Assembly: GCA_001664005.1 (NCBI GenBank)
Contig: CP016093.1
Span: 124,001-188,000 of the forward strand
Direction: 5' to 3'
Length of the DNA: 64,000 bases
Source: Rhizobiales bacterium NRL2
Lineage (GTDB): Bacteria > Pseudomonadota > Alphaproteobacteria > Minwuiales > Minwuiaceae
Positions 1 through 64,000 of the stretch are shown piece by piece. The notes beneath the pieces were generated by a model. The model searched no databases. It had not been told where the DNA came from and saw only the letters and a list, made by a program, of their open reading frames with translations. The first letter of the stretch is position 1. Every line of letters begins with the position of its first letter. The position numbers were made by a program, and so were the translations under genes.

Positions 1-285
1 CTTCAGCGCCCAGGGAAAGGCCCAGAACAGCGAGATCGAGGCGGCCAGGATCCAGACATGCGGCGACGGCGCGGGGTCGAGCAGCAGCAGCACTGCCGTG
101 ATGGTGTGGCCCAGCAGCGGGCCCAGCGTGTGGCTGATCATGAACATCCGCATGCGCTGCGCGATGGGCCGGTCGGCCAGCACGGATTCCGGAATGAAGG
201 AATCGATGAAGCGGTAGAGCGGCGATTTCTTCGGCGCGGCCTGCATGTCGGCTCTCTCGGCGGTTTCACTCATCTCCGACGACAT
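1..285 (-). CDS. Membrane-anchored signalling protein, N-terminus only (partial at window edge)
   Basis: The reading frame runs off the left edge, so only the first 95 codons are present, starting at ATG 285 (alternative ATG 273). A charged cytoplasmic leader of about 50 residues is followed by a hydrophobic segment containing SHTLGPLLGHTITVLLLLDP and a second one near WILAASISLFWAFPWALK, the beginning of a multi-pass membrane domain. Alphaproteobacterial hybrid sensor kinases and cyclases often begin this way (family recollection), but no catalytic domain is visible, so the function is open. A perfect CtrA-type box lies 16 bp upstream of the start, suggesting cell-cycle-controlled expression. 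Confidence 0.6.
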   Translation of the reverse strand, partial: MSSEMSETAERADMQAAPKKSPLYRFIDSFIPESVLADRPIAQRMRMFMISHTLGPLLGHTITAVLLLLDPAPSPHVWILAASISLFWAFPWALK

Positions 286-300
286 GCTGATACCCGCCGC

Positions 301-316
301 TTAAGTTACGGTTAAC
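301..316 (-). promoter_or_regulatory. CtrA binding site (TTAA-N7-TTAAC)
   Basis: The sequence reads TTAA, seven bases, TTAAC, exactly the full consensus bound by the cell-cycle regulator CtrA. It lies 16 bp upstream of the start of the membrane protein running off the left edge. I saw no other TTAA-N7-TTAA pair in the window by eye. A box this close to the start codon could repress as well as activate. Its relevance is supported by gcrA and divL in the same window. Confidence 0.65.
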
Positions 317-347
317 CGCGAGGCAGAATTTGGGGGCAGGGGAAGTT

Positions 348-698
348 TCAGGCGCAGCTGGAACGGCGCGGTTCGCCGAGAAAGGCGCCCGTGATGACGC
401 GCTCGAAGAGCTGCACCGACTGGTTGCCCGCCGGATCGACGAAGCGCAGGCCGATCTCCCGGACGGAACGCCAGACGATCTCGGCGGTGATGCGGATGCC
501 GTCGACCATGAACTCGATCACGTCCGCCGAAAGCGCCATGGGATGGTCGATCGTCACCCGTGCGCCGGACAGACTGATGTCGCGCAACCGGCAGGTGACG
601 GACACGCCGCCTTCGGTGATGGCGGCGAGCATCGAGCGTACGAGTTCGATCCGGCTGTGCCGGCGACGGTCGGAGTATTTCGTTTCGATCCGTTGCAC
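348..698 (-). CDS. PilZ domain protein
   Basis: A 116-residue protein that is essentially one PilZ domain, the common bacterial receptor fold for cyclic di-GMP. The two signature parts are visible: an arginine-rich DRRRHSR near residues 10-16 and a downstream DISLSGARV (D/NxSxxG). The C-terminal part (ITAEIVWRSVREIGLRFVDP) fits the end of the beta-barrel. I chose GTG 698 because the PilZ motif begins only a few residues later and the longer open frame to 818 adds a low-complexity proline stretch unlike the family. It probably alters an effector when bound to cyclic di-GMP; the partner is unknown. Confidence 0.75.
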   Translation of the reverse strand: MQRIETKYSDRRRHSRIELVRSMLAAITEGGVSVTCRLRDISLSGARVTIDHPMALSADVIEFMVDGIRITAEIVWRSVREIGLRFVDPAGNQSVQLFERVITGAFLGEPRRSSCA

Positions 699-829
699 TT
701 GCTTCCCACCCCGATGGTTTCGGATTACCTCTGGGGCGGTCCTAGCAATCCCCGTTCCAGAAAACGCGACGGTCGTCACATTCGATATCGGAGGGGGGAG
801 CGGTGGCGGGAGGGGCATCGTCGAAGCAG

Positions 830-849
830 CCGGAAGCCGCGGCTTCCGG
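830..849. repeat. 20-bp perfect palindrome in intergenic DNA
   Basis: A perfectly self-complementary 20-mer centred on CCGCGG between the PilZ gene and the downstream end of the SDR gene. The 699-1025 interval otherwise holds no convincing gene, only this palindrome and the terminator-like hairpin at 991-1016. It has no loop, so it is more likely a protein site or cruciform than a terminator. Confidence 0.5.
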
Positions 850-990
850 GCAACGGGGCGGGACGGGAAAGGGATCGCTGCCGATCCATTGTGTGACCCG
901 GAAACCGCACGGTCATGCAGAACGCGAGGCCGGCGAGGCGCCGCCGGGCCGCCGGACCGGGCAAAAGCGTCCGGCCCGGCAGGAAATTCA

Positions 991-1016
991 CCGCGGGCCG
1001 GCGGACCGGCCCGCGG
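991..1016 (-). terminator. Terminator hairpin of the adh-SDR operon
   Basis: An 11-bp perfect GC stem (991-1001 with 1006-1016) closed by a four-base loop, ten bases downstream of the SDR stop codon on the minus strand. In the minus direction it is followed by TGAATTTCC, a short U-containing tail, so termination is plausible but not textbook. Confidence 0.55.
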
Positions 1017-1025
1017 CGTCCGTCG

Positions 1026-1946
1026 TCAGACCGGATCCCAGGAGAACACGTCGGCGGAGCGTTCGAGCTCGAAGAACGACTTCTCCAGCGCCGGCATGCC
1101 GTGCTCGGCGATGGTCTCCGGCGTCCAGCCTTCGGCGCGGTGGGCCGAGCGGATCGGCCGCGGCTGGCTGAACAGGAAGATCTCGTTGGCGCGCACGCCG
1201 AAGATCTGGCCCGTGACATGGGCCGCGGCGTCGGAGGCGAGATAGACCGCCAGCGGCGCCTGCTGCGCCGGGGTCATGCGCTTGATCTTCTCCAGCCGCG
1301 CCTGCTGCTCGGGCGTGTCCGAAGGGATGGTGCCGATCATCCGCGACCAGGCGAAGGGCGAGATGCAGTTGGAGCGCACGCCGAAGCGCTGCATGTCCAG
1401 GGCGATCGACTTCGACAGGCCGACGATGCCCAGCTTGGCCGCGGCGTAGTTGGCCTGGCCGAAATTGCCGATCAGGCCCGAGGTCGAGGTGAAGTGGATC
1501 ATCGACCCGGAGCCCTGCTCGCGGAAATAGGGCGCGACCGAGCGGGCGACGTTGAAGGAGCCCTTCAGATGGACCTGGATGACCATGTCCCAGTCGGGCT
1601 CGTTCATCTTGTGGAAGATGACGTCGCGCAGGATGCCGGCATTGTTGACGATGCAGTCCACCTGGCCGAAGGCGTCGACGGCAGTCTTGATCATGTCCTC
1701 GGTGTCGCGGCGTTCGGCGACCGAGCCGAAATGCGGGATGGCCTTGCCGCCGGCATCCTCGATCGCGGCCACGATGTCGCGCGCCGGCTTCTCGTCGCCG
1801 CCGTCGCCCGAAACCGAACCGCCCAGATCGTTGACCACCACCCTGGCGCCGTGCGCAGCCATCAGTTTGGCGATCTCGCCGCCGATGGCGCCGCCGCCGC
1901 CGGTGACGACGCAGACCTTGCCGTCCAGCATCTTCGCTTCGCTCAT
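1026..1946 (-). CDS. Short-chain dehydrogenase/reductase (3-hydroxyacyl-CoA dehydrogenase-like)
   Basis: A 306-residue classical SDR. The nucleotide-binding glycine motif TGGGGAIGG is at residues 15-23, followed by the NNAG motif (IVNNAGILRD), the catalytic serine in STSGLIG and the YxxxK pair in NYAAAKLGIVG. The VVVNDLGG stretch after strand 2, with an acidic residue, favours NAD. The 'NDLGG' region and the ~50-residue C-terminal extension resemble the dehydrogenase domain of multifunctional 3-hydroxyacyl-CoA dehydrogenases, so a beta-oxidation-type 3-hydroxyacyl-CoA substrate is a reasonable guess. It starts 53 bp after the zinc alcohol dehydrogenase stop on the same strand, so the two are probably one operon. 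Confidence 0.85.
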   Translation of the reverse strand: MSEAKMLDGKVCVVTGGGGAIGGEIAKLMAAHGARVVVNDLGGSVSGDGGDEKPARDIVAAIEDAGGKAIPHFGSVAERRDTEDMIKTAVDAFGQVDCIVNNAGILRDVIFHKMNEPDWDMVIQVHLKGSFNVARSVAPYFREQGSGSMIHFTSTSGLIGNFGQANYAAAKLGIVGLSKSIALDMQRFGVRSNCISPFAWSRMIGTIPSDTPEQQARLEKIKRMTPAQQAPLAVYLASDAAAHVTGQIFGVRANEIFLFSQPRPIRSAHRAEGWTPETIAEHGMPALEKSFFELERSADVFSWDPV

Positions 1947-1999
1947 TGTCTTCTCTCTCCCCGGATTGGTCGTGAATGATGTCTCGCGGGCGCCGCGCG

Positions 2000-3052
2000 T
2001 CAGGGCGTCAGCACCACGCGGCCGACGATCTTGCCATGGCGCAGATCCTCCAGCGTTTCCCAGGCCGCATCGAGCGGGCGGGTCTTCACCGGCATCGGCG
2101 GCACCTTGCCGGCGCGCACCAGTTCCATCATGTCGCTCATCTCCTGCAGGCTGCCCACATAGGAGCCGCGCACGGTGATGCCCTTCAGCGGGAACAGCGG
2201 CACCGGCACGGTCATGGCGCCGCCGAACAGGCCGATGATCACCAGCACGCCGTTCTGGCCGAGCGCGTTGATGCCGAACAGCGCCGACTTGTCCGAGCCG
2301 ACGAAGTCCACCGCGCCGCTCAGCCCGCCATTGGTCAGCTTCATGACCTCCTTGCGGGTTTCCTTGGCGCCGGAATTGAAGACGTAGTCCGCGCCCGCCC
2401 GGGTCGCCGCCTCCAGCTTGGCGTCGTCGATGTCGAAGACCACGGTCTTGGCGCCGATCGCCGCCTTGGCCAGCATCAGCCCGGCCATGCCGACGCCGCC
2501 GGCGCCGATCAGGCCGATATAGCCACTGCGCTCGGCGGCTTCCTTCGCCTTCATCAGCGCGCCGTAGGCGGTGATGCCGGAGCAGGCGTAGGTGCCGGCA
2601 AGCTCGGTCGGAATGCCGTCATAGGCGAACAGGAACTTCTCGTCCGGGATCTTCACATGGGTGGAGTAGCCGCCGTCCACGTGGACGCCCAGATTGCGCG
2701 GCCGGGCGCAGCTCTGGTCCTCGCCCGAATTGCACTTCGGGCAATCGCCGCAGCCGATCCAGGGATAGACGATGCGCTTGTCGCCGGGCTTCGCGCCGGT
2801 GACGCCGGGGCCCGTGGCGACGACCTCGCCCACGATCTCGTGGCCGAGGGTGAAGGGCAGTTCCCGGGCGCGGGTGACGTCGGCCTTGTTGCCGCCGCCC
2901 ATGTCGAAATAGCCCTCGTGCAGATGGATGTCGGAGTGGCAGACGCCGCACGCCTCGATCCTGACGACGACCTCCTTGCCCTGCGGCGTCGGGTCTTCGT
3001 AGCTGAACGCCTTCAGCGGCGCGCCGTATTCGTCGAACTGCATGCTGCGCAT
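2000..3052 (-). CDS. Zinc-dependent alcohol dehydrogenase (MDR family)
   Basis: A 350-residue medium-chain dehydrogenase. The catalytic zinc ligands are in ACGVCHSDIH and the GHE of LGHEIVGEV; the structural zinc lobe is the four-cysteine GCGDCPKCNSGEDQSC segment; the NAD site is IGAGGVGMAG followed by VVFDIDD. It should oxidise an alcohol (or reduce the aldehyde) with NAD in the cytoplasm. I chose ATG 3052 because a GGGAGGAAG ribosome site precedes it and the protein then starts like its family (MRSMQFDEYGAPL); the open frame continues upstream but without family sequence. It is divergent from the liv operon and leads the adh-SDR pair. Confidence 0.9.
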   Translation of the reverse strand: MRSMQFDEYGAPLKAFSYEDPTPQGKEVVVRIEACGVCHSDIHLHEGYFDMGGGNKADVTRARELPFTLGHEIVGEVVATGPGVTGAKPGDKRIVYPWIGCGDCPKCNSGEDQSCARPRNLGVHVDGGYSTHVKIPDEKFLFAYDGIPTELAGTYACSGITAYGALMKAKEAAERSGYIGLIGAGGVGMAGLMLAKAAIGAKTVVFDIDDAKLEAATRAGADYVFNSGAKETRKEVMKLTNGGLSGAVDFVGSDKSALFGINALGQNGVLVIIGLFGGAMTVPVPLFPLKGITVRGSYVGSLQEMSDMMELVRAGKVPPMPVKTRPLDAAWETLEDLRHGKIVGRVVLTP

Positions 3053-3168
3053 TTGGGTCTTCCTCCCCTCCTTGACCGGTCTTCGGCGGAATCGGCTGGA
3101 GCTTATGTCGCCCGTCCGGCGGCCACAACCGCCAGCGTCATGCATTGTCGTGGAAGCGTCATGAACGC

Positions 3169-3196
3169 TTGACCGCGCCAAGCACCCTGCTAATAA
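3169..3196 (+). promoter_or_regulatory. Putative sigma-70 promoter of the liv operon
   Basis: TTGACC at 3169-3174 and TAATAA at 3191-3196 are separated by 16 bp, a good housekeeping-promoter match in otherwise GC-rich DNA. It lies about 120 bp upstream of livG in the divergent interval between adh and the transporter genes. The leader can also form a hairpin around 3216-3245 (CTCCC...GGGAG with an AAAA loop). Confidence 0.4.
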
Positions 3197-3316
3197 GGTC
3201 CGTTCAGGAAGGCTTCCTCCCGCAAGTATCAAAAGATACCGGGAGACGACATCAGGGGGAGGGCTGCGCGTGCGCCAGATCATGCCGCGACGCGTTGGCG
3301 CATCCGAAGGGATGCG

Positions 3317-4086
3317 ATGACCGCGGACATTCTCGAAGTTGACGACGTCCACGTCCGGTTCGGCGGCATCGTCGCGCTCGACGGCGTGTCGTTCACCATG
3401 CCGAAAGGCAAGATCGTCGGTCTGATCGGCCCGAACGGGGCCGGCAAGACGACGCTGTTCAACTGTCTCAGCCGGCTCTACGTCCCCACCGAGGGCGACA
3501 TCCGGTTCAAGGGCAAGACCATCCTGGACAGCCCGCCGCACCACATTGCCGATATCGGCATCGGGCGCACCTTCCAGAACCTAGCGCTGTTCTCCTCCAT
3601 GACGGTGCTGGAGAACGTCATGGTCGGCGGCCACTCCACGACGAAGAGCGACTTCTTCTCCAACGCGCTGCGCCTGCCGGCGCGCGGTCGCGAGGAGAAG
3701 GAACTGCGCGACCGCTCGGGCGCCCTGATCGAGTATCTCGGCCTCGGCGACGTCGCCCACAGCATCGTGGCCGGCCTGCCTTTCGGCACCCAGAAGCGGG
3801 TCGAGCTGGCCCGCGCCCTGGCTTCCAGCCCCGAGCTGCTGCTGATGGACGAGCCGGCGGGCGGCCTCAACCATGTCGAGCTCGACGCGCTCGGGGCCCT
3901 CATCCAGCAGATCCGCGACGACCGCGGCATCACCGTGCTGCTGGTGGAGCATCACATGGGCCTGGTCATGAGCATCTCCGACAAGGTGGTGGCAATCGAT
4001 TTCGGCCGGAAGATTTCCGAGGGCACGCCTGAAGAGGTGCAGAACGACCCGGAAGTCATCCGCGCCTATCTTGGGACGGGCGAGTG

Positions 4087-4087
<1 letters not shown>
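3317..4087 (+). CDS. livG: Branched-chain amino acid-type ABC transporter ATPase LivG
   Basis: A 256-residue ATPase. Walker A is GPNGAGKTT, the Q-loop lies around RTFQNLALF, the signature region is GTQKRVELARALA (a degenerate LSGGQ), Walker B is LLLMDEPAGG, and the switch histidine is in LVEHHMG. It pairs with LivF to power uptake of a branched-chain amino acid or another small amide or carboxylate through LivHM. The start ATG 3317 has AAGGG six bases upstream. It is the first gene of a five-gene operon and its stop codon overlaps the livF start. Confidence 0.93.
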
Positions 4088-4797
<710 letters not shown>

Positions 4798-4810
4798 GGG
4801 AAGGCGGCAG

Positions 4811-5686
4811 ATGGACCTCTTCATCGAGCAGACGCTGAGCGGCCTGGCGAGCGGCGCGATTTACGCCTGTCTGGCGCTGGCCGTGGTCATGATCTACCAG
4901 GCCATCGACCACTTCAACTTCGCCCAGGGCGAGATGGCGATGTTCTCGACCTACATCGCATGGTGGTTGATCGCCGTCGCCGGCCTGCCCTTCGTGGCGG
5001 CCTTCTTCGCCTGTATCGTCATATCGCTGGTCGGCGGCTTCATGGTGGAGCGCATCGTCTTCGCACCCATCGCGGATGCGCCGGTGCTCAGCCACATCAT
5101 CGTGTTCATCGCCCTGTTCTCCATCTTCAACTCGATGGCGGGCTTCCTGTTCGACTTCACACCGAAGAAGTTCCCGACGCCGTTCGGCCACGAGCAACTG
5201 ATCGATGGCGTGCCGCTCAGCGCACACCGCGCCGGCATGGTGGGGGTGACGCTGATCATGCTCGGCGTGATCTACGCCTTCTTCCGCTACACCCCGGTCG
5301 GCCTGGCCATGCGGGCGGCGGCGGCAGCTCCGGACTCGGCCCGGCTGGTCGGCATCAACGTGCGCTTCATGCTCTCGCTGGGCTGGGGCCTGGCGGCGGC
5401 GATCGGCGCCGTGGCCGGCATGCTGATCGCGCCCATCACATTCCTGACGCCCGACATGATGCTGGGCACGCTGCTCTACGGCTTCGCCGGCGCGGTGGTC
5501 GGCGGCCTGACCAGCCCCTTCGGCGCGGTCGTCGGCGGCTTCCTGGTCGGGGTGCTGGAGAACTGGATGGGCACCTTCGTGGTGGGCAGCCAGCTCAAGC
5601 TGACCGTGGCGCTGGTGCTGATCATCGTGGTGCTTCTGTTCAAGCCTGCCGGCCTGTTCGGCCGCGTCGTCGTGAAGAGGGTCTGA
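4811..5686 (+). CDS. livH: Branched-chain amino acid-type ABC transporter permease LivH
   Basis: A 291-residue integral membrane protein with about eight hydrophobic segments, matching the LivH family start (TLSGLASGAIYACLALAVVMIYQA) and its typical motif FNFAQGEMAM. The GLAMRAAAAAPDSARLVGIN loop is the conserved cytoplasmic coupling segment that contacts the ATPases, and the C-terminus ends in the family pattern LLFKPAGLFGRV. It lies 13 bp after livF and four bases before livM. Confidence 0.92.
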   Translation: MDLFIEQTLSGLASGAIYACLALAVVMIYQAIDHFNFAQGEMAMFSTYIAWWLIAVAGLPFVAAFFACIVISLVGGFMVERIVFAPIADAPVLSHIIVFIALFSIFNSMAGFLFDFTPKKFPTPFGHEQLIDGVPLSAHRAGMVGVTLIMLGVIYAFFRYTPVGLAMRAAAAAPDSARLVGINVRFMLSLGWGLAAAIGAVAGMLIAPITFLTPDMMLGTLLYGFAGAVVGGLTSPFGAVVGGFLVGVLENWMGTFVVGSQLKLTVALVLIIVVLLFKPAGLFGRVVVKRV

Positions 5687-5690
5687 GACC

Positions 5691-6788
5691 ATGACGAGCA
5701 CAACCGAATACGCCGGAACCCAGCCGGCCTTCCTGCGCGAGAACCCGAAGGACCGGATCACCGTCTTCGGCATGCGCCTGCCCCTGGTGGAGCGGTCGCT
5801 GCTCTGGTTCGGTCTGGCCGTGGTGGTCGTGCTGCCGATCTTCTACGACGGCTACACGATCTACGAGTTCGGCAAGATCCTGATGTACGCGCTCGCGGTG
5901 CTGGGCCTGAACATCCTGACCGGTTTCAACGGGCAGTTCTCGCTGGGCCACAGCGCCTTCTTCGCTGTCGGCGCCTACACCACGGCGATCCTGATGGAAC
6001 AGCTCGGGATGCCCTACTGGATGACGATCCCGTTTGCCGCCGCCGTCAGCTTCACCGCCGGGTTCCTCTTCGGCCTGCCGGCGCTGCGCCTGGAGGGGCT
6101 GTTCCTGGCGCTGGCGACCTTCGCGCTGGCCATCGCGACGCCGCAGATCCTGAAATACGACGGCATCAGCCACCTGACCGGCGGCGTGCAGGGCATCGTC
6201 CTCAATACGCCCTACCCGCCCGCCTGGGTGGATTCCATCGCCGTCGCTGTCAGCGGCGAGGCGTTATCGGTCGACCGGTGGAAGTACATCTTCACCGCCA
6301 TCGTCGTCGTGATCATGTTCGTGCTGGCGCAGAACCTGATCCGCTCCCGCACCGGCCGCGCGTTCATCGCCATCCGCGACAACCCGCTGTCGGCGAAGAC
6401 CATGGGCATCAACAACGCCATCTTCAAATCGGCGTGTTTCGGCGTCAGCGCCATGTACACCGGCGTCGCCGGCTCGCTGTTCGCGATCATGGACGAGTAC
6501 CTGGCGCCGGAGAGCTTCACCTTCGCGGAGGCCATCAAATTCCTGGTCGGCGGCGTGGTCGGCGGCATCGCCAGCCTGTTCGGGGCCGTGTTCGGCGGGG
6601 CGTTCGTGCTCTACGTGCCGAACTTCTCCGACACCATCGCGCGGCTGCTGGAGAACTGGATCGCCAATCCGCAGGGCCTTTCATGGACGGTCTACGGCCT
6701 GTTCCTGATCTTCGCGGTCTACGTCATGCCGATGGGCATGACAGGTCTCATTCAGATTCTGGTGCGCAAGATCGGCGTCCGGCGTTAG
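5691..6788 (+). CDS. livM: Branched-chain amino acid-type ABC transporter permease LivM
   Basis: A 365-residue permease, the LivH partner. An N-terminal cytoplasmic stretch of about 35 residues precedes the membrane domain. The family motif NILTGFNGQFSLGHSAFFAVGAY, written here in part, is near residue 75, and the coupling loop RAFIAIRDNPLSAKTMGIN is near residue 225. Length and motif order are normal. The solute cannot be told from the permease. The gene sits between livH and the cognate binding protein. Confidence 0.92.
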   Translation: MTSTTEYAGTQPAFLRENPKDRITVFGMRLPLVERSLLWFGLAVVVVLPIFYDGYTIYEFGKILMYALAVLGLNILTGFNGQFSLGHSAFFAVGAYTTAILMEQLGMPYWMTIPFAAAVSFTAGFLFGLPALRLEGLFLALATFALAIATPQILKYDGISHLTGGVQGIVLNTPYPPAWVDSIAVAVSGEALSVDRWKYIFTAIVVVIMFVLAQNLIRSRTGRAFIAIRDNPLSAKTMGINNAIFKSACFGVSAMYTGVAGSLFAIMDEYLAPESFTFAEAIKFLVGGVVGGIASLFGAVFGGAFVLYVPNFSDTIARLLENWIANPQGLSWTVYGLFLIFAVYVMPMGMTGLIQILVRKIGVRR

Positions 6789-6880
6789 ACTTCCCGCGTT
6801 CGAGCCACAACCCGGCCGGCGGCGGGCGCGCCGAGCCGGGGCCGCAAGGTCAACGCCCGAGTGATGCAGAGGAGAAGCTC

Positions 6881-8101
6881 ATGAAACTCTCTACCCAGAG
6901 CCTGATTGCTGCGGCGGCTCTCGCCGTCGTGGCGGTCGGTGCGGCCGAGGCGCGCAACGCCCCGGGCGTGACCGACAGCGAAATCAAGATCGGCAACACC
7001 AACCCGTATTCCGGCCCCGCGGCCGCCTACGGCTCCATCGGCAAGACCATCGGCGCCTGCTTCGACAAGGTGAACGCCGAGGGCGGCATCAACGGCCGCA
7101 AGATCAACTTCATCTCGGTCGACGACGGCTACAGCCCGCCGCGCACCGTGGAACAGACCCGCAAGCTGGTCGAGCGCGAGAACGTGGCCGTGATGTACCA
7201 GGGCCTCGGCACGCCGACCAACTCGGCGGTGCACACCTACCTGAACAAGAAGAAGGTGCCGCAGCTCTTCGTCGCCACCGGCGCCACCAAGTGGGGCCAG
7301 CCGAAGGAGTTCCCGTGGACCATGGGCTGGCAGCCGAACTACCAGTCCGAAGGCGTGGTCTACGCGCGCTACATCATGCAGACCCTCGACGACCCGAAGG
7401 TCGCGATCCTCTACCAGAACGACGACTATGGTAAGGACTACGTCCACGGCATGGAGATCGGTCTGGGCGACAAGGCGGACGAGATCATCGTCGCCCGCGA
7501 GTCCTATGAGGTCACCGACCCGACCATCGAGTCCCAGGTCGTGAACCTGGCCAACTCCGGCGCCAACGTGTTCTACAACGTGACGACGCCGAAGTTCGCC
7601 GCGCAGGCGATCACCAAGGTCGCCGAGCTGGACTGGAACCCGCTGCAGCTGCTCAATTCGGTTTCCAACTCGATCGGTTCGGTCGTTTCCAAGGCCGGCT
7701 TCGAGAAGGGCCAGGGCATGATCTCGGCCGCCTATCTGATGGACCCGACCGATCCGGAATGGAACGACCATCCGGAGAAGCAGACCTGGGAAGCCTTCAT
7801 GGACGAGTACTTCCCTGACGGCGACAAGACCGACGCCTTCACGTCCTATGGCTGGTCGGTCTGCAACACCATGGTGCAGACGCTGAAGCAGGCCGGCGAC
7901 GACCTGAGCCGCGAGAACATCATGGCCCAGGCCGCGAACCTGAAGGACTACCGCGCGCCGATGCTGCTTCCGGGCATCACCATCAACACCGGCCCGAACG
8001 ATTTCTATCCGATCGAGCAGTGGCAGCTGATGAAGTTCGAGGGCGAGCAGTGGCACCGCTTCGGCGAGATCCTCGACGGCGCCGTGGGCTCCGGTTCCTG
8101 A
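6881..8101 (+). CDS. Periplasmic binding protein of the liv-type ABC transporter
   Basis: A 406-residue exported solute-binding protein of the Leu/Ile/Val type (Peripla_BP_6). A signal peptide of about 23 residues ends at GAAEA/RNAPGVTDSEIKIG, the usual mature start of these proteins. Motifs such as GQP-PWTMGWQPNY and QNDDYGKDY are typical of the subgroup found beside livGFHM in proteobacteria, many members of which bind compounds other than leucine. ATG 6881 has an excellent GAGGAG ribosome site. It is the last gene of the operon, followed at 8133 by a strong terminator. Confidence 0.9.
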   Translation: MKLSTQSLIAAAALAVVAVGAAEARNAPGVTDSEIKIGNTNPYSGPAAAYGSIGKTIGACFDKVNAEGGINGRKINFISVDDGYSPPRTVEQTRKLVERENVAVMYQGLGTPTNSAVHTYLNKKKVPQLFVATGATKWGQPKEFPWTMGWQPNYQSEGVVYARYIMQTLDDPKVAILYQNDDYGKDYVHGMEIGLGDKADEIIVARESYEVTDPTIESQVVNLANSGANVFYNVTTPKFAAQAITKVAELDWNPLQLLNSVSNSIGSVVSKAGFEKGQGMISAAYLMDPTDPEWNDHPEKQTWEAFMDEYFPDGDKTDAFTSYGWSVCNTMVQTLKQAGDDLSRENIMAQAANLKDYRAPMLLPGITINTGPNDFYPIEQWQLMKFEGEQWHRFGEILDGAVGSGS

Positions 8102-8132
8102 CCGAAGTCTGAGGACACCGTCCCGGAAAACG

Positions 8133-8162
8133 GGGCCGCCGGTTCGCCGGCGGCCCTTTTTT
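8133..8162 (+). terminator. Rho-independent terminator of the liv operon
   Basis: A perfect 10-bp GC stem (8133-8142 with 8147-8156) closed by a TTCG tetraloop and followed by six T residues, 31 bp after the binding-protein stop codon. A textbook intrinsic terminator. Confidence 0.92.
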
Positions 8163-8233
8163 CGTTCCCGGCCCGACCGCCCGGAGTGCTATGGCTGGCG
8201 GGCCGGACCCTGCACACCGCCGACGGATCGCCC

Positions 8234-8959
8234 ATGTCCGAACAACGCCAGACCATCGCCGTCGACCGCGCCGTCTTCGACGCCACCGCCGGCGCCTACG
8301 ACCAGGGCCGCAAGCGCCTTGTCCCCGCCTTCGACGACTTCTACGCCGCCGCGCTGGCGCAGCTTCGCCGCGACCCCGCCGAAGAGCTTCATATCGTCGA
8401 TCTGGGCGCAGGCACGGGGCTGTTCACCGACATGGCCGCGCGGCGCTTTCCCAATGCGCGCTTCACGCTGATCGACATTTCCGCCGAGATGCTGGACCGG
8501 GCCAGGCAGCGGCTCGGCCCGGGCGACCGCTTCAGCTTCGTCCATGCCGACCTCGCCCGCTGCCCCGTACCCAGCCCGGCCGATGCGGTGATCTCGGCGC
8601 TGGCGATCCATCATCTGCCCGACCCGGACAAGTATGCGCTCTACCGCCGCGCCTTCATGGCGATGAAGCCGAAGGGCGTCTTCGTCAATGCCGAGCAGGT
8701 CGCCGGCGCCAACGAGACCCTGCACCGGCGCTATCACTGGGCCTGGATGGCCGACATCCGGGCGCTGGGCGCGCAGCCCGAGGAGATCGAACAGGCCCTG
8801 ACCCGCATGCAGGAGGACCGCCCGACACCGCTCGAGACCCAGCTCGGCTGGCTGGAGAAGATCGGCTACGTCAATATCGACTGCGTCTGGAAGCGCGGCA
8901 TGTTCGCGGTCTTCGCCGGCGAGCTGCCCGAGCGCCCGCGCAAGATCCCGCCGACCTGA
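8234..8959 (+). CDS. Class I SAM-dependent methyltransferase
   Basis: A 241-residue methyltransferase. SAM motif I is VDLGAGTGLFT, motif II LIDISAEML, and the region ISALAIHHLPDPDK is the post-motif acidic loop of the UbiE-like superfamily. No substrate-specific motif is recognisable. I start at ATG 8234 (MSEQRQTIAVDRAVFDATAG) because the 16 extra upstream residues in the open frame overlap the terminator spacer and look unlike protein. It is a single gene, convergent with the GST gene seven bases later. Confidence 0.82.
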   Translation: MSEQRQTIAVDRAVFDATAGAYDQGRKRLVPAFDDFYAAALAQLRRDPAEELHIVDLGAGTGLFTDMAARRFPNARFTLIDISAEMLDRARQRLGPGDRFSFVHADLARCPVPSPADAVISALAIHHLPDPDKYALYRRAFMAMKPKGVFVNAEQVAGANETLHRRYHWAWMADIRALGAQPEEIEQALTRMQEDRPTPLETQLGWLEKIGYVNIDCVWKRGMFAVFAGELPERPRKIPPT

Positions 8960-8966
8960 GCGGCGC

Positions 8967-9626
8967 TCAGAGCGCGTCGATCGCCTCGATCGCCCAGATC
9001 TCGCCCTCGGCCCCGGCGCGCCATTCCGCCATGTAGGGATGCGACCAGACGGCCTCGCAATAGGCGCGCGCGGCCGCGTCGATATCCGCCTCGTAGGACA
9101 GGAAGCGGCTGACGACGGGCGCGTAGAAGGCATCCGCCGCCGACCACGCGCCGAACAGGAAGTCGCCGCAGGCGCCGAAGCGGTCCCGGCAGTCCGCCCA
9201 GAGGGCGACGATCCGGGTGATGTCGGCGGCGGTCGCTTCGTCGGCAGCGAGCGCCGGGCCCCGGCGCTTCAGGTTCATCGGCCAGGCCTGACGCAGAGCG
9301 GCGAAACCGCTGTGCATCTCGGCGCAGGCGGACCGCGCCACGGCCCGCGCCGCCGACTCCGCCGGCCAGATGCCGGCCTTCGGCGCCCGCTCGGCCAGGT
9401 ATTCGGCGATCGCCAGGCTGTCCCAGACCACCAGGCCACCGTCGATCAGCGCCGGCACCCTGCCCGCCGGGGAGCGGGCGCGGATGCGCGCCGCCGTGTC
9501 CGGCTGCCGCAGCGGCACGACCTCGCAGTCGAAGTCGAGACCGCTCTGCCGCGCCAGCAGCCAGCCGCGCAGCGACCATGACGAATAGATCCTGTTGCCG
9601 ATGATCAGGCCGAGCCGCTCGGTCAT
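8967..9626 (-). CDS. Glutathione S-transferase family protein
   Basis: A 219-residue GST. The N-terminal thioredoxin-like domain shows LIIGNRIYSSWSLRGWLLARQSG with the catalytic SxWS serine, the cis-proline region GRVPALIDGG and the glutathione-binding WDSLAIAEYLAE. A helical C-terminal domain follows. The start is ATG 9626 (MTERLGL), consistent with family length. The SSWSLR motif is typical of a bacterial GST subgroup with uncharacterised substrates. It is probably a cytosolic conjugation or peroxide-detoxification enzyme. Confidence 0.82.
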   Translation of the reverse strand: MTERLGLIIGNRIYSSWSLRGWLLARQSGLDFDCEVVPLRQPDTAARIRARSPAGRVPALIDGGLVVWDSLAIAEYLAERAPKAGIWPAESAARAVARSACAEMHSGFAALRQAWPMNLKRRGPALAADEATAADITRIVALWADCRDRFGACGDFLFGAWSAADAFYAPVVSRFLSYEADIDAAARAYCEAVWSHPYMAEWRAGAEGEIWAIEAIDAL

Positions 9627-9632
9627 GCCCCT

Positions 9633-9724
9633 GAATCCTCCTCTGCGGTGACGCCACTGTTTCGCGTCCCGTCGCCGTGGCGGCAAGAAGAATCACCGCC
9701 GCAGCGGCGCCGCATGCGCGATTC
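9633..9724. promoter_or_regulatory. Cluster of three GANTC (CcrM) methylation sites upstream of gcrA
   Basis: GAATC at 9633-9637, GAATC at 9690-9694 and GATTC at 9720-9724 lie in the divergent interval between the GST gene and gcrA. GANTC is the target of the cell-cycle methyltransferase CcrM, and GcrA itself preferentially binds such methylated sites in Caulobacter. Clustering in front of gcrA suggests methylation-dependent autoregulation, which is inference. Confidence 0.45.
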
Positions 9725-9837
9725 TTATCCACAAGATATTGTGTGGCCCGAGCCAGATTTGGTTTGTTGTCGCGGCGCTGCTCCCGTATTTTGTGTGGGA
9801 AGCAATTGGCTATCACCAGATATTGACGGAGGGTGCC

Positions 9838-10266
9838 ATGTCAGCGGGCTGGACCGAGGAACGTGTCGTCAGGTTGAGGGAACTCTGGGGTTCCGGAATG
9901 ACCGCGGCGCAGATCGCGGACGAACTGGGCGACGTGACCCGCAACGCCGTCATCGGCAAGGCCAACCGGCTGGGTCTTTCCAAGCCCGGCCGGCCGCGCA
10001 GCGTCAAGCCGAAACCTTCACCGCGCCGCCACATTGCCCCCCGTCCGGCCCAGGGCTTTCGCCCCGAGCCCGAGGAGACGCCGGAAGCGCCGCTCGCCCC
10101 GCCGCCGCCGCCGGGCGCCCTGCCGCAGCATCGCCGTTGCCAGTTTCCGATCGGCCATCCCGGCGATGACGACTTCCGCTTCTGCGATCACGAGACCGTC
10201 TCCGGCAAGCCCTACTGCAACTATCACTGCCGCGTGGCCTATCGTCAGCGGGTCGCCGCCGCCTGA
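9838..10266 (+). CDS. gcrA: Cell-cycle regulator GcrA
   Basis: A 142-residue GcrA protein. The N-terminal helix-turn-helix (residues 4-47: WTEERVVRLRELWGSG, then MTAAQIADELGDVTRN and AVIGKANRLGL) is unmistakable. A proline-rich linker leads to the conserved C-terminal sigma-70-binding region with CQFPIG, FCDH and PYCNYHCRVAYRQR. GcrA binds RNA polymerase holoenzyme and activates genes whose promoters carry CcrM-methylated GANTC. ATG 9838 has GGAGGG eight bases upstream. The 200 bp before it are AT-richer than their surroundings and hold three GANTC sites. Confidence 0.95.
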   Translation: MSAGWTEERVVRLRELWGSGMTAAQIADELGDVTRNAVIGKANRLGLSKPGRPRSVKPKPSPRRHIAPRPAQGFRPEPEETPEAPLAPPPPPGALPQHRRCQFPIGHPGDDDFRFCDHETVSGKPYCNYHCRVAYRQRVAAA

Positions 10267-10272
10267 GTCCCG

Positions 10273-10647
10273 TCAGGCGCTGGCGAAGCGTCTGAGGAAA
10301 CCGACGTCGAGCGGGAGCTTCTCGCCGAGCCAGAGCGGGTAGGTCTCGTGATCGGGCACGTCCTCGCCGGTGCGGGGATGGACCAGGATGGTCAGGCCGC
10401 GCCGGTTCAGCATCAGCCACGGCACCAGCGCCGCGAAGACGTCCGCCGCGAAGGCGATCTGGTACATCGGCAGCGGATGCGGCCCGACGGGTTCGTCGCG
10501 CCAGCGGCCCGGCTCCACCTCGAAGCCGGCGGTCAACTGCCGGCGCAGCACGGCGGCCTCGGCCTTCTCGGCGTCATTCCGGTAGTAGATGTGGGCGTGG
10601 TAGCCCGATATGTCGCTGGCGGGACGGGGATCGGCGGTCGGTTGCAT
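10273..10647 (-). CDS. DOPA 4,5-dioxygenase family protein
   Basis: A 124-residue single-domain protein matching the DOPA 4,5-dioxygenase family: the metal-binding YHAHIYY near residue 16, PHPLPMYQIAF in the middle, and LVHPRTGEDVPDHETYPLWLGE near the C-terminus. In fungi and plants relatives cleave the catechol ring of DOPA; the bacterial substrate is unknown. It is convergent with gcrA (six-base gap) and divergent from the binding-protein gene. Confidence 0.85.
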   Translation of the reverse strand: MQPTADPRPASDISGYHAHIYYRNDAEKAEAAVLRRQLTAGFEVEPGRWRDEPVGPHPLPMYQIAFAADVFAALVPWLMLNRRGLTILVHPRTGEDVPDHETYPLWLGEKLPLDVGFLRRFASA

Positions 10648-10791
10648 CGGCTTTCTCCTTCGCGCTCAAATTGTCGCCCACCCGCCCGCCGGGCAAGCCC
10701 CGCCGCGGTCATCACTTTGTTGACCATCCGGAACCAAGGGGTGACACTTCCCGGATCAGCAGCGTCAAGTCTGCGATACAGGGAGGTTACA

Positions 10792-12297
10792 ATGGGTACC
10801 ATCAAGCACGGTCTGGCGGCCGTGGCGATGGCCGCGTCCATCGCGGCCGGGGCCGCGGCACAGGCCAAGGAGCTCGTCGTCGCCATCGAAACCGACATCC
10901 GCGGTTTCGAGGCCATCCAGGGACGCGTCCTGGGCATCGCGGCAAGCACCGTCATGAACGCGGTCACCGACCGCCTCATCCAGCGCGACGCCAATGGCGA
11001 TATCGAGCCCCAGCTCGCCACCGCCTGGGAAACCTCGGCCGACGGCAAGACCTACACCTACACGCTCCGCAAGGGCGTCAAGTTCCACAATGGAGACGAC
11101 TTCACCGCCCGCGACGTGGCCGAGCACTGGAACCGGCTGCTCGACCCGGCGAACAAGTATTTCGGCCGCCTGTTCTTCAGCCCGATCCAGAAGGTCGTGG
11201 CCGACGGCGACCACACCGTGACCTTCCAGCTGGCGCATCCCTGGATCCCGATGGAGCGCCTGCACGCAGGCGTCAACTTCGGCACCTACGTCCCCTCCAG
11301 CCGCGCGGTGGCCGAGGAGACGATGATGCGCGAGCCGGTGGGTACCGGCGCCTTCATGCTGAGCGAATGGCGTTCCGGCGACCGGCTGATCGTCGACCGG
11401 AACCCGAACTACTGGGACAAGGACAAGGTCAGCCTGGACCGCGTCGTCTTCCGCATCATTCCCGACCAGGCCACCCGCTACGCCGCCCTGCAGGCCGGCG
11501 AGGTCGACATGATCTGGACCGACCGCGGCGACACCATCCTGAAGGCGAAGGAAGAGGGCGAGACCATCGTCCACGAGAGGGTCGGCCAGGGCGCCATCAT
11601 CAACTTCATGAACACCGCCCGGCCGCCCTTCGACAATGTCGACGCGCGCCGCGCGGTGCAGCACGCCTGGGACCAGGGCGTCTATCTCAAGGTCTCGTTC
11701 AAGGACACCGTGCCGGCGATCGAGCATCCGCTGGGCGCGTCGTCGACCTGTGACGCCGGCTATCGCGGCCCGGACCGCGACAAGGCCAGGGAGTTCGCCG
11801 CGAAGTACGAGGCGGCGGCCGGCAAGCCGATCGCGTTCGAGATGATCCACACCTCGACCCAGCGCGGCCGCGAGTCGGGCGAGATCATGCAGCAGCTCAA
11901 CAAGCGCGCCGGCATCACCGTGAACCTGCAGCCGGTGGACCAGCTCCAGCTGCGCCAGAAGGTCTTCACAAACAACTACGACATGTCCGGCTGGCGCATC
12001 GCCGACGCGCAGGACGTGGGGCCGCAGCTGTTCGCGCTGCTGCACTCCAAGAGCCCCTACAACCTGACGAAGTACAACAACCCGGCGATGGACGACCTGC
12101 TGGTGAAGATGCGCACGGCCGCCACCGAGGAAGCCCGCGCGGAAGCCATGTGCGAGGTGGTCCGCCTGATGAACGACGAGGTGCCGATCCAGTACCGCGG
12201 CGGGCGCAAGCACTACACCATCGTGGGCGCCGACATCGACGGCCTGCGTCCCCTCTATCAGGGCGTGCCCGACGTGCGCTACATCACCAGGAACTGA
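10792..12297 (+). CDS. Orphan extracellular solute-binding protein, family 5 (peptide/nickel type)
   Basis: A 501-residue exported protein of the SBP_bac_5 family. A signal peptide of about 24 residues (ending AAAQA/KELVVAIE) precedes the family features: LATAWETSADGKTYTYTLRK, FHNGDDFTARDV, GTGAFMLSEWRSGDRL and NPNYWDKD. These proteins bind dipeptides, oligopeptides or small metabolites for Dpp/Opp-type ABC importers. No permease or ATPase gene is next to it, so it must use a transporter encoded elsewhere. The start is set by AGGGAGG eight bases upstream; an intrinsic terminator follows. Confidence 0.9.
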   Translation: MGTIKHGLAAVAMAASIAAGAAAQAKELVVAIETDIRGFEAIQGRVLGIAASTVMNAVTDRLIQRDANGDIEPQLATAWETSADGKTYTYTLRKGVKFHNGDDFTARDVAEHWNRLLDPANKYFGRLFFSPIQKVVADGDHTVTFQLAHPWIPMERLHAGVNFGTYVPSSRAVAEETMMREPVGTGAFMLSEWRSGDRLIVDRNPNYWDKDKVSLDRVVFRIIPDQATRYAALQAGEVDMIWTDRGDTILKAKEEGETIVHERVGQGAIINFMNTARPPFDNVDARRAVQHAWDQGVYLKVSFKDTVPAIEHPLGASSTCDAGYRGPDRDKAREFAAKYEAAAGKPIAFEMIHTSTQRGRESGEIMQQLNKRAGITVNLQPVDQLQLRQKVFTNNYDMSGWRIADAQDVGPQLFALLHSKSPYNLTKYNNPAMDDLLVKMRTAATEEARAEAMCEVVRLMNDEVPIQYRGGRKHYTIVGADIDGLRPLYQGVPDVRYITRN

Positions 12298-12321
12298 GCC
12301 GGCCGCAGGACCGGACCCGGA

Positions 12322-12350
12322 GGGGCGCGGGCTGTGGTCCGCGCCCCTTT
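12322..12350 (+). terminator. Rho-independent terminator after the SBP_bac_5 gene
   Basis: A 9-bp perfect GC stem (12322-12330 with 12339-12347), an 8-base loop and a short TTT tail, located 24 bp after the binding-protein stop codon. Confidence 0.7.
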
Positions 12351-12373
12351 CCGTTGCCGAGAAGGAGTTCCGA

Positions 12374-12802
12374 ATGACCGCCGACCCCGATTGCATCTTC
12401 TGCAGGATCGTCAAGGGCGAGATCCCCTGTTTCCGCATCTACGAGGATGACGACGTGCTGGGCTTCATGGACATCAATCCCTTCAACGAAGGCCATGCGC
12501 TCGCCATCCCGAAGGACCACCACCCCGATCTCGGCGCCATCCCGCCGGAGCTGGCGGGAAAGGTCGCGGCGGCGGCTGTGCGCATCGGCCGCGCGGTCGG
12601 CGAGGTGATCCGCCCCGACGGCATGAACCTGCTTCAGGCCAACGGACCGGCCGCCGGCCAGAGCGTGTTCCACTTCCACATCCACATCTTCCCCCGCGTC
12701 GAGGGCGACAACGCACACTTCAACTGGGAATACCGGCCCGGCGACATGGAGCGGATCGGCGCCCTGGCGGAGAAGATCGCCGCCGCGGTCCGCCGCGACT
12801 GA
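12374..12802 (+). CDS. HIT family nucleotide hydrolase
   Basis: A 142-residue histidine-triad protein. The N-terminal CIFCRIVKGEIPC and the triad HFHIHIFP near residues 98-105 are diagnostic. HIT proteins hydrolyse nucleotide phosphoramidates or Ap4A-like substrates; the C-terminus is longer than in Hint proteins. A GAGAAGGAG ribosome site precedes ATG 12374. It is a single gene between terminators. Confidence 0.92.
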   Translation: MTADPDCIFCRIVKGEIPCFRIYEDDDVLGFMDINPFNEGHALAIPKDHHPDLGAIPPELAGKVAAAAVRIGRAVGEVIRPDGMNLLQANGPAAGQSVFHFHIHIFPRVEGDNAHFNWEYRPGDMERIGALAEKIAAAVRRD

Positions 12803-12919
12803 GCGCGTCGCCCGCCGGAGGCGGTCGCGCATGAAATAGCCGCTGCCGGAATCCGACGCTGCGGCAGCGCGGGGCGGGCGCAAGCTGTATTCCGACATGG
12901 CAACAGCGAGGTGCGCCCG

Positions 12920-14104
12920 ATGGACATGGCCTCCGCTCATCCGGCCCTGCCGGAACCGCTCGCCGGCGATCTCCGGCGGGTCGCCGACCCGCGCAACATC
13001 ACCGCGGCGCTGCCCAACGCCGCCTATCTCGACCCGCTCTACGAAGCCGCGGAGCGGCGCGCCGTCTGGCAGGGCGGCTGGATCGCCGTCGGCTTCGAGG
13101 GCGACGCGCCCCGGCCCGGCGCGCTGTACCCGGCCGACATCGCCGGCCTGCCCCTGCTGCTGGCCCATGGCCGCGACGGCGCGCTCAGGGTCTTCCACAA
13201 CATCTGCCGTCATCGCGGCCTGAAACTGGTGGACCGGCCGACGCGCACGGGCTCGGTCATCCGCTGCCCCTACCACGCCTGGTGCTACCGCCTGGACGGC
13301 CGGCTGGACCGCACGCCCCATGTCGGCGGCGTGGGCGTCGACAGCCACGAGGCGGTGCAGGCCGGGAACCTCGGCCTGGTCGAGATCCGCTCGGCGAGCC
13401 GTTTCGGCGTCGTCTTCGCCGACCTCTCGGGCGCGGCCCCGGAGATCGACGACGTGCTGGCCCCGCTGGCGGCGCGCTGGGCCGTGTTCGGCGGGCGGCC
13501 GTTCCATGCCGGCGGCGACGACTCCGCCTTCGAGATCGAGGTGGCCTGCAACTGGAAGCTGGCGGTGGAGAACTATCTCGAGAGCTACCACCTCCCCTCG
13601 GTCCATCCCGGACTAAACAGCTATTCCCGCATCGAGGACCACGAACCGATCGTTGGCGAATCCGGCCACGCAGGACAGGTGAGCCTGGTCTATGCCCCGG
13701 CGCTGGATCTCGCCGGCGGGGGCCTGCCGCGGCTCGAGGGGCTGGGCCCGTGGTGGGACACGCGCGCCGAGTACGTCGCGGTCTATCCCAACCTGCTCTA
13801 CGGCCTGCACGCCGACCACTGGTACGGCATCGTGCTGACGCCGAAGGACGGCGGCGCCACGGTGGAGCGCGTCCGCATCGGCTATTTCGACGCCGAAACC
13901 GCCACCGGCGCCCGCCGCGCGCCCCTGCGGCAGGCCAACACCCGGCTCTGGCGCGAGGTCTTCGCCGAGGACGTGGCGCCGGTGGAGCGCATGCAGGCCG
14001 GCCGCCGCTCGCCGGCCTTCGACGGCGGCGTGCTCACCCCGGTGCTGGAGACGACGACGCGGGACTTCCACCGCTGGACCGCCGGGCGCATGCTGGGCGC
14101 CTGA
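12920..14104 (+). CDS. Rieske [2Fe-2S] ring-hydroxylating-type oxygenase, alpha subunit
   Basis: A 394-residue oxygenase. The Rieske cluster ligands are CRH and CPYH, separated by about 18 residues (NICRHRGLK ... RCPYHAW). The catalytic domain carries the mononuclear iron site in NYLESYHLPSVHPG. Its compact form and the short-side-chain fold recall the choline/glycine-betaine/stachydrine demethylase branch rather than aromatic dioxygenases, but assignment to betaine demethylation is inference. No ferredoxin reductase partner lies nearby. Start ATG 12920 is chosen over GTG 12911 because a GCGAGG ribosome site lies just before it. A DUF1272 gene follows 15 bp later. Confidence 0.82.
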   Translation: MDMASAHPALPEPLAGDLRRVADPRNITAALPNAAYLDPLYEAAERRAVWQGGWIAVGFEGDAPRPGALYPADIAGLPLLLAHGRDGALRVFHNICRHRGLKLVDRPTRTGSVIRCPYHAWCYRLDGRLDRTPHVGGVGVDSHEAVQAGNLGLVEIRSASRFGVVFADLSGAAPEIDDVLAPLAARWAVFGGRPFHAGGDDSAFEIEVACNWKLAVENYLESYHLPSVHPGLNSYSRIEDHEPIVGESGHAGQVSLVYAPALDLAGGGLPRLEGLGPWWDTRAEYVAVYPNLLYGLHADHWYGIVLTPKDGGATVERVRIGYFDAETATGARRAPLRQANTRLWREVFAEDVAPVERMQAGRRSPAFDGGVLTPVLETTTRDFHRWTAGRMLGA

Positions 14105-14119
14105 ACGGGAGGCTCGACG

Positions 14120-14362
14120 ATGCTGGAACTGCGCCCCAACTGCGAATGCTGCGACCGCGACCTGCCGCCCGAAGCGGCGGACGCGGTGATCTGCACCTAC
14201 GAATGCACCTTCTGCCGCGACTGCGCCGAGGCGAAGCTGGACGGCGTCTGCCCCAATTGCGGCGGCAATCTCGTCGCCCGGCCGGTCCGCCCGCCGCACA
14301 TGCTGGCGAAGCACCCGGCCGCCACGAAGCGCGTCCTCAAGCCCGAAGGCTGCGCGGCCTGA
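14120..14362 (+). CDS. DUF1272 zinc-ribbon-like small protein
   Basis: An 80-residue cysteine-rich protein, recognisable as DUF1272: LRPNCECCDRDLPPEA, then ICTYECTFCRDCAE and GVCPNCGGNLVARP. Eight cysteines in CxxC-type pairs should bind two zinc ions. Function is unknown. It follows the Rieske oxygenase by 15 bp and ends just before a bidirectional terminator, so the two are probably co-transcribed. Confidence 0.88.
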   Translation: MLELRPNCECCDRDLPPEAADAVICTYECTFCRDCAEAKLDGVCPNCGGNLVARPVRPPHMLAKHPAATKRVLKPEGCAA

Positions 14363-14369
14363 AACGAGA

Positions 14370-14397
14370 AAGGCCCCGGGATTGCGCCCGGGGCCTT
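14370..14397. terminator. Bidirectional terminator between DUF1272 and the thiolase-like gene
   Basis: An 11-bp perfect stem (14370-14380 with 14387-14397) with a six-base loop sits between two convergent genes. In the minus direction it is followed by TTCTCGTTTC, in the plus direction by a weaker CTGCGTTG, so it can serve both transcripts. Confidence 0.7.
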
Positions 14398-14422
14398 CTG
14401 CGTTGCGTGGGCCTCGGCCCGT

Positions 14423-15880
14423 TCAGACCTTGCGGTGGTCGGGCGCGGCCTTCCAGAAGTACTTCTTGAAGCCGCGGCGCTCGTCCTCGACCTTGATGCG
14501 GAAGACCATGCGCAGCGGCATGCCGACCTCGACATCGCCCTTGTCGACGTCCGTCAGGTCGGCCATCAGCCGCCCGCCGCCCTCGAAGGTGACCATGCCG
14601 AAATGGGTCGGCGGGTCCGGCGAGTAGGTCAGGCCGTCCGCGGTCCAGCTCTGCACGGTGCAGGGCACGTCGGCGAAGCGGTAGGGTTCCTGGCTCTTCC
14701 AGGCGCCGCAGTTCGGGTTCACGCAGATATGGGACTTCGGATACTGCACGGTGCCGCACTTGGTGCACTTCCCGCCGACGAAGCCCAGGACCATGTCGCG
14801 CTTGCGGTAGAGGGTGGTCAGCGCGGTCTGGGCGTCGACCTCGGCGCGGATGCCCTTGTCGCGGTCGATCAGGTCATTGAAGGCGAGGTAGCGGTTGTAG
14901 TTGGTCTCCTCGCGCTTGCGCTTGAGGTAGCCCTCGACGCCGCCCAGGCTCGGCTTGAACTTGCCGATGGCGTCGGTGGCGCGGAACAGCATCAGGTCGC
15001 AGCCCTGGCCCCAGCCGATCACCAGGATGGTCTGGCCGGGCTTCGCGTTCTGCAGCGCCTTCGAGAGCATGATCAGCGCATGGGCCGCGCCGGCCTCGCC
15101 CATCACGGCGTGCAGGCTGTCCTGCACCGCCTCGTCCCTGATGCCGGCGCCCTTGGCGATCTTCTGCGCCACGCCGCGGATCAGCGCCGGCATGATCATC
15201 ATGTCGATGTCGGAGCCGGCGACGCCGGTCTTGTCCAGCAGGGCCTGCACCGCCGGCGGCACGATCTTGAAATAGCCCTCGTCGCGGATCCAGCGCTCCT
15301 CCCAGTTGTAGTCGTAGGACCGGTTCTGGCCGCGGTAATGGTCGACGAAGTCCGTGGAGATCTGATGCGAACCGAGATACTCGGCGACCACGTTGTCGCT
15401 GCCCAGCAGCAGCGCCGCGGCGCCGTCGCCCATCTGCAGTTCCTGCGCGCCCGACGCCGCGGTCTCGCGGGTATCGGCGGCGACGTAGAGCACCTGGCCG
15501 TCGCGCCCCTCGACGTTCTCCAGTGCCTCGATCAGGCCCGAGGTGCCGGCGCGCTGCGACGAGGTCATGTCGACGGTGCGCAGGTTCTCCCCCAGCTGCA
15601 GCGCCGTCGCCGCGACGGTCGCGTTCTGACGGTCGGCGAAGGGCATGGTGGTGGACGCGAAGTACAGCGCGCGCAGATCGGACGGGGCCGTCTCGCCCAG
15701 GCAGTCCCGGGCCGCCTCGACAGCCATGGTCAGGCTGTCCTCGTCCCAGTTGCACATGGACCGCTCGCCCTTCGCCAGTCCAGCCAGCGCCGGGTTGAAC
15801 CAGCCATTCGCCTCAACGACCGCCTTGCGCTGCAGCCGAAGCCGCGGCACGTAGCCGCCAAATCCGGTAATTCCAGCCAT
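14423..15880 (-). CDS. HMG-CoA synthase-like thiolase-fold protein fused to a DUF35 OB-fold domain
   Basis: A 485-residue two-domain protein. Residues 1 to about 345 have the KAS III/HMG-CoA-synthase-type fold (MAGITGFGGYVPRLRLQRK, GDGAAALLLGSDN, GWGQGCDLMLFRATD). The remainder is a rubredoxin-like zinc ribbon (KCTKCGTVQYPKSHICVNPNCG) followed by the DUF35 OB fold (VPCTVQSWTADGL, FGMVTFEGGG). In archaeal and steroid-degrading systems DUF35 proteins pair with thiolases as separate subunits; here they are one chain. The expected active-site cysteine region reads SSQRAGTSG, so no cysteine is visible there, which questions condensing activity. ATG 15880 gives the family N-terminus. Confidence 0.8.
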   Translation of the reverse strand: MAGITGFGGYVPRLRLQRKAVVEANGWFNPALAGLAKGERSMCNWDEDSLTMAVEAARDCLGETAPSDLRALYFASTTMPFADRQNATVAATALQLGENLRTVDMTSSQRAGTSGLIEALENVEGRDGQVLYVAADTRETAASGAQELQMGDGAAALLLGSDNVVAEYLGSHQISTDFVDHYRGQNRSYDYNWEERWIRDEGYFKIVPPAVQALLDKTGVAGSDIDMMIMPALIRGVAQKIAKGAGIRDEAVQDSLHAVMGEAGAAHALIMLSKALQNAKPGQTILVIGWGQGCDLMLFRATDAIGKFKPSLGGVEGYLKRKREETNYNRYLAFNDLIDRDKGIRAEVDAQTALTTLYRKRDMVLGFVGGKCTKCGTVQYPKSHICVNPNCGAWKSQEPYRFADVPCTVQSWTADGLTYSPDPPTHFGMVTFEGGGRLMADLTDVDKGDVEVGMPLRMVFRIKVEDERRGFKKYFWKAAPDHRKV

Positions 15881-16057
15881 ATCGCCCTCTGTCGGTGTCT
15901 CCCCAACGCGCGGACGCGCGTTTCGGCCAATAAAGCCCAAGGTCCGCCGCGCCGCAAGGGCCGGCGGGGTCGCACCTGCCATGAGCCGCGCGTGCGCGAG
16001 GCGCTTGACGACAAACCGCGCGGACGTTAGAACCCGCGGCCTGCCGAGCAGGCCACT

Positions 16058-16133
16058 GCCCCGTTCGTCTAGTGGCCCAGGACGCCAGCCTCTCACGCTG
16101 GAAACAGGGGTTCGATTCCCCTACGGGGTACCA
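16058..16133 (+). tRNA. tRNA-Glu (anticodon CTC)
   Basis: A complete 76-nt cloverleaf with encoded CCA. The acceptor stem pairs 16058-16064 with 16123-16129 and includes a G1:U72 pair, typical of alphaproteobacterial tRNA-Glu. The anticodon loop CTCTCAC gives CTC, reading GAG. The T stem is AGGGG/CCCCT with loop TTCGATT. Confidence 0.97.
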
Positions 16134-16512
16134 TCTCATCCGGCATCGCAATCCGGCCCGTCTGCGCCTTGGCGCGTGACCCCGGATCGCCAATCGATTG
16201 GCCTGCCCTTCCCTTTCGCCATCGCCCGTCCGGATCATCGGCGCGCCGCCGTGACGCACCCCGGCGATGGAATAATCCTGCAGCGCCGCTGAACCCCCGG
16301 CTTCCGCGCATCGAAAGAATGAGCACAGGCGCCGCCGGGTTGCAGACTACCACAGTCGATCTACCTCCTCCGTGCTAGCCCTCTTAAATTCCGCCAAGGA
16401 GGTAACACCTCGATTCTATCGGGGAGTGAAACAGGGCCGACGGGTCGCTCCCAACAGTAGTGTAGGAAGCAGTATTCCGGAGCGGGCCGCCGCGCCGGGG
16501 GGAGGAACCGAA
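16134..16512. other. Intergenic region upstream of the first LuxR regulator
   Basis: About 380 bp without a convincing gene. Composition drops in GC after 16340. The only structure noted is a short inverted repeat GAGGT-AAC-ACCTC at 16399-16411, a possible operator for the LuxR gene that follows. I see no confident promoter. Confidence 0.4.
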
Positions 16513-17172
16513 ATGCCGACGGACGCCACAATCATCGCCAGAGATGCCCTTTTGCGGGAGGGCCTGAAGAGCATGCTGAAGGATTCGGAGTTCTCGATCG
16601 TGGAGGAGCTTCCCGAAATCGACGACAGCCCGCCGTACGAGAATGACGGAACCGCCCTGGTGCTGTTCGATGCGGCGAGCTGCGATGACGTGGCCGCCGG
16701 CCTGCAGATGGCGCGCGCACGCTTTCCCGGGGCCTTCATCGCCGTGGTCAGCGACTCGCGGGAGGCGGCGACCTTCCGCACCTGCATCGGCGCCGGGGCC
16801 GACGGTTATCTGGTGCGCGACGTCTCGCGCGAGGCGCTGCTGCAGTCGCTGCGCCTGATCATGCTCGGGGAGCGGGTCTTGCCGACCAGCCTCGCGGCGG
16901 AGGCCATCAGCGACGGCATGGCCCAGCCGCTGGACCGCGGCGCCGAACTTGGCGCGCTTGGTCTCACCGAGCGCGAACAGACCGTGCTGCGTCATCTGGT
17001 GGACGGGGATTCGAACAAGGAGATCGCCCGCCGCCTCGGCGTGACCGAGGCGACGGTGAAGATTCACATGAAGGGGCTGCTCAGGAAGCTGCGCCTCACC
17101 AACCGCACCCAGGCGGCGGTCTGGGCGATCGAGCAGGGCATCGCGCCGGTGGAGTCGGCCGGTGGCGACTGA
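16513..17172 (+). CDS. LuxR/NarL-type regulator with degenerate receiver domain
   Basis: A 219-residue two-domain regulator. The N-terminal receiver-like domain (about residues 1-125) retains an aspartate in LVLFDAAS at the phospho-site, but the acidic pair is altered (IIARDALLREGL instead of a DD motif) and the conserved lysine is replaced by arginine in GYLVRDVS, so phosphorylation control is doubtful. The C-terminal LuxR helix-turn-helix is intact (LTEREQTVLRHLVDG, NKEIARRLGVTEATVKIHMK). Size and an atypical receiver recall CsgD, the curli master regulator. The start has GGGAGG upstream. It converges on the exported-protein gene at 17198 and lies beside the CsgG-like locus. Confidence 0.85.
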   Translation: MPTDATIIARDALLREGLKSMLKDSEFSIVEELPEIDDSPPYENDGTALVLFDAASCDDVAAGLQMARARFPGAFIAVVSDSREAATFRTCIGAGADGYLVRDVSREALLQSLRLIMLGERVLPTSLAAEAISDGMAQPLDRGAELGALGLTEREQTVLRHLVDGDSNKEIARRLGVTEATVKIHMKGLLRKLRLTNRTQAAVWAIEQGIAPVESAGGD

Positions 17173-17197
17173 CGCCTCCGGGCCCGCAGCCGCGCCG

Positions 17198-17764
17198 TCA
17201 GCGTGGCTGCGGCGACGCCCCCGAGGCGCCCATGGAGGCGGCCTGACGAGTCCAGGTGTCGATGGCGCCGCGGCCCCCGGCCGCGCCGGCGCCCGGGCTG
17301 ACCAGGCTGACCCAGTTGTTCACCGTATCGCCGGTCTCGCCGCCGACGGGCGGCGTGACCACGAAGGCGCCGCTGGCGCCGCCGCTGCCGAAATGGGCGT
17401 TGAAGCCGCCGACGCCGAACGAGAAACCGTCGGCGCCCCGGCTGGAGAGCACGACGCTGCCGGTCGGGATTGCGGCGCCCACCTGCTCGCGGACGATGGC
17501 GACGCCATCCGGTCCGCGCTCCACCTCGAGCAGCCGGCCGTCGGAGCCGCGAAGCAGGTTGTCGGGCGTCACGCCGCGGAGCTGCTGGTCGAGAATGGCC
17601 TGACGGTGGGCGAAGCTCACCGCCTGATTGCCGCCACGGAAATTGAAGTTCTCGCGGATGGGCTGGGCTTCGGCGGCGGCCACCACGGCGACCGACGCGA
17701 AGCCGGCCGCGGCGAGGGGGATCAGCCGCGATAGTCCGTGTCTCTGACGCTTGTCGGTCTGCAT
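17198..17764 (-). CDS. Exported protein of unknown function, possible fibre/anchor component
   Basis: A 188-residue exported protein. A twin-basic start and hydrophobic core (LIPLAAAGFASVAVVAA) end at a signal-peptidase site AEAQ. The mature part begins NFNFRGGNQAVSFAHRQ and has a glycine/serine-rich centre (FSFGVGGFNAHFGSGGASGAF) and a tail rich in alanine, glycine and glutamine. I do not recognise the family. Glycine/asparagine/serine-rich beta-forming sequence, export and a CsgG-like neighbour fit a holdfast-anchor or curlin-like subunit, which is inference. ATG 17764 is fixed by GGAGGAAG. It follows the second LuxR gene by 80 bp on the same strand. Confidence 0.65.
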   Translation of the reverse strand: MQTDKRQRHGLSRLIPLAAAGFASVAVVAAAEAQPIRENFNFRGGNQAVSFAHRQAILDQQLRGVTPDNLLRGSDGRLLEVERGPDGVAIVREQVGAAIPTGSVVLSSRGADGFSFGVGGFNAHFGSGGASGAFVVTPPVGGETGDTVNNWVSLVSPGAGAAGGRGAIDTWTRQAASMGASGASPQPR

Positions 17765-17844
17765 TGGTTCTTCCTCCACCTTTCCGACGCTGATACCTCA
17801 ATGTGGTGGCGCGCGGCGGCGCATTGCAACGCCTAACCGGGCCT

Positions 17845-18594
17845 CTACCCCCAATGCGCCGCGTCCGCGAGGCGATGTCCGCCCTCCTCCGGCGCCGCCT
17901 GCCGGGCGCGCGCCAGGAACACCGCGGCTTCGGTCCGGTTGCGCAGGTTGAGCCGGCCCAGAACCCGGCGCACGAGTGCCTTGGCGACGGCGTCGGTCAG
18001 GCCGAGTTCGCGTCCGATGGCGCGGTTGGTCGATCCACGGGCGAGCGCCTCCAGCACGCCCCGCTCGCGCGGATCCATCTCCTGCAGGGTGGCGCGGCGC
18101 AGGCTGAACAGGTCCAGCCCGCCTTCGGCGCCCGAGGGCACCACCCCATAGCCGAGCCGTGTCAGCCGCAACGCATCCGCCAGCCGCGCGGGGCCGAGAT
18201 CGGCGAACAGCCAGGCTTCGCCCAGCTTCATCGCAGGCGCGCCGTCCAGCAGTTCGTCCAGGGCCACCACCACGACCAGCCGCGCGCCACGCAGCAGGCC
18301 GAACAGCCTGAGCGTCTCGCCGCGCGGCAGGTTCCAGAAGGTGGCGTGCCAGACCAGCACGTCGGCGTTGGCGAAGTCGTGACGCTCCATCAGGCCGGCA
18401 AGTTCGTCCAGTCCGCCCGCACGCGTCACCGGCATGCCCTCGGCGCCCCGCAGGTCGCGGGCGATCCGCCGCAGCCGCGTGCGGCCGTCGTCATAGACGA
18501 CCACCGGTCGCGCCGGCTCCCGCACGATCGATTCCCGGCCGGTCATCGGACCCGATTGCCGGGCATCCCCGTGATCGGCGTCAGTCCTTTCCAT
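17845..18594 (-). CDS. LuxR-type regulator lacking a phospho-acceptor receiver
   Basis: A 249-residue regulator. The C-terminal LuxR helix-turn-helix is clear (MDPRERGVLEALARGSTNRAIGRELGLTDAVAKALVRRVLGRLNL, written here as a region, residues about 180-225). The N-terminal domain has receiver-like spacing, but the strand that should carry the phospho-aspartate reads ADVLVWHATF, so no acceptor is present. It is probably a ligand-, partner- or level-controlled factor in the manner of CsgD. Start is ATG 18594 (alternative ATG 18546). It is divergent from the CsgG/HfaB-like gene across a 311-bp AT-rich control region. Confidence 0.8.
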   Translation of the reverse strand: MERTDADHGDARQSGPMTGRESIVREPARPVVVYDDGRTRLRRIARDLRGAEGMPVTRAGGLDELAGLMERHDFANADVLVWHATFWNLPRGETLRLFGLLRGARLVVVVALDELLDGAPAMKLGEAWLFADLGPARLADALRLTRLGYGVVPSGAEGGLDLFSLRRATLQEMDPRERGVLEALARGSTNRAIGRELGLTDAVAKALVRRVLGRLNLRNRTEAAVFLARARQAAPEEGGHRLADAAHWG

Positions 18595-18905
18595 CTGATT
18601 CCTGACACTCCCAAAACGCCCTCTTTTCTCTATCTGCGCCACGCCGGCTGAATATGCCGTACTTGTTCGCGTCCATCGTACGAACAGATCCCCGCAACGC
18701 AATCAATCGGCCGTATTAGGCCTTTGGTTTTATTATTTACCCATGTTGGATTTGCACCTTCTCCGGAAGTGGTAGCCCCTTTTTTGCACCATGATACCCC
18801 TTTGATTTCTTTCAATCGCGCCGTTCAGACCCGAAACTCGTCACAGATCGAACACGGCGACAGCCGCCGCCCCAGACCGGCGGCGCGACCAAAGGGACAA
18901 ATGGG
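18595..18905. promoter_or_regulatory. Divergent control region of the curli-like locus, with an inverted repeat at 18664-18686
   Basis: This 311-bp interval between luxR2 and the CsgG-like gene is clearly AT-richer than the rest of the window. It contains the inverted repeat TGTTCG-N11-CGAACA at 18664-18686, a plausible LuxR operator, and two similar T-rich stretches (18775-18790 and 18797-18812) reading roughly AGCCCCTTTTTTGCACC and ATACCCCTTTGATTTC. No gene fits in it. Confidence 0.5.
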
Positions 18906-19745
18906 ATGCGAAGCAACAAGCAGAAAAAACGGTCCAGGCGGCTGGGCCAGGTCTCGACCATCGCGGCGGCGGCCCTGCTCGCGGCGGCCTGCGAAGGTCA
19001 CATCGAACACGGCGAGGACGGCGTGGATCCCGTCTTCAGTTTCCCCGTGACCAGCAACGAGACCCCCTATACCCAGTGCCTGTCCGGGCTTTCCCGGCAG
19101 GACGGCGACAACCTGCCGATCTTCGCGGTCGGCGAGGTGGCCGACAAATCGGGCCAGATCGACCTGCAGACGGGCAGCCGCGCGCTCAGCCAGGGCGTGT
19201 CCGAGATGGTCATCAGCGCACTGGGCCGCACGGGCAAGGTGCGCATGGTCGAACGCCTCGACCTGCGCATCCCGCTGGCCGAAATGAAGCTGGCCCAGGG
19301 CGGCCAGCTGGAACGCGATATCGACGACTACGAACTGCCGGCGAGCGATTTCATCGTCGCCGGCGCGCTGACCGAGCTGAACCACAACATCGCCAGCGGC
19401 GGCGTGCGCGCCGCGGTCAAGGGCGTTGGCGGTTCGGCCCGTTCGGTCGTCATCAACGTCGCTCTGGACCTTCGGGTGATCAACTCGCGGAACTTCACGG
19501 TGCCCTACACCCTCAGCCTGCAGAAGCAGATCTACGGCTACGAGGTGCAGGCCAATATCTTCCGCTTCTTCGGCGATCACCTGGTCGAGTTCGACGCCGG
19601 GCAGATCGAAAACGAACCTCTCCAGCTCGGCGTCAGGTCCGTCGTGGAAATGGCGGTTTACCGCGTCATGACGGACTTCCTCGGTCTCGAGCCGGACGCG
19701 CAATGCCGTCTGGTTCGGACCGATCACATGGGAGAGGAACTCTGA
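18906..19745 (+). CDS. CsgG/HfaB-family secretion lipoprotein
   Basis: A 279-residue outer-membrane lipoprotein of the CsgG/HfaB family. A basic n-region (RSNKQKKRSRR) leads to a hydrophobic core and lipobox-like LLAAAC with Cys29 as lipidation site. Family features follow: LPIFAVGEVADKSGQ (strand 1), GVSEMVISALGRTGKVRMVERLDL, DFIVAGALTELN, and the transmembrane hairpin area near SVVINVALDLRVINSRNFTV. CsgG forms a nonameric export pore for curli; HfaB exports holdfast-anchor proteins in Caulobacter. Here it leads an operon with two exported proteins, its likely cargo. ATG 18906 has AAGGGA upstream. Confidence 0.88.
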   Translation: MRSNKQKKRSRRLGQVSTIAAAALLAAACEGHIEHGEDGVDPVFSFPVTSNETPYTQCLSGLSRQDGDNLPIFAVGEVADKSGQIDLQTGSRALSQGVSEMVISALGRTGKVRMVERLDLRIPLAEMKLAQGGQLERDIDDYELPASDFIVAGALTELNHNIASGGVRAAVKGVGGSARSVVINVALDLRVINSRNFTVPYTLSLQKQIYGYEVQANIFRFFGDHLVEFDAGQIENEPLQLGVRSVVEMAVYRVMTDFLGLEPDAQCRLVRTDHMGEEL

Positions 19746-19772
19746 ACCGAACCGTCCAAGAAGGAGGACGAC

Positions 19773-20882
19773 ATGTTTAAGCACAAGCAGTGGCTCTATG
19801 CCGGCACAGCCGCCGCGGCCCTGAGCTTCGGCCTCGCCGTAAGCGGCCCCGCCCAGGCCTTCGAGGAAGTCAACTGGAGCTGGGACAAGGACGTGGTGGA
19901 GACCGTCGACATCGACGTCGACATCACGTCCGCCATGGAACCGGTCGGCCTGACCGAGGTCGAGAAGCTGCAGGTCGCCATCGGCAACCAGACCGCCACG
20001 GCGACGCTCGGCACCTTCAACAACGCACCGCCTGCGGAAGGCGGCACCGTGGACGGCACCGTCACCTTCGAAGGCTCCTACGAGGACGATGACGACCTCG
20101 GCGACGAGGCCTTCGACGAGGCGTTCGCGCTCAATGGCGACCAGTCCACCGAGCAGACCTTCGGCAGCGATGTCGACAACAACCAGGTCGAGACCGGCGG
20201 CGGCTTCGAAGGCGGCACCGTGACCGTCGAGGGCGGCGTCAACGAGGGCTCCGACGTCCTCACCGACGGCGACCAGGGCGCGACCCGGTTCGTCGTGACC
20301 GTCGAGGATCTCGAGGTGGCGCCGGATCAGGCCATCGACGCGACGACCGAACTGCCGGTGGTCGAGGTCGCGGCGACCGCGCTGGCCAACTCGGAGACCA
20401 TCGAGAGCGAGACCGCCACGACGATCCACGAAGGCCAGTTCGCCTTCGGCGGTTTCTCGGGTGAAGCCGGTGCCGAGGGCTCCAACCTGGACGGCGTCGA
20501 GGACGCCAACACCCACATCGCGGCGCTGGACCAGCTCCTGAACGCCGGCGGTGCGGGCGCCATCACGCCCGCGCAGGTCTCGGCCGTCGCTTCGGCCGAC
20601 GCCATCGCCAACGGCCAGGCCGACATCAGCGCCCAGGCCATCGCCAACAACCACTCGATCGACGTGAACGCGGCGAGCGAGGACGATGGCGTGCTGATCG
20701 CGGACCTGACCCAGGGCGCGTTCGCGGACTCGGTGGCCACCGCCTCGCTGAACTCGAGCACGGTTGAGAACTACACCAACCTGCGCGAGATCGGCACGGA
20801 CGGTATCGCGCCGGTCGCCAATGTGAGCGCGACCGCCGCGGGCAACGTCTCCGACATCAGCGTCGGCTTCGACGCCGAGTGA
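19773..20882 (+). CDS. Large acidic exported protein, likely cargo of the CsgG-like pore
   Basis: A 369-residue exported protein of no family I can name. The signal peptide ends at GPAQA/FEEVNWSWDKD. The mature chain is strongly acidic, lacks cysteine and has almost no lysine or arginine after residue 70. The C-terminal half contains imperfect repeats built as alternating small residues plus an asparagine turn (VEVAATALANSETIES, VSAVASADAIANGQADI, AQAIANNHSIDVNA, VANVSATAAGNVSDISV), a pattern that favours beta-solenoid or amyloid stacking. It lies 27 bp after the CsgG-like gene with an AAGGAGG site, so expression is probably strong. HfaD- or curlin-like function is inference. Confidence 0.75.
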   Translation: MFKHKQWLYAGTAAAALSFGLAVSGPAQAFEEVNWSWDKDVVETVDIDVDITSAMEPVGLTEVEKLQVAIGNQTATATLGTFNNAPPAEGGTVDGTVTFEGSYEDDDDLGDEAFDEAFALNGDQSTEQTFGSDVDNNQVETGGGFEGGTVTVEGGVNEGSDVLTDGDQGATRFVVTVEDLEVAPDQAIDATTELPVVEVAATALANSETIESETATTIHEGQFAFGGFSGEAGAEGSNLDGVEDANTHIAALDQLLNAGGAGAITPAQVSAVASADAIANGQADISAQAIANNHSIDVNAASEDDGVLIADLTQGAFADSVATASLNSSTVENYTNLREIGTDGIAPVANVSATAAGNVSDISVGFDAE

Positions 20883-20901
20883 TGGACGGCCCAACCGGAA
20901 A

Positions 20902-20925
20902 CCGGGGCGGGGCGACCCGCCCCGG
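20902..20925 (+). terminator. Intra-operon hairpin, possible attenuating terminator
   Basis: A perfect 10-bp stem (20902-20911 with 20916-20925) closed by a GCGA tetraloop and followed by CTTTCC, 20 bp after the acidic exported protein. The weak T tract suggests partial read-through or RNA stabilisation, giving more of the upstream protein than the downstream one. Confidence 0.6.
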
Positions 20926-20947
20926 CTTTCCATTTCCTTCGGAGCGG

Positions 20948-21388
20948 ATGATGATGATGACCAGAACAATGAACTATCGCCTGGCCGTGATCGGAACGGC
21001 CGCGCTGGCCGCCGGCGCCGTGCTGCTGGCCATGCCCCTGGCCCAGGCGCAGAACATCGAGAACAACTGGACCCCCACGCCGCAGAACCGCACCTCGGTC
21101 GCGGCCATGATCAAGCAGGCCGAGGAAGGCGTCTTCGAACAGCAGGCGAACCCGGCCCGCGTTACCGGCGGCTCCGCCGGCCAGGGCGTCGTGCTCTGCG
21201 GCGGCGGCGGCGAGGACAAGACCGCGGCCACCAGCAATCTCTCCTGCGTGGTCGTGGGCGAGGGCGCCAACGCCAGCATCAATCTCGGCCAGGACAGCGA
21301 CGGCGACCAGACCGCCGACAACGACGAAGCCGCCGAGACCGAGAACGTGATCGACGACGTCGGGCAGCTGCTGAACAGCCAGAACTAG
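20948..21388 (+). CDS. Small exported protein, third member of the CsgG-like operon
   Basis: An exported protein of about 146 residues. Several tandem ATGs (20948, 20951, 20954, 20957) make the start ambiguous; GGAG at 20941 favours the second or third. A clear signal peptide ends at PLAQAQ/NIENNW. The mature part is rich in Q, N and acidic residues, has two cysteines (VVLCGGGG and NLSCVVVG) that could form a disulfide, and a segment SINLGQDSDGDQTADN faintly like curlin repeats. I do not recognise a family. A nucleator or minor subunit role beside the larger protein is inference. Confidence 0.65.
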   Translation: MMMMTRTMNYRLAVIGTAALAAGAVLLAMPLAQAQNIENNWTPTPQNRTSVAAMIKQAEEGVFEQQANPARVTGGSAGQGVVLCGGGGEDKTAATSNLSCVVVGEGANASINLGQDSDGDQTADNDEAAETENVIDDVGQLLNSQN

Positions 21389-21804
21389 GACGCTTCTCCG
21401 ATTCCACGGGGAGCGCGCCGACAGCCGGCCTCCCCCGGCCCGGGCCATCGAACGGTCCGACGCCGGGCGGAGGCCGCCGCGATTCGGGTCCCTCCCCGAC
21501 CGTCTTCCTTCCACCGATCCACCGAGTCCTGAACGGGCCGCAGGCCCGGTTCGGGACCCATGCCTGAGAGGGTCCGGCCGCACCTGTTCCGGCGGACAGG
21601 CTCAGGCGTGGGTCCCGCGCCGCCGCTGACGCGGCGCGCAGGACGCGGGGTGCGTCCACCGGACCACGGCCGAAGGGGTGGCAGAGGTCCGGCGACAGGC
21701 AGGAAAAAGGGCCGGCGCCGCCATCGCGGCCCGGCCCTTCGTCGTTGCCCGGATGGGGAGGAGCGGCTTTCGGAACCGCCGCCCTCCCCGGCATTGACGG
21801 CCCG
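21389..21804. repeat. Intergenic region with overlapping inverted repeats (21526-21557 and 21553-21616)
   Basis: This 416-bp interval carries two large dyads. The first pairs 21526-21539 with 21543-21557 (one G:U, one bulge). The second pairs 21553-21568 with 21601-21616 (15 of 16 complementary, the last a G:U pair in RNA). They share GGGAC at 21553-21557, so both cannot form fully at once. A smaller hairpin lies at 21753-21788. GGTCC-type words recur through the region. No gene is supported. Confidence 0.6.
21702..21739 (-). terminator. Terminator of the minus-strand lipoprotein/PG-binding operon
   Basis: Arms 21707-21715 and 21731-21739 pair perfectly and continue as GCCG/CGGC inside with one bulged base. 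In the minus direction the stem is followed by a run of five T residues, 66 bp beyond the stop of the peptidoglycan-binding protein gene. Confidence 0.75.
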
Positions 21805-22416
21805 TCAGCCCTGCATCTCACCGAGCAGCAGGTAGAACAGCGTCACCTGCGTCGGGGCGCCCGTGGCGTCCAGGCCGTCCACGGCGGACTGGAATTTCTG
21901 GATCGCCCCCTGCGTGTTGGGACCGAAGCTGCCGTCGATGGCGCCATTGTAGGCGCCCATGTCCTGCAGCCGGCGCTGCATCTGCGCGATCGTCGCCTTG
22001 TGCATGACGTAGTTCTGCCCGGCGACGCTGAACTGCTGCGTCGGCGAGTTGCTGTCGAGACGGTGCTCGGACAGCCCCTGGGCGACGGCGCCGGCCATCG
22101 CCGCCAGCCTGGCGTCGCTGCCACCCTGGCAGCTTTCCTCGATCAGGGTGGCGATCAGCTCCGTCGACTGCCACGGCGTCAGATCGAACGTATCCGGCAT
22201 GTGGCGGTTGGAGGCGGTCAGATAACCCTGGATCCAGCCCTGGGTCATGGCGTATTCGCGGCTGTCCTTGTTCTGACGCATCTGGATGAACTTCTGGCAG
22301 CTCACCTGCCCGGCGCCCTTCACCGCGAAACGGCCCTGGCCGTCGGCGGCCGTGGCCGGGGTAGCGGCGGCCGCCAGCGCGGCGGCGGACGCGATCGCGA
22401 TTGCTGTCCGTTTCAT
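21805..22416 (-). CDS. Exported protein with C-terminal peptidoglycan-binding domain
   Basis: A 203-residue exported protein. A signal peptide (MKRTAIAIASAAALAAAATPATA) precedes a helical domain with two cysteines (QVSCQKFIQMRQ ... IEESCQGG), resembling small HdeA/Rap1a-type periplasmic folds. Residues about 140-195 match a peptidoglycan_binding_1 repeat (IAQMQRRLQDMGAYNGAIDGSFGPNTQ, given as a region, ending AIQKFQ). It is likely tethered to the cell wall. Its ATG overlaps the stop of the upstream lipoprotein gene by four bases, so the pair is translationally coupled. Confidence 0.75.
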   Translation of the reverse strand: MKRTAIAIASAAALAAAATPATAADGQGRFAVKGAGQVSCQKFIQMRQNKDSREYAMTQGWIQGYLTASNRHMPDTFDLTPWQSTELIATLIEESCQGGSDARLAAMAGAVAQGLSEHRLDSNSPTQQFSVAGQNYVMHKATIAQMQRRLQDMGAYNGAIDGSFGPNTQGAIQKFQSAVDGLDATGAPTQVTLFYLLLGEMQG

Positions 22417-22898
22417 TCTTCTTCTCCTTTGCTGTCGGCGGCGCGGGGTCCGGCGGCCCCGGCCCAGCGCCAGTCGTCGTCCCGGTCCGGCCGGCCGCGG
22501 GCGACATGGCCCGACACGGGCGTCATGGCCTGCGCCGCAGAAGCATCGCCGCCGTCGCAGACCAGCATCGGCCTCGGCGCATTCATGCCCGGCAGGCAGA
22601 CCAGTTCGTGGCGGCAGCCGGGTCCGCCTTCGGAATCGGACTGCGGCGGGGCGGCGCTGTCGAGCTGGCGCTGGCAGGCGGGGTCGACATTGCGGTCGCT
22701 CTCAGCCAGCGCCTCGCGCACCGCCGCGGTTTCCGCCAGCGGTTTCATGCGCGGATTGGCGGGGCCGCCGGACGTCGAGCCGCCGCCGGCCACCATGTCC
22801 ACCACGCTCACGGCAGTGCCCACCGCGCCGAGGGCCGTACAGCCCCCGACGAGCCACAGGCACATGAGGCTCGCGCTCAACCGGCACAGGGTTCCCAT
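22413..22898 (-). CDS. Small outer-membrane lipoprotein of unknown function
   Basis: A 161-residue lipoprotein. The lipobox LVGGC lies about 18 residues after ATG 22898, with a short mature leader GAVGTAVSVVDMVAGGGS of weak hydrophobicity. The rest is hydrophilic and probably disordered, with four cysteines (DPACQRQ, GPGCRHELVC, MLVCDGG). I do not recognise a family. It is coupled to the peptidoglycan-binding protein downstream, and the two may form a small cell-envelope unit. Confidence 0.65.
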   Translation of the reverse strand: MGTLCRLSASLMCLWLVGGCTALGAVGTAVSVVDMVAGGGSTSGGPANPRMKPLAETAAVREALAESDRNVDPACQRQLDSAAPPQSDSEGGPGCRHELVCLPGMNAPRPMLVCDGGDASAAQAMTPVSGHVARGRPDRDDDWRWAGAAGPRAADSKGEEE

Positions 22899-23069
22899 GG
22901 CGCGAAAGATAGCGATACCCGCCGCCACATCGAATGGGGGAGAAGTACTAGCCTTTCCGAGATGCGGCTCCCGCCATCGGCGGTACGAGCGGATGGCAGG
23001 GTTTCCCCGGCGGAGCCGGTCGAGCTACGATGAAACCGGCGGCACTCCCGCCGCGCAACGGATGACCGC

Positions 23070-23780
23070 TTGAGAACCGCGCTCGCCATGCTGGCCCTCG
23101 CGGCCCTGCTCCTTCCGCCGCCCGGCGCGGCGGCTCGGGAAGACACGCGCCGCGCGGTCGACGTGGAGATCTGTCTCGCCGTCGACGGCTCCGGCTCCAT
23201 CGACGCGGACGAGTTCGCCTTCCAGCGGGAAGCCTACGCCCATGCCATCGCCGACCGACGGGTGCTCGACATCATCGCGTCGGGCTACGAGGGCGGCATC
23301 GCCGTCGCCATGATGGAGTGGGGCGGCGCCGACAGCATGAACCCGGTGACGGACTGGCATTTCATCGGCGGTCCGGAGGCCGCGGCGGACTTCGCCGGGC
23401 GCATCCGCGCCGCGCCCCGGCGCGCCGTGGGCTGGAACTCGATCTCCAACGCCATCGCCTTCTGCCATGCGTGGATCCAGGAGAACGCCTTCGACGGCCA
23501 CCGCAAGGTGATCGACGTCTCCGGCGACGCCGGCCAGTATGGCGGCATGCCGCTGGGGACCGCGCGCGACGCGGCAGTGGCGGACGGCATCGTCATCAAC
23601 GCCCTGGCGCTGAACTACCGCTCGGGCGGCATGACCGGGCCGGGCGGCATGGCCCTGCTGGAGCATTTCCGGCGCGACGTCATCGGCGGGCCGTGGTCCT
23701 TCGCCCTGCCGGTCGACAGCCCCGGCGGGTTCCGGGAGGCGCTGGTAAGGAAGCTGATCCTGGAGATCGCCTCCCGGTAG
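23070..23780 (+). CDS. Exported DUF1194 von Willebrand factor A-like protein
   Basis: A 236-residue exported protein. TTG 23070 gives a good signal peptide (RTALAMLALAALLLPPPGAAA); ATG 23088 would remove its positive charge. The mature protein is a VWA-like fold with MIDAS motif LAVDGSGSIDADEF, then AVAMMEWGG and the second metal-site region KVIDVSGDAG. This matches DUF1194. It is probably a periplasmic metal-dependent adhesion or scaffold protein; no partner is adjacent. Confidence 0.8.
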   Translation: MRTALAMLALAALLLPPPGAAAREDTRRAVDVEICLAVDGSGSIDADEFAFQREAYAHAIADRRVLDIIASGYEGGIAVAMMEWGGADSMNPVTDWHFIGGPEAAADFAGRIRAAPRRAVGWNSISNAIAFCHAWIQENAFDGHRKVIDVSGDAGQYGGMPLGTARDAAVADGIVINALALNYRSGGMTGPGGMALLEHFRRDVIGGPWSFALPVDSPGGFREALVRKLILEIASR

Positions 23781-23792
23781 CCGCGGCCGGCG

Positions 23793-24218
23793 CTATCGCC
23801 CGGTCGGTGGGCTGGGCCGGTTCTCCCGCTTCCAGCGCTTCTCGTCCTCGGTGTCCGGTTTCGGCGGACGGTGACCCTGGATCGACCAGAGGTCGAAGGG
23901 CGTCTCGTCGATATGGAACTCCCAGTCGAGCCCCTTGTCGCGGATGAAGGGCGCCAGCGCCTCGTCGCAGCGGCCGATCCACCAGGTGCGCAGTTCCTCG
24001 GTCGGGAGGGTGCGCGCGATGTGGTCCACCCAGATGCGCACGAAATTGTCACGCGGCTCGCCGCCGATGAAGAAAGCGTCCGGCGCCACCGCTTCGAACA
24101 CGACGCCCACATAGAATTCCGGCAGGCGGTCGTAGAGCGCGGTGATGCGCCCGGCCAGCTCCTGGCGTTCCTCGACGGTGAAGGCGTCCTCGGGGTGGTA
24201 GATCTTCCAGAGCGGCAT
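23793..24218 (-). CDS. Tautomerase family protein (cis-CaaD-like)
   Basis: A 141-residue protein starting with Met-Pro, so processed Pro1 can act as the catalytic base of the tautomerase superfamily. PLWKIYHPEDAFTVEERQELAGRIT and the arginine in EPRDNFVRIWVDHIART fit the fused two-unit cis-CaaD/malonate-semialdehyde-decarboxylase group (tautomerase_3). The substrate is unknown. It is divergent from a TetR gene; the interval between them carries a palindrome, so it is probably the TetR target. Confidence 0.78.
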   Translation of the reverse strand: MPLWKIYHPEDAFTVEERQELAGRITALYDRLPEFYVGVVFEAVAPDAFFIGGEPRDNFVRIWVDHIARTLPTEELRTWWIGRCDEALAPFIRDKGLDWEFHIDETPFDLWSIQGHRPPKPDTEDEKRWKRENRPSPPTGR

Positions 24219-24268
24219 CGGGCTTCTCCTGCGGCTGCGGGCGGCGGCGGCATGCCGGCGTCCTTTTG

Positions 24269-24282
24269 ATGATGTACATCAT
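24269..24282. promoter_or_regulatory. Putative TetR operator (14-bp palindrome) with a second half-site at 24351
   Basis: A perfect palindrome ATGATG-TA-CATCAT lies between the divergent tautomerase and TetR genes. Its half-site GATGATGT recurs at 24351-24358, 41 bp before the TetR start. Both are conspicuous in the GC-rich background. Confidence 0.55.
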
Positions 24283-24398
24283 TAATAATGCGCAGCCGGC
24301 GCTCGGCAAGCCGCAAACAATGCTTTTCCTCCGTCCGTCCAGGTTCTATTGATGATGTGTGTACGCAATACGCGGATTGTTGCGTTGGAGGAACGGTC

Positions 24399-24962
24399 AT
24401 GCGGATCAGCCGGCAGGAGGCGCAGAGAAACCGGGAGCGGATCCGGAAGGTCTCGGGCGAGCTGTTCCGCGCGCGCGGCTTCGGCGGCGTCGCCGTCAGC
24501 GACCTGATGAAGGCCGCCGGCCTGACCCATGGCGGCTTCTACAACCATTTCCCGTCCAAGTCGGCGCTGGCGGCCGAAGCGCTGGAGGACGCCTTCCGCC
24601 GCATGGCCGCCGAACGCGCCGGCGCGCGCAGCCTGGACGAACTGCTCCGGGGCTATCTCTCACGGGCGGCGCGCGACGCCCCCGCCCGCGCCTGTCCCGC
24701 CCCGGCGCTGGCCGCGGAGACGGCGCGCGAGGAGCCGGCGGTGCGGCAGGCCTTCGCCGAGGGTCTGGAAGAGCTGATCGGCACGGTGGAACACCTGCTC
24801 CCGGAGACCCGCGACCCGGACGACCGCCGCCGCCGCGCCACCGGGATCGTCGCCCGCATGGCCGGCGCGGTGATGCTCTCCCGCGCCGTGCCCGACGATC
24901 ATCCGCTCGCCGACGAGCTGCTGACAGCCGGCTGGCCGGAAGGGCCGGGCGATGGAAGGTGA
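24399..24962 (+). CDS. TetR family transcriptional regulator
   Basis: A 187-residue TetR repressor. The N-terminal helix-turn-helix covers residues about 10-55 (ELFRARGFGGVAVSDLMKAAG, given as a region, then LTHGGFYNHFPSKSALAAEA). The ligand domain (residues 60-187) contains CPAPALAAE, as in the AcrR/NemR-like group that responds to reactive electrophiles. ATG 24399 is preceded by TTGGAGGAAC. It overlaps the exporter gene by 11 bp and probably controls both it and the divergent tautomerase through the palindromes at 24269 and 24351. Confidence 0.88.
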   Translation: MRISRQEAQRNRERIRKVSGELFRARGFGGVAVSDLMKAAGLTHGGFYNHFPSKSALAAEALEDAFRRMAAERAGARSLDELLRGYLSRAARDAPARACPAPALAAETAREEPAVRQAFAEGLEELIGTVEHLLPETRDPDDRRRRATGIVARMAGAVMLSRAVPDDHPLADELLTAGWPEGPGDGR

Positions 24963-25848
24963 GCGCCTGAGCGGACCGCCGCCCGGCGCCCTGCGCTCGC
25001 CGGCCGACGCGGCGATCCCGCTGCTGTTCCTCAGCGCCGCGCTGATCTCGCAATATGTCGGCGCGGCCTTCGCCAAGACCCTGTTCCCGCTGGTCGGTGC
25101 GGACGGCGTCACCGTGCTCCGGATCGGCCTCTCGGCGCTGTTCCTGGCCCTGATCTGGCGGCCCTGGCGGGCCCGGCTCGACCGCCGCGCCATCCGCTCG
25201 GTCGCCGCCTATGGCGTGATGCTGGGCGCGATGAACTTCTCCATCTACCGCGCCATGGAGCTGATCCCGATCGGCATCGCCGTCGCCATCGAGGTGACGG
25301 GACCGCTGGTCGTGGCGCTCGCCGGCTGCCGGCGCCTCGTCGACCTGCTCTGGGTCGCGCTGGCGGTCACCGGCCTCGCGATCCTGCTGCCGATCGAGAC
25401 CGGGCCGGGCGCGCTCGACCCTGTCGGCATCGCCTGGGCGGGCGCCGCCGCCGGCTGCTGGGCGCTCTACATCGTCTTCGGCAAGCGCGCCTCGGTGCTG
25501 CCGGCCGGGCAGGCGGTGACCTGGGGCATGCTCGCCGCCGCGCTGTTCGTCGCGCCCATCGGCGCAGTCAATTCCGGCGCCGTCCTGCTGGATGCGGAGA
25601 TCCTGGCGATCGGCGCGGCGGTGGCCGTACTCTCCAGCGTCGTGCCCTACCTGCTGGAGATGCTGACGCTCCGGCGCGTGTCGGGCAGCGTCTTCGGGCT
25701 GGTGATCAGCGGCGCGCCGGCTGTCGCCGCCCTGGTCGGCTTCGTCCTGCTGGACGAGCGGCTGGACTGGACGCAATGGACCGCCATCGGCTGCATCGTC
25801 TCAGCCTCGGCCGGCAGCACCTTCGGGGGACGGAAAGAAGCCCCCTGA
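24952..25848 (+). CDS. EamA/RhtA-type drug/metabolite exporter
   Basis: A 298-residue ten-helix transporter of the DMT superfamily, RhtA branch. Two EamA repeats are visible, with FSIYRAMELIPIGIAVAIEVTGPL in the first and VVPYLLEMLTLRRVSGSVFGLV in the second (both given as regions), ending LLDERLDWTQWTAIG. RhtA exports threonine and homoserine; the substrate here is unknown. It is translationally coupled to the TetR regulator. Confidence 0.86.
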   Translation: MEGERLSGPPPGALRSPADAAIPLLFLSAALISQYVGAAFAKTLFPLVGADGVTVLRIGLSALFLALIWRPWRARLDRRAIRSVAAYGVMLGAMNFSIYRAMELIPIGIAVAIEVTGPLVVALAGCRRLVDLLWVALAVTGLAILLPIETGPGALDPVGIAWAGAAAGCWALYIVFGKRASVLPAGQAVTWGMLAAALFVAPIGAVNSGAVLLDAEILAIGAAVAVLSSVVPYLLEMLTLRRVSGSVFGLVISGAPAVAALVGFVLLDERLDWTQWTAIGCIVSASAGSTFGGRKEAP

Positions 25849-25937
25849 CCCCTTGCCCCCGCTGCAGGAACGCTCACATTCCCGCAATGTGCGCCGTGTC
25901 AGTCTCCGCCGTCACCCGAGCCCCGAGGACAGCCCCC

Positions 25938-27017
25938 ATGGACATCGCCCGTCATTTCGCCACGGACTACGCCGATGCGCGCGCGAAATTCCGCGCCGCC
26001 GCGGAGGCCGCCGGCGCCCGGCTGGAGCGCCACGTCAACCCCGCGGCCAGCCCCGCCGGCGTCGAACTGACGACCGACGTGGCGGTGCTGGGCGATCCGG
26101 CGGCGGAGAAGATGCTGCTGACCTTCTCGGGCACGCATGGGGCGGAAGGCTTCTGCGGCTCGGGGGTGCAGACCGCCTGGCTGGCCGAGGGCCTCTGGCG
26201 GGAGGTTCCGGCTGACACGGCGCAGGTCCACGTCCACGCCATCAACCCTTACGGCTTCGCCGCGCTGTCGCGGACGACCGAGGACAATATCGACCTCAAC
26301 CGCAATTTCGTCGATCACGCCGAGCCGCCGGCCAACCCGCGCTACCGCGAGGTGCGGCCGATCCTCTGTCCCGAGAACTGGGACGAGAGCACGCTGGACC
26401 GCATCAGGGCGGGCGTCGACGACTATGTCGCGCGCGAGGGCTTCTGGACGTTCCGGGAGGCGGCGACCGCAGGCCAGTACGAGGATCCGCAGGGCATCTT
26501 CTATGGCGGCCGGGGGCCGAGCTGGTCCCGGCGCACGGTGGAGGCGATCGTGCGGGGCCGCTGCGCCGGACTGAAGCACCTCGCCGTCATCGACTATCAT
26601 ACCGGCCTCGGCCCGCGCGGCTTCGGCGAGCGCATCGTCGACCACCATCCCGGCACGCCCGGCTATGACCGCGCCATGGCCTGGTACGAGGGCGACGCCG
26701 CCTCGCCCCATCTCGGCACCTCGGCCTCGGCGAAGCTGACGGGGCAGATGCTGGACGCCGTCGAGGACATGCTGCCGGCTGCGGACGTCACCGCCATCGC
26801 GCTGGAGTACGGCACCCAGCCCGAGGACAAGGTGATCGGCGCGCTGGTCTCCGACAACTGGCTGCGCCATCACGGCGACCCCGGCACCGCCCGCGGCCGT
26901 GAGATCAAGCGCGCCGTGCGCGATGCCTTCTACCAGGACGCCGGCGACTGGAAGCGGATGATCTGGGAGCGCGCGCTGGCGACCCAGCGTCTCGCCTTGA
27001 AAGGCCTCGCGGCCTGA
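25938..27017 (+). CDS. DUF2817 family metallocarboxypeptidase-like protein
   Basis: A 359-residue protein matching DUF2817, an M14-like zinc peptidase fold. Visible are SGTHGAEGFCGS (zinc His and Glu), HVHAINPYGFAALSRT, NIDLNRNFVDH (typical M14 NR motif) and VIDYHTGLGPRG (third zinc ligand). It is probably cytoplasmic, as no signal peptide is seen. Start ATG 25938. The substrate is unknown. Confidence 0.85.
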   Translation: MDIARHFATDYADARAKFRAAAEAAGARLERHVNPAASPAGVELTTDVAVLGDPAAEKMLLTFSGTHGAEGFCGSGVQTAWLAEGLWREVPADTAQVHVHAINPYGFAALSRTTEDNIDLNRNFVDHAEPPANPRYREVRPILCPENWDESTLDRIRAGVDDYVAREGFWTFREAATAGQYEDPQGIFYGGRGPSWSRRTVEAIVRGRCAGLKHLAVIDYHTGLGPRGFGERIVDHHPGTPGYDRAMAWYEGDAASPHLGTSASAKLTGQMLDAVEDMLPAADVTAIALEYGTQPEDKVIGALVSDNWLRHHGDPGTARGREIKRAVRDAFYQDAGDWKRMIWERALATQRLALKGLAA

Positions 27018-27066
27018 CCCATTCTCAACGCCGGCGCTACGCCGCCGCAGATGGAGGGGACCGGAT

Positions 27067-27810
27067 ATGGCCGAGATCATGGGACTGCTGTCCGACCCGA
27101 GCGCGTGGGCGTCGCTCGCGACCCTGACCGCGCTCGAGGTGGTGCTCGGCATCGACAATCTCGTCTTCCTGTCCATCGTCACCGCCAGGCTGAAGCCGGA
27201 GCAGCAGCCGCTGGCGCAGCGCATCGGCCTGGGTCTCGCCCTCGGCATGCGCATCGCGCTGCTGTTCGCCATCGTCTGGATCGCGCGGCTGACGACGCCG
27301 ATCTTCGAGGTCTTCGACCATGTTGTGAGCTGGCGCGACCTGATCATGCTGGGCGGCGGGCTGTTCCTGCTGGTCAAGGGCACGATGGAGATCCATCACT
27401 CGGTCGAGGGCGAGGAGACGACCTCCCGGCCCGGCAGCACCGGCTTCGCCATGGCCATCGTGCAGATCGTGGCGCTGGACGCCGTGTTCTCGCTGGATTC
27501 GGTGATCACCGCCGTCGGCATGACCGACCAGTTGCCGATCATGATCGCGGCCGTCTCCATCGCCATCGCGGTGATGATGTTCGCGGCGACGCCGGTCGCC
27601 GACTTCATCAAGCGCCATCCGACGACCAAGATGCTGGCGCTGAGTTTCCTGCTGCTGGTGGGCATGGCGCTGATCGCCGACGGGCTGCATTTCCACATCC
27701 CGCGGGGCTATCTCTACTTCGCCATCGCCTTCTCGATCCTGGTGGAAGTGCTGAACCTGCTGGCCAGGCGCAAGCGCGGCGGAGCGGAGACCCCGATACG
27801 CGGCGGCTGA
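27067..27810 (+). CDS. TerC family membrane protein
   Basis: A 247-residue membrane protein with about seven helices. TerC signatures are the acidic residues inside membrane segments: ALEVVLGIDNLVFLSI and VALDAVFSLDSVITAVGM. Family members export manganese or help metalate exported proteins. A single gene; I see no manganese riboswitch in the 50 bp upstream. Confidence 0.9.
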   Translation: MAEIMGLLSDPSAWASLATLTALEVVLGIDNLVFLSIVTARLKPEQQPLAQRIGLGLALGMRIALLFAIVWIARLTTPIFEVFDHVVSWRDLIMLGGGLFLLVKGTMEIHHSVEGEETTSRPGSTGFAMAIVQIVALDAVFSLDSVITAVGMTDQLPIMIAAVSIAIAVMMFAATPVADFIKRHPTTKMLALSFLLLVGMALIADGLHFHIPRGYLYFAIAFSILVEVLNLLARRKRGGAETPIRGG

Positions 27811-27820
27811 GGACGGCGCT

Positions 27821-28192
27821 CTACGCGCCCAGGGCCTCGGCCACGGCCTCGACCAGTTCCTCGTCGTCGAAGGGCTTGTAGAGCACGCGGATCGCGCCAT
27901 AGAGATCGGCGACGGCGGTGACGTTCTCCAGCGTGGCGTCCGGGCCGCCGCCGGAAATGACGATCACCGGCATTTCGGGCCAGTTCTCCGTCACCGCCTT
28001 CATGACGTCCAGTCCGCCCTTCTTCGGCATCCAGATGTCGAGCACGAGAACGTCGAAGGCGCTTTCGCCGAGACGCGCCAGCGCGGCCTCGCCATCCGCC
28101 GTCAACACGGCCTCGTGCCCGGCCTGGCGGAGCACCAGGTCCAGCGCCTCGCGCATTTCCGGCACGTCCTCGGCGACAAGTATCCTGGCCAA
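27821..28192 (-). CDS. Single-domain response regulator
   Basis: A 123-residue stand-alone receiver domain. The acidic pair is in RILVAEDVPEMREAL, the phospho-aspartate in VLVLDIWMPKKGG, the threonine/serine in VIVISGGGPD and the lysine in RVLYKPFDDEEL. With no output domain it should act by protein interaction or phosphotransfer. It lies 22 bp after the sensor kinase gene on the same strand and is its likely partner. Confidence 0.9.
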   Translation of the reverse strand: MARILVAEDVPEMREALDLVLRQAGHEAVLTADGEAALARLGESAFDVLVLDIWMPKKGGLDVMKAVTENWPEMPVIVISGGGPDATLENVTAVADLYGAIRVLYKPFDDEELVEAVAEALGA

Positions 28193-28214
28193 GTCCCCTT
28201 ATCCCCCTCGCCCG

Positions 28215-30102
<1,888 letters not shown>

Positions 30103-30131
<29 letters not shown>

Positions 30132-30573
30132 TCTGGCTCTCACCCTCCCTCAGGGCCGTGGACAGCCGCGTCAGCGCACGCCCCAGACCCCCCGCATCCG
30201 TCTCCGGCAACCCCTCGATGGCCCGCGCCAGGCGGTGGATCGGATCCTGTTGCAGCATATGCCGCCCCGCTGCGGTCAGCGAGATGATCGAGGCGCGGCC
30301 GTCCGCCGGGTCCTTCACCGCGTCGACCAGTCCGTGGCGGCGGAGCGCGCCGACGGTGCGTGACGCCGGCCCCAGCGTGACCCCCAGATAGCGCGCCAGC
30401 CCGGCGACCGACCGGGCCGAGCGGTTGGCGCGGGCGAAGAACCGCAGCGCCGACCACTGCACGGGATGCAGGCCCCCGGCGCCGCGCTGGTCATAGACAT
30501 GCCGCGCGGTCTGCTCCAGCAGGTTCGCCAGTGCGATGGCGGGTCGGCCCGGCGGATCGGCGTTTGTGTTCAT
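30103..30573 (-). CDS. MarR family transcriptional regulator
   Basis: A 156-residue MarR-type winged-helix regulator. LHPVQWSALRFFARA, SVAGLARYLGVTLGPASRTVGALRRHGLV (given as a region) and DPADGRASIISLTAAG are the recognition helix and wing. Start ATG 30573. It is first in a minus-strand operon with the PAS kinase and receiver, an uncommon pairing of a one-component regulator with a two-component system. Two copies of a dyad in the divergent interval upstream are its likely operators. Confidence 0.88.
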
Positions 30574-30596
30574 CGTCACGATCCTAGCCGCTATTG

Positions 30597-30657
30597 TTGC
30601 TAGTAGCAATTTGTTCATTGACGTGCAGGATGCCGAATTTTAAGTTGCTACTAGCAA
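30597..30657. promoter_or_regulatory. Two copies of a 13-bp dyad (TTGCTA-N-TAGCAA), putative MarR operators
   Basis: TTGCTAGTAGCAA at 30597-30609 and TTGCTACTAGCAA at 30645-30657 are perfect dyads around one central base, 48 bp apart centre to centre. The second extends by one more matched pair. They sit between the divergent marR and PAS_5 genes, 24 bp and 29 bp from the respective starts, an arrangement suited to repressing both promoters. Confidence 0.72.
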
Positions 30658-30685
30658 CAAACTGCATCCCCGACAGGGCGGTTCC

Positions 30686-31282
30686 ATGATGACGAAGCGA
30701 CTTGCGAACGAGCATGAAGATGAGCCCGAAGGACTGCTGCGGCTGGGCGGGCCGGTCTGCGTGGCCGAATTGAAGGAAACGATGGAGTCGGCCGGCGGAG
30801 ACCCGGTGTCGGCCGGCAGCATTGCCGATCTGGCGGCCTTCTGGCTCGACCTGAGACGCCGCAGCCCACAGCCCGGGCGGACCGACTTCGGGCCGGAAGA
30901 CCTGAAATTCGTCCTGCCGGACCTGTTCATGGTCGACATCGGCTGCGACGGGGGCCTGCGCTACCGTCTGGTGGGCACCCGGCTGGCCAGCCGCTTCGGC
31001 CGCGACCCCACCGGCCGGCGCATCGAATGCGGCGGCGGGGCCTGGGGCCGGGAAGCGATCGCCACCGTGCTCCGTCGGATCGTCGAGACGCGCGAGCCGC
31101 ACGCCGTCTTCACCGAGGCGAGCGGCGACTGGAGCGCCTATCGCCTGTTCCAGGCCGTGGCGATGCCGCTCCATGCCCCCGACGGCCGCGTCGCCATCGT
31201 CCTCGGCGCCGCGCAGTTCCTCGCCGGCCTGCCCGGCGCGACGGCGCGCACCAGCCGGCTGGACATGAGGCCCATCCGCTAG
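30686..31282 (+). CDS. PAS_5 domain protein
   Basis: A 198-residue single-domain protein of the PAS_5 type common in Alphaproteobacteria. Recognisable parts are IADLAAFWLDLRRRSPQPGRTDFGPEDLKFVLPDLFMVDI (residues about 46-85, given as a region), RYRLVGTRLASRFGRDPTGR and FQAVAMPLHAPDGRVAIVLGA. The function of such proteins is unknown. It is divergent from marR and shares the twin dyads, so it may belong to the same regulon. Confidence 0.8.
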   Translation: MMTKRLANEHEDEPEGLLRLGGPVCVAELKETMESAGGDPVSAGSIADLAAFWLDLRRRSPQPGRTDFGPEDLKFVLPDLFMVDIGCDGGLRYRLVGTRLASRFGRDPTGRRIECGGGAWGREAIATVLRRIVETREPHAVFTEASGDWSAYRLFQAVAMPLHAPDGRVAIVLGAAQFLAGLPGATARTSRLDMRPIR

Positions 31283-31359
31283 ACCTTTCCGGCCCGGGCC
31301 TTCAATCCGCGCCGCCGATACTCTAGGCTTGCCGGGACATCACGCGCCGGAGTGCAGTC

Positions 31360-31827
31360 ATGAGCGCAAAGACCATGCTGATCGTCGCCCACGTGCCATC
31401 GCCGAACACGCAGCGGCTGGCGGACGCGGTCGCCGACGGCGCGCGGGACGACGCCATCGAGGGCGTGGACGTCCGCTTGCTCACCCCCTTCGAGGCCGGA
31501 CCCGACGACGTCATGGCCGCCGACGGCATCGTGCTCGGCACCACCGAGAATCTCGGCTATATGAGCGGCGCGCTGAAGGACTTCTTCGACCGCACCTACT
31601 ACGCCGTGCTGGAGGAGAAGCAGGGTCTGCCCTATGCCCTCTATGTCCGCGCCGGCCATGACGGCACCGGCACCTGCCGCGCGGTCGAGACCATCACCAC
31701 CGGCCTGCGCTGGAATGCGGTGCGCGAGCCGCTGGTCTGCCGGGGCGACTGGCAGGACGACTTCCTGGACCAGTGCCGGGAACTGGGAACGCTGATGGCC
31801 GCGGGACTGGAGGCCGGTGTATTCTGA
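31360..31827 (+). CDS. Flavodoxin/NAD(P)H-dependent FMN reductase-like protein
   Basis: A 155-residue flavodoxin-fold protein. TMLIVAHVPSPNTQRLADAV is the phosphate-binding loop, GIVLGTTENLGYMSGALKDFFDRTY the FMN-ring loop (given as a region), and LYVRAGHDGTGTCRAVETI the third loop. It binds FMN and probably reduces it or a quinone. It is followed by tamA 172 bp later. Confidence 0.82.
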   Translation: MSAKTMLIVAHVPSPNTQRLADAVADGARDDAIEGVDVRLLTPFEAGPDDVMAADGIVLGTTENLGYMSGALKDFFDRTYYAVLEEKQGLPYALYVRAGHDGTGTCRAVETITTGLRWNAVREPLVCRGDWQDDFLDQCRELGTLMAAGLEAGVF

Positions 31828-31999
31828 CCGGGCGCCAGCGCGCGTGGCATTGTGTCCCTTGCGGCCGGGCGGCGCGGCCATGACATGACCGGAATTGCCA
31901 CCGTGGGTAATCCGGGTCACATCAGTCGCGTAAGAAGAGCAAGATTGTCCAGGACGGTACCAGATAAGCATCTCGTCACATCGACTGCCCCTCCTCAGG

Positions 32000-33829
32000 T
32001 TGACAGCCGCTGCGCTCTGCGCGCTCGCGCTCGCTGGCTGCGGCACCCTGCTGGACGGGGAGGGGGCCGGGGATGACAGGGATTCCGCGCTCTCGGGGCC
32101 GCTGCCCGTGAGCTATACCGCGACCATCGATGGCCTGGACGAGCAGCCCGACGTCCGCGAAGTCATCCGCGCCTCGCTCGACACCTTCCGCTATCAGCAG
32201 CGCGGCGCGCCGAGCATTGCCGGACTGAAACGGCGCGCCGAGAACGACCGCGCGACCCTGATGCAGGTGATGTCGGCCGAAGCCCACTACGACGCCACGG
32301 TGGAAATCCGCGTGGAGGAGACGCCCGGCGACCCGGACGCGGACGCGCGCGCCATCTTCGACGTCGCCCCGGGGACCGCCTACACCATCGCAGCCTTCCA
32401 GCCGGCTTTCGAGCCGCATCCCGAAGAACTGCCCACGGACGCGGAGATCAAGCGTGCGGCCGACCTGGGCGAGGGCGCCGAGGCCCATGGCGAGGACATC
32501 GTCGCGGCCGAGACTCGCGTCGTGCGCTTTCTCAGCCGCAATGGCTTCCCCTATGCGCGCTTCATCGACCGCCGCGCCGTCGCCAACACCGAGAACCACA
32601 CGCTGACGGTGACGGCCAGGTTCGATCCGGGTCCGTACACGACCTTCGGGCCGTTGGTGATCGAGGGCGACACCAAGCTGGCCCGCGACTACATCATGGA
32701 CCGCATCCCCTGGCAGGAGGGCGAGCCCTACGACCGCCAGAAGGTGGAGAAGTTCCAGGAAGCGATGCGCGCGACCGGCCTGTTCGACGCCGTCTCGGTG
32801 CAGCCGCCGCAGACCCCCGATCCCGAACAGGTGGCGCGACCGATCACGCTGAAGGTCGCGGACGCCAAGCTGCGCTCCATCTCCGGCGGCTTGCGCTACG
32901 ACACCGATCTCGGGCCCGGCGCGCGGATCGCCTGGCGGCATCGCAACCTGTTCGGCGGCGCCGAGGACTTCCGCGCCGAGCTCGATGCCTCGCTGAAGGA
33001 ACAGAAGCTGACCTTCGGGATGACCCAGCCGCACACGCCGACCGAGCGCTGGACCCTGAAGGAGAGCTTCACCCTGCGGCGGCTGGACGACGACGCCTTC
33101 TCCGAGGAATCCGCCACCGCGCGCATCGGGGTCGAGACCGGCGTGGGCGAGCACTGGCGCGTCGGCACCTCCGTCGAGGCCAGCGCGGCCAAGGTGGAAT
33201 CGGACATCGAGAACGATACGGCCTACCTGCTCGGCTTCCCCACCTTCGCCAATCTCGACCGCGCCAATGACCAGCTCAACGCCACCGAAGGCTTCCGCCT
33301 GTTCCTGGCGGCAGCGCCCTATGCCGGCCTCAACAACGGCGATCCCGCCTATTTCGGCCGCATCTCGCTGGGCGGCGCGTTCTATCAGCCGCTGATCGGG
33401 GAGAACAGCCTGGTGCTGGCCCTGCGCGCCCGCGTCGCGACCATTCTCTCGCAGGCGCTCGACGACGTGCCGGTCAACGAACGCTTCTTCGCCGGCGGCG
33501 GCGCGTCCGTACGCGGCTACGAGTTCCAGTCGATCTCACCGACCAATGACGCCGGCGAACTGACCGGCGGGCGGTTCCTGTCGGAGAATGCCATCGAGCT
33601 CCGTGCCCGCTTCATGGAGGACCTGGGCGTGGTGGCCTTCGTCGACACCGGCTATGTCGCTGCCGAGCCCTTCCCCGACGCCACCGAGACGCTGCATGTC
33701 GGCGTCGGCGGCGGCGTGCGCTATTACAGCCCCGTGGGGCCCATCCGCTTCGATCTCGCCTTCCCGCTGCACCGCCGCGACGAGGACAACTTCTTCGAAT
33801 TCTACATCAGTCTCGGCCAGGCATTCTGA
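32000..33829 (+). CDS. tamA: Autotransporter assembly protein TamA (Omp85 family)
   Basis: A 609-residue outer-membrane Omp85 protein. POTRA domains occupy the N-terminal half (GPLVIEGDTKLARDYIMDRIPWQEGEPYDRQKVEKFQEAM is POTRA 3, given as a region). The C-terminal bacterial surface antigen barrel has GGGASVRGYEFQS (the conserved VRGY/F motif) and ends in phenylalanine (FYISLGQAF). The only standard start in the frame is TTG 32000; upstream to the stop at 31931 there is no ATG, GTG or TTG. The resulting signal sequence LCALALAGC contains a lipobox, unusual for TamA. It is coupled to tamB by a TGATG overlap. Confidence 0.88.
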   Translation: MTAAALCALALAGCGTLLDGEGAGDDRDSALSGPLPVSYTATIDGLDEQPDVREVIRASLDTFRYQQRGAPSIAGLKRRAENDRATLMQVMSAEAHYDATVEIRVEETPGDPDADARAIFDVAPGTAYTIAAFQPAFEPHPEELPTDAEIKRAADLGEGAEAHGEDIVAAETRVVRFLSRNGFPYARFIDRRAVANTENHTLTVTARFDPGPYTTFGPLVIEGDTKLARDYIMDRIPWQEGEPYDRQKVEKFQEAMRATGLFDAVSVQPPQTPDPEQVARPITLKVADAKLRSISGGLRYDTDLGPGARIAWRHRNLFGGAEDFRAELDASLKEQKLTFGMTQPHTPTERWTLKESFTLRRLDDDAFSEESATARIGVETGVGEHWRVGTSVEASAAKVESDIENDTAYLLGFPTFANLDRANDQLNATEGFRLFLAAAPYAGLNNGDPAYFGRISLGGAFYQPLIGENSLVLALRARVATILSQALDDVPVNERFFAGGGASVRGYEFQSISPTNDAGELTGGRFLSENAIELRARFMEDLGVVAFVDTGYVAAEPFPDATETLHVGVGGGVRYYSPVGPIRFDLAFPLHRRDEDNFFEFYISLGQAF

Positions 33830-36800
33830 TGCGGCGCGCTCTCCGGATCTTCGGGTGGCTCGCGGCCATCCTGCTCACACCTGTGGTCCTGCTGGCGGGC
33901 GGTATCGCCTGGTTCGTCTATGGCGCCGGCGAGGACACCTGGACCTGGGCGCTGGAGCAGGCGACCGGGTTCGCCAGCGGCCCCGGCCTGACCATCGAGA
34001 CCGGACGCTTCCGGCGCGGCGACGACGGCGTACTGCACCTCGACAGTCTCGCCCTTGCGGACGCGGACGGACGCTGGCTGGAGGTGGAAGACGTCGCCCT
34101 GGATCTCAGCGCCGCCGACCTGCTGGACGGCGCCCTGACCATCGACCGCCTGGCGGCCGAGCGGGTCGAGGTGCTGCGCCTGCCTGCCGACGAGACGCCG
34201 GTGGAGGAGACCGCGAGCGACGGCCGGCTGCTGCCGGAGAACTTCCAGTGGCCGCGCGCGCCGCTGCCCGTCACCCTGAAGGAACTGGCGGTCGAGGAGG
34301 TCATCCTGCCCGAAGGCGTGGCGCCCGTGCAGTCGCGCTACCGCGTCACCGGCGCCCTCGCCGACGCCGGGGCGGTCCAGCGTCTGGACCTGGACATCCG
34401 GCCTCTGGACCTGGGCGAAAGCTTCGTGCGCGCCGATATCACCGCGGACTTCGCCGCCGAGCGGATGGACGTGGACATCGCCGCCGACATGCCCGCGATC
34501 CGGCCGCTGGCCGACGCGCTGGGCGTCGCGCCGGAGGACAGGGTGCGGCTGTCCATGACGGGCGGCGGGCCCTTCGGCGAGGCGGAAATCGATGTCGATC
34601 TGACCGTGCAGAACGCCCTCGACCTGGTCGGCCGGCTCGATCTCGCGCTGGCCGCCGACGGCGGCTATGCCGCCAGCCTCGACGCGACGGCGAACCTGAT
34701 CGGCGGCGCGCTTTCCGCCCCGAAGCAGGCCCTTGGCGACGTGGTGCATGTCGATGTCGCGGTCTCGGGGCCGTCGACCGACCAGGTGACCATCGACCGC
34801 CTGAAGCTCGACAGCCCCGCCGTGACCCTGACCGCCGAAGGCAATTATGACGGAGCGGCCAATACCGTCCGCCTCGCCGCCAATGCCGATATCCGCGCCG
34901 ACGACGCGCTGGCGCCCTGGCTGACGGGCGCGCGTTTCGAGACCGCGGCGCTGCAGGTCGATCTGGACGGCGCGCTGGACGAAACGCTGACGGCGAAGAT
35001 GCGCGCGGATATCGCCGCGCCCCGGTTCCAGGACTACGCCGCGGACCGGATCGTCGCCGAGATCGACGCGACCAGCGATCTCGAGACGGCGCGCGGCCAC
35101 GCCGTGCTGACCATCGACGAGCCTCAGACCGGCAACCCGCAATATGCCAGCCTGGCCGGGGCCGATCCGACCCTGGCCTTCGATTTCGTCGCCGGCCCCG
35201 AAGCGCTGGAGATCAGCGGCCTCGACGTCCGGACGGCGGCGGGTACGGCGAACGGCCACTTCACCGTCGACCTCGAGCAGCGGGAAATGGACGGCGAGTT
35301 GCACGTCGAGGCCGAGGATCTCGCCCGCGCACCGCAGCTGGCGCAGCTGCTCACCGGCGGCCGGGGCAATCTCGACCTGACCATCGAGGGGCTGGGCGAA
35401 AACCGCGGCACGGTCGACGCCAGTCTTCATCTCGAGGAGCTGCAATGGCGCGATCCGCAGTTTGCAGACGTCGCCGGATCGACCGTCGATCTGAACGTCG
35501 AGGCCGAGCCCATGGGCGAGGCCATGGTCGCCCGGATTTCCGGCAACACCGCGAAGGGCGCCGAAATCGCCGCCAACGCCACGCTGGAGGGCGAAACCAT
35601 CGATGGCGACTATTCGCTGAGCCTGCCCGAACTGCCGCCGGGGCTGGCGCCGCCATCCATCGAGGGGTTGCGCGACCTGGCCGTCAGCGGCGAGATCGGC
35701 GGCACGCTGAACGATCCGAGGGTGACGGGGACAGCCCGCGCGGCGGACCTCAGGGTCAGCGGGCGGGAGATCGCCCAGCCACGCCTCCGGTTCTCGGCCT
35801 TCGACCTCGCCGGCTCGCCCGACTTCGACGCCGAACTGAGCTTCCGCAGCGGCGGCCAGACCGGATCGCTGGACGTCGCCGGCGGTTTCGACCCGGCGGC
35901 CAATCGCCTGTCCCTGGACCGCTACCGCGCCCGGCTGGGCTCGGCGCGGCTGGAGGGCCGGGGTAACCTGGACCTCGCCACCACCGGCTTCGACGGCCAG
36001 GCGACCCTGAAGGTGGACGACCTCTCCGACCTGTCGGAGCTGGCCGGCATGCCGCTCGCCGGCGATGCAGACGGCACCGTGACGCTGAAACCCGAGGGCG
36101 AGCGGCTGGATGCGAAGATCGATCTGACCGCGCGCAATGTCCGCGCCGGCGACATGGCCGCCGTCGGGCGGCTGGACGTCGACCTGGACGTTACCGACCT
36201 GACCGGAGAGCTGCCGACCGCCGCCGGCCGCGTCCAGGCCACGGACATCGACGCCGGCGGCGCGCGCATCGCCCGCGCCGCAGCCGACCTGCAGACCCGC
36301 GGCGAGACCGTGCTGGCCGACGTGACCGTGGAGCGCATCGAGGCCGGCGGCGCACAGATCGAGGCGGCCGTGGCCGAAATCACGCTCGATCCCTCGGGCG
36401 AGGGCGCGCCCCGGATCGGCGGCGACGTGCTGGTCACAGCCATCACCTCCGGCGAGAACCGCATCACCCAGGTCACCGCCGATCTGGGCGGCACGATCGA
36501 ACGTCCCGTCGCGCGGCTCACCGCCAATCTGGCAGCGCCCGTCGAGGTGTCGCTGCGCACCGAGATCGCCGCCGACCTCACCGACCCGGAGACCCTCGGT
36601 CTGCGCGTCGCCGACCTGGTGCTGGAGACGCCGCAGGGCGACATCACTTCCCGCAGCCCCTTCATCGTCGCCCTGCGCGGCGACCTGATCGCCGTCCGCG
36701 GCCTCGACCTCGCCGCCAGCGCCGGCGGCGCGGTGACCGGCGACGCCACCTATGGCCCGAGCCAGATCCTGGCGCAGCTGGAGATCGCCGACCTCGCCCT

Positions 36801-38373
36801 CGGCCCGCTGGCGGCGCTGGGCGGCGTCGAGGGCCTGAGCGGCGTGGCGAACGCCACGATCCGGCTGGATACCAAGGAACCGGGGGACACCGGCCGTCTC
36901 GATCTGACCCTTACCGACCTGCGCATGCCCGAGGAAGTCGGCGACTTCACCTTCCAGGTCAGCGCCCAGGGCCGCTGGGCCGACGGCGAGGTCGGCCTGA
37001 AGACCACCATCGCCGGCCCCTTCGAGCAGCCGCTGGTCGCCGAAGCTTCCGGCGTGCTGCCGCCTTCGGGCGACCGGGCGATCCCGATCCCGCCCGCAGA
37101 CGGCGCGGTCCGCGGCCGGCTGGAGTGGCGGGGCAACCTGCAGCAGCTCGTGGCCCTGCTGCCGGAGAGCGACAACCTGGCCGCCGGTCCCGCCCGCTTC
37201 GACGTCCGCATGGACGGTACCTGGTCACAGCCCCGCCTGCAGGGCGAGGCCGTGATTTCCGACGCGCGCTACGAGAACCTGTTGAGCGGCACCATCCTGC
37301 AGGACGTCGACATGTCGGTCCGCTTCAACGACCGGGGCGTCGGCGACTTCCAGCTTTCCGCCCGCGACCCCGTCGGCGGCCGCCTGCGCGGCAGCGGCGA
37401 GATGGTGCTGCTGGGCGACGACAGGACGGCGGAAGTCAGTCTGGATCTGGACGGCCTGCTGGCGGTGCGCCGGGACGAGGCCGAGGTGAAGGTCAGCGGC
37501 CGCACCACCGTCACCTGGGACGGCCAGGCGGTGGACGTGGTCGGCCGCCACACCCTGGATCACGTGGAGATCCGCCTGGTGGCGCCGGACCTGCCACCCA
37601 GCGTCGTCGCCATCCAGCTGGAGCGCGACAAGGTCGCCGAGGCCGAGGCGGAGGAGCCCGGCCCGCCGCTGCCCGTCAACCTGGACATCCGCATCGACGC
37701 GCCGGGACAGTTCTTCGTCCGCGGCCGGGGACTGGAAAGCGAATGGCGGGGCCAGGCGACGATCACCGGCACCGCCGACAACCCGCAGGTCACCTCCGAC
37801 TTCAACGCCGTGCGCGGCAGCCTCAGCCTGCTGGGCAAGGACTTCGACCTGGAGGAAGGCTCGATCGGGCTCACCGGCGACCTGACGCCGGAGTTCCGCA
37901 TCGTCCTGGTCCGCGAGACCGAGGATCTGACCGGCCGCATCATCGTCTCCGGCCGGCCCTCGCAGCCCGACATCGATTTCACCTCGACCCCGGAACTGCC
38001 CGAAGGCGAGGTCCTGCCGCGGCTGCTGTTCGACAAGGCGCGCCAGTCGCTCTCGCCGGTCGAGGCGCTGAACCTGGCCCAGGGCATCCGCACCCTGACC
38101 AACGGCAAGCGCGGCGCGACCGACCGCATCCGCGACGCGGTGGGGCTGGACGTGCTGCGCCTGGAAAGCGGCGACGACCCAGAATCGGCGGGCGCCATCA
38201 GCGCCGGACGCTATGTCCGCGAAGGCGTCTATGTCGGCGCCAAGCAGTCGGTGGATTCGGAATCCGGCTCCGTCGTCGTGGAGATCGATGTCCTGCCCAA
38301 CGTCAAGGTCGACACCGAGATCGACCGCGACGGCAGCACCAGCACCGGCATCACCTGGGAGAAGCGGTACTAG
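33829..38373 (+). CDS. tamB: Translocation/assembly module protein TamB
   Basis: A 1,514-residue inner-membrane-anchored periplasmic protein. One N-terminal membrane helix (AAILLTPVVLLAGGIAWFVYG) is followed by a very long beta-rich region of AsmA-like repeats that should form a hydrophobic groove bridging the membranes, and the DUF490 domain at the C-terminus (PPLPVNLDIRIDAPGQFFVRGRGLESEW, given as a region, to GITWEKRY). TamB acts with TamA in outer-membrane biogenesis and in lipid transport. The start ATG shares its A with the tamA stop codon. Length is normal for the family. Confidence 0.93.
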   Translation: MRRALRIFGWLAAILLTPVVLLAGGIAWFVYGAGEDTWTWALEQATGFASGPGLTIETGRFRRGDDGVLHLDSLALADADGRWLEVEDVALDLSAADLLDGALTIDRLAAERVEVLRLPADETPVEETASDGRLLPENFQWPRAPLPVTLKELAVEEVILPEGVAPVQSRYRVTGALADAGAVQRLDLDIRPLDLGESFVRADITADFAAERMDVDIAADMPAIRPLADALGVAPEDRVRLSMTGGGPFGEAEIDVDLTVQNALDLVGRLDLALAADGGYAASLDATANLIGGALSAPKQALGDVVHVDVAVSGPSTDQVTIDRLKLDSPAVTLTAEGNYDGAANTVRLAANADIRADDALAPWLTGARFETAALQVDLDGALDETLTAKMRADIAAPRFQDYAADRIVAEIDATSDLETARGHAVLTIDEPQTGNPQYASLAGADPTLAFDFVAGPEALEISGLDVRTAAGTANGHFTVDLEQREMDGELHVEAEDLARAPQLAQLLTGGRGNLDLTIEGLGENRGTVDASLHLEELQWRDPQFADVAGSTVDLNVEAEPMGEAMVARISGNTAKGAEIAANATLEGETIDGDYSLSLPELPPGLAPPSIEGLRDLAVSGEIGGTLNDPRVTGTARAADLRVSGREIAQPRLRFSAFDLAGSPDFDAELSFRSGGQTGSLDVAGGFDPAANRLSLDRYRARLGSARLEGRGNLDLATTGFDGQATLKVDDLSDLSELAGMPLAGDADGTVTLKPEGERLDAKIDLTARNVRAGDMAAVGRLDVDLDVTDLTGELPTAAGRVQATDIDAGGARIARAAADLQTRGETVLADVTVERIEAGGAQIEAAVAEITLDPSGEGAPRIGGDVLVTAITSGENRITQVTADLGGTIERPVARLTANLAAPVEVSLRTEIAADLTDPETLGLRVADLVLETPQGDITSRSPFIVALRGDLIAVRGLDLAASAGGAVTGDATYGPSQILAQLEIADLALGPLAALGGVEGLSGVANATIRLDTKEPGDTGRLDLTLTDLRMPEEVGDFTFQVSAQGRWADGEVGLKTTIAGPFEQPLVAEASGVLPPSGDRAIPIPPADGAVRGRLEWRGNLQQLVALLPESDNLAAGPARFDVRMDGTWSQPRLQGEAVISDARYENLLSGTILQDVDMSVRFNDRGVGDFQLSARDPVGGRLRGSGEMVLLGDDRTAEVSLDLDGLLAVRRDEAEVKVSGRTTVTWDGQAVDVVGRHTLDHVEIRLVAPDLPPSVVAIQLERDKVAEAEAEEPGPPLPVNLDIRIDAPGQFFVRGRGLESEWRGQATITGTADNPQVTSDFNAVRGSLSLLGKDFDLEEGSIGLTGDLTPEFRIVLVRETEDLTGRIIVSGRPSQPDIDFTSTPELPEGEVLPRLLFDKARQSLSPVEALNLAQGIRTLTNGKRGATDRIRDAVGLDVLRLESGDDPESAGAISAGRYVREGVYVGAKQSVDSESGSVVVEIDVLPNVKVDTEIDRDGSTSTGITWEKRY

Positions 38374-38507
38374 CGGGGGCCCGGCTGTCATCGCCGATGG
38401 CCCGGAGGGTCACTCGGGGATCGGGCGAAGCCGCCCATCCTGCGGGATGACTTGCCCGCCACGCCCCCCTGCCTGCACAATGGGCCGAGCGTCCAAGGAG
38501 CCCGAAG

Positions 38508-40151
38508 ATGCCCGATACCGCACCGCAGAACCTCTCGGCCGTCGACCAGGCGGTCATCACCCAGGCACTGATCGCCACCGCCCACGAGATGGGGGTGAAG
38601 CTGATCCGCTCGGCCCATTCGACCATCGTGCGCGAGGCCGAGGACTGCTCGTCGGCGATCCTCGACCGGCACGGCAATGTCGTCGCCCAGTCGGAGCTGA
38701 TCCCGCTGCAGCTCGGCTCCATCGCCCACACCTTCGGCCCCTGCGCCGCCGCGTATCCGCCCGAGGAGCTGGTGGAGGGCGATTTCTACATCACCAACGA
38801 TCCCTATCAGGGCGGCCAGCACCTGCCCGACGTCTTCCTGTTCACGCCGATCTTCGTCGACGGACGGCTGCTCGGTTTCTCGGCGACGGTGGCGCACCAC
38901 ATCGACCTGGGCGGCGGCGCGCCGGGGCTGAACCCCGACGCCACCGATATCCATCAGGAAGGCATCGTCTTCCCGCCGACGAAGTGGAACCTGGCCCGCG
39001 ACTGGCGCAATGACGGCCCGCTGCAGCGCTTCGTGCGCGCCAATATCCGCATGCCCGACCACACCATCGGCGATTTCGAGGCGCAGTTCGCCGCCAACGC
39101 CATCGGCGTGGAGCGCGTGCGCGAGCTCTGCGCCCGCCACGGCGCCGCCCGCCTCGAAGCGGCGATGGACGAGATGCTGGACTATGCCGAGCGGCGCATG
39201 CGCCAGGCCCTGTCGGCGGTGCCCGACGGCACCTATGAGGGCGAGGACTTCCTGGACGACGACGGCCAGGGCAGCGGCCCGCTGCGCATCGCCGCCCAGG
39301 TCACGGTGAAGGGCTCCGACATCCGCGTCACCTTCGACGGCAGTGCGCCGCAGGTGAAGTCCAACATGAACAACCCCTTCGCCTCGACCGTTGGCGCAGC
39401 GCTTTCGGTCATCAAGTCGGCGCTGACTTCCGCCGACCTGCCGTTCAATTCCGGCTGCGCCCGGGCCATCACCGTGGAGGCGCCGGAGGGCTCCATCCTG
39501 AACCCGAAGGCCCCGGCGCCGGTGCGCGCCAGGCTGCTGCCCAGCTACCGGGTGTTCAACGCGGTGATGAAGGCGCTGGCCCAGGCGGCGCCGGAGAAGG
39601 TCATCGCCGCCGGCTACGACACCACCTATGCCTGCTGCCTCAGCCATCTGGGGCCGAAGGGCTACAACATCTATCTGGAGATCTTCGGCGGCGGCTATGG
39701 CGCGGGGCCCCGGAGCGACGGCTGCGACGCGGTCGACAGCCCGCTCAGCAATTGCGGCAACATTCCCGTCGAGAGCCAGGACATGAGCTATCCGTTCTTC
39801 CGGGTGCTGGACTACAGCCTCGTGGCCGGTTCGGGCGGCGACGGCGAACACCGCGGCGGCCTCGGCTTCCAGCGGGTCTACGAGATCCTGGACGACGACG
39901 TCACCTTCGCCGCCTATGGCGACCGCTTCATCATCCCGCCCGAGGGGCTGTTCGGCGGCGAGTCCGGCGGCAAGGCCTCCGCCTGGGTGATCCGCGGCGG
40001 CGAACGGATCGAGCTCCGTTCCAAACTGTCGATGGCGATGAGGAAGGGCGACCGGCTGGTGGTCCGGACCGGCGGCGGTGCCGGCTATGGCGATCCGGCG
40101 AAGCGCTCGGCGGCGCTCCGCGAGCGCGACCGCATCGACGGCTACGTCTGA
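38508..40151 (+). CDS. Hydantoinase B/oxoprolinase family protein
   Basis: A 547-residue protein of the HyuB type. It begins with the typical AHEMGVKLIRSAHSTIVREAEDCSSAILD segment (given as a region) and contains DPYQGGQHLPDVFLFTPIF, GGGAPGLNPDATDIHQEG, the GSIGD-like metal motifs and FGGESGGKASA near the end. HyuA and HyuB together hydrolyse 5-oxoproline, N-methylhydantoin or carboxylate acetone-like ketones in an ATP-dependent way. No HyuA gene is adjacent, so its partner is elsewhere or it works alone. Convergent with the acyl-CoA synthetase gene. Confidence 0.88.
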   Translation: MPDTAPQNLSAVDQAVITQALIATAHEMGVKLIRSAHSTIVREAEDCSSAILDRHGNVVAQSELIPLQLGSIAHTFGPCAAAYPPEELVEGDFYITNDPYQGGQHLPDVFLFTPIFVDGRLLGFSATVAHHIDLGGGAPGLNPDATDIHQEGIVFPPTKWNLARDWRNDGPLQRFVRANIRMPDHTIGDFEAQFAANAIGVERVRELCARHGAARLEAAMDEMLDYAERRMRQALSAVPDGTYEGEDFLDDDGQGSGPLRIAAQVTVKGSDIRVTFDGSAPQVKSNMNNPFASTVGAALSVIKSALTSADLPFNSGCARAITVEAPEGSILNPKAPAPVRARLLPSYRVFNAVMKALAQAAPEKVIAAGYDTTYACCLSHLGPKGYNIYLEIFGGGYGAGPRSDGCDAVDSPLSNCGNIPVESQDMSYPFFRVLDYSLVAGSGGDGEHRGGLGFQRVYEILDDDVTFAAYGDRFIIPPEGLFGGESGGKASAWVIRGGERIELRSKLSMAMRKGDRLVVRTGGGAGYGDPAKRSAALRERDRIDGYV

Positions 40152-40355
40152 GGCGGGGAGCGTCGGACCTTGGAGGTCATGCCCGCCCTGTGCGGGCATC
40201 CGGTTGACCGTATGACTGGCAGTAGAGCCGTTCCGGCCCCCGCACAGGCTCGTCCCTGACCCCGCTCGGGCTGGCGGAGGTGACAAGCAAGGCGGGTCGC
40301 GCTTCAGTCAAACAGTGGATTGCTCAAGGTCCTTCAACGAAGCGACGGAAACACA

Positions 40356-40429
40356 TGGCGTCCTGGGGCTTGACCCCAGGACCCAGTCCTTCGTTTCTCT
40401 GGGTCCTGGGGTCAAGCCCCAGGACGCCA
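40356..40429. repeat. 31-bp perfect inverted repeat with 12-nt loop
   Basis: Arms 40356-40386 and 40399-40429 are perfectly complementary over 31 bp, with a 12-base T-rich loop. Each arm itself contains a smaller dyad (CCTGGGG-N5-CCCCAGG), so two alternative folds exist. It lies between convergent genes in a 310-bp interval with no coding signal; a smaller hairpin (ATGCCCGC/GCGGGCAT) is near 40178. It resembles the REP/palindromic-unit repeats scattered in alphaproteobacterial genomes and may also terminate both transcripts. Confidence 0.85.
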
Positions 40430-40461
40430 AATCAACCAATCCGGCCCGGCCGGCCCTGACC

Positions 40462-42063
40462 CTACCCTGAGCGGCGGCGCGGTTCGTCGTCCAGTTCGCC
40501 GGCCATCTCGCGCAGCTTCGCCTTCTGGATCTTCACCCCGTTGGCCGACTGGGTGACAGGGAAGGCGTCGAGCGGCACGGCGCGGGCGGGCACCTTGTAC
40601 TTGGCGAGGCCGGCGGCGCAGTGAGCGATCACCGCCGCCTCGTCATAGCCGGGGCCGGCTGGAATGACGAAGGCCACAGCGCGGTTGCGGCCGCCGACAT
40701 TGGCGGCGACCACCTGCACATCCTTCACCGAAGGGTGCTCCAGCAGGCGCGCCTCGATCTCCGCCGGCGCGGTGAGGAAGCCGCCGAGACGCAGCACGTC
40801 GCCCATGCGGGAGAGATATTCGAAGCCGCCCTCCTCGGTCATCTGCGCCAGGTCGCCGGTGCGGATGAAGCCGTCGTCGGTCAGCGTCTTCGCCGTTGCC
40901 TCCGGGTTCAGGAAATATTCCATCATCATCGACGGGCCGCGCGCCTCCAGCTCGCCCGGCTCGCCGACGCCGAGCAGCCTGCCCGACTCCGGATCGCGCA
41001 CGCGGACCGCCGCCGTCGGCGCGATGGGGATGCCGCCGCCGCGCTTGCGCACCGCGACGGGCGAGCCATCGGGCCAGCGGGTGAACAGCGCCTGCACCTC
41101 CGACATGCCGTAGACGCCGGTGATATACATGCCGCGCTGCTCGGCGCGCTCGACGATGTCCTCCAGCGCCGCGTTGAACAGCGCGTAGATGCCGGAGCGG
41201 AAGGCCGGGAACGGCGTCTGCTCGCCCGCCGCCTCTTCCAGCATCATGGCGTACATGTCGTCGGAGCCCGCGGTGTGGGTGACGCGGTGCGCCTTCATCA
41301 GCCTGACGGCCTCCGGAATGTCCAGATAGGGCATGGTGATCATGGTCCGGCCCGAGGCGATGGCGCCCATGGACTGGGTCAGGCCGAAGACGCCGCAATA
41401 GGGCATGGCCAGCAGGTGGACCACGTCCTCGCCGCGCCAGCCGAAGCTGTCGGCGATCTGCAGGCCGTGATCGGCGATGGACGACTGGTGATGCAGGACG
41501 AACTTCGGTTTGCTCGTCGTGCCCGAGGTGGTGAAGATCGCGCAGCCGAGACCGTCGTCCGCGTGATCCTCTTCAAGCTCGGCATGCGCGGCGAGGTCGT
41601 CGTAGGACACGGGCGTCGCCTCGGGCACCGGGGAGACCGCCGGCGCGCCATCCTCCGAATAGACGATCAGGTGTTCCAGGCCCGAAAGCTCCGCCGGATC
41701 GATTTCCGCCAGGATCTCGTTGAAGGCGATGCCCTTGAAGTCGGGCCAGTAGATCAGCGCCTTCGCCCCGGCGCGGCTGACGATGTCGCCCACCTCGACC
41801 GAGCGGTAGCGGGTGTTCACCGCCAGCGCGATGGCGCCCAGCCGGGCGCAGGCGAAGAAGACGGCGAGATAGGCCGGCGCGTTGGGCAGCCAGATGGCGA
41901 CCCGGTCGCCCTTGCCCACGCCCAGCGATTTCAGCCCGGCGGCGACGCGGCGGGACTGGGCGGCGAGTTCGGCATGGCTCCATTCCCGGCCCTGATGGAC
42001 CAGGACGGGGCGGCCTTCGGCGCGTTTCTCGGCGATGCCGAGCAGTTCGGTCAGGTTTGTCAT
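40462..42063 (-). CDS. AMP-dependent acyl-CoA synthetase/ligase
   Basis: A 533-residue adenylate-forming enzyme. The P-loop FTTSGTTSKPKF is near residue 180, the acyl-site region ITGVYGMSEVQALF near 330, the hinge-adenylate motif GFIRTGDLAQM near 405 and GGFLTAPAEIEARLLEHPSVKDVQVV near 435 (given as a region). The C-terminal catalytic lysine lies in NGVKIQKAKLR. It should activate a carboxylic acid to its CoA ester; the substrate class is not evident. It is on its own, convergent with hyuB. Confidence 0.9.
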   Translation of the reverse strand: MTNLTELLGIAEKRAEGRPVLVHQGREWSHAELAAQSRRVAAGLKSLGVGKGDRVAIWLPNAPAYLAVFFACARLGAIALAVNTRYRSVEVGDIVSRAGAKALIYWPDFKGIAFNEILAEIDPAELSGLEHLIVYSEDGAPAVSPVPEATPVSYDDLAAHAELEEDHADDGLGCAIFTTSGTTSKPKFVLHHQSSIADHGLQIADSFGWRGEDVVHLLAMPYCGVFGLTQSMGAIASGRTMITMPYLDIPEAVRLMKAHRVTHTAGSDDMYAMMLEEAAGEQTPFPAFRSGIYALFNAALEDIVERAEQRGMYITGVYGMSEVQALFTRWPDGSPVAVRKRGGGIPIAPTAAVRVRDPESGRLLGVGEPGELEARGPSMMMEYFLNPEATAKTLTDDGFIRTGDLAQMTEEGGFEYLSRMGDVLRLGGFLTAPAEIEARLLEHPSVKDVQVVAANVGGRNRAVAFVIPAGPGYDEAAVIAHCAAGLAKYKVPARAVPLDAFPVTQSANGVKIQKAKLREMAGELDDEPRRRSG

Positions 42064-42110
42064 GGCGGAATGTTAGAACCGGGCCGGGCCGGGCTGCAAT
42101 CGCCGCGGCG

Positions 42111-43112
42111 TCAGGCCGGGGCTGCTTCCCGCGCGGGGCGGTCGGCCATGACCAGGCCCAGGGTCTCGCGCACGTCGCGGACCTCGGCCTTGTCCAGCAC
42201 GCCGTGCGCTTTCATCGCCCGGTGCGCGGCGGGCAGATTGTAGAAGGGAATGGCCGGGTACATGTGGTGCTCGACGTGGAAGTTCACGTTGAAGGGGAAG
42301 AACAGCCAGAGCAGCCAGCGGGGCCCCAGATTGGTCCGGGCCGCGGTCAGCGGCGAGGCGAAATCCGTCACCGCGCCATGCTCGCAGATCGCGCGGAGCC
42401 GGAGCAGCGGCTGCAGGAAGGTCACCAGCGGCACCGCCCAGAGCAGCAGGTACTCGAGCAGGAATCCGCCGGCGAAGGCGGCCAGAGGCATCGCCGCGTG
42501 GAAGCCCAGCACCCACCAGCGGTCGGCCCGGGCGGCGGCGCGGAGCGCGGGCGAGGTGTCGTCCAGCGGCCTGTTCGGCCCGCCCGCCGCCGCATTGATC
42601 GCCGGCGCGCCGAAGAAGTAGCGGTAGGTCTTCCAGGCGGTCACCCCGAACAGGTCGAAGAACAGCTTCTTCAGCAGGTAGGCCCGCCCGCGCGGATAGC
42701 CGGCGTTGAGCGGGATGTCCGGGTCCTGCTTCCCGTACAGGTGATTGTGGTGCAGCCGGTGGACCACGCGGTAGGTCGGCATGGAGATGCCGACGATGCC
42801 GCCGGCGATCCGGCCCACGATGTCGTTCCAGCGGCGGTCTTTCAGCAGGCGGTAATGCGCGGCGTCATGGGCGATGACGAAACAGGCCTGCTGGCGCGTC
42901 GCGATCAGCAGCATGGCGAGCACCGTCACCGCCGGATGCCAGGCCCAGAGCGCCAGCCCGAGGATCAGCGCGATGGCGCCGAACAGCTCGGCCACGCCGG
43001 CCCAGCCCTTGGCGTCGTCCTGGCGCGTCAGCTCCTTCACCAGCGCGGGCGGCAGCCCGGCCCGGCGCGTGTCCTCGCGAAAGCTTTCCCCGCTCATCTT
43101 TTTTTGTACCAT
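42111..43112 (-). CDS. Membrane fatty acid desaturase
   Basis: A 333-residue membrane di-iron desaturase or hydroxylase. The three histidine boxes are FVIAHDAAH, HRLHHNHLYG and NFHVEHHMYP, all intact, with four hydrophobic segments between them. Such enzymes introduce double bonds into membrane fatty acids or hydroxylate carotenoid or sphingoid chains; the exact substrate cannot be told. ATG 43112 is used; ATG 43096 is an equally plausible start, and neither has a strong ribosome site. Confidence 0.87.
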   Translation of the reverse strand: MVQKKMSGESFREDTRRAGLPPALVKELTRQDDAKGWAGVAELFGAIALILGLALWAWHPAVTVLAMLLIATRQQACFVIAHDAAHYRLLKDRRWNDIVGRIAGGIVGISMPTYRVVHRLHHNHLYGKQDPDIPLNAGYPRGRAYLLKKLFFDLFGVTAWKTYRYFFGAPAINAAAGGPNRPLDDTSPALRAAARADRWWVLGFHAAMPLAAFAGGFLLEYLLLWAVPLVTFLQPLLRLRAICEHGAVTDFASPLTAARTNLGPRWLLWLFFPFNVNFHVEHHMYPAIPFYNLPAAHRAMKAHGVLDKAEVRDVRETLGLVMADRPAREAAPA

Positions 43113-43171
43113 GGCTGATTGATACACTGGTTCGCCCGCCGGTTGAACGTCCCTTCCACTCCGGAGCCGCC

Positions 43172-44181
43172 ATGGACTGGTCCCTCGTCCTGGTCCTGAC
43201 AAAGATCGTCCTTGCCGCAGCTGGCGCCGGTTACGTGGTTTACAGTTTCCTGAAACACCGTACCAAGCGCGGCGCGGGGGGCTTCGCCATCGTGGCGCTA
43301 CTGATCGTGGACGTGGCGCCGCATGCACTCACCGCCACTGAAGAACTCGTCCGCGTCGTCACGGGGCGCGAAAGGCCGGAAATAGTAGATGTGCTGGTCC
43401 AGCGCGAGGGTCGCAGCGTTGTTGCCTTCGATGCCGCCGGAAATCCGCTCTGGCACAAGGCGTTCCCGAGGTCGGTCTCTCTTGCGGAGGTGACGGAGGT
43501 TGCGGGCGGCGGCCATGTCGTGGTCGCGCAGGAAGCTGACGAATCGGCGGGGGGAGCCTGCGCGGATATGACAGCCGCGGCGCGCTTGTCTGGCAGTACG
43601 AACTGCCCACGATCTATCCCTTCGGCGGCGGCAGCTCGAGCCGGATGCGCATTTCGTCATTGGCGGTCGACCGCTGCCAGCCGGACGGCGACTACAGGGT
43701 TTTCGCGACGGCGCACGACATCAACTGGCTGGCCTCCGCGTTGCTTGTCCTCGACCGCACCGGCAAGGTCTTGGGAGAATTCTGGAATCCCGGCTGGCTG
43801 ATGCAGATCGCAATGACCGCCAACTGCGCCGAGATTGCGGTCTGGGGCTATCACAACGACCTGAGGCTGAGTGAACTGGCGGACGGCTCTGAAGAGTATT
43901 TTCAGATCGTCGCACACTTTTCCGCCGACCATATCGCCGGATTCGCGCCTTCTCTGCCGGGCGAGAGGTCGAACGGCAGCTTCCGCTGGTACAAGGCGCT
44001 AACGCCGCAGGGCACCAAGATTCGCGAGATCGAGTTTGTGGGCGCGGACGTCAATATATGGCTGCGATGCGGCAAGTCGCTCGCCCTGACGTCTGACGGC
44101 GCGCCGGGCGTCACTGGCATCGCCGATTTCTCGCGTTGCCGGGACGTCGAGCATGGTTTCGTTGATATCGCCTCCGATTGA
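43172..44181 (+). pseudogene. Membrane-anchored beta-propeller-like protein, interrupted by a frameshift near 43549
   Basis: One gene in two frames. From ATG 43172 the frame encodes an N-terminal membrane region (VLVLTKIVLAAAGAGYVVYS and GGFAIVALLIVDVAPHAL) and the first propeller-like repeat (VVAFDAAGNPLWHKAFPR). Sense is lost after HVVVAQEADESAGG, while the -1 frame takes over with SLRGYDSRGALVWQYELP and runs to the stop at 44181, with further blade-like repeats (LLVLDRTGKVLGEFWNP). The switch point is a run of six G (43549-43554). A missing G, a true mutation or -1 slippage would each explain it. Joined, the product is about 336 residues. I do not recognise a family beyond PQQ/WD-like repeats. 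Confidence 0.72.
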
Positions 44182-44337
44182 ACTCGCCATGCAGACTTGG
44201 CCCGCAGGCGTGGAGAATGGGTGTCCAGCCCCCGGGACGCCACGCGCTTGTGAACCGCGGATCGTTGGCCGCGGCGGCGCATCGCCCCATTTCTCCGTCC
44301 GAGGCATGGCCCGCCTTCGTCCGGAGACCCCCCGAAG

Positions 44338-44460
44338 AACGCACTTCGCCTGACGCTGCTTCTCGCCCCGCTGCTGCTGCTCGCGGCCTGCGAGGGGATC
44401 GAGGTCAAGCCGCTGCCGCCGGAAGACCGTCCCGAAATCGCCAGCCCCGATCCAGGGTGA
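44338..44460 (+). pseudogene. Remnant of a small lipoprotein gene (no start codon)
   Basis: The frame encodes RLTLLLAPLLLLAACEG then IEVKPLPPEDRPEIASPDPG and stops at 44460. It is plainly related to the intact 41-residue lipoprotein at 44826 (ACEGLEVKPLPPEMRPPVA). The equivalent of that gene's ATG reads CCGAAG here, and no ATG, GTG or TTG exists in frame back to the stop at 44251, so it is probably dead unless a CTG at 44350 is used. The DNA upstream of both copies is also similar (from 44240 and 44729). Confidence 0.6.
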
Positions 44461-44579
44461 CCCCGCGCGCCGGATCACCCGCCGCGACGCAAGAAATCGT
44501 GAGGGGCCCGTGCGTTGGGGCGGGCCGATCCACCGCCCATCTGGCCGCGAATGGCCGGAACAGAAGTGGAGTCGAAGTC

Positions 44580-44708
44580 ATGAAACGCCTGACCCTGATC
44601 ATCGCGGCGGCCGCGGCGCTGGCCCTCGCCGCCGGCTGCGCCGGCCTGGACCGCGACCCCATCCCGCCCCGCAACATCCCGCCGATGGAATCGCCCTCAC
44701 CGCGGTAA
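44580..44708 (+). CDS. Tiny lipoprotein (42 residues)
   Basis: A 42-residue lipoprotein: KRLTLIIAAAAALALAAGC gives a perfect signal with lipobox LAAGC and Cys20, followed by the short proline-rich tail AGLDRDPIPPRNIPPMESPS. GTGGAGTCGAAGTC precedes the ATG. It is the middle of three tandem relatives. The family is unknown; size and layout resemble entericidin-type envelope lipoproteins but the sequence does not. Confidence 0.68.
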   Translation: MKRLTLIIAAAAALALAAGCAGLDRDPIPPRNIPPMESPSPR

Positions 44709-44825
44709 GCCACGACGAGGGCTGGCCACCACGCGCTTGTGATCGCTCCGGACTGGCTGCGGCGCAGGGGCGGAACCATCTCTCCGGTTCGCAGGCATGG
44801 CCCGCCTCACATACCGGAGACCGAG

Positions 44826-44951
44826 ATGACGAAACTGATCCGCCTGACGTTCGTGGCCGCGTTGCTTACTCTCATGGGGGCCTGCGAGGGGCTCGAGGTG
44901 AAGCCCCTGCCGCCGGAGATGCGGCCCCCCGTCGCCGATCCCGTGATCTGA
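44826..44951 (+). CDS. Tiny lipoprotein (41 residues)
   Basis: A 41-residue lipoprotein: TKLIRLTFVAALLTLMGAC with lipobox LMGAC, Cys20, then EGLEVKPLPPEMRPPVADP. The CEG(I/L)EVKPLPPE segment is shared with the remnant at 44338. ATG 44826 has CCGGAGACCGAG upstream. Third copy of the tandem set. Probably inserted in the inner or outer membrane with the short tail in the periplasm; the role is unknown. Confidence 0.72.
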   Translation: MTKLIRLTFVAALLTLMGACEGLEVKPLPPEMRPPVADPVI

Positions 44952-45043
44952 ACCTGATCCGGGGTCCCGGGACTCCGGGGCGTTGCCAAGCCCGTCCGGC
45001 GTGCCATCCTGCCCCTACGCAGGGAACGAAGGGGAGGACGGCG

Positions 45044-46126
45044 ATGAAGTTCGGCGGCATGGTGGCGACGAAGATCGACGACTGGGCGATCTTCCGGGAG
45101 CTGGAGGCGCTCGGCTACGACCACGGCTGGGCGCCCGACAGCCAGATGATCTGGTCGGACTGCTACGCCACCCTGGCGCTGGCGGCGCACCACACCAGCC
45201 GCATCCGCCTGGGCACCGGCGTCGCCATCGCCGGGACGCGGCTGGCGCCGGTGACCGCACATTCCATCGCCTCGATCAACAGGCTGGCCCCGGGCCGGAC
45301 CTTCATCGGCATCGGCACCGGCCACACGGCGATGCGCATCATGGGCGCCCGGCCGGTGAAGGCGAAGGCCTTCCGCGACTATCTGCGCGTCGTCCGCGGC
45401 CTGCTTGCCGGCGAGGAGGTCGAGTTCGAGCACAATGGCGAGGTCCGCCCGATCCGCTTCCTCGACCGGGAGCTGGATTGCCTCAACCTGGACGACCACG
45501 TCGACATCTACGTCGCCGCCAACGGCCCGAAGGCGCTGCGCGCCGCCGGGGCCTTTGGCGACGGGCGCATCTGCGCGGGCAACGAGCCGCTGGGCGTGCT
45601 GGCCAGGAACCTGGAGACCGCGCGCGAAGGCGCGGCAGAGGCGGGACGCGAGCTCGGCGACGACTTCCACACCGCCGCGCTCACCTTCGCCTGCGTGCTC
45701 AGGCCCGGCGAGACGCTCACCGACGAGCGGGTCATCGACGAGGTGGATTCGGCGGTCGTCTCCACCCTGCACTACTGGTACGAGCTTTATCAGGAACGGG
45801 GCCGGGACGATTTCGTCTCCGACCGGGTGCGCGGCACCTGGGAGGACTACAAGGCTCATGTCGAGGCAACGATGCCGGCGGCGCGCCGCCACCAGATGCT
45901 GCACCGCGGCCATTGCGCGTTCTGTCCGCCGGAGGAGCGCCGCTTCGTCACGCCCGACATGATCCGCATCGCCGGCGGCCTGGTGGGCGAGCCCGACGAG
46001 ATCGTCGAGCGGCTGGGTCAGCTCGAACAGGCCGGGCTGAAGGAGGTCACCCTGCTGCCGCCCGCGGCGCACATGCGCGCCAATTTCCGCGACTTCGCCG
46101 ATCAGGTCATGGCGCGGGTCAGGTAG
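45044..46126 (+). CDS. LLM-class flavin-dependent oxidoreductase
   Basis: A 360-residue luciferase-like TIM-barrel protein. ELEALGYDHGWAPDSQMIWSD, HHTSRIRLGTGVAIAGTR, RTFIGIGTGHTAMRIMGARP and DIYVAANGPKALRAAGAFGDG are family regions that bind FMN or F420 and the substrate. The GIGTG segment and IYVAANGPKALRAAG are typical of F420-type LLM proteins, but FMN use is equally possible in this phylum. ATG 45044 has GGGGAGGACGGCG upstream. Its end overlaps the convergent CMD gene by eight bases. Confidence 0.88.
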   Translation: MKFGGMVATKIDDWAIFRELEALGYDHGWAPDSQMIWSDCYATLALAAHHTSRIRLGTGVAIAGTRLAPVTAHSIASINRLAPGRTFIGIGTGHTAMRIMGARPVKAKAFRDYLRVVRGLLAGEEVEFEHNGEVRPIRFLDRELDCLNLDDHVDIYVAANGPKALRAAGAFGDGRICAGNEPLGVLARNLETAREGAAEAGRELGDDFHTAALTFACVLRPGETLTDERVIDEVDSAVVSTLHYWYELYQERGRDDFVSDRVRGTWEDYKAHVEATMPAARRHQMLHRGHCAFCPPEERRFVTPDMIRIAGGLVGEPDEIVERLGQLEQAGLKEVTLLPPAAHMRANFRDFADQVMARVR

Positions 46127-46526
46127 GGGCCTGGTCCGCCTCCGCCGGGTCGACGCCGATTTCCTCCAGCGCCTGGCGGGCGAGGCGGAAGGCCTCGACC
46201 CCGGCGGGCGCGCCGCAATAGACGGTCATGTGCAGCAGCGCGTCCTTCATCTCGGCCAGGGTCACACCGTTGTTGACGGCGCCCTTGACGTGCAGCTTGA
46301 ACTCCGTGCCCCGGCCGAGCGCGGCCAGCATCACCAGGTTGAGCAGGCTGCGGTCGCGGCGCGAGAGCGTCTCCTGCCCCCAGGCCGCGCCCCAGGCGCT
46401 GGCCGTTACCCAGTGCTGGAAGTCGCGGTTGAAGGCGTCGGCTGCGCCCATGGTCTTGTCGACATAGGCCTCGCCCAGCACCTCCTTGCGGATCTTCAGA
46501 CCCTTCTCGAACAGCTCGTCGCTCAT
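46119..46526 (-). CDS. Carboxymuconolactone decarboxylase family protein
   Basis: A 135-residue all-helical CMD protein: MSDELFEKGLKIRKEVLG, RDRSLLNLVMLAALGRGTEFKLHVKGAVNNGVT (given as a region) and LHMTVYCGAPAGVEAF. The EFKLHVKGAVNNGVT segment matches 4-carboxymuconolactone decarboxylase, the protocatechuate-pathway enzyme PcaC, although no other pca gene is nearby. Start ATG 46526. It is divergent from the metallo-beta-lactamase gene by 71 bp. Confidence 0.85.
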   Translation of the reverse strand: MSDELFEKGLKIRKEVLGEAYVDKTMGAADAFNRDFQHWVTASAWGAAWGQETLSRRDRSLLNLVMLAALGRGTEFKLHVKGAVNNGVTLAEMKDALLHMTVYCGAPAGVEAFRLARQALEEIGVDPAEADQAPT

Positions 46527-46597
46527 GGTTCTCTCCCCTCGCGCGGTGAATTGCGCCAGACTAGCGGAAAATCGAACGGGAAGCGGGGGAGGCAGCC

Positions 46598-47668
46598 ATG
46601 ACGACGCCACACGAATTCGAGGTCTACGCCATCAAGTACGCCGAGCGGGAGGCGCGCCGCGGCGATCACTTCATCGGCGGCGACCCGCATGACGCGCCCA
46701 TGGACATGGACTACTTCGTCTGGGCGCTGAAGCGCGACGGCAAGGTCTGGGTGGTCGACACCGGCTTCGACGCGCTCGACGCCGGGCGCCGCAACCGCCG
46801 GCTGGTGCGCACGGTGCGCGAGGGACTGGCGCTGGTCGGCGTCGACAGCCACCAGGTCGAAGACGTCATCGTCACCCACCTGCACTACGACCATATCGGC
46901 GGCTACGAGCATTTCCCCGCCGCCCGCTTCCATCTGCAGGACCGGGAGATGGCCTACGCCACGGGCCGGCAGATGACGCGCCCGGCGATCGCCCACGCCT
47001 ACACCCCCGAGCACATCGCCGACCTTGTCTTCCGCGTCTTCGAGGGGCGGGTGGAGTTTCACGACGGCGAGGCGGAGCTGGAGCCCGGCCTGTCGGTCCA
47101 CTGGGTCGGCGGGCACACGGCGGGGCTGCAGGTGGTGCGCGTGATGACGCGCATCGGCTGGATCGTGCTCGCCTCCGACGCCAGCCATTATTACGAGAAC
47201 ATGGAGGCCGACCGGCCCTTCGTCATCGTCTGGAACCAGGGCGAGATGCTCGACGCCTTCCGCATCATGCGCCGCCTGGCCGACGACCCGGCCTGGATCG
47301 TGCCCGGTCACGACCCGCGCGTATTCGAGCGCTACGCCGCCCCTTCTCCGGAGCTGGAAGGCAAGGTCGTGCGCCTGGACGCGGAACCGACGATGAATTC
47401 GAAAAGACCCAGAAAAGCGAAATCACCTGCGACAAACCGCGAATCGAATGCCAAATGGGACAAGGCCCTTCGAAGCATCATCCATAGTCGATGGTCGACA
47501 GGCGATATGTTCGAACTTTCCGATGTCTATATCTTCCAAAAATACCTCGAGGACCAATTCCCGAAGAACGAGCACATCAAACAGAAGGTACGGCAACGCC
47601 TTCAGTATCTCAGGGATCAGGGCGAGATCGAATTCCTGGGGAAAGGAAAGTATCGCCGAATTCGATAG
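46598..47668 (+). CDS. Lactonase-like metallo-beta-lactamase fused to a DpnI_C/Dam-replacing winged-helix domain
   Basis: A 356-residue two-part protein. Residues 1-265 form an MBL hydrolase like N-acyl homoserine lactonases: HLHYDHIGG (H94, H96, D98, H99), WVGGHTAG, ASDASHYYEN and IVPGHDPRV supply all metal ligands. Normal relatives end here. From Met266 (codon at 47393) a 91-residue tail follows, whose IIHSRWSTGDMFELSDVY, HIKQKVRQRLQYLRDQG and EIEFLGKGKYR match the DNA-binding C-terminal winged helix of DpnI and Dam-replacing proteins. The tail is AT-richer with different codon use, so it looks acquired. It could be a true fusion or a nuclease-gene remnant read in frame. Confidence 0.82.
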   Translation: MTTPHEFEVYAIKYAEREARRGDHFIGGDPHDAPMDMDYFVWALKRDGKVWVVDTGFDALDAGRRNRRLVRTVREGLALVGVDSHQVEDVIVTHLHYDHIGGYEHFPAARFHLQDREMAYATGRQMTRPAIAHAYTPEHIADLVFRVFEGRVEFHDGEAELEPGLSVHWVGGHTAGLQVVRVMTRIGWIVLASDASHYYENMEADRPFVIVWNQGEMLDAFRIMRRLADDPAWIVPGHDPRVFERYAAPSPELEGKVVRLDAEPTMNSKRPRKAKSPATNRESNAKWDKALRSIIHSRWSTGDMFELSDVYIFQKYLEDQFPKNEHIKQKVRQRLQYLRDQGEIEFLGKGKYRRIR

Positions 47669-47711
47669 TAGCCATCTTCATTGGCGGCGGCGGTTCGACG
47701 GCGTTGATCCC

Positions 47712-48557
47712 TCACCGACGTTCGGCGATCAGCCACATGTTGTCGGAGGTGGGCAGGCGGTCGGTCAGGCCGAAGCGGCGCACCTCGAAGCCGGCAGCGC
47801 GGACCATGCGCTCCAGGCTGGCGGGCGTGAAATAGTTGACGTGGTCGGGAAAACGGTAACCCGGCCAGTCCAGCCCCAGGACATGCCGCATCAGGCAGGC
47901 ATGGTTCGGCACCTTGATAATCGCCACGCCGCCCGGCGCCATGACCCGCGCCAGCGCCGCCAGTACCTCGGCTGGTTGCGTCTCGTGTTCCAGATAGGAG
48001 CGCAGCACCGCCCCGGTGAAGAAGCCGGCCTCGAAAGCGGCGAGCCCGTGCAGGGAGGCGGCGTTGACCGCCGCGCCGCCGCGCGGGGCGAAGGCGGCCC
48101 CGGCCCGGGCCGCCGCGCCGCGGTCGATCTCGACGCCGTAGGGCGTGAAGCGCGGGTCGAGATCGCGGAACTGCTTGCCGTCGCCGCAGCCGATGTCGAT
48201 CACAGGGCCCGGTGCGGCGTGGCGCAGCAAAAGTTCGCCGACGCGCCTGCGCGGGAACATGTGCAGGCGGAACCGGGTCAGGCGCGACAGGCGGTAGCCC
48301 ACGGGCCGGGCCGCCGCCCGGCGCTTCGCCTCCGCCCGCCAGGTGGTCTGCCAGGCCATGTTGTCGAACAGCTCGTCATAGACCGGCGCGTTTTCCAGAT
48401 AGACGAAGCCGCAGGCGGCGCAGGTCTTGATCCGCCAGCCGTCCCGGACATGGCGCGGCGGCCGGGCTGCATTGTCGGCGCCGCACTGGGGACAGTCGCG
48501 GCGGCTGGTGCGCACAGCGTCCGCCATCCTCTTCGCCGTCGTGGCGGGCGTCTCCAT
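47712..48557 (-). CDS. Zinc-ribbon class I SAM methyltransferase
   Basis: A 281-residue methyltransferase. The N-terminus carries a zinc ribbon ([11 protein letters not shown] ... [16 protein letters not shown]); the SAM domain has motif [13 protein letters not shown], the acidic loop [29 protein letters not shown] and [13 protein letters not shown]. This arrangement is typical of methyltransferases acting on sugars, lipids or small metabolites in gene clusters. The start could be ATG 48557 or an internal Met. It is divergent from ahcY. Confidence 0.8.
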
Positions 48558-48726
48558 GGACCTTCCACTCCCTGCCGGCGCGTCAGCGCGCGAACGCTGC
48601 GTGGATAGCGCCGCCGCCGCGCGCTGTCGAGGTGGACCTCTACCCGCCGAGGCGCTACATACGCGCGAATTCCACGCGCGCGCGGCCGGGTCCGCCGCGC
48701 CCCTCTGCCAGCGGAGCGAGAAAACC

Positions 48727-50022
48727 ATGAGCGGATCGTCAGACTACAAGGTTGCCGACATTTCACTTGCCGACTGGGGGCGCAAGGAAATCGAGATCGC
48801 CCAGACCGAGATGCCGGGTCTGATGGCGCTGCGTGAGGAGTACGGCGCGGAGCAGCCGCTGGCTGGGGCGCGGATTGCGGGCTGCCTGCACATGACGATC
48901 CAGACGGCGGTGCTGATCGAGACGCTGACGGCGCTGGGCGCCGAGGTGCGCTGGTCGTCGTGCAACATCTTCTCCACCCAGGACCAGGCGGCGGCGGCGA
49001 TCGCGGCCACCGGCGTGCCGGTGTTCGCCTGGAAGGGCATGGACGACGACGAGTTCTGGTGGGCCATCGACATGACCATCGAGGGCCCTGACGGCTGGCG
49101 GCCGAACATGATCCTGGACGACGGCGGCGACCTGACCCAGCGCATGCACGAGAAGTTCCCCGAACTGCTGGACGACGTGCGCGGCCTGTCGGAGGAGACC
49201 ACGACCGGCGTCATGCGGCTCTACGAGATGGCGCGGGCGGGCACGCTCAAGGTGCCGGCGATCAACGTCAACGATTCGGTGACCAAGTCGAAGTTCGACA
49301 ATCTCTACGGCTGCCGCGAGAGCCTGGTGGACGGCATCAAGCGGGCCACCGACGTGATGCTGGCGGGCAAGCTGGCGGTGGTCTGCGGCTATGGCGACGT
49401 GGGCAAGGGCTCGGCGGAGAGCCTGCGCAGCCAGGGCGCGCGCGTCGTCGTGACCGAGATCGACCCGATCTGCGCCCTGCAGGCGGCGATGGAGGGCTAC
49501 GAGGTCCGCACCATGGAGGACGTGGCGGCGTCCGGCGACATCTTCGTCACCGCGACGGGCAACAAGGACGTGATCACGGTCGAGCACATGCGCGCCATGA
49601 AGGACCGGGCGATCGTGTGCAACATCGGCCATTTCGATTCGGAGATCCAGGTCTCGGGGCTGCGCAACTACACTTGGCACAACGTCAAGCCGCAGGTCGA
49701 CGAGGTGGAGTTTCCCGACGGCAAGCGGCTGATCCTGCTGGCCGAGGGGCGTCTGGTGAACCTGGGCTGCGCCACGGGTCATCCGAGCTTCGTGATGAGC
49801 GCGTCGTTCACCAACCAGGTGCTGGCGCAGATCGAGCTGTGGCGCAACCACGCCAAGTACGGCCTGGAGGTCTACGTGCTGCCCAAGCACCTGGACGAGA
49901 AGGTCGCCGCGCTGCATCTGGGCCGTCTCGGCGTCAACCTGACGAAGCTCTCCCCCGACCAGGCCCGCTATCTCGGCATCCCCGAAAGCGGACCCTACAA
50001 ACCCGAACACTACAGGTACTGA
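48727..50022 (+). CDS. ahcY: Adenosylhomocysteinase, copy 1
   Basis: A 431-residue S-adenosylhomocysteine hydrolase that splits SAH to adenosine and homocysteine, relieving product inhibition of methyltransferases. Substrate-site motifs [16 protein letters not shown] and [13 protein letters not shown], the NAD site [13 protein letters not shown] and the C-terminal KPEHYRY are intact. Codons 27 to the stop (48805-50022) appear identical in DNA to the second copy at 53781-54998, whereas the first 26 codons differ. It begins the betaine/SAM-cycle island and ends at a strong terminator. GAGCGAGAAAACC precedes ATG 48727, a weak ribosome site. Confidence 0.95.
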
Positions 50023-50076
50023 TCCGGACAACGGACGGCCGGCCGGGACGGACCGGCCGGACGCGGATATCGAGGA

Positions 50077-50106
50077 GCCGGTCCCGGCGACGGGGCCGGC
50101 TTTTTT
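50077..50106 (+). terminator. Rho-independent terminator of ahcY copy 1
   Basis: A 10-bp stem (50077-50086 with 50091-50100, one G:U pair), GCGA tetraloop and six T residues, 54 bp after the ahcY stop codon. Confidence 0.92.
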
Positions 50107-50129
50107 CTTGTCCGGAAACGACAGACAGG

Positions 50130-50186
50130 TGTCGCATGTGCGACAGGCTCGGGCCGAAAACGGCGTCGGATGTCGTATTTGCGACA
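50130..50186. promoter_or_regulatory. Two copies of dyad TGTCG-N6-CGACA upstream of metK
   Basis: TGTCG-CATGTG-CGACA at 50130-50145 and TGTCG-TATTTG-CGACA at 50171-50186 share both arms and their 6-bp spacing; their centres are 41 bp apart, about four helical turns. They lie after the ahcY terminator and about 470 bp before metK, in the 628-bp interval 50023-50650. Likely operators of a regulator of the betaine/SAM genes; the identity of that regulator is unknown. Confidence 0.6.
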
Positions 50187-50330
50187 TCCGGTGCGGCGCG
50201 TGAAGCCGCGCGGCCGGGCCGCGTCCGCCGGGATTCGACGCAGGTTCGCGCTCCCCGGCGGACCGGGATTGGCCAAGCCATTGCTCTGCAAGGAAATTTC
50301 CGAAATCCGTCACCACAAGTAACGGAACCC

Positions 50331-50420
50331 ATGACCTATAACACAAAAAAAATTGATGTCAAAGGTTATAAATTCAAACCGATGGGACTAGTCCATCCGA
50401 TGACGGTAATCGCCAACTGA
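50331..50420 (+). CDS. Candidate small ORF (29 residues) in the metK leader
   Basis: ATG 50331 opens a 29-codon frame with the product MTYNTKKIDVKGYKFKPMGL and on to VHPMTVIAN. It is lysine-rich and lies in an AT-rich pocket (about 50285-50530) unlike the surrounding GC-rich DNA. Only a weak AACGGAAC precedes it. It may be a real peptide, a leader, or chance. No family is recognised. Confidence 0.25.
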   Translation: MTYNTKKIDVKGYKFKPMGLVHPMTVIAN

Positions 50421-50525
50421 ACGTCGAAAAACAAATCGGAAGCTGCTGTATGTGTGCATCCGTGGGCCTTCCATGGGTGGCTATTCTGGGCGATTGCACA
50501 TGACAGAACGCTGTATTGACGGAAT

Positions 50526-50545
50526 TCGTGGCACGCCCGCCACGA
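50526..50545 (+). other. Stem-loop in the metK upstream region
   Basis: Arms 50526-50532 and 50539-50545 (TCGTGGC/GCCACGA) pair perfectly around a six-base loop, about 105 bp before metK, followed by TTCTTGATCTTTTC. This could be a weak terminator or leader element. No match to known SAM or SAH riboswitches was seen. Confidence 0.35.
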
Positions 50546-50650
50546 GTTCTTGATCTTTTCAGGCCGCGTTTCGCGAGGGGCGGGGCCGGAGGAGGCTTGA
50601 TCGGTCCGCCGCGGCCGGCCGCCGGAAACGCAAGACGAGGAAAACAGGAC

Positions 50651-51829
50651 ATGTCGCGCAATTACATCTTCACCTCCGAATCCGTGGGCGAGGGCCATCC
50701 CGACAAGATGGCCGACAACATCTCGGACGCCATTCTCGACGCCCTGCTGGCGGAGGACCCGAAGTCCCGTTCGGCCTGCGAGACCATGCTCAACACCGGC
50801 ATGGTGGTGGTCTCCGGCGAGATCACCTCGACGGCGAAGGTCGACTACACCGACGTGGTCCGTCAGACGATCCGCGACATCGGCTATGACGATCCGCGCT
50901 ACGGCTTCGACGCCGATGGCTGCGCGGTGCTCATCGCGCTGGACAAGCAGTCGCCGGACATCGCCCAGGGCGTCGACGAGGGCACGGGCCTCGACCTCGA
51001 CCAGGGCGCCGGCGACCAGGGGCTGATGTTCGGCTTCGCCTGCCGCGAGACCGAGCACCTGATGCCGCTGCCCATCGATCTGGCCCACAAGCTGACCCGC
51101 AAGCAGGCCGAAGTGCGGCGCGCCGGCAAGCTGCCCTGGCTGCGTCCCGACGTGAAGAGCCAGGTTTCCGTGCGCTACGAGAACGACCGGCCGACGGCCG
51201 TGGACGCGATCGTGCTCTCGACCCAGCATGACGACGGCGTCGACCACGCGACCATCCGCGAGGCGGTGATCGAGGAGATCGTCAAGCCCGTGCTTCCCGG
51301 ACGCTACGACGCCGGCGACATCACCTATCACATCAACCCCACCGGCAAGTTCGTGATCGGCGGCCCTGTCGGCGACTGCGGCCTGACGGGGCGCAAGATC
51401 ATCGTCGACACCTATGGCGGCATGGGCCGTCACGGCGGCGGCGCCTTCTCGGGCAAGGACCCCTCCAAGGTCGACCGTTCCGCCGCCTACGCCGCGCGCT
51501 ATGTCGCCAAGAACATCGTCGCCGCGGAACTGGCGGAAATGTGCGAGGTCCAGCTTTCCTACGCCATCGGCGTCAGCCAGCCGGTCTCCGTCGCGGTCAA
51601 CACCTTCGGCACCGGCCGCATCGCCGAGGACACGATCTCGGCGCTGGTGCGCGAGCATTTCGACCTGCGCCCGAAGGGCATCGTGCAGATGCTCGACCTG
51701 CTCCGCCCGATCTACCGCAAGACCGCGGCCTATGGGCATTTCGGCCGCGACGACGCCGATTTCACCTGGGAGAAGACCGACCGCGCCGCCGCGCTGCGCC
51801 AGGACGCCGGCGTGGCCGCCGCCGAGTAG
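50651..51829 (+). CDS. metK: Methionine adenosyltransferase
   Basis: A 392-residue S-adenosylmethionine synthetase, making SAM from methionine and ATP. Motifs are the N-terminal [19 protein letters not shown] (ATP/metal), [12 protein letters not shown], and the P-loop-like [19 protein letters not shown]. Full length for the family. It begins the run metK - betaine methyltransferase - ahcY2, so SAM supply is physically tied to a SAM-hungry pathway (three SAM per betaine). ATG 50651 is preceded by GACGAGGAAAACAGGAC. Whether a second metK exists elsewhere is unknown. Confidence 0.96.
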
Positions 51830-51884
51830 CCGCCGCGAGAGACCGCCGCGCGCCAGATAAAGCAAGTGATTGGAGTAACCCGCC

Positions 51885-53570
51885 ATGCAGCAGCTACAGG
51901 ACCTGCAGAACCCTGAGCTCCTCGCCACCGCGCAGGACTACAGCGATGACGAGACCACGGACCGCGATTCCGGCCTCTACAGGGCCGAATACGTCATGTC
52001 CTTCGTCGAGAAGTGGGACGAGCTGATCGACTGGGACGCCCGCGCCCGCTCGGAAGGCAAGTTCTTCATCCAGATGCTCCAGGCGCTGGGCGCCAACCGC
52101 GTGCTCGACGTCGCCTGCGGCACGGGCTTCCATTCGGTGCAGCTCATGCAGGCCGGCTTCGACGTCACCAGCGCCGACGGCTCGGCGGCGATGGTGGCCA
52201 AGGCCTTCGAGAACGGCAAGAAGCACGGCCTGATCCTGAAGACGGTGCAGGCCGACTGGCGCTGGCTGACGCGCGACATCGTCGGCACCTACGACGCCGT
52301 GGTCTGCCTGGGCAATTCGTTCACCCACCTGCACGACGAGGCCGACCGCCGCCGCGCCCTGGCCGAGTTCTACTCGGTGCTCGGGCCCGACGGCGTGCTG
52401 ATCCTGGACCAGCGCAACTACGATTCGATCCTCGACGACGGCTTCAGCACCCAGCACAAGTACTACTATTGCGGCGAGCAGGTGACGGCGGAGCCGGAAT
52501 ATGTCGACGAGGGCCTGACGCGGTTCCGCTACACCTTCCCCGACGAGTCGGTCTACCACCTGAACATGTTCCCGCTGCGCAAGAACTACACCCGGCGGCT
52601 GATCGGGGAGGCGGGCTTCCAGGCCATCAAGACCTATGGCGACTTCAAGGAAACCTACCAGGAATCCGACCCGGATTTCTTCATCCATGTCGCCAACAAG
52701 GCCCATGCCGGGGTCGAGGAGATCAGCCCGCGCAAGGCCGCCTACGACAAGACCACGGCGGTGGCCGAGGACTACTACGACAGCTCCGACGCCGACGAGT
52801 TCTACTTCAACGTCTGGGGCGGCGAGGACATCCATGTCGGCATCTACGACAACTCGCCCGACATCCGCGAGGCCAGCCGCATCACCGTGGAGACCATGGC
52901 GGAGACGGTCGGCGAGATCCGGCCGGAGACCCGCATCATCGACCTGGGCGCGGGCTATGGCGGCGCGGCGCGCTATCTGGCGCGGACCTTCGACTGCTCG
53001 GTGACCTGCGTGAACATCTCCCGGGTGCAGAACATCCGCAACGAGCGGCTGACCGCGGCGCAGGACCTCGACGACCGCGTCAGCGTCGTCCACGGCGCCT
53101 TCGAGAGCGTGCCGGAGCCTGACGCGAGCTTCGACGTCGTCTGGTCGCAGGACGCCTTCCTGCATTCGGGCGAGCGCGAGAAGGTGCTGGCGGAGGCCTT
53201 CCGCCTGCTCCGACCCGGCGGCTCCCTGGTCTTCACCGACCCGATGCAGGCCGATGAGGTCGACGACCCGGAAGCGCTGCGCCCGGTCTACGAGCGTATC
53301 CACCTGGAGAGCCTCGGCTCCTTCGCCTTCTACCGCGAGGCGGCGAAGAAGGCCGGCTTCGAGGAGGTGCAGATGCGCGACTTCACCCCGCAGATCGCCA
53401 ATCACTACGGCCGGGTGGCCGAGGTGCTGACCCAGAACTACGACCGCATGCAGAAGAAGTCGTCGAAGGAATATCTCGACCGCATGCTGGTGGGGCTGGA
53501 CAACTGGGTGAAGGCCGGCGACGCCGGACTGCTCGCCTGGGGCGTGTTGCACTTCCGCAAGCCGCGCTGA
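51885..53570 (+). CDS. Bifunctional glycine/sarcosine and sarcosine/dimethylglycine N-methyltransferase (betaine synthesis)
   Basis: A 561-residue fusion of two SAM methyltransferases. Residues about 1-270 are the glycine/sarcosine N-methyltransferase half (DWDARARSEGKFFIQML, motif I VLDVACGTGFHS, DQRNYDSILD). Residues about 280-561 are the sarcosine/dimethylglycine N-methyltransferase half (VAEDYYDSSDADEFYFNVWG, motif I IIDLGAGYGGAA, VVWSQDAFLHSGER). Together they methylate glycine three times to glycine betaine, an osmoprotectant. Separate enzymes are known in Halorhodospira and fused forms in some actinobacteria. Flanking metK and ahcY provide and clear the cofactor. ATG 51885 is 55 bp after metK. 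Confidence 0.92.
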   Translation: MQQLQDLQNPELLATAQDYSDDETTDRDSGLYRAEYVMSFVEKWDELIDWDARARSEGKFFIQMLQALGANRVLDVACGTGFHSVQLMQAGFDVTSADGSAAMVAKAFENGKKHGLILKTVQADWRWLTRDIVGTYDAVVCLGNSFTHLHDEADRRRALAEFYSVLGPDGVLILDQRNYDSILDDGFSTQHKYYYCGEQVTAEPEYVDEGLTRFRYTFPDESVYHLNMFPLRKNYTRRLIGEAGFQAIKTYGDFKETYQESDPDFFIHVANKAHAGVEEISPRKAAYDKTTAVAEDYYDSSDADEFYFNVWGGEDIHVGIYDNSPDIREASRITVETMAETVGEIRPETRIIDLGAGYGGAARYLARTFDCSVTCVNISRVQNIRNERLTAAQDLDDRVSVVHGAFESVPEPDASFDVVWSQDAFLHSGEREKVLAEAFRLLRPGGSLVFTDPMQADEVDDPEALRPVYERIHLESLGSFAFYREAAKKAGFEEVQMRDFTPQIANHYGRVAEVLTQNYDRMQKKSSKEYLDRMLVGLDNWVKAGDAGLLAWGVLHFRKPR

Positions 53571-53614
53571 GGCGCCTGCGGCGCCGGGCCCCGGCCCGGC
53601 TCCCCTCATTCGAC

Positions 53615-53654
53615 GCCGCCGCCCGGGCCGGCCATGACCGGTCCGGGCGGCGGC
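53615..53654. other. Large GC hairpin between the betaine methyltransferase and ahcY copy 2
   Basis: Arms 53615-53626 and 53643-53654 pair perfectly over 12 bp; the 16-base loop can pair further (GCCGG with CCGGT). No T run follows, so it may stabilise the mRNA end or attenuate rather than terminate. It lies between the stop at 53570 and the ahcY start at 53697. Confidence 0.55.
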
Positions 53655-53696
53655 GCGCTATCTCCGACATCAACAACGACGAAGGAACGAAGCGAA

Positions 53697-54998
53697 ATGG
53701 ACGTTCATTCACCCACCGACTGCCGCGTGAAGGACATGACCCTGGCGCAATGGGGCCGCAGCGAGATCGCCATTGCGGAAACCGAGATGCCGGGTCTGAT
53801 GGCGCTGCGTGAGGAGTACGGCGCGGAGCAGCCGCTGGCTGGGGCGCGGATTGCGGGCTGCCTGCACATGACGATCCAGACGGCGGTGCTGATCGAGACG
53901 CTGACGGCGCTGGGCGCCGAGGTGCGCTGGTCGTCGTGCAACATCTTCTCCACCCAGGACCAGGCGGCGGCGGCGATCGCGGCCACCGGCGTGCCGGTGT
54001 TCGCCTGGAAGGGCATGGACGACGACGAGTTCTGGTGGGCCATCGACATGACCATCGAGGGCCCTGACGGCTGGCGGCCGAACATGATCCTGGACGACGG
54101 CGGCGACCTGACCCAGCGCATGCACGAGAAGTTCCCCGAACTGCTGGACGACGTGCGCGGCCTGTCGGAGGAGACCACGACCGGCGTCATGCGGCTCTAC
54201 GAGATGGCGCGGGCGGGCACGCTCAAGGTGCCGGCGATCAACGTCAACGATTCGGTGACCAAGTCGAAGTTCGACAATCTCTACGGCTGCCGCGAGAGCC
54301 TGGTGGACGGCATCAAGCGGGCCACCGACGTGATGCTGGCGGGCAAGCTGGCGGTGGTCTGCGGCTATGGCGACGTGGGCAAGGGCTCGGCGGAGAGCCT
54401 GCGCAGCCAGGGCGCGCGCGTCGTCGTGACCGAGATCGACCCGATCTGCGCCCTGCAGGCGGCGATGGAGGGCTACGAGGTCCGCACCATGGAGGACGTG
54501 GCGGCGTCCGGCGACATCTTCGTCACCGCGACGGGCAACAAGGACGTGATCACGGTCGAGCACATGCGCGCCATGAAGGACCGGGCGATCGTGTGCAACA
54601 TCGGCCATTTCGATTCGGAGATCCAGGTCTCGGGGCTGCGCAACTACACTTGGCACAACGTCAAGCCGCAGGTCGACGAGGTGGAGTTTCCCGACGGCAA
54701 GCGGCTGATCCTGCTGGCCGAGGGGCGTCTGGTGAACCTGGGCTGCGCCACGGGTCATCCGAGCTTCGTGATGAGCGCGTCGTTCACCAACCAGGTGCTG
54801 GCGCAGATCGAGCTGTGGCGCAACCACGCCAAGTACGGCCTGGAGGTCTACGTGCTGCCCAAGCACCTGGACGAGAAGGTCGCCGCGCTGCATCTGGGCC
54901 GTCTCGGCGTCAACCTGACGAAGCTCTCCCCCGACCAGGCCCGCTATCTCGGCATCCCCGAAAGCGGACCCTACAAACCCGAACACTACAGGTACTGA
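53697..54998 (+). CDS. ahcY: Adenosylhomocysteinase, copy 2
   Basis: A 433-residue SAH hydrolase with the same catalytic core as copy 1. From codon 29 to the stop (53781-54998) the DNA appears identical to copy 1, 1,218 bp without an indel; only the first 28 codons ([20 protein letters not shown] and the next eight) and the flanks differ. It lies directly upstream of divL, a position seen for ahcY in other Alphaproteobacteria as far as I recall, so this is probably the ancestral locus. GAAGGAACGAAGCGAA precedes ATG 53697. It serves the betaine methyltransferase upstream as well as general methylation. Confidence 0.95.
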
Positions 54999-55008
54999 GG
55001 TCGCACCT

Positions 55009-55037
55009 CCGGCGCCGGCCCACGGGTCCGGCGCCGG
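55009..55037. other. Hairpin between ahcY copy 2 and divL
   Basis: Ten-base arms 55009-55018 and 55028-55037 (each the self-complementary CCGGCGCCGG) form a stem with a nine-base loop, ten bases after the ahcY stop. No T run follows. It probably protects the ahcY mRNA end or partly terminates before divL. Confidence 0.55.
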
Positions 55038-55096
55038 GACATGTTGTGGTCCCCGTGGCCCGGCCATAATCTGGCGGTCCACGAGTGGACGAATCG

Positions 55097-57310
55097 ATGA
55101 CGCCGACCCCGATCCGCCGCCGCGCCTCATGGCCGGCCGGCGCCCTGACCGTTCCGACGATATCGGCTCTGGCGGCCTGGCCCGCCAGGGCGCAGGACGG
55201 TCTTGCGGACGGCGCCACAGCGACGGGCTGGATGATTGCAGCGGCCGTGGCGGCGGCGGCCTTTCTGGTGCTGCTGGCGCTTCATCTCGGCCAGCGCCGC
55301 CGCGCCGCGGCCGAACGGGCCGGCTTTGCCGAGCGGCTGGAAATCCTCGAGAGCGAGAGCGGCGAACGGACGGTGCAGACCGGACGCCAGGAAGCCGAGC
55401 TGGCGCTGCTGCGCGACAAGATCGCCGCGCTCGGCCGCGAGCGGGACGGCTACCGCGCCCTGCTCAACGCCGCGCCCGTGGCCGCCTGGCGGCGCGATTC
55501 CCACGGCGCCATCGTCTGGCGCAACCGCATGCTGGAGGGCATTCTCGGCCCCGACGCAACCGATGACGAGATCGCCTCGGCCAGCGATCTCGACCAGCCC
55601 ATCCGCCTGGTGCAGGAAGCCCGCGACCGCGGCGAAACCGCCGAGGAGGAACGCCGTTTCGTGGTCGAGGGCCAGCGCCGCATCTTCCGCGTCTTCGAGA
55701 CGCCGGAACTGCCCGACGGCGGCTCCGCCGGCTATGCCGTCGACATGTCCCTGCTCGACGAGGTGCGGCGCGAGATGCGCCGCCAGATCGAAGCCAATAC
55801 CGAGATGCTGGAGCACATCACGACCGGTGTGGCGATCTACGATGCGGACAAACGGCTGATACACGCCAACAGCGCCTTCCGCTCGCTCTGGGGGCTGGAC
55901 GAGTCGTTCCTCGCCTCCGGCCCGTCGATCGGCGAGGTGCTGGACCGGGTGAAGGAGCTGCGCAAGCTGCCCGAGCAGACCGAGTACCGCCAGTTCCGCA
56001 AGAGCCGCGAGGCGCTGTTCAACAGCCTGATCAATCCGGTCGAGGAGCTCTACCAGCGCCCCGACGAGCGCATGATGCGGGTGACCATCGTCCGCCACGG
56101 CCTGGGCGGGCTGATGTTCCTGTTCGACGACGCCACCGACCGCATCGTCCTGGAGCGGAACCTGAACACCTACATCGCCGTGCAGCGCGCCACGCTGGAC
56201 AATCTCTACGAGGCGGTGGCGGTGTTCGGCCCGGACGGTCGGCTGAGCCTGTGCAACGCCGGCTACCGCATCATGTGGAACCTGCCCAGGGAGTTCACCG
56301 ACAGCGAACCCCATGCGCGCGAACTTGTGGATCACATGTTGGAGGGCTTCGGCCATCCGCCGGAGCTTGCCGCCCGGCGCGACGCCTGGATCGCCAGCGC
56401 CACCGAGATCCGCTCCGGCGAGCGGCGCATCGAACTCCCGAACGGGCAGATCATCGACGCCGCGTCCACGGCCCTGCCGGACGCGCGCACGCTGTTCACC
56501 TATCTGGACGTCACCGACAGCTACCGCATCGAGCGGGCGCTGCGGGAACGCAACGAGGCGCTAGTCGCCGCCGACATGATCAAGTCGGAATTCCTGGAAA
56601 ACATGTCCTACGAGCTGCGCACGCCGCTCAACACCATCCTCGGCTTCGCCGAGATCCTGCAGAACGACTATTTCGGCACGCTCAACGACCGCCAGCGCGA
56701 ATACGCCTCCGGCATCCTGGAGGCGTCCGAACAGTTCCTGTCGATGATCAACGACATGCTGGACCTCGCCTCCATCCAGGCCGGGCATCTTCAGGTCGAC
56801 CGCGACGTGTTCGTGGTCTCCGACATCATCGAGCAGGTGCAGGAGAAGTACGGCGAGCGCGCCGAGCGCCGCCAGCTCGCGCTCTCCAGCGAACTGCCCG
56901 ACGACCTGCCCCGGCTGGACGGGGATCCGCGCCGCATCCAGCAGATCCTGAACAACCTGATGAGCAACGCCGTCAAGTTCACGCCACCCGGCGGTGCCAT
57001 CACCATCGGCGCGGCGCGCACCGAGGACGGGGCGGACATCTGGGTCGAGGATACCGGCATCGGCATCCCCGAGGAGGAGCGCGAACGCGTCTTCGAGACC
57101 TTCCGCACCAGCGAGCGCCACACGAGGCGGGGCGCGGGGCTGGGCCTCGCCCTGGTGCGCAATCTGATGGAGCTGCACGGCGGCTCGGTCGAGCTGACCT
57201 CGGAGGTCGGCGTGGGCACCCGCGTGGTGTGCCACTTCCGCGACCAGATGCCGGAGGACACCGAAACCATCCGCATCTCCGGCGCGCCTGTCGAACCGTT
57301 GCGGTCTTGA
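55097..57310 (+). CDS. divL: Cell-polarity tyrosine 'kinase' DivL
   Basis: A 737-residue PAS-rich kinase-like protein. An N-terminal membrane anchor (WMIAAAVAAAAFLVLLALHL) and coiled coil precede three PAS-like domains (about residues 115-215, 235-345 and 355-485). The H-box reads FLENMSYELRTPLNTILGF with tyrosine (Y505) where kinases have histidine, the hallmark of DivL. The ATPase is complete: QQILNNLMSNAVKF, DTGIGI, FRTSER, GAGLGLALV. In Caulobacter DivL controls the CckA-CtrA pathway and binds DivK. Position before tsaE-amgK-murU-addBA agrees. ATG 55097 is used; GTG 55085 is possible. Confidence 0.9.
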   Translation: MTPTPIRRRASWPAGALTVPTISALAAWPARAQDGLADGATATGWMIAAAVAAAAFLVLLALHLGQRRRAAAERAGFAERLEILESESGERTVQTGRQEAELALLRDKIAALGRERDGYRALLNAAPVAAWRRDSHGAIVWRNRMLEGILGPDATDDEIASASDLDQPIRLVQEARDRGETAEEERRFVVEGQRRIFRVFETPELPDGGSAGYAVDMSLLDEVRREMRRQIEANTEMLEHITTGVAIYDADKRLIHANSAFRSLWGLDESFLASGPSIGEVLDRVKELRKLPEQTEYRQFRKSREALFNSLINPVEELYQRPDERMMRVTIVRHGLGGLMFLFDDATDRIVLERNLNTYIAVQRATLDNLYEAVAVFGPDGRLSLCNAGYRIMWNLPREFTDSEPHARELVDHMLEGFGHPPELAARRDAWIASATEIRSGERRIELPNGQIIDAASTALPDARTLFTYLDVTDSYRIERALRERNEALVAADMIKSEFLENMSYELRTPLNTILGFAEILQNDYFGTLNDRQREYASGILEASEQFLSMINDMLDLASIQAGHLQVDRDVFVVSDIIEQVQEKYGERAERRQLALSSELPDDLPRLDGDPRRIQQILNNLMSNAVKFTPPGGAITIGAARTEDGADIWVEDTGIGIPEEERERVFETFRTSERHTRRGAGLGLALVRNLMELHGGSVELTSEVGVGTRVVCHFRDQMPEDTETIRISGAPVEPLRS

Positions 57311-57765
57311 GCGTCCGGCGCGCCAAGTTCCATCTGCCCGACCCGGCAGCGACCGAAGCCTTCGGCCGCCGGCTGGCGCGGGCGCTGCGTCCGGGCGACG
57401 TGGTGCTGCTGAGCGGCGATCTGGGCATGGGCAAGACCGCGCTGGCCCGCGCCGTCATCCAGGCTCTCGCCGGCCGCGCCATTGACGCGCCGAGCCCGAC
57501 GTTCAATCTGGTCCTGCCCTACGACCTGCCGGATTTCCGGCTCTGGCATTTTGATCTCTACCGCCTGTCGGGTCCCGGCGAGGTCGAGGAACTCGGTTTC
57601 GAAGAGGCCGCGGCCGAAGGCGTGGCGCTGGTGGAATGGCCGGACCGGCTGGGAGATCTCGCGCCGCCGGACGCGGTGCGGATCGCGATCGAGACGGCCG
57701 GGGACGGACGGCGGCTGACCGTCGAGGCGACATCCGGTTTCATGGAGCGGCTCCATGACGCCTGA
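57307..57765 (+). CDS. tsaE: tRNA t6A synthesis ATPase TsaE
   Basis: A 152-residue ATPase of the TsaE (YjeE) family: Walker A LLSGDLGMGKTALARAV, then APSPTFNLVLPYDL, LWHFDLYRL and ALVEWPDRLGD. It works with TsaB and TsaD to make threonylcarbamoyladenosine at position 37 of ANN-reading tRNAs. The start is TTG 57307, overlapping the divL stop (TTGA); no better codon fits the N-terminal family sequence. Its end overlaps the next gene by 11 bp. Confidence 0.92.
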   Translation: MSVRRAKFHLPDPAATEAFGRRLARALRPGDVVLLSGDLGMGKTALARAVIQALAGRAIDAPSPTFNLVLPYDLPDFRLWHFDLYRLSGPGEVEELGFEEAAAEGVALVEWPDRLGDLAPPDAVRIAIETAGDGRRLTVEATSGFMERLHDA

Positions 57766-58756
57766 ACGGTCGCAGGCGCTGAAGAAGCTGCTGACGGAAG
57801 CCGGCTTCGCCGGCGCGCGGATCGAGCCGCTGGCGGCCGACGCCTCCTTCCGCAGCTATGACCGCGTCTTCGCGCCGGACGGACGCCGCGCCGTACTGAT
57901 GAACGCGCCGCCGGACAGGGAGGACGTGCGCCCCTTCCGCCACGTCGCCGAGGTGCTGGCGGAATGGCGGCTGTCGCCGCCGCAGGTTCTGGCCGCCGAC
58001 GCGGCACAGGGTTTCCTGCTGCTCGAGGATCTGGGCGACGATCTTTTCGGGCGTGTCATCGCCCGCGACCCCGCGATGGAGGAAGCGCTCTATGCGGCGG
58101 CGGTCGACGTCCTCGTCAGCCTCGCCGGCCGCGCCGCGCCGCCGGACCTGCCGCGCCACGATCTGACGGCGCTGCTGGACGAGGTGGCGCTGTTCCTCGA
58201 CTGGCGCCTGCCCGAGGTACGCGGGCGGGCGGCGAGCGAGGCCGAACGCCGCAGCTTCCGCGACGCCTGGGCCGAAGCGCTGATCTGTCCCTCCGACAGC
58301 CAGAACACGCTCGTGCTCCGCGACTACCATGTCGACAACCTGATCTGGCTGCCCGACCGCGACGGCCCGCGCCGGGTCGGGCTGCTGGACTTCCAGGACG
58401 CGGTGGGCGGCCATCCGGCCTATGACCTGGCCTCCCTGCTCGCCGATGTGCGCCGCGACGTGCCCGCGGTCCTGGAGGACGGGATGATCCGGCGCTATCT
58501 GTCCGTCACCGGCGCGGCCGAGGCGCCCTTCCGCGCCGCCTATGCGACATTGGGCGCACAGCGCAACACGCGGATCCTCGGCGTCTTCACACGGCTCTGG
58601 CGCCGGGACGGCAAGGCGCGCTATCTGGACTGGCTGCCCCGCGCGTGGCGTCTGCTGCGCCGGGACCTCGGCCACCCCGCCCTGCAGCCGGTCGCGGCGT
58701 GGTTCGAGCGCCACATGCCCGACGATCCCGCCGCCCGAGGAGAAACGCCGGAATGA
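57755..58756 (+). CDS. amgK: AmgK-like sugar kinase (N-acetylmuramate/N-acetylglucosamine kinase)
   Basis: A 333-residue aminoglycoside-phosphotransferase-fold kinase. Lysine/ATP region APDGRRAVLMNAPPD, catalytic RDYHVDNLIWL (HxDxxxxN) and metal-binding LLDFQDAVGG are intact. Next to murU and following tsaE it matches AmgK, which phosphorylates MurNAc at the anomeric position for cell-wall recycling that bypasses fosfomycin-sensitive MurA. Assignment rests on this gene pair. It overlaps tsaE by 11 bp and murU by four. Confidence 0.85.
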   Translation: MTPERSQALKKLLTEAGFAGARIEPLAADASFRSYDRVFAPDGRRAVLMNAPPDREDVRPFRHVAEVLAEWRLSPPQVLAADAAQGFLLLEDLGDDLFGRVIARDPAMEEALYAAAVDVLVSLAGRAAPPDLPRHDLTALLDEVALFLDWRLPEVRGRAASEAERRSFRDAWAEALICPSDSQNTLVLRDYHVDNLIWLPDRDGPRRVGLLDFQDAVGGHPAYDLASLLADVRRDVPAVLEDGMIRRYLSVTGAAEAPFRAAYATLGAQRNTRILGVFTRLWRRDGKARYLDWLPRAWRLLRRDLGHPALQPVAAWFERHMPDDPAARGETPE

Positions 58757-59484
58757 GCAATCAGGTCCACCCCGAACTGCCCGCACAGGCGATGGTGCTG
58801 GCGGCCGGCTACGGCAAGCGGCTGGGCGCGGTCACGCGCGCCAGGCCGAAGCCGCTCGTATCGGTCGCGGGCCGGCCGGTGATCGACCGGGTGCTGGACC
58901 GCCTGTCCGCCGCGGGGGTGACGCGCTGCGTGGTCAACCTGCATTACAGGGGCGAGATGCTGCGCGAGCACCTGGAACGCCGGGAGACGCCGGAGATCGA
59001 ATTCTCCCACGAGGAGGAACTGCTCGACACCGGCGGCGGCGTGCTGAACGCGCTGGAGCGCTTCGGCGGCGAGCCGTTCCTGTCGGTCAATTCCGACACC
59101 ATCTGGCGCGACGCCTTCGGCGATTCGTTCAGGCGGCTGGGACGCGCCTGGGATCCGGAGCGGATGGATGTGCTGCTGCTGATGCAGTCCACGGTCACCG
59201 CCATCGGTTATCGCGGCCTGGGCGACTTCACCATGGCGCCGTCCGGCCGCCTCACCCGGCGCCGGCCCGGCCGCCTCGCCCCCTTCCTCTATGCCGGGGT
59301 CCAGATCCTGCACCCGCGCATCTTCGAGGGCCTGGAGGTCAGGCCGTTCTCGCTGAACCTGATCTTCGACCGCGCCGCCGAGGCAGGCCGGCTCTATGGC
59401 ATGCGCCATGAGGGGGACTGGATCGACATCGGCACGCCGGACGGGCTGGAGCGGGCCGAGTCCCTGCTCCGGCGGACGGGCTGA
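58753..59484 (+). CDS. murU: MurU-like nucleotidyltransferase
   Basis: A 243-residue NTP-transferase of the sugar-nucleotidyl family: MVLAAGYGKRLGAVTRARPKPL (start of the signature, given as a region), FLSVNSDTIW (metal site), FLYAGVQILHP, and DWIDIGTPDGL at the end. Paired with the AmgK-like kinase it should turn MurNAc-1-phosphate into UDP-MurNAc. ATG 58753 overlaps the amgK stop by four bases (ATGA). Confidence 0.88.
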   Translation: MSNQVHPELPAQAMVLAAGYGKRLGAVTRARPKPLVSVAGRPVIDRVLDRLSAAGVTRCVVNLHYRGEMLREHLERRETPEIEFSHEEELLDTGGGVLNALERFGGEPFLSVNSDTIWRDAFGDSFRRLGRAWDPERMDVLLLMQSTVTAIGYRGLGDFTMAPSGRLTRRRPGRLAPFLYAGVQILHPRIFEGLEVRPFSLNLIFDRAAEAGRLYGMRHEGDWIDIGTPDGLERAESLLRRTG

Positions 59485-59488
59485 AATC

Positions 59489-62407
59489 ATGACCGGGCTG
59501 CTGACCGTACCGGCCGGGCTGCCCTTCGTGGACATCCTCGCCCGCCACATGCTGGCCGCCCATGGCGCCGGCGGCGACGGCCTGCTGGCGGACGCCCAGG
59601 TCTTCCTGCCGACCCGCCGCGCGGTGCGCTCGCTCAGGGAGGCCTTCCTGCGCGTGGGCGGCGGCGAGGCGCTGATGCTGCCTCTGATCCGGCCGCTGGG
59701 CGACCTGACGGAAGACGAGCCGCCCCTGCTGATCCTCGACCCGCGCGACGAAAGCGAATTGCCGCCGGCCATCGCGCCGACCGCGCGGCGGCTGCTGCTG
59801 TCGCGGCTGGTGGCCCGCATGCCCGGCCGCGCCGCCGGGCCGGCCGAGGCGCTGGGGCTGGCCGACGCCCTGGGCCGGCTGATGGACGAGACCCAGACCG
59901 AGCGGCTGGACTTCGCCGGCCTCGCCGGCCTGGCGCCCGAGCGCTTCCAGGAGCACTGGCGGCAGACGCTCGATTTCCTGCGCATCGTCACCGAATTCTG
60001 GCCGGCGGTGCTGGACGAGCGGGGCGAGATCGACCCCGCCCTGCGCCGCGACCGCCTGATGGCGCTGCTGGCGGCGCGCTGGCGGCGGGAGAAGCCGGCC
60101 CATCCGGTCTACATCGCCGGCTCGACCGGCAGCGTGCCGGGCACCGCCGAGTTGATGGCGGCGGCGCTGGCCCTGCCCGCGGGCCATGTCGTCCTGCCGG
60201 CGCTGGAGACAACGATGGAGCCGCGCGACCGGGAGGCCGCGCTGGACGAACCGGGCCATCCCCAGCACGGCATGCTGAGCCTGCTTCAGACCCTGCGGGC
60301 GAGCCCCGGCGACGTGCAGGTGCTGGGCGGGGACGCGCCTTCGCCGCGTCTGACGCTGCTGCGCGAGGCGCTGCGGCCGGCGGCGACCACGGACCGCTGG
60401 CGGGATCTGGACACCCTGCCGGCGGACGCGCTGGACGGCCTGACGCTGGTCGAGGCGCCGGATCCCCGCGCCGAAGCCACGGCCGTCGCCCTGAAACTCC
60501 GGGAGGCGCTGGAGACGCCGGGGCGCACGGCGGCGCTGGTCACCCCGGACCGCGTGCTGGGCCGGCGCGTCGCGGCCGAGCTCACCCGTTTCGGCATCCG
60601 CGTCGATGATTCCGCCGGCGCGCCGCTGCGCCACACCCGGGCCGGCGGCTTCCTGCAGCTCGCCGCCACGGTGCTGGCCGAGGGCGCGGCCCCGGCGGAC
60701 CTGCTGGCTCTGCTGAAGCATCCGCTGGCCGCCGGGGGGCGCGAACCGGCGGCCTTCCGCCGGGACGTGCGCGCGTTGGAGCGCGTCATGCTGCGCGGCA
60801 TCCGCCAGTATGACGACCTGCCCGGCCTCGCCGCCCGGGCGCCGGCGGTGAAGGGGGCGGAGCGCCACGCCACCTGGCTGGAAGAGGCCGCCGAAGCCGC
60901 CCGGCCCTTCCTGGAGGCCGGCGACAATTTCCAGCGCCGGCTGGAAGGCCATGTCCGCTTCTGCGAATGGCTGGCCGCGACGGACACCGGGGAAGGAGCT
61001 TCCCGGCTCTGGCGCGGCGAGGACGGGGAAGCGGCGGCGCAGGCGATCGCCGATCTGGCCGACAGCGCAGCCGCCGCGCCCCCCGCCGGCCCCGGCGACT
61101 GGCCGGAACTGTTCGACCGGCTGATCGGCGGGGTCACCGTCCGGCCCCGCTTCGGCGGCCATCCGCGGGTACAGATCCTGGGCCCCCTGGAGGCGCGGCT
61201 GCAGGTCTTCGATCTGGTGGTGCTGGGCGGACTGAACGAGGGCGTCTGGCCGGCCACGGCCGAAGTCGACCCGTGGATGAGCCGGCCCATGCGCGCCGCC
61301 TTCGGCCTGCCCGCGCCGGAGCGGCGGACGGGCCTGCAGGCGCACGACTTCCTGCAGCTCGCCGCCGGGCCGGAGGTGGTGCTGACCCGCGCCGCGCGCG
61401 CCGGCGGCTCGCCCACCGTACCCTCGCGCTGGCTGCTGCGGCTGAAGAGCGTGGCGGCCGGCGCTTCGCTGGACCTGGAGCCGGAGTCACGGCCGGTGGC
61501 CTGGGCGCGCCTGCTGGACCAGGCGGGCGACCCGCAGCCCGTGGCCGCACCCCGGCCCGTACCCCCCGTCGCAGCGCGGCCCCGGGAACTGCCCGTAACG
61601 GCGGTGGAAACCCTGATCCGGGACCCCTACGCCATCTTCGCACGCCGCATCCTGGGACTGCGCGCGCTCGACCCGATCGACGAGACGCCGGGCGCGATGC
61701 TGAAGGGCAACCTGATCCACGACGCCTTCGAACGCCTGGCGAAGCGTCACGACGGCGACTGGAGTCCCGGTCTCTGGCCGGTGCTGGCGCGCATCGGCGA
61801 GCAAGTCTTCGACGAGGCCGGGCTGCCGCCCTCATGGCGGCGGCTGTGGTGGCGGCGCTTCGAAAACGCCGCGACCTGGCTGCTGGCGGAGGAGGGCCGG
61901 CGCAGCGAGCGGGTGACGCGGCGCTTCGCCGAGATCCGCGGCGCGGTCGACGGCCTGCCGGGACTCGAGGATTTCCGCCTTACCGCCAAGGCCGACCGAC
62001 TGGACGTCACCGGCGACGGTGGCGTCGTCATCGTCGACTACAAGACCGGCAACCCGCCGACGAAGAAGCAGATCGAGGCCGGATTCGCCGTCCAGCTGCC
62101 GCTGACCGCGGTCATCCTGGCGCGCGGCGGCTTTTCCGCCGAGGTGCCCGCCGCCCCGGCCGAGCTGGTCCACATCCGCGTCCACGGCGCGCAGGAGGGC
62201 GGCGCGTGGAAGCGGGTTCCGCTGGACCTGGAGCCGCTGATGGCGGAGACGGCCGAAGGCGTGGCCCGGCTGCTTTCCGCCTATGACGATCCGGCCCGGC
62301 CCTATCTCTCGCGGCCCCGGGTTCAGTTCCAGGGGCTGGGCAGCGACTACGACCACCTGGCCCGCGTCGCCGAATGGTCCGTCGCCGGCGGGGAGGAGGA
62401 GCCATGA
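59489..62407 (+). CDS. addB: AddAB double-strand break repair protein AddB
   Basis: A 972-residue AddB subunit. The N-terminus is a degenerate helicase-like domain (PAGLPFVDILARHML, FLPTRRAVRSLREAF). Later come VVLGGLNEGVWPA and the C-terminal PD-(D/E)XK nuclease with VETLIRDPYAIFARRIL, DRLDVTGDGGVVIVDYKTG (Asp and Lys of the active site). With AddA it resects DNA ends for RecA loading, in place of RecBCD. It starts four bases after murU and overlaps addA. Confidence 0.92.
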   Translation: MTGLLTVPAGLPFVDILARHMLAAHGAGGDGLLADAQVFLPTRRAVRSLREAFLRVGGGEALMLPLIRPLGDLTEDEPPLLILDPRDESELPPAIAPTARRLLLSRLVARMPGRAAGPAEALGLADALGRLMDETQTERLDFAGLAGLAPERFQEHWRQTLDFLRIVTEFWPAVLDERGEIDPALRRDRLMALLAARWRREKPAHPVYIAGSTGSVPGTAELMAAALALPAGHVVLPALETTMEPRDREAALDEPGHPQHGMLSLLQTLRASPGDVQVLGGDAPSPRLTLLREALRPAATTDRWRDLDTLPADALDGLTLVEAPDPRAEATAVALKLREALETPGRTAALVTPDRVLGRRVAAELTRFGIRVDDSAGAPLRHTRAGGFLQLAATVLAEGAAPADLLALLKHPLAAGGREPAAFRRDVRALERVMLRGIRQYDDLPGLAARAPAVKGAERHATWLEEAAEAARPFLEAGDNFQRRLEGHVRFCEWLAATDTGEGASRLWRGEDGEAAAQAIADLADSAAAAPPAGPGDWPELFDRLIGGVTVRPRFGGHPRVQILGPLEARLQVFDLVVLGGLNEGVWPATAEVDPWMSRPMRAAFGLPAPERRTGLQAHDFLQLAAGPEVVLTRAARAGGSPTVPSRWLLRLKSVAAGASLDLEPESRPVAWARLLDQAGDPQPVAAPRPVPPVAARPRELPVTAVETLIRDPYAIFARRILGLRALDPIDETPGAMLKGNLIHDAFERLAKRHDGDWSPGLWPVLARIGEQVFDEAGLPPSWRRLWWRRFENAATWLLAEEGRRSERVTRRFAEIRGAVDGLPGLEDFRLTAKADRLDVTGDGGVVIVDYKTGNPPTKKQIEAGFAVQLPLTAVILARGGFSAEVPAAPAELVHIRVHGAQEGGAWKRVPLDLEPLMAETAEGVARLLSAYDDPARPYLSRPRVQFQGLGSDYDHLARVAEWSVAGGEEEP

Positions 62408-64000
62408 CCGCAGCCGCCGACCCCCTCGCCCGCACCATCGCCGCCCAGCGCAAGGCTGCCCGGCCCGACGCCTCGGCCTGGGTCAGCGCCAACGCGGGCT
62501 CGGGCAAGACCCGGGTTCTGACCGACCGGGTCATCCGCCTGATGCTGGAACAGGACGCGCCGCCCAACCGCATCCTGTCGATCACCTTCACCAACGCCGC
62601 CGCCGCCGAGATGTCGAACCGCCTGTTCCGGCGCCTGGGCGAATGGGCCGCGCTGCCCGACGATGTGCTGACGGCGAAGCTGACCGAATTGCTGGGTGAG
62701 GCGGGCGCGGCGCGCCAGCCCCTGGACCTGGCGCGGCGGCTGTTCGCCCGCGCGCTGGAGACCCCGGGCGGCCTGAAGGTGCAGACCATCCACGCCTTCG
62801 CCCAGTCGGTGCTCGGCCGCTTTCCGCTGGAGGCGGGCCTGAGCCCGGAGTTCCGCCTGATGGACGAGGCGGAGGCGCATGAACTGCTGGAGCGGCTGAA
62901 GCACACGATCCTGGCCGGGCGGTCGACGGACAGGGAGGTGGACGCGGCGCTGGAGCGGCTGATCGACCGCATGGCCGACGGCGCCTTCGACGAACTGCTG
63001 CGCGCGGCGCTGAACGCCCGGCGGGCCATCGAGGCGGCGATCGCCCGTCATGGCGGGGTCGACGGCGTCGTCGCCGAGATCCGGTCGCGCTTCGGCCTGC
63101 GCCCCGACGAGGATGAGGCGGCGGTGACCGCCGCAGGCTGCGCCTTCGGGGCCTGGGACGAGCTCGGTCTGCGCCGGGTGCTGGCCGGCCTGCGCCGGGA
63201 CGGGGGCAAGAAGGCGGCGGCGAACGCCGATCTGATCGAGGCCTGGCTCGCCTCCGACGACGACGCGCGGCAGGCCCTGCTGGCGGACTATCGCGGCGTC
63301 TTCCTGACCCAGAAGGGGGAGCCGCGGAAGACCCTGATCCCGGCGGCCGTGGCGAAGGCCGATCCCGGCGCGCTGGCGGTGATGGAGGCCGAGCTGGGGC
63401 GGATCATGGAGCTCACCGACCGCTGCGCAGCGGCCGCCTGCGCCGACCGCACCGCCGACCTGCTGCGCCTCGCCGGCGCGCTGCTGGCGGACTACGCCGC
63501 GGAGAAGCAGCGCCTGGCGCTGGTCGACTATGACGACCTGATCCGCCGCACGCTGGGCCTGCTGCGCTCCCAGGCCGCCTGGGTGCACTTCAAGCTGGAC
63601 GAGGGGCTGGACCACATCCTGATCGACGAAGCCCAGGACACCAGCCCCGACCAGTGGCGCATCGCCGAGCTGCTGAGCGCGGAATTCTTCGCCGGCGAGG
63701 GCGCGCGGGCGGATGTCGTCCGCACGGTCTTCGCGGTGGGCGACGAGAAGCAGTCGATCTACAGCTTCCAGGGCGCCGACCCGGAAGGCTTCGACCGCAT
63801 GCGCGGCCATTTCCGCGAGCGCGCGCTGGACGCCCGGGAAAGCTTCGAGGATGTGTCCCTCGACGTCTCCTTCCGCTCCGCGCCCGAGATCCTCACGGCC
63901 GTCGACCGCACCTTCGCCGGCCCGGCGGGTGCGGGGCTGACCGCAGGCGGCGCGGCAAGCGCCCATATCGCCCGGCGCGCTGGCGCGCAGGGACTGGTGG
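62404..64000 (+). CDS. addA: AddAB helicase-nuclease subunit AddA (partial, 3' end beyond window)
   Basis: The first 532 codons of AddA. UvrD-like helicase motifs are visible: Q-region AAQRKAARPDASAWVSANAG, Walker A AGSGKTRVLTDRV, motif Ia ILSITFTNAAAAEM, motif II HILIDEAQDTSPDQW, and motif III VGDEKQSIYSFQGA. The C-terminal helicase motifs and nuclease domain lie beyond the window. ATG 62404 overlaps the addB stop (ATGA). Confidence 0.93.
   Translation, partial: MTAAADPLARTIAAQRKAARPDASAWVSANAGSGKTRVLTDRVIRLMLEQDAPPNRILSITFTNAAAAEMSNRLFRRLGEWAALPDDVLTAKLTELLGEAGAARQPLDLARRLFARALETPGGLKVQTIHAFAQSVLGRFPLEAGLSPEFRLMDEAEAHELLERLKHTILAGRSTDREVDAALERLIDRMADGAFDELLRAALNARRAIEAAIARHGGVDGVVAEIRSRFGLRPDEDEAAVTAAGCAFGAWDELGLRRVLAGLRRDGGKKAAANADLIEAWLASDDDARQALLADYRGVFLTQKGEPRKTLIPAAVAKADPGALAVMEAELGRIMELTDRCAAAACADRTADLLRLAGALLADYAAEKQRLALVDYDDLIRRTLGLLRSQAAWVHFKLDEGLDHILIDEAQDTSPDQWRIAELLSAEFFAGEGARADVVRTVFAVGDEKQSIYSFQGADPEGFDRMRGHFRERALDARESFEDVSLDVSFRSAPEILTAVDRTFAGPAGAGLTAGGAASAHIARRAGAQGLV

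Follow-up and report, generated by a model that had tools for sequence, protein, structure and literature searches.

A CsgG/HfaB-family pore gene paired with genes for exported repeat and HfaA-like proteins in a Rhizobiales bacterium: a probable third lineage of CsgG-type export

The window, a stretch of 64,000 nucleotides from Rhizobiales bacterium NRL2 (contig CP016093.1, positions 124,001 to 188,000; coordinates below count from its first letter), contains a cassette headed by csgG (18906 to 19745, plus strand), which encodes an outer-membrane pore lipoprotein of the CsgG/HfaB family with 279 residues. It is followed on the same strand by p369 (19773 to 20882), encoding an acidic exported protein, and, beyond a stem-loop, by p145 (20948 to 21388, with a start between 20948 and 20969), encoding a small N/Q-rich exported protein. 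The divergent control region that separates luxR2 from csgG (18595 to 18905) is AT rich, with 54% GC overall and 45% at 18700 to 18830; luxR2 itself (17845 to 18594, minus strand) has an uncertain start, its reading frame being open to 18702. The gly gene (17198 to 17764), likewise on the minus strand, lies about 80 bp 3' of luxR2 and encodes an exported glycine-rich protein of 188 residues, and the other regulator gene, luxR1, occupies 16513 to 17172 on the plus strand. The earlier note on this DNA, made from the sequence alone, had described a CsgG/HfaB-type lipoprotein heading a group with a 369-residue acidic exported protein bearing imperfect repeats and a small Q/N-rich exported protein, together with two LuxR regulators with degenerate receivers, one of them divergent across an AT-rich region, and an exported glycine-rich protein downstream of one regulator; all of these features were borne out. 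Signal peptides are predicted in all three putative cargo proteins; mature p369 has a pI of 4.1, 14.7% Ala, 6.2% Asn, and no Cys, mature p145 contains 19.6% Asn plus Gln, and mature gly contains 17.9% Gly.

Comparison with a close relative (G659) gave dN/dS values of 0.05 for csgG, 0.18 for p369, 0.25 for p145, 0.38 for gly, and 0.33 for a small Cys-rich lipoprotein gene farther downstream (22413 to 22898, minus strand); all of the genes are thus under purifying selection, and none is a chance open reading frame. The faster evolution of the cargo genes than of csgG would be expected of surface proteins. The Cys-rich lipoprotein is a probable accessory part, and homologs were seen near the cassette in other loci (L045, L038, L051, L054, and L039, with L042 recognized via the L054 member). 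An exported peptidoglycan-binding protein encoded at 21805 to 22416 on the minus strand (PG_binding_1, 2.3e-10) is of unsure membership: it is present in the sole tested congener with the cassette, is absent from the four tested without it, and was not seen beside other related cassettes. On the far side of luxR1, 14423 to 16096 (minus strand) encodes a fusion of an HMG-CoA-synthase-like protein with a ChsH2-type Zn-ribbon/OB domain; it is 86% conserved in congeners, where it lies in other gene neighborhoods.

The pore matched the Pfam CsgG family (PF03783) at 1.4e-25, with 90.3 bits against a cutoff of 20.8; it carries an outer-membrane lipobox reading LAAAC and aligned with the sequence of a solved CsgG structure at 3e-16. 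Against the NCBIfam HfaB model it scored 165 bits, under the equivalog cutoff of 300. In a tree of 48 pores, it belonged to a new clade that stood apart from HfaB with a support of 100/100, with values of 99/97 for HfaB and 100/98 for a group associated with SEL1-repeat proteins; the attachment point of curli CsgG and the rooting of the new clade are unsure because the branches are long. Most pores of the new clade read VGE[IV]xDKTGQ where HfaB reads VGxIxDYTGK. In the window's pore, the loop that corresponds to the eyelet of E. coli CsgG is without the Tyr/Phe pair found there, so that gating may differ, given the roles of this loop and these residues in CsgG structures. Relatives of the pore with 54 to 68% identity occur here and there in the Alphaproteobacteria, among them Fodinicurvata, where the type strain F. 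fenggangensis DSM 21160 carries the cassette as locus L054, and metagenome-assembled genomes labeled Rhizomicrobium, Micavibrio, Neomegalonema, and Rhizobium, and relatives with 49 to 50% identity are encoded on plasmids of Vibrio alginolyticus and Photobacterium.

The pairing of this pore with p369 is strict. In a sample of 289 genomes from across the Alphaproteobacteria, the csgG subclade was found in eight, and the p369 profile found exactly the same eight, with p369 directly behind csgG in every carrier; p369 was absent from the 24 other genomes of the sample with CsgG/HfaB-like matches. Among the related loci, those on the Vibrio and Photobacterium plasmids included, p369 followed csgG in all but one, where the contig stops at csgG; p145 was present in all but two, both cut by contig ends. 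The earlier note had suggested a check of co-occurrence and had named two outcomes that would count against its reading, namely, a CsgG-like gene commonly occurring without the exported proteins and exported proteins that belong to a known unrelated family; the subclade was never without p369 where the contig was long enough, and the cargo proteins were absent from all of the family libraries searched. The cassette is present in two of the nine genomes of the window's own family, and this patchiness, together with the plasmid copies, suggests horizontal movement. An empty-site comparison with congeners for dating the insertion was set aside, the flanks being nonsyntenic except for one gene. 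One genome (G015) carries six copies of the cassette, four of them as csgG-p369-p145 in tandem (L035; G015:C1:455000-474500) and two elsewhere; within the tandem array, one csgG is reduced to a C-terminal fragment, with the p369 and p145 of the same cassette intact. No published account of the cassette turned up in the open-access papers searched, outside of which lie most subscription papers and all preprints, and its novelty is therefore provisional.

In the p369 family alignment, which comprises 27 members, both Trp residues of an N-terminal FDxVxWxW motif are invariant. The protein consists of three units whose segment profiles detect one another (probabilities of 70 to 96%, equaled in 0 of 40 shuffles), each taking the form V-x-A-x-S-x-V-x-x-[VI] and then V-x-S-x-ATAVGNN-x-[SN]-[IV], and the linkers between them are long and variable. 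An AF2 model has confident long strands in the units (block pLDDT mostly 77 to 93) and linkers of low confidence. No family match was obtained in Pfam or NCBIfam with all 27 members tried, nor with the curlin and Fap families, and the p369 profile matched none of the solved structures; a Foldseek search with the model returned nothing significant, the top row being FapC (E value of 0.17, probability of 0.04). Identity with HfaD was rejected on profile comparison (probability of 1.3%), and a match to the KxYKxGKxW signal (E value of 0.0048) was below the cutoff, came from a single member, and was taken as chance. FapC, too, is built of three imperfect repeats with linkers between them (PMC12822426), and we regard its likeness to p369 as an architectural parallel only. 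The protein p369 is the probable major cargo.

The small protein p145 likewise had no family match in Pfam or NCBIfam (27 members tried), and its profile matched no solved structure. Aligned by hhalign with the HfaA profile, it gave a probability of 95.4% over 37 columns, and with signal peptides removed, the probability was 76% and the score was 36.1, against a shuffled maximum of 12.9. In two HfaB genomes, hfaA was the sole match of the p145 profile (4.8e-4 and 6.7e-4), and, reciprocally, the HfaA profile matched p145 in one cassette carrier (0.002); a search of the window's own genome with the HfaA profile gave no match. By these profile comparisons, p145 is a remote homolog of HfaA, a surface protein that forms SDS-resistant multimers and depends on HfaB to reach the surface (PMC6707917), and it is the probable minor cargo. 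The earlier note had expected subunits unlike CsgA/B and perhaps unlike HfaA/D. The absence of curlin and the lack of any detectable HfaD relationship in p369 agree with this expectation, and the remote HfaA homology of p145 does not, so that the cargo would not be wholly unlike holdfast anchors.

A possible third cargo is gly, for which no match was found in Pfam (searched with 20 relatives) or NCBIfam (searched with gly alone) and for which the structure model is poor (pLDDT of 49), with no fold readable from it. The gly1 family occurs in 14 distinct loci (15 counted, one being a duplicate), and in seven further loci the gly position is taken by gly2, another small exported family. An aromatic motif marks the mature N terminus in all three cargo families, either FDxVxWxW in p369 or NxP[WFY]xF, with the mature N terminus of gly belonging to an NNxPFSF family; the copies in the window are variants, NIENNWTP in p145 and RENFNF in gly. 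With cleavage sites placed by a simple rule rather than by SignalP, P[WFY] stood at the predicted mature N terminus in 19 of 27 p145 proteins (0.25 expected), 12 of 13 gly1 proteins (0.88 expected), and all 3 proteins of the SEL1-associated group. The first 22 residues of E. coli CsgA guide it to CsgG (PMC10192328), and the natural hypothesis is therefore that the aromatic motif is a pore-recognition tag, for which it is at present a candidate, the motif of p369 being different from that of p145 and gly.

The stem-loop between p369 and p145 (20902 to 20925, plus strand) has a 10-bp, all-GC stem in the window. A G+C-rich hairpin with a stem of 9 to 15 bp was present in 27 of 27 p369-p145 gaps, low-GC plasmid copies included, and for each gap at most 2 of 100 shuffles matched the real stem; for this analysis, the start assigned to p145 was reset to an ATG farther downstream in L058, was shifted slightly in L002, and was unchanged in the other 25. 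In controls, such hairpins turned up in 9 of 300 random windows and in none of the 23 csgG upstream regions. Stem sequences vary between distant loci; the hairpin of G659 is identical to that of the window, and its flanks differ. In some copies (L047, L054, and L041), a T-run follows the hairpin, which is thus a candidate attenuator, and its likely role is that of a partial terminator or mRNA-stabilizing element through which p369 would come to outnumber p145. The hairpin may in this way set the ratio of the two subunits, or it could simply be an early terminator.

Both regulators have the DNA-binding domain of LuxR-type proteins and a degraded receiver. LuxR1, of the NarL/FixJ family, matched GerE at 6.5e-20 and Response_reg only at 0.0018, with the conserved Lys replaced by Arg and the acidic pair altered, and aligned with NarL over its length at 3.2e-21. 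LuxR2 matched GerE at 6.3e-9 and had no receiver match, its phospho-receiver being unrecognizable and its alignment with NarL confined to the helix-turn-helix. Most of the related regulators have lost the acidic pair, and their residues at the phospho-acceptor and Lys positions vary; these proteins are likely to be controlled by means other than ordinary phosphorylation. LuxR genes are present in 25 related loci, with LuxR2 homologs at the same place in L045, L046, L038, L054, L039, L041, and L042. The label "CsgD-like" given to the regulators earlier holds as an analogy in LuxR type and receiver degeneracy; LuxR1 scores higher with NarL (104 bits) than with CsgD (73 bits, under the cutoff of 250). 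An inverted repeat that had been reported in the luxR2-csgG gap did not survive scrutiny, amounting to one perfect 8-nucleotide pair where 0.48 is expected and 33 of 100 shuffles did as well, and no DNA motif shared upstream of csgG in 20 loci rose above shuffles.

Taken as a whole, the locus probably represents a third CsgG/HfaB-type export lineage that builds an adhesive surface coat or fiber, possibly an amyloid. This reading, drawn from sequence comparison, is supported by the strict pairing of the csgG subclade with p369, the predicted signal peptides and N-terminal motifs, the homology of p145 to HfaA, the repeats and beta-rich model of p369, the invariably present hairpin, and the plasmid-borne and patchy spread; it is weakened by the lack of a significant fold match or detectable HfaD relationship for p369, by the absence of CsgF, by an eyelet loop without Tyr and Phe, by the differing N-terminal motifs of the cargo, and by the poor model of gly. 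From these features we infer export, stoichiometry, fiber or amyloid assembly, and adhesion, along the following lines. The cargo proteins would be moved by Sec to the periplasm and would stay unfolded there until an oligomeric, CsgG-like pore in the outer membrane recognized the aromatic tag at the mature N terminus and released each of them. On the surface, p369 would fold and stack via its three beta-units to become the main structural material, and p145 would nucleate that material or anchor it at the pore, being kept scarcer than p369 by the hairpin between their genes. The two LuxR regulators, probably not responsive to phosphorylation in the usual way, would switch the cassette on, gly would be a third exported part, and the product would be an adhesive coat or fiber for attachment to surfaces.

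Other readings draw on parts of the same evidence. The locus might be a diverged Hfa system in which p145 and p369, forming no fiber of their own, hold an exported polysaccharide to the cell, as could be argued from the 165 bits that the pore scores against HfaB, the remote HfaA homology of p145, the place of p369 behind the pore gene, which recalls HfaD, and the A-x-A-[IV]-G-N motifs of p369. We consider this unlikely, since the pore is under the HfaB cutoff and on a fully supported separate branch, p369 is not HfaD, the HfaA profile finds nothing in the window's own genome, the gene order is unlike that of Hfa, gly and the LuxR genes are additional, and no polysaccharide genes were seen among the conserved neighbors read. 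Still less probable, and in our view very much so, is the release of the exported proteins as signals or effectors, which the dedicated regulators and the small size of the proteins might suggest; enzymatic and toxin-like domains are absent from all of the cargo, the beta-repeat architecture speaks against it, and the relationship to HfaA points to the surface.

Narrower than the coat-or-fiber reading that we prefer, and compatible with it, is the proposal that p369 forms a cross-beta amyloid fiber of the curli or Fap type with a new repeat. Three imperfect repeats with linkers as in FapC, export through a CsgG-type pore, and the identity of the best fold match all argue for it, but that match is nonsignificant, no curlin or Fap family match was found, and p369 is strongly acidic, and we judge the proposal to be almost evenly balanced, inclining slightly to the negative. 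More tentative is the full picture of an undescribed, horizontally moving CsgG-type system with an aromatic tag, a three-repeat p369 beta fiber, an HfaA-like minor subunit, and a hairpin that sets the subunit ratio and keeps its structure, though not its sequence, in carriers as far apart as Alphaproteobacteria and Vibrio plasmids; we offer this as possible rather than probable.

To our knowledge, curli and holdfast anchors are essentially the only systems in which CsgG-type export has been described, and a third lineage carrying other cargo would show what such a pore can carry. The three cargo families with aromatic mature N termini constitute a natural experiment on substrate choice by the pore, and they provide new candidate adhesin or amyloid families, absent from Pfam and NCBIfam, that are carried by environmental Alphaproteobacteria and by plasmids of Vibrio and Photobacterium. 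Pores of the CsgG family serve as sequencing nanopores (PMC12844561), and the eyelet loop of the present branch is different.

Four known systems come closest to the cassette. It shares with Fap a major protein, FapC or p369, of three imperfect repeats and variable linkers, and differs in the absence of a sequence match, in a fold match at chance level, and in the linkage of its cargo to a CsgG-type pore. The SEL1-associated CsgG group (L075 to L077 and a Variovorax plasmid, L004) has its own tree branch and lacks p369; it is similar in having a small exported protein of the ENRPWQF type encoded before the pore gene in L075 to L077, and, at least in L075, an exported SEL1-repeat protein of a kind found also beside several of the present cassettes. 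Five distinct cassettes (L054, L043, L042, L039, and L051) encode such a protein close to p145, and it is absent from the window locus. On the Variovorax plasmid, the CsgG-type gene is followed by a 4.7-kb gene for an "S-layer family protein." In curli, CsgA and CsgB are exported by CsgG with CsgE, CsgF, and CsgD. Alphaproteobacteria with curli lack CsgE (PMC3521004). The present genome has neither curlin repeats (PF07012) nor CsgF (PF10614), and its locus has unrelated cargo, two regulators, and an eyelet loop without Tyr and Phe; the likeness to curli lies in a CsgG-family pore with a lipobox, an N/Q-containing exported cargo, and a dedicated LuxR-type regulator with an atypical receiver adjoining the operon. 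From the Hfa system of Caulobacter and other Alphaproteobacteria (HfaA-HfaB-HfaD), the cassette differs in the separate branch and sub-cutoff score of its pore, in the lack of HfaD homology, in having its small cargo encoded last rather than first, and in the addition of gly, two LuxR regulators, and an intergenic hairpin, and no holdfast polysaccharide (hfs) genes were noticed among the conserved neighbors; the two are alike in an HfaB-type pore of the CsgG family, in the remote homology of p145 to HfaA, and in having the gene for a larger repeat protein directly behind that for the pore.

Follow-up and report, generated by a model that had tools for sequence, protein, structure and literature searches.

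The window, that is, the whole stretch of 64,000 nucleotides analysed (G000:C1:124001-188000, in the single 4.70 Mb contig of the host genome G000), contains at 46598-47668 a plus-strand open reading frame of 356 amino acids with an ATG start, in which a metallo-beta-lactamase (MBL) fold hydrolase continues in frame into an AT-rich segment of foreign origin. The neighbouring genes encode a carboxymuconolactone-decarboxylase-family protein, a class I SAM methyltransferase and S-adenosylhomocysteine hydrolase (Table 1).

Table 1. Features at the locus, with window coordinates.
Feature	Position	Strand	Evidence
MBL-fold (lactonase-like) hydrolase, residues 1-264/265	46598..47390	+	Pfam Lactamase_B, orthologues, ligand motif positions
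Foreign AT-rich 3' segment, in frame, residues 265-356	47391..47668	+	Pfam DpnI_C, AlphaFold/Foldseek, GC shift, absent from G005
Internal ATG (residue M266), where a 91-aa winged-helix protein might start separately	47393..47395	+	Sequence
Right-hand edge of the foreign segment	47669..47711	.	GC back at host level between about 47680 and 47711 (30-base scan)
Class I SAM methyltransferase (Methyltransf_23)	47712..48557	-	Adjoins ahcY, divergent, in five congeners; missing in G005
ahcY (S-adenosylhomocysteine hydrolase), downstream synteny anchor	48727..50022	+	Synteny comparison
Carboxymuconolactone-decarboxylase-family gene	46119..46610	-	Near MBL in 5/6 congeners; the sixth, G004, is on a 6-kb contig

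The Pfam family Lactamase_B covers residues 41-238 of the product (E 7e-16), and the metal ligands are complete, namely H94, H96, D98 and H99 (HLHYDH at 94-99), H173, D194 and H238. An earlier note on this DNA, which had taken residues 1-265 for a complete MBL enzyme, was therefore right on this point. The HxHxDH-H-D-H ligands are shared with the AiiA/AttM/4-pyridoxolactonase group of MBL-fold lactonases, to which the best NCBIfam matches also belong. However, the protein falls far below the cut-offs of all the lactonase models (65.4 bits against 375 for AiiA), and the quorum-quenching type of hydrolase proposed in the same note finds no support. Taking into account these weak matches and the nearby carboxymuconolactone-decarboxylase-family gene, which suggests catabolism, the enzyme is likelier to be a catabolic lactone hydrolase than a quorum quencher.

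The foreign segment consists of a linker, MNSKRPRKAKSPATNRES, and a DpnI_C winged helix (wH; residues about 284-356), and finishes in a natural-looking C-terminus (...GKGKYRRIR*). Its assignment to the DpnI/Dam-replacing winged helices, together with its descent from a reader of methylated DNA, had been anticipated from the letters and is reinforced by the agreement of several methods. Thus, DpnI_C (PF17726, 'Dam-replacing HTH domain') matches residues 303-353 with 69.9 bits (E 2.1e-19), the cut-off being 23, phmmer with the tail as query retrieves the DpnI chain 4esj (E 1.7e-12), and PADLOC aligns the tail to the last 54 residues of a methyl-directed type II restriction-enzyme model. The AlphaFold model of the 91-residue tail has a mean pLDDT of 82, its first 20 residues being poorly ordered, and Foldseek superimposes it on DpnI 4kyw/4esj with E of about 3e-5 to 6e-5 and 1.3-1.4 A, DpnI residues 183-254 being the winged-helix reference for the fold. 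For the recognition of Gm6ATC, the residues reported to be key are K229, R231 and Q235 of DpnI, and K197, R199 and Q200 of HHPV4I, an enzyme of an archaeal virus (PMC10101028). By alignment, K330, R332, Q333 and Q336 of the tail correspond to DpnI K229, R231, Q232 and Q235, all identical, and since these contact residues are all kept, the domain looks competent to bind Gm6ATC-like DNA and may still bind methylated DNA. The first 18 residues of the foreign piece are basic and unlike the DpnI catalytic domain; PF06044, the PD-(D/E)XK catalytic domain, is absent from the G000 genome, and no catalytic-domain sequence was found in the region either.

The two parts meet at 47390/47391, where composition switches abruptly. 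From the MBL part to the tail, GC content goes down from 0.69 to 0.48 and GC3 from 0.93 to 0.57, and in 30-base windows GC falls from 0.73 to 0.43 between 47360 and 47390. In G005, the closest relative, the syntenic DNA matches at 95% identity as far as 47390 exactly; G005 lacks 47391-48609 (1219 bp), and the match starts again at 48610, upstream of ahcY. The shift in composition and codons at 47390, as stated in the earlier note, holds in this comparison, and the acquired origin of the DNA beyond it is supported. Two nucleotides of the foreign DNA precede its own ATG (47393). At the other end of this segment, 47669-47711 shows no homology to congener loci, and the right edge, GGCGGTT...TTGATCCC, vaguely resembles the native end of the G005 MBL gene, AAAGGCGGTTGATGCCC, a match too short to rely on. 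When an insertion footprint was looked for, nothing convincing appeared at 47390 or 47700, neither direct repeats nor mobile-element ends, only short repeats at chance level. An assembly or sequencing artefact, either a chimeric join or a misread stop codon, is extremely improbable, given the single contig, the syntenic host genes flanking the segment on both sides, and a clean compositional switch with a coherent foreign domain, unlike what indel errors produce.

Two further AT-rich stretches were observed in the window, whose GC content is 69%. One of them, 50201-50500 (about 48%), lies directly upstream of metK, matches no Rfam family at the gathering threshold and could be a leader not yet described or a further unameliorated insert; the other is located at 18551-18950 (50-54%).

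MBL orthologues are present in 6/6 congeners, with 79-97% identity; all are tail-less and finish around residue 266. That of G005 terminates in ...RLDAEP-KGG*, exactly where the foreign DNA of the window starts, and those of the other five congeners end at the same place (MPSRG*, KPEPG*, KPKIG*, KPAKG*). Since all of them stop near residue 266, the tail-less MBL is the ancestral form and the fusion a derived state of the G000 lineage, the MBL part itself having been inherited vertically. The possibility that the 1219 bp absent from G005 represent one insertion was rejected, because the methyltransferase part adjoins ahcY in five congeners. As these five keep the gene in that place, it was most likely lost in G005 and lies outside the insert, and the foreign DNA is the AT-rich part, from 47391 to somewhere before 47711. 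Therefore, G005 does not offer a clean 'empty site', and the common ancestor could have had a wH gene between the MBL and the methyltransferase genes. That the in-frame fusion itself was ancestral is unlikely, taking into account that G005 retains the ancestral-type MBL end.

Downstream of this locus, the window carries a second ahcY copy (53688-54998), 98.7% identical to the first over 1266 bp, and the pair flanks metK (50516-51829) and, at 51885-53570, a gene made up of two SAM-methyltransferase-like halves. The pair looks like a duplication with gene conversion, and the cluster possibly serves glycine-betaine synthesis. The contig of G005 breaks off precisely at the stop codon of ahcY, which would be expected if that genome also has both copies. 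Elsewhere in G000 there is one D12-type adenine methyltransferase (C1:60083-60781; L048 1438-2256), which may belong to a prophage or another mobile element.

Compared with G005, the MBL part shows 19 synonymous and 8 nonsynonymous codon differences, and the polarised nonsynonymous changes are three per side; of the three in G000, one (residue 265) falls at the junction itself. This ratio, together with the equal number of lineage-specific changes, gives no sign of repurposing, and the enzyme is still constrained and was not specially altered by the gain of the tail. The tail itself has no orthologue for such a comparison. An open tail frame is expected without selection, and the fusion would be younger than a divergence of 5%; the tail is thus too young for its intact frame to be a sign of selection.

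The DpnI_C domain was found in 0/6 congeners, in 4/385 genomes of the class and in 11/398 of the phylum, G000 included, and wherever the frame could be read its other partners are DpnI-type, HNH or McrB-like. With the 356-residue protein as query, MBL homologues appear in 68/385 class genomes, G000 included, and among the matches listed in those 68 genomes none but the window's own gene reaches residue 303. A peptide-pattern scan of GTDB gave five DpnI_C relatives, four of them ordinary DpnI genes and the fifth the locus L014, discussed below. The idea that other genomes share the two-domain architecture has thus met with no case in the genus, the relatives, the class, the phylum, the GTDB pattern scan, IMG/VR, plasmids or phages, scans that sample known genomes and are compatible with a rare fusion elsewhere. 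A second, complete DpnI gene that could act as donor does not exist in the G000 genome. No gene that shares the linker turned up as a source of the foreign segment, no plasmid matched the foreign piece at the DNA level, and no PF17726-lactamase fusion was found in open-access papers.

A different fusion was observed in L036 (1243-2616; Lactiplantibacillus plantarum plasmid NZ_CP028262.1), where a DpnI_C wH is joined to sigma-70 regions 2, 3 and 4, and a DEAD/DEAH helicase gene comes after it. Four plasmids matched this combination, a possible methyl-DNA-reading sigma factor that is arguably more interesting than the MBL fusion.

Since no relative carries the fusion, a recent accident in a single lineage, in which the 3' portion of an acquired DpnI-type gene became fused to the MBL hydrolase gene, is most likely rather than a new kind of enzyme, and we consider this explanation probable. 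The 3' portion would come from a gene gained by horizontal transfer whose C-terminus is a DpnI-type winged helix, and it would have reached the end of the MBL gene either through insertion or because the DNA in between, nuclease half included, was deleted. In the process, the MBL gene would have lost its last codons and stop, so that its frame now extends 92 codons into the foreign piece. The source may have been a gene of the PD-(D/E)XK-wH or PLD-wH type, because the stop falls where such proteins end. The MBL part would keep its normal job, and the tail, if folded, would bind Gm6ATC-like DNA without a selected role. That a 5' loss of dpnI can leave its wH end against a neighbour is illustrated by L014 (3957-4156), a Eubacteriales MAG and thus from an unrelated bacterium, in which the maf stop is abutted by an orphan DpnI wH remnant that lacks the nuclease half and corresponds to no more than DpnI residues 191-254. 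Both cases place a wH-only dpnI remnant at the 3' end of an unrelated gene, although that of L014 lies beyond the upstream stop and lacks an ATG start, whereas the piece in the window is in frame and translatable as a fusion.

Several observations count against the accident. The frame is fully intact, all the DpnI-type DNA-contact residues are kept, and a start 2 nt before an ATG followed by 18 non-nuclease residues is not expected from random truncation. The earlier note had offered a restriction gene, inserted and then lost but for its 3' end in frame, as one of two alternatives. It is the better of the two, with the reservation that the piece starts 2 nt ahead of its ATG and includes no catalytic-domain sequence.

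The main rival of the accident takes the ATG at 47393 as the start of a complete small gene, encoding a stand-alone, basic-tailed wH DNA-binding protein of 91 residues; the gene would have inserted right where the MBL ends, its product being made through re-initiation or as a tail of the MBL. The position of the ATG, with a weak Shine-Dalgarno-like GGAA 6 nt upstream, and the presence of a whole wH domain behind a basic stretch of 18 residues that is not nuclease-like are in agreement with it. However, no such DpnI_C gene has been found, the complete relatives being nuclease, NTPase-like or sigma fusions and the short ones either a remnant (L014) or truncated where their contigs end; there is no promoter-like site near this ATG, and the MBL has no stop before the foreign piece. 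We regard this reading as unlikely.

It could also be proposed that the protein is a functional two-domain enzyme whose wH tail anchors the hydrolase on m6A-methylated DNA, where the MBL part might act as a nuclease or phosphodiesterase. The intact frame, the match of K330, R332, Q333 and Q336 to the Gm6ATC-reading residues of DpnI (PMC10101028), the existence of MBL plus winged-helix proteins (LACTB2, a weak fold match), the combinatorial use of DpnI_C (PMC11037411) and the D12-type adenine methyltransferase of G000 would favour it. Against it, the fusion occurs in one genome only among those searched, the MBL is lactonase-like and belongs to no nuclease subfamily, and so young a tail gives no grounds for inferring selection. 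Moreover, tail-less orthologues are conserved across the class, and the enzyme thus does not need the tail. We consider this reading quite unlikely, and the functional hydrolase with a methyl-DNA reader that the earlier note had raised finds no support beyond the intact frame and the conserved contact residues. It is more doubtful still that we face a newborn fusion, a metallo-hydrolase with a working m6A-DNA reader recruited to methylated (e.g., phage or Dam-modified) DNA.

The fusion invites comparison with three further known systems. With DpnI and the Dam-replacing winged helices (PF17726; 4esj, 4kyw) the tail shares 42-43% domain identity, the fold and the contact residues K, R, Q and Q; unlike DpnI, the window protein has no PD-(D/E)XK domain, its partner is a hydrolase, and its 18-residue basic linker has no resemblance to DpnI. 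In the LACTB2-type proteins, too, a winged helix stands C-terminal to an MBL fold, but the tail matches 4ad9 weakly (Foldseek E 0.19), identity is 12-14%, the wH family differs, that of the window being DpnI_C, and their characteristic second wH domain gave no Pfam match in the window protein at E up to 1. The wH fusion endonucleases comprise PD-(D/E)XK-wH, PUA-wH-HNH, wH-HNH, wH-GIY-YIG and PLD-wH (PMC11037411), and that work names nuclease and NTPase partners of the wH and no MBL, the word 'lactamase' being absent from its text. The window protein likewise joins a wH to an enzymatic domain, but it has no evident nuclease and its fusion is known from one genome only. If the reader works, this would be the first MBL among the otherwise nuclease-dominated DpnI-type wH fusions, and if the tail is active, the partners of the DpnI wH would extend beyond nucleases and NTPases. 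As a likely accident its importance is modest; even so, it provides a clear, datable in-frame stop loss, through which a conserved enzyme and a methyl-DNA-binding domain that is still intact became one reading frame, and joins of this kind are raw material that can give rise to multidomain proteins.
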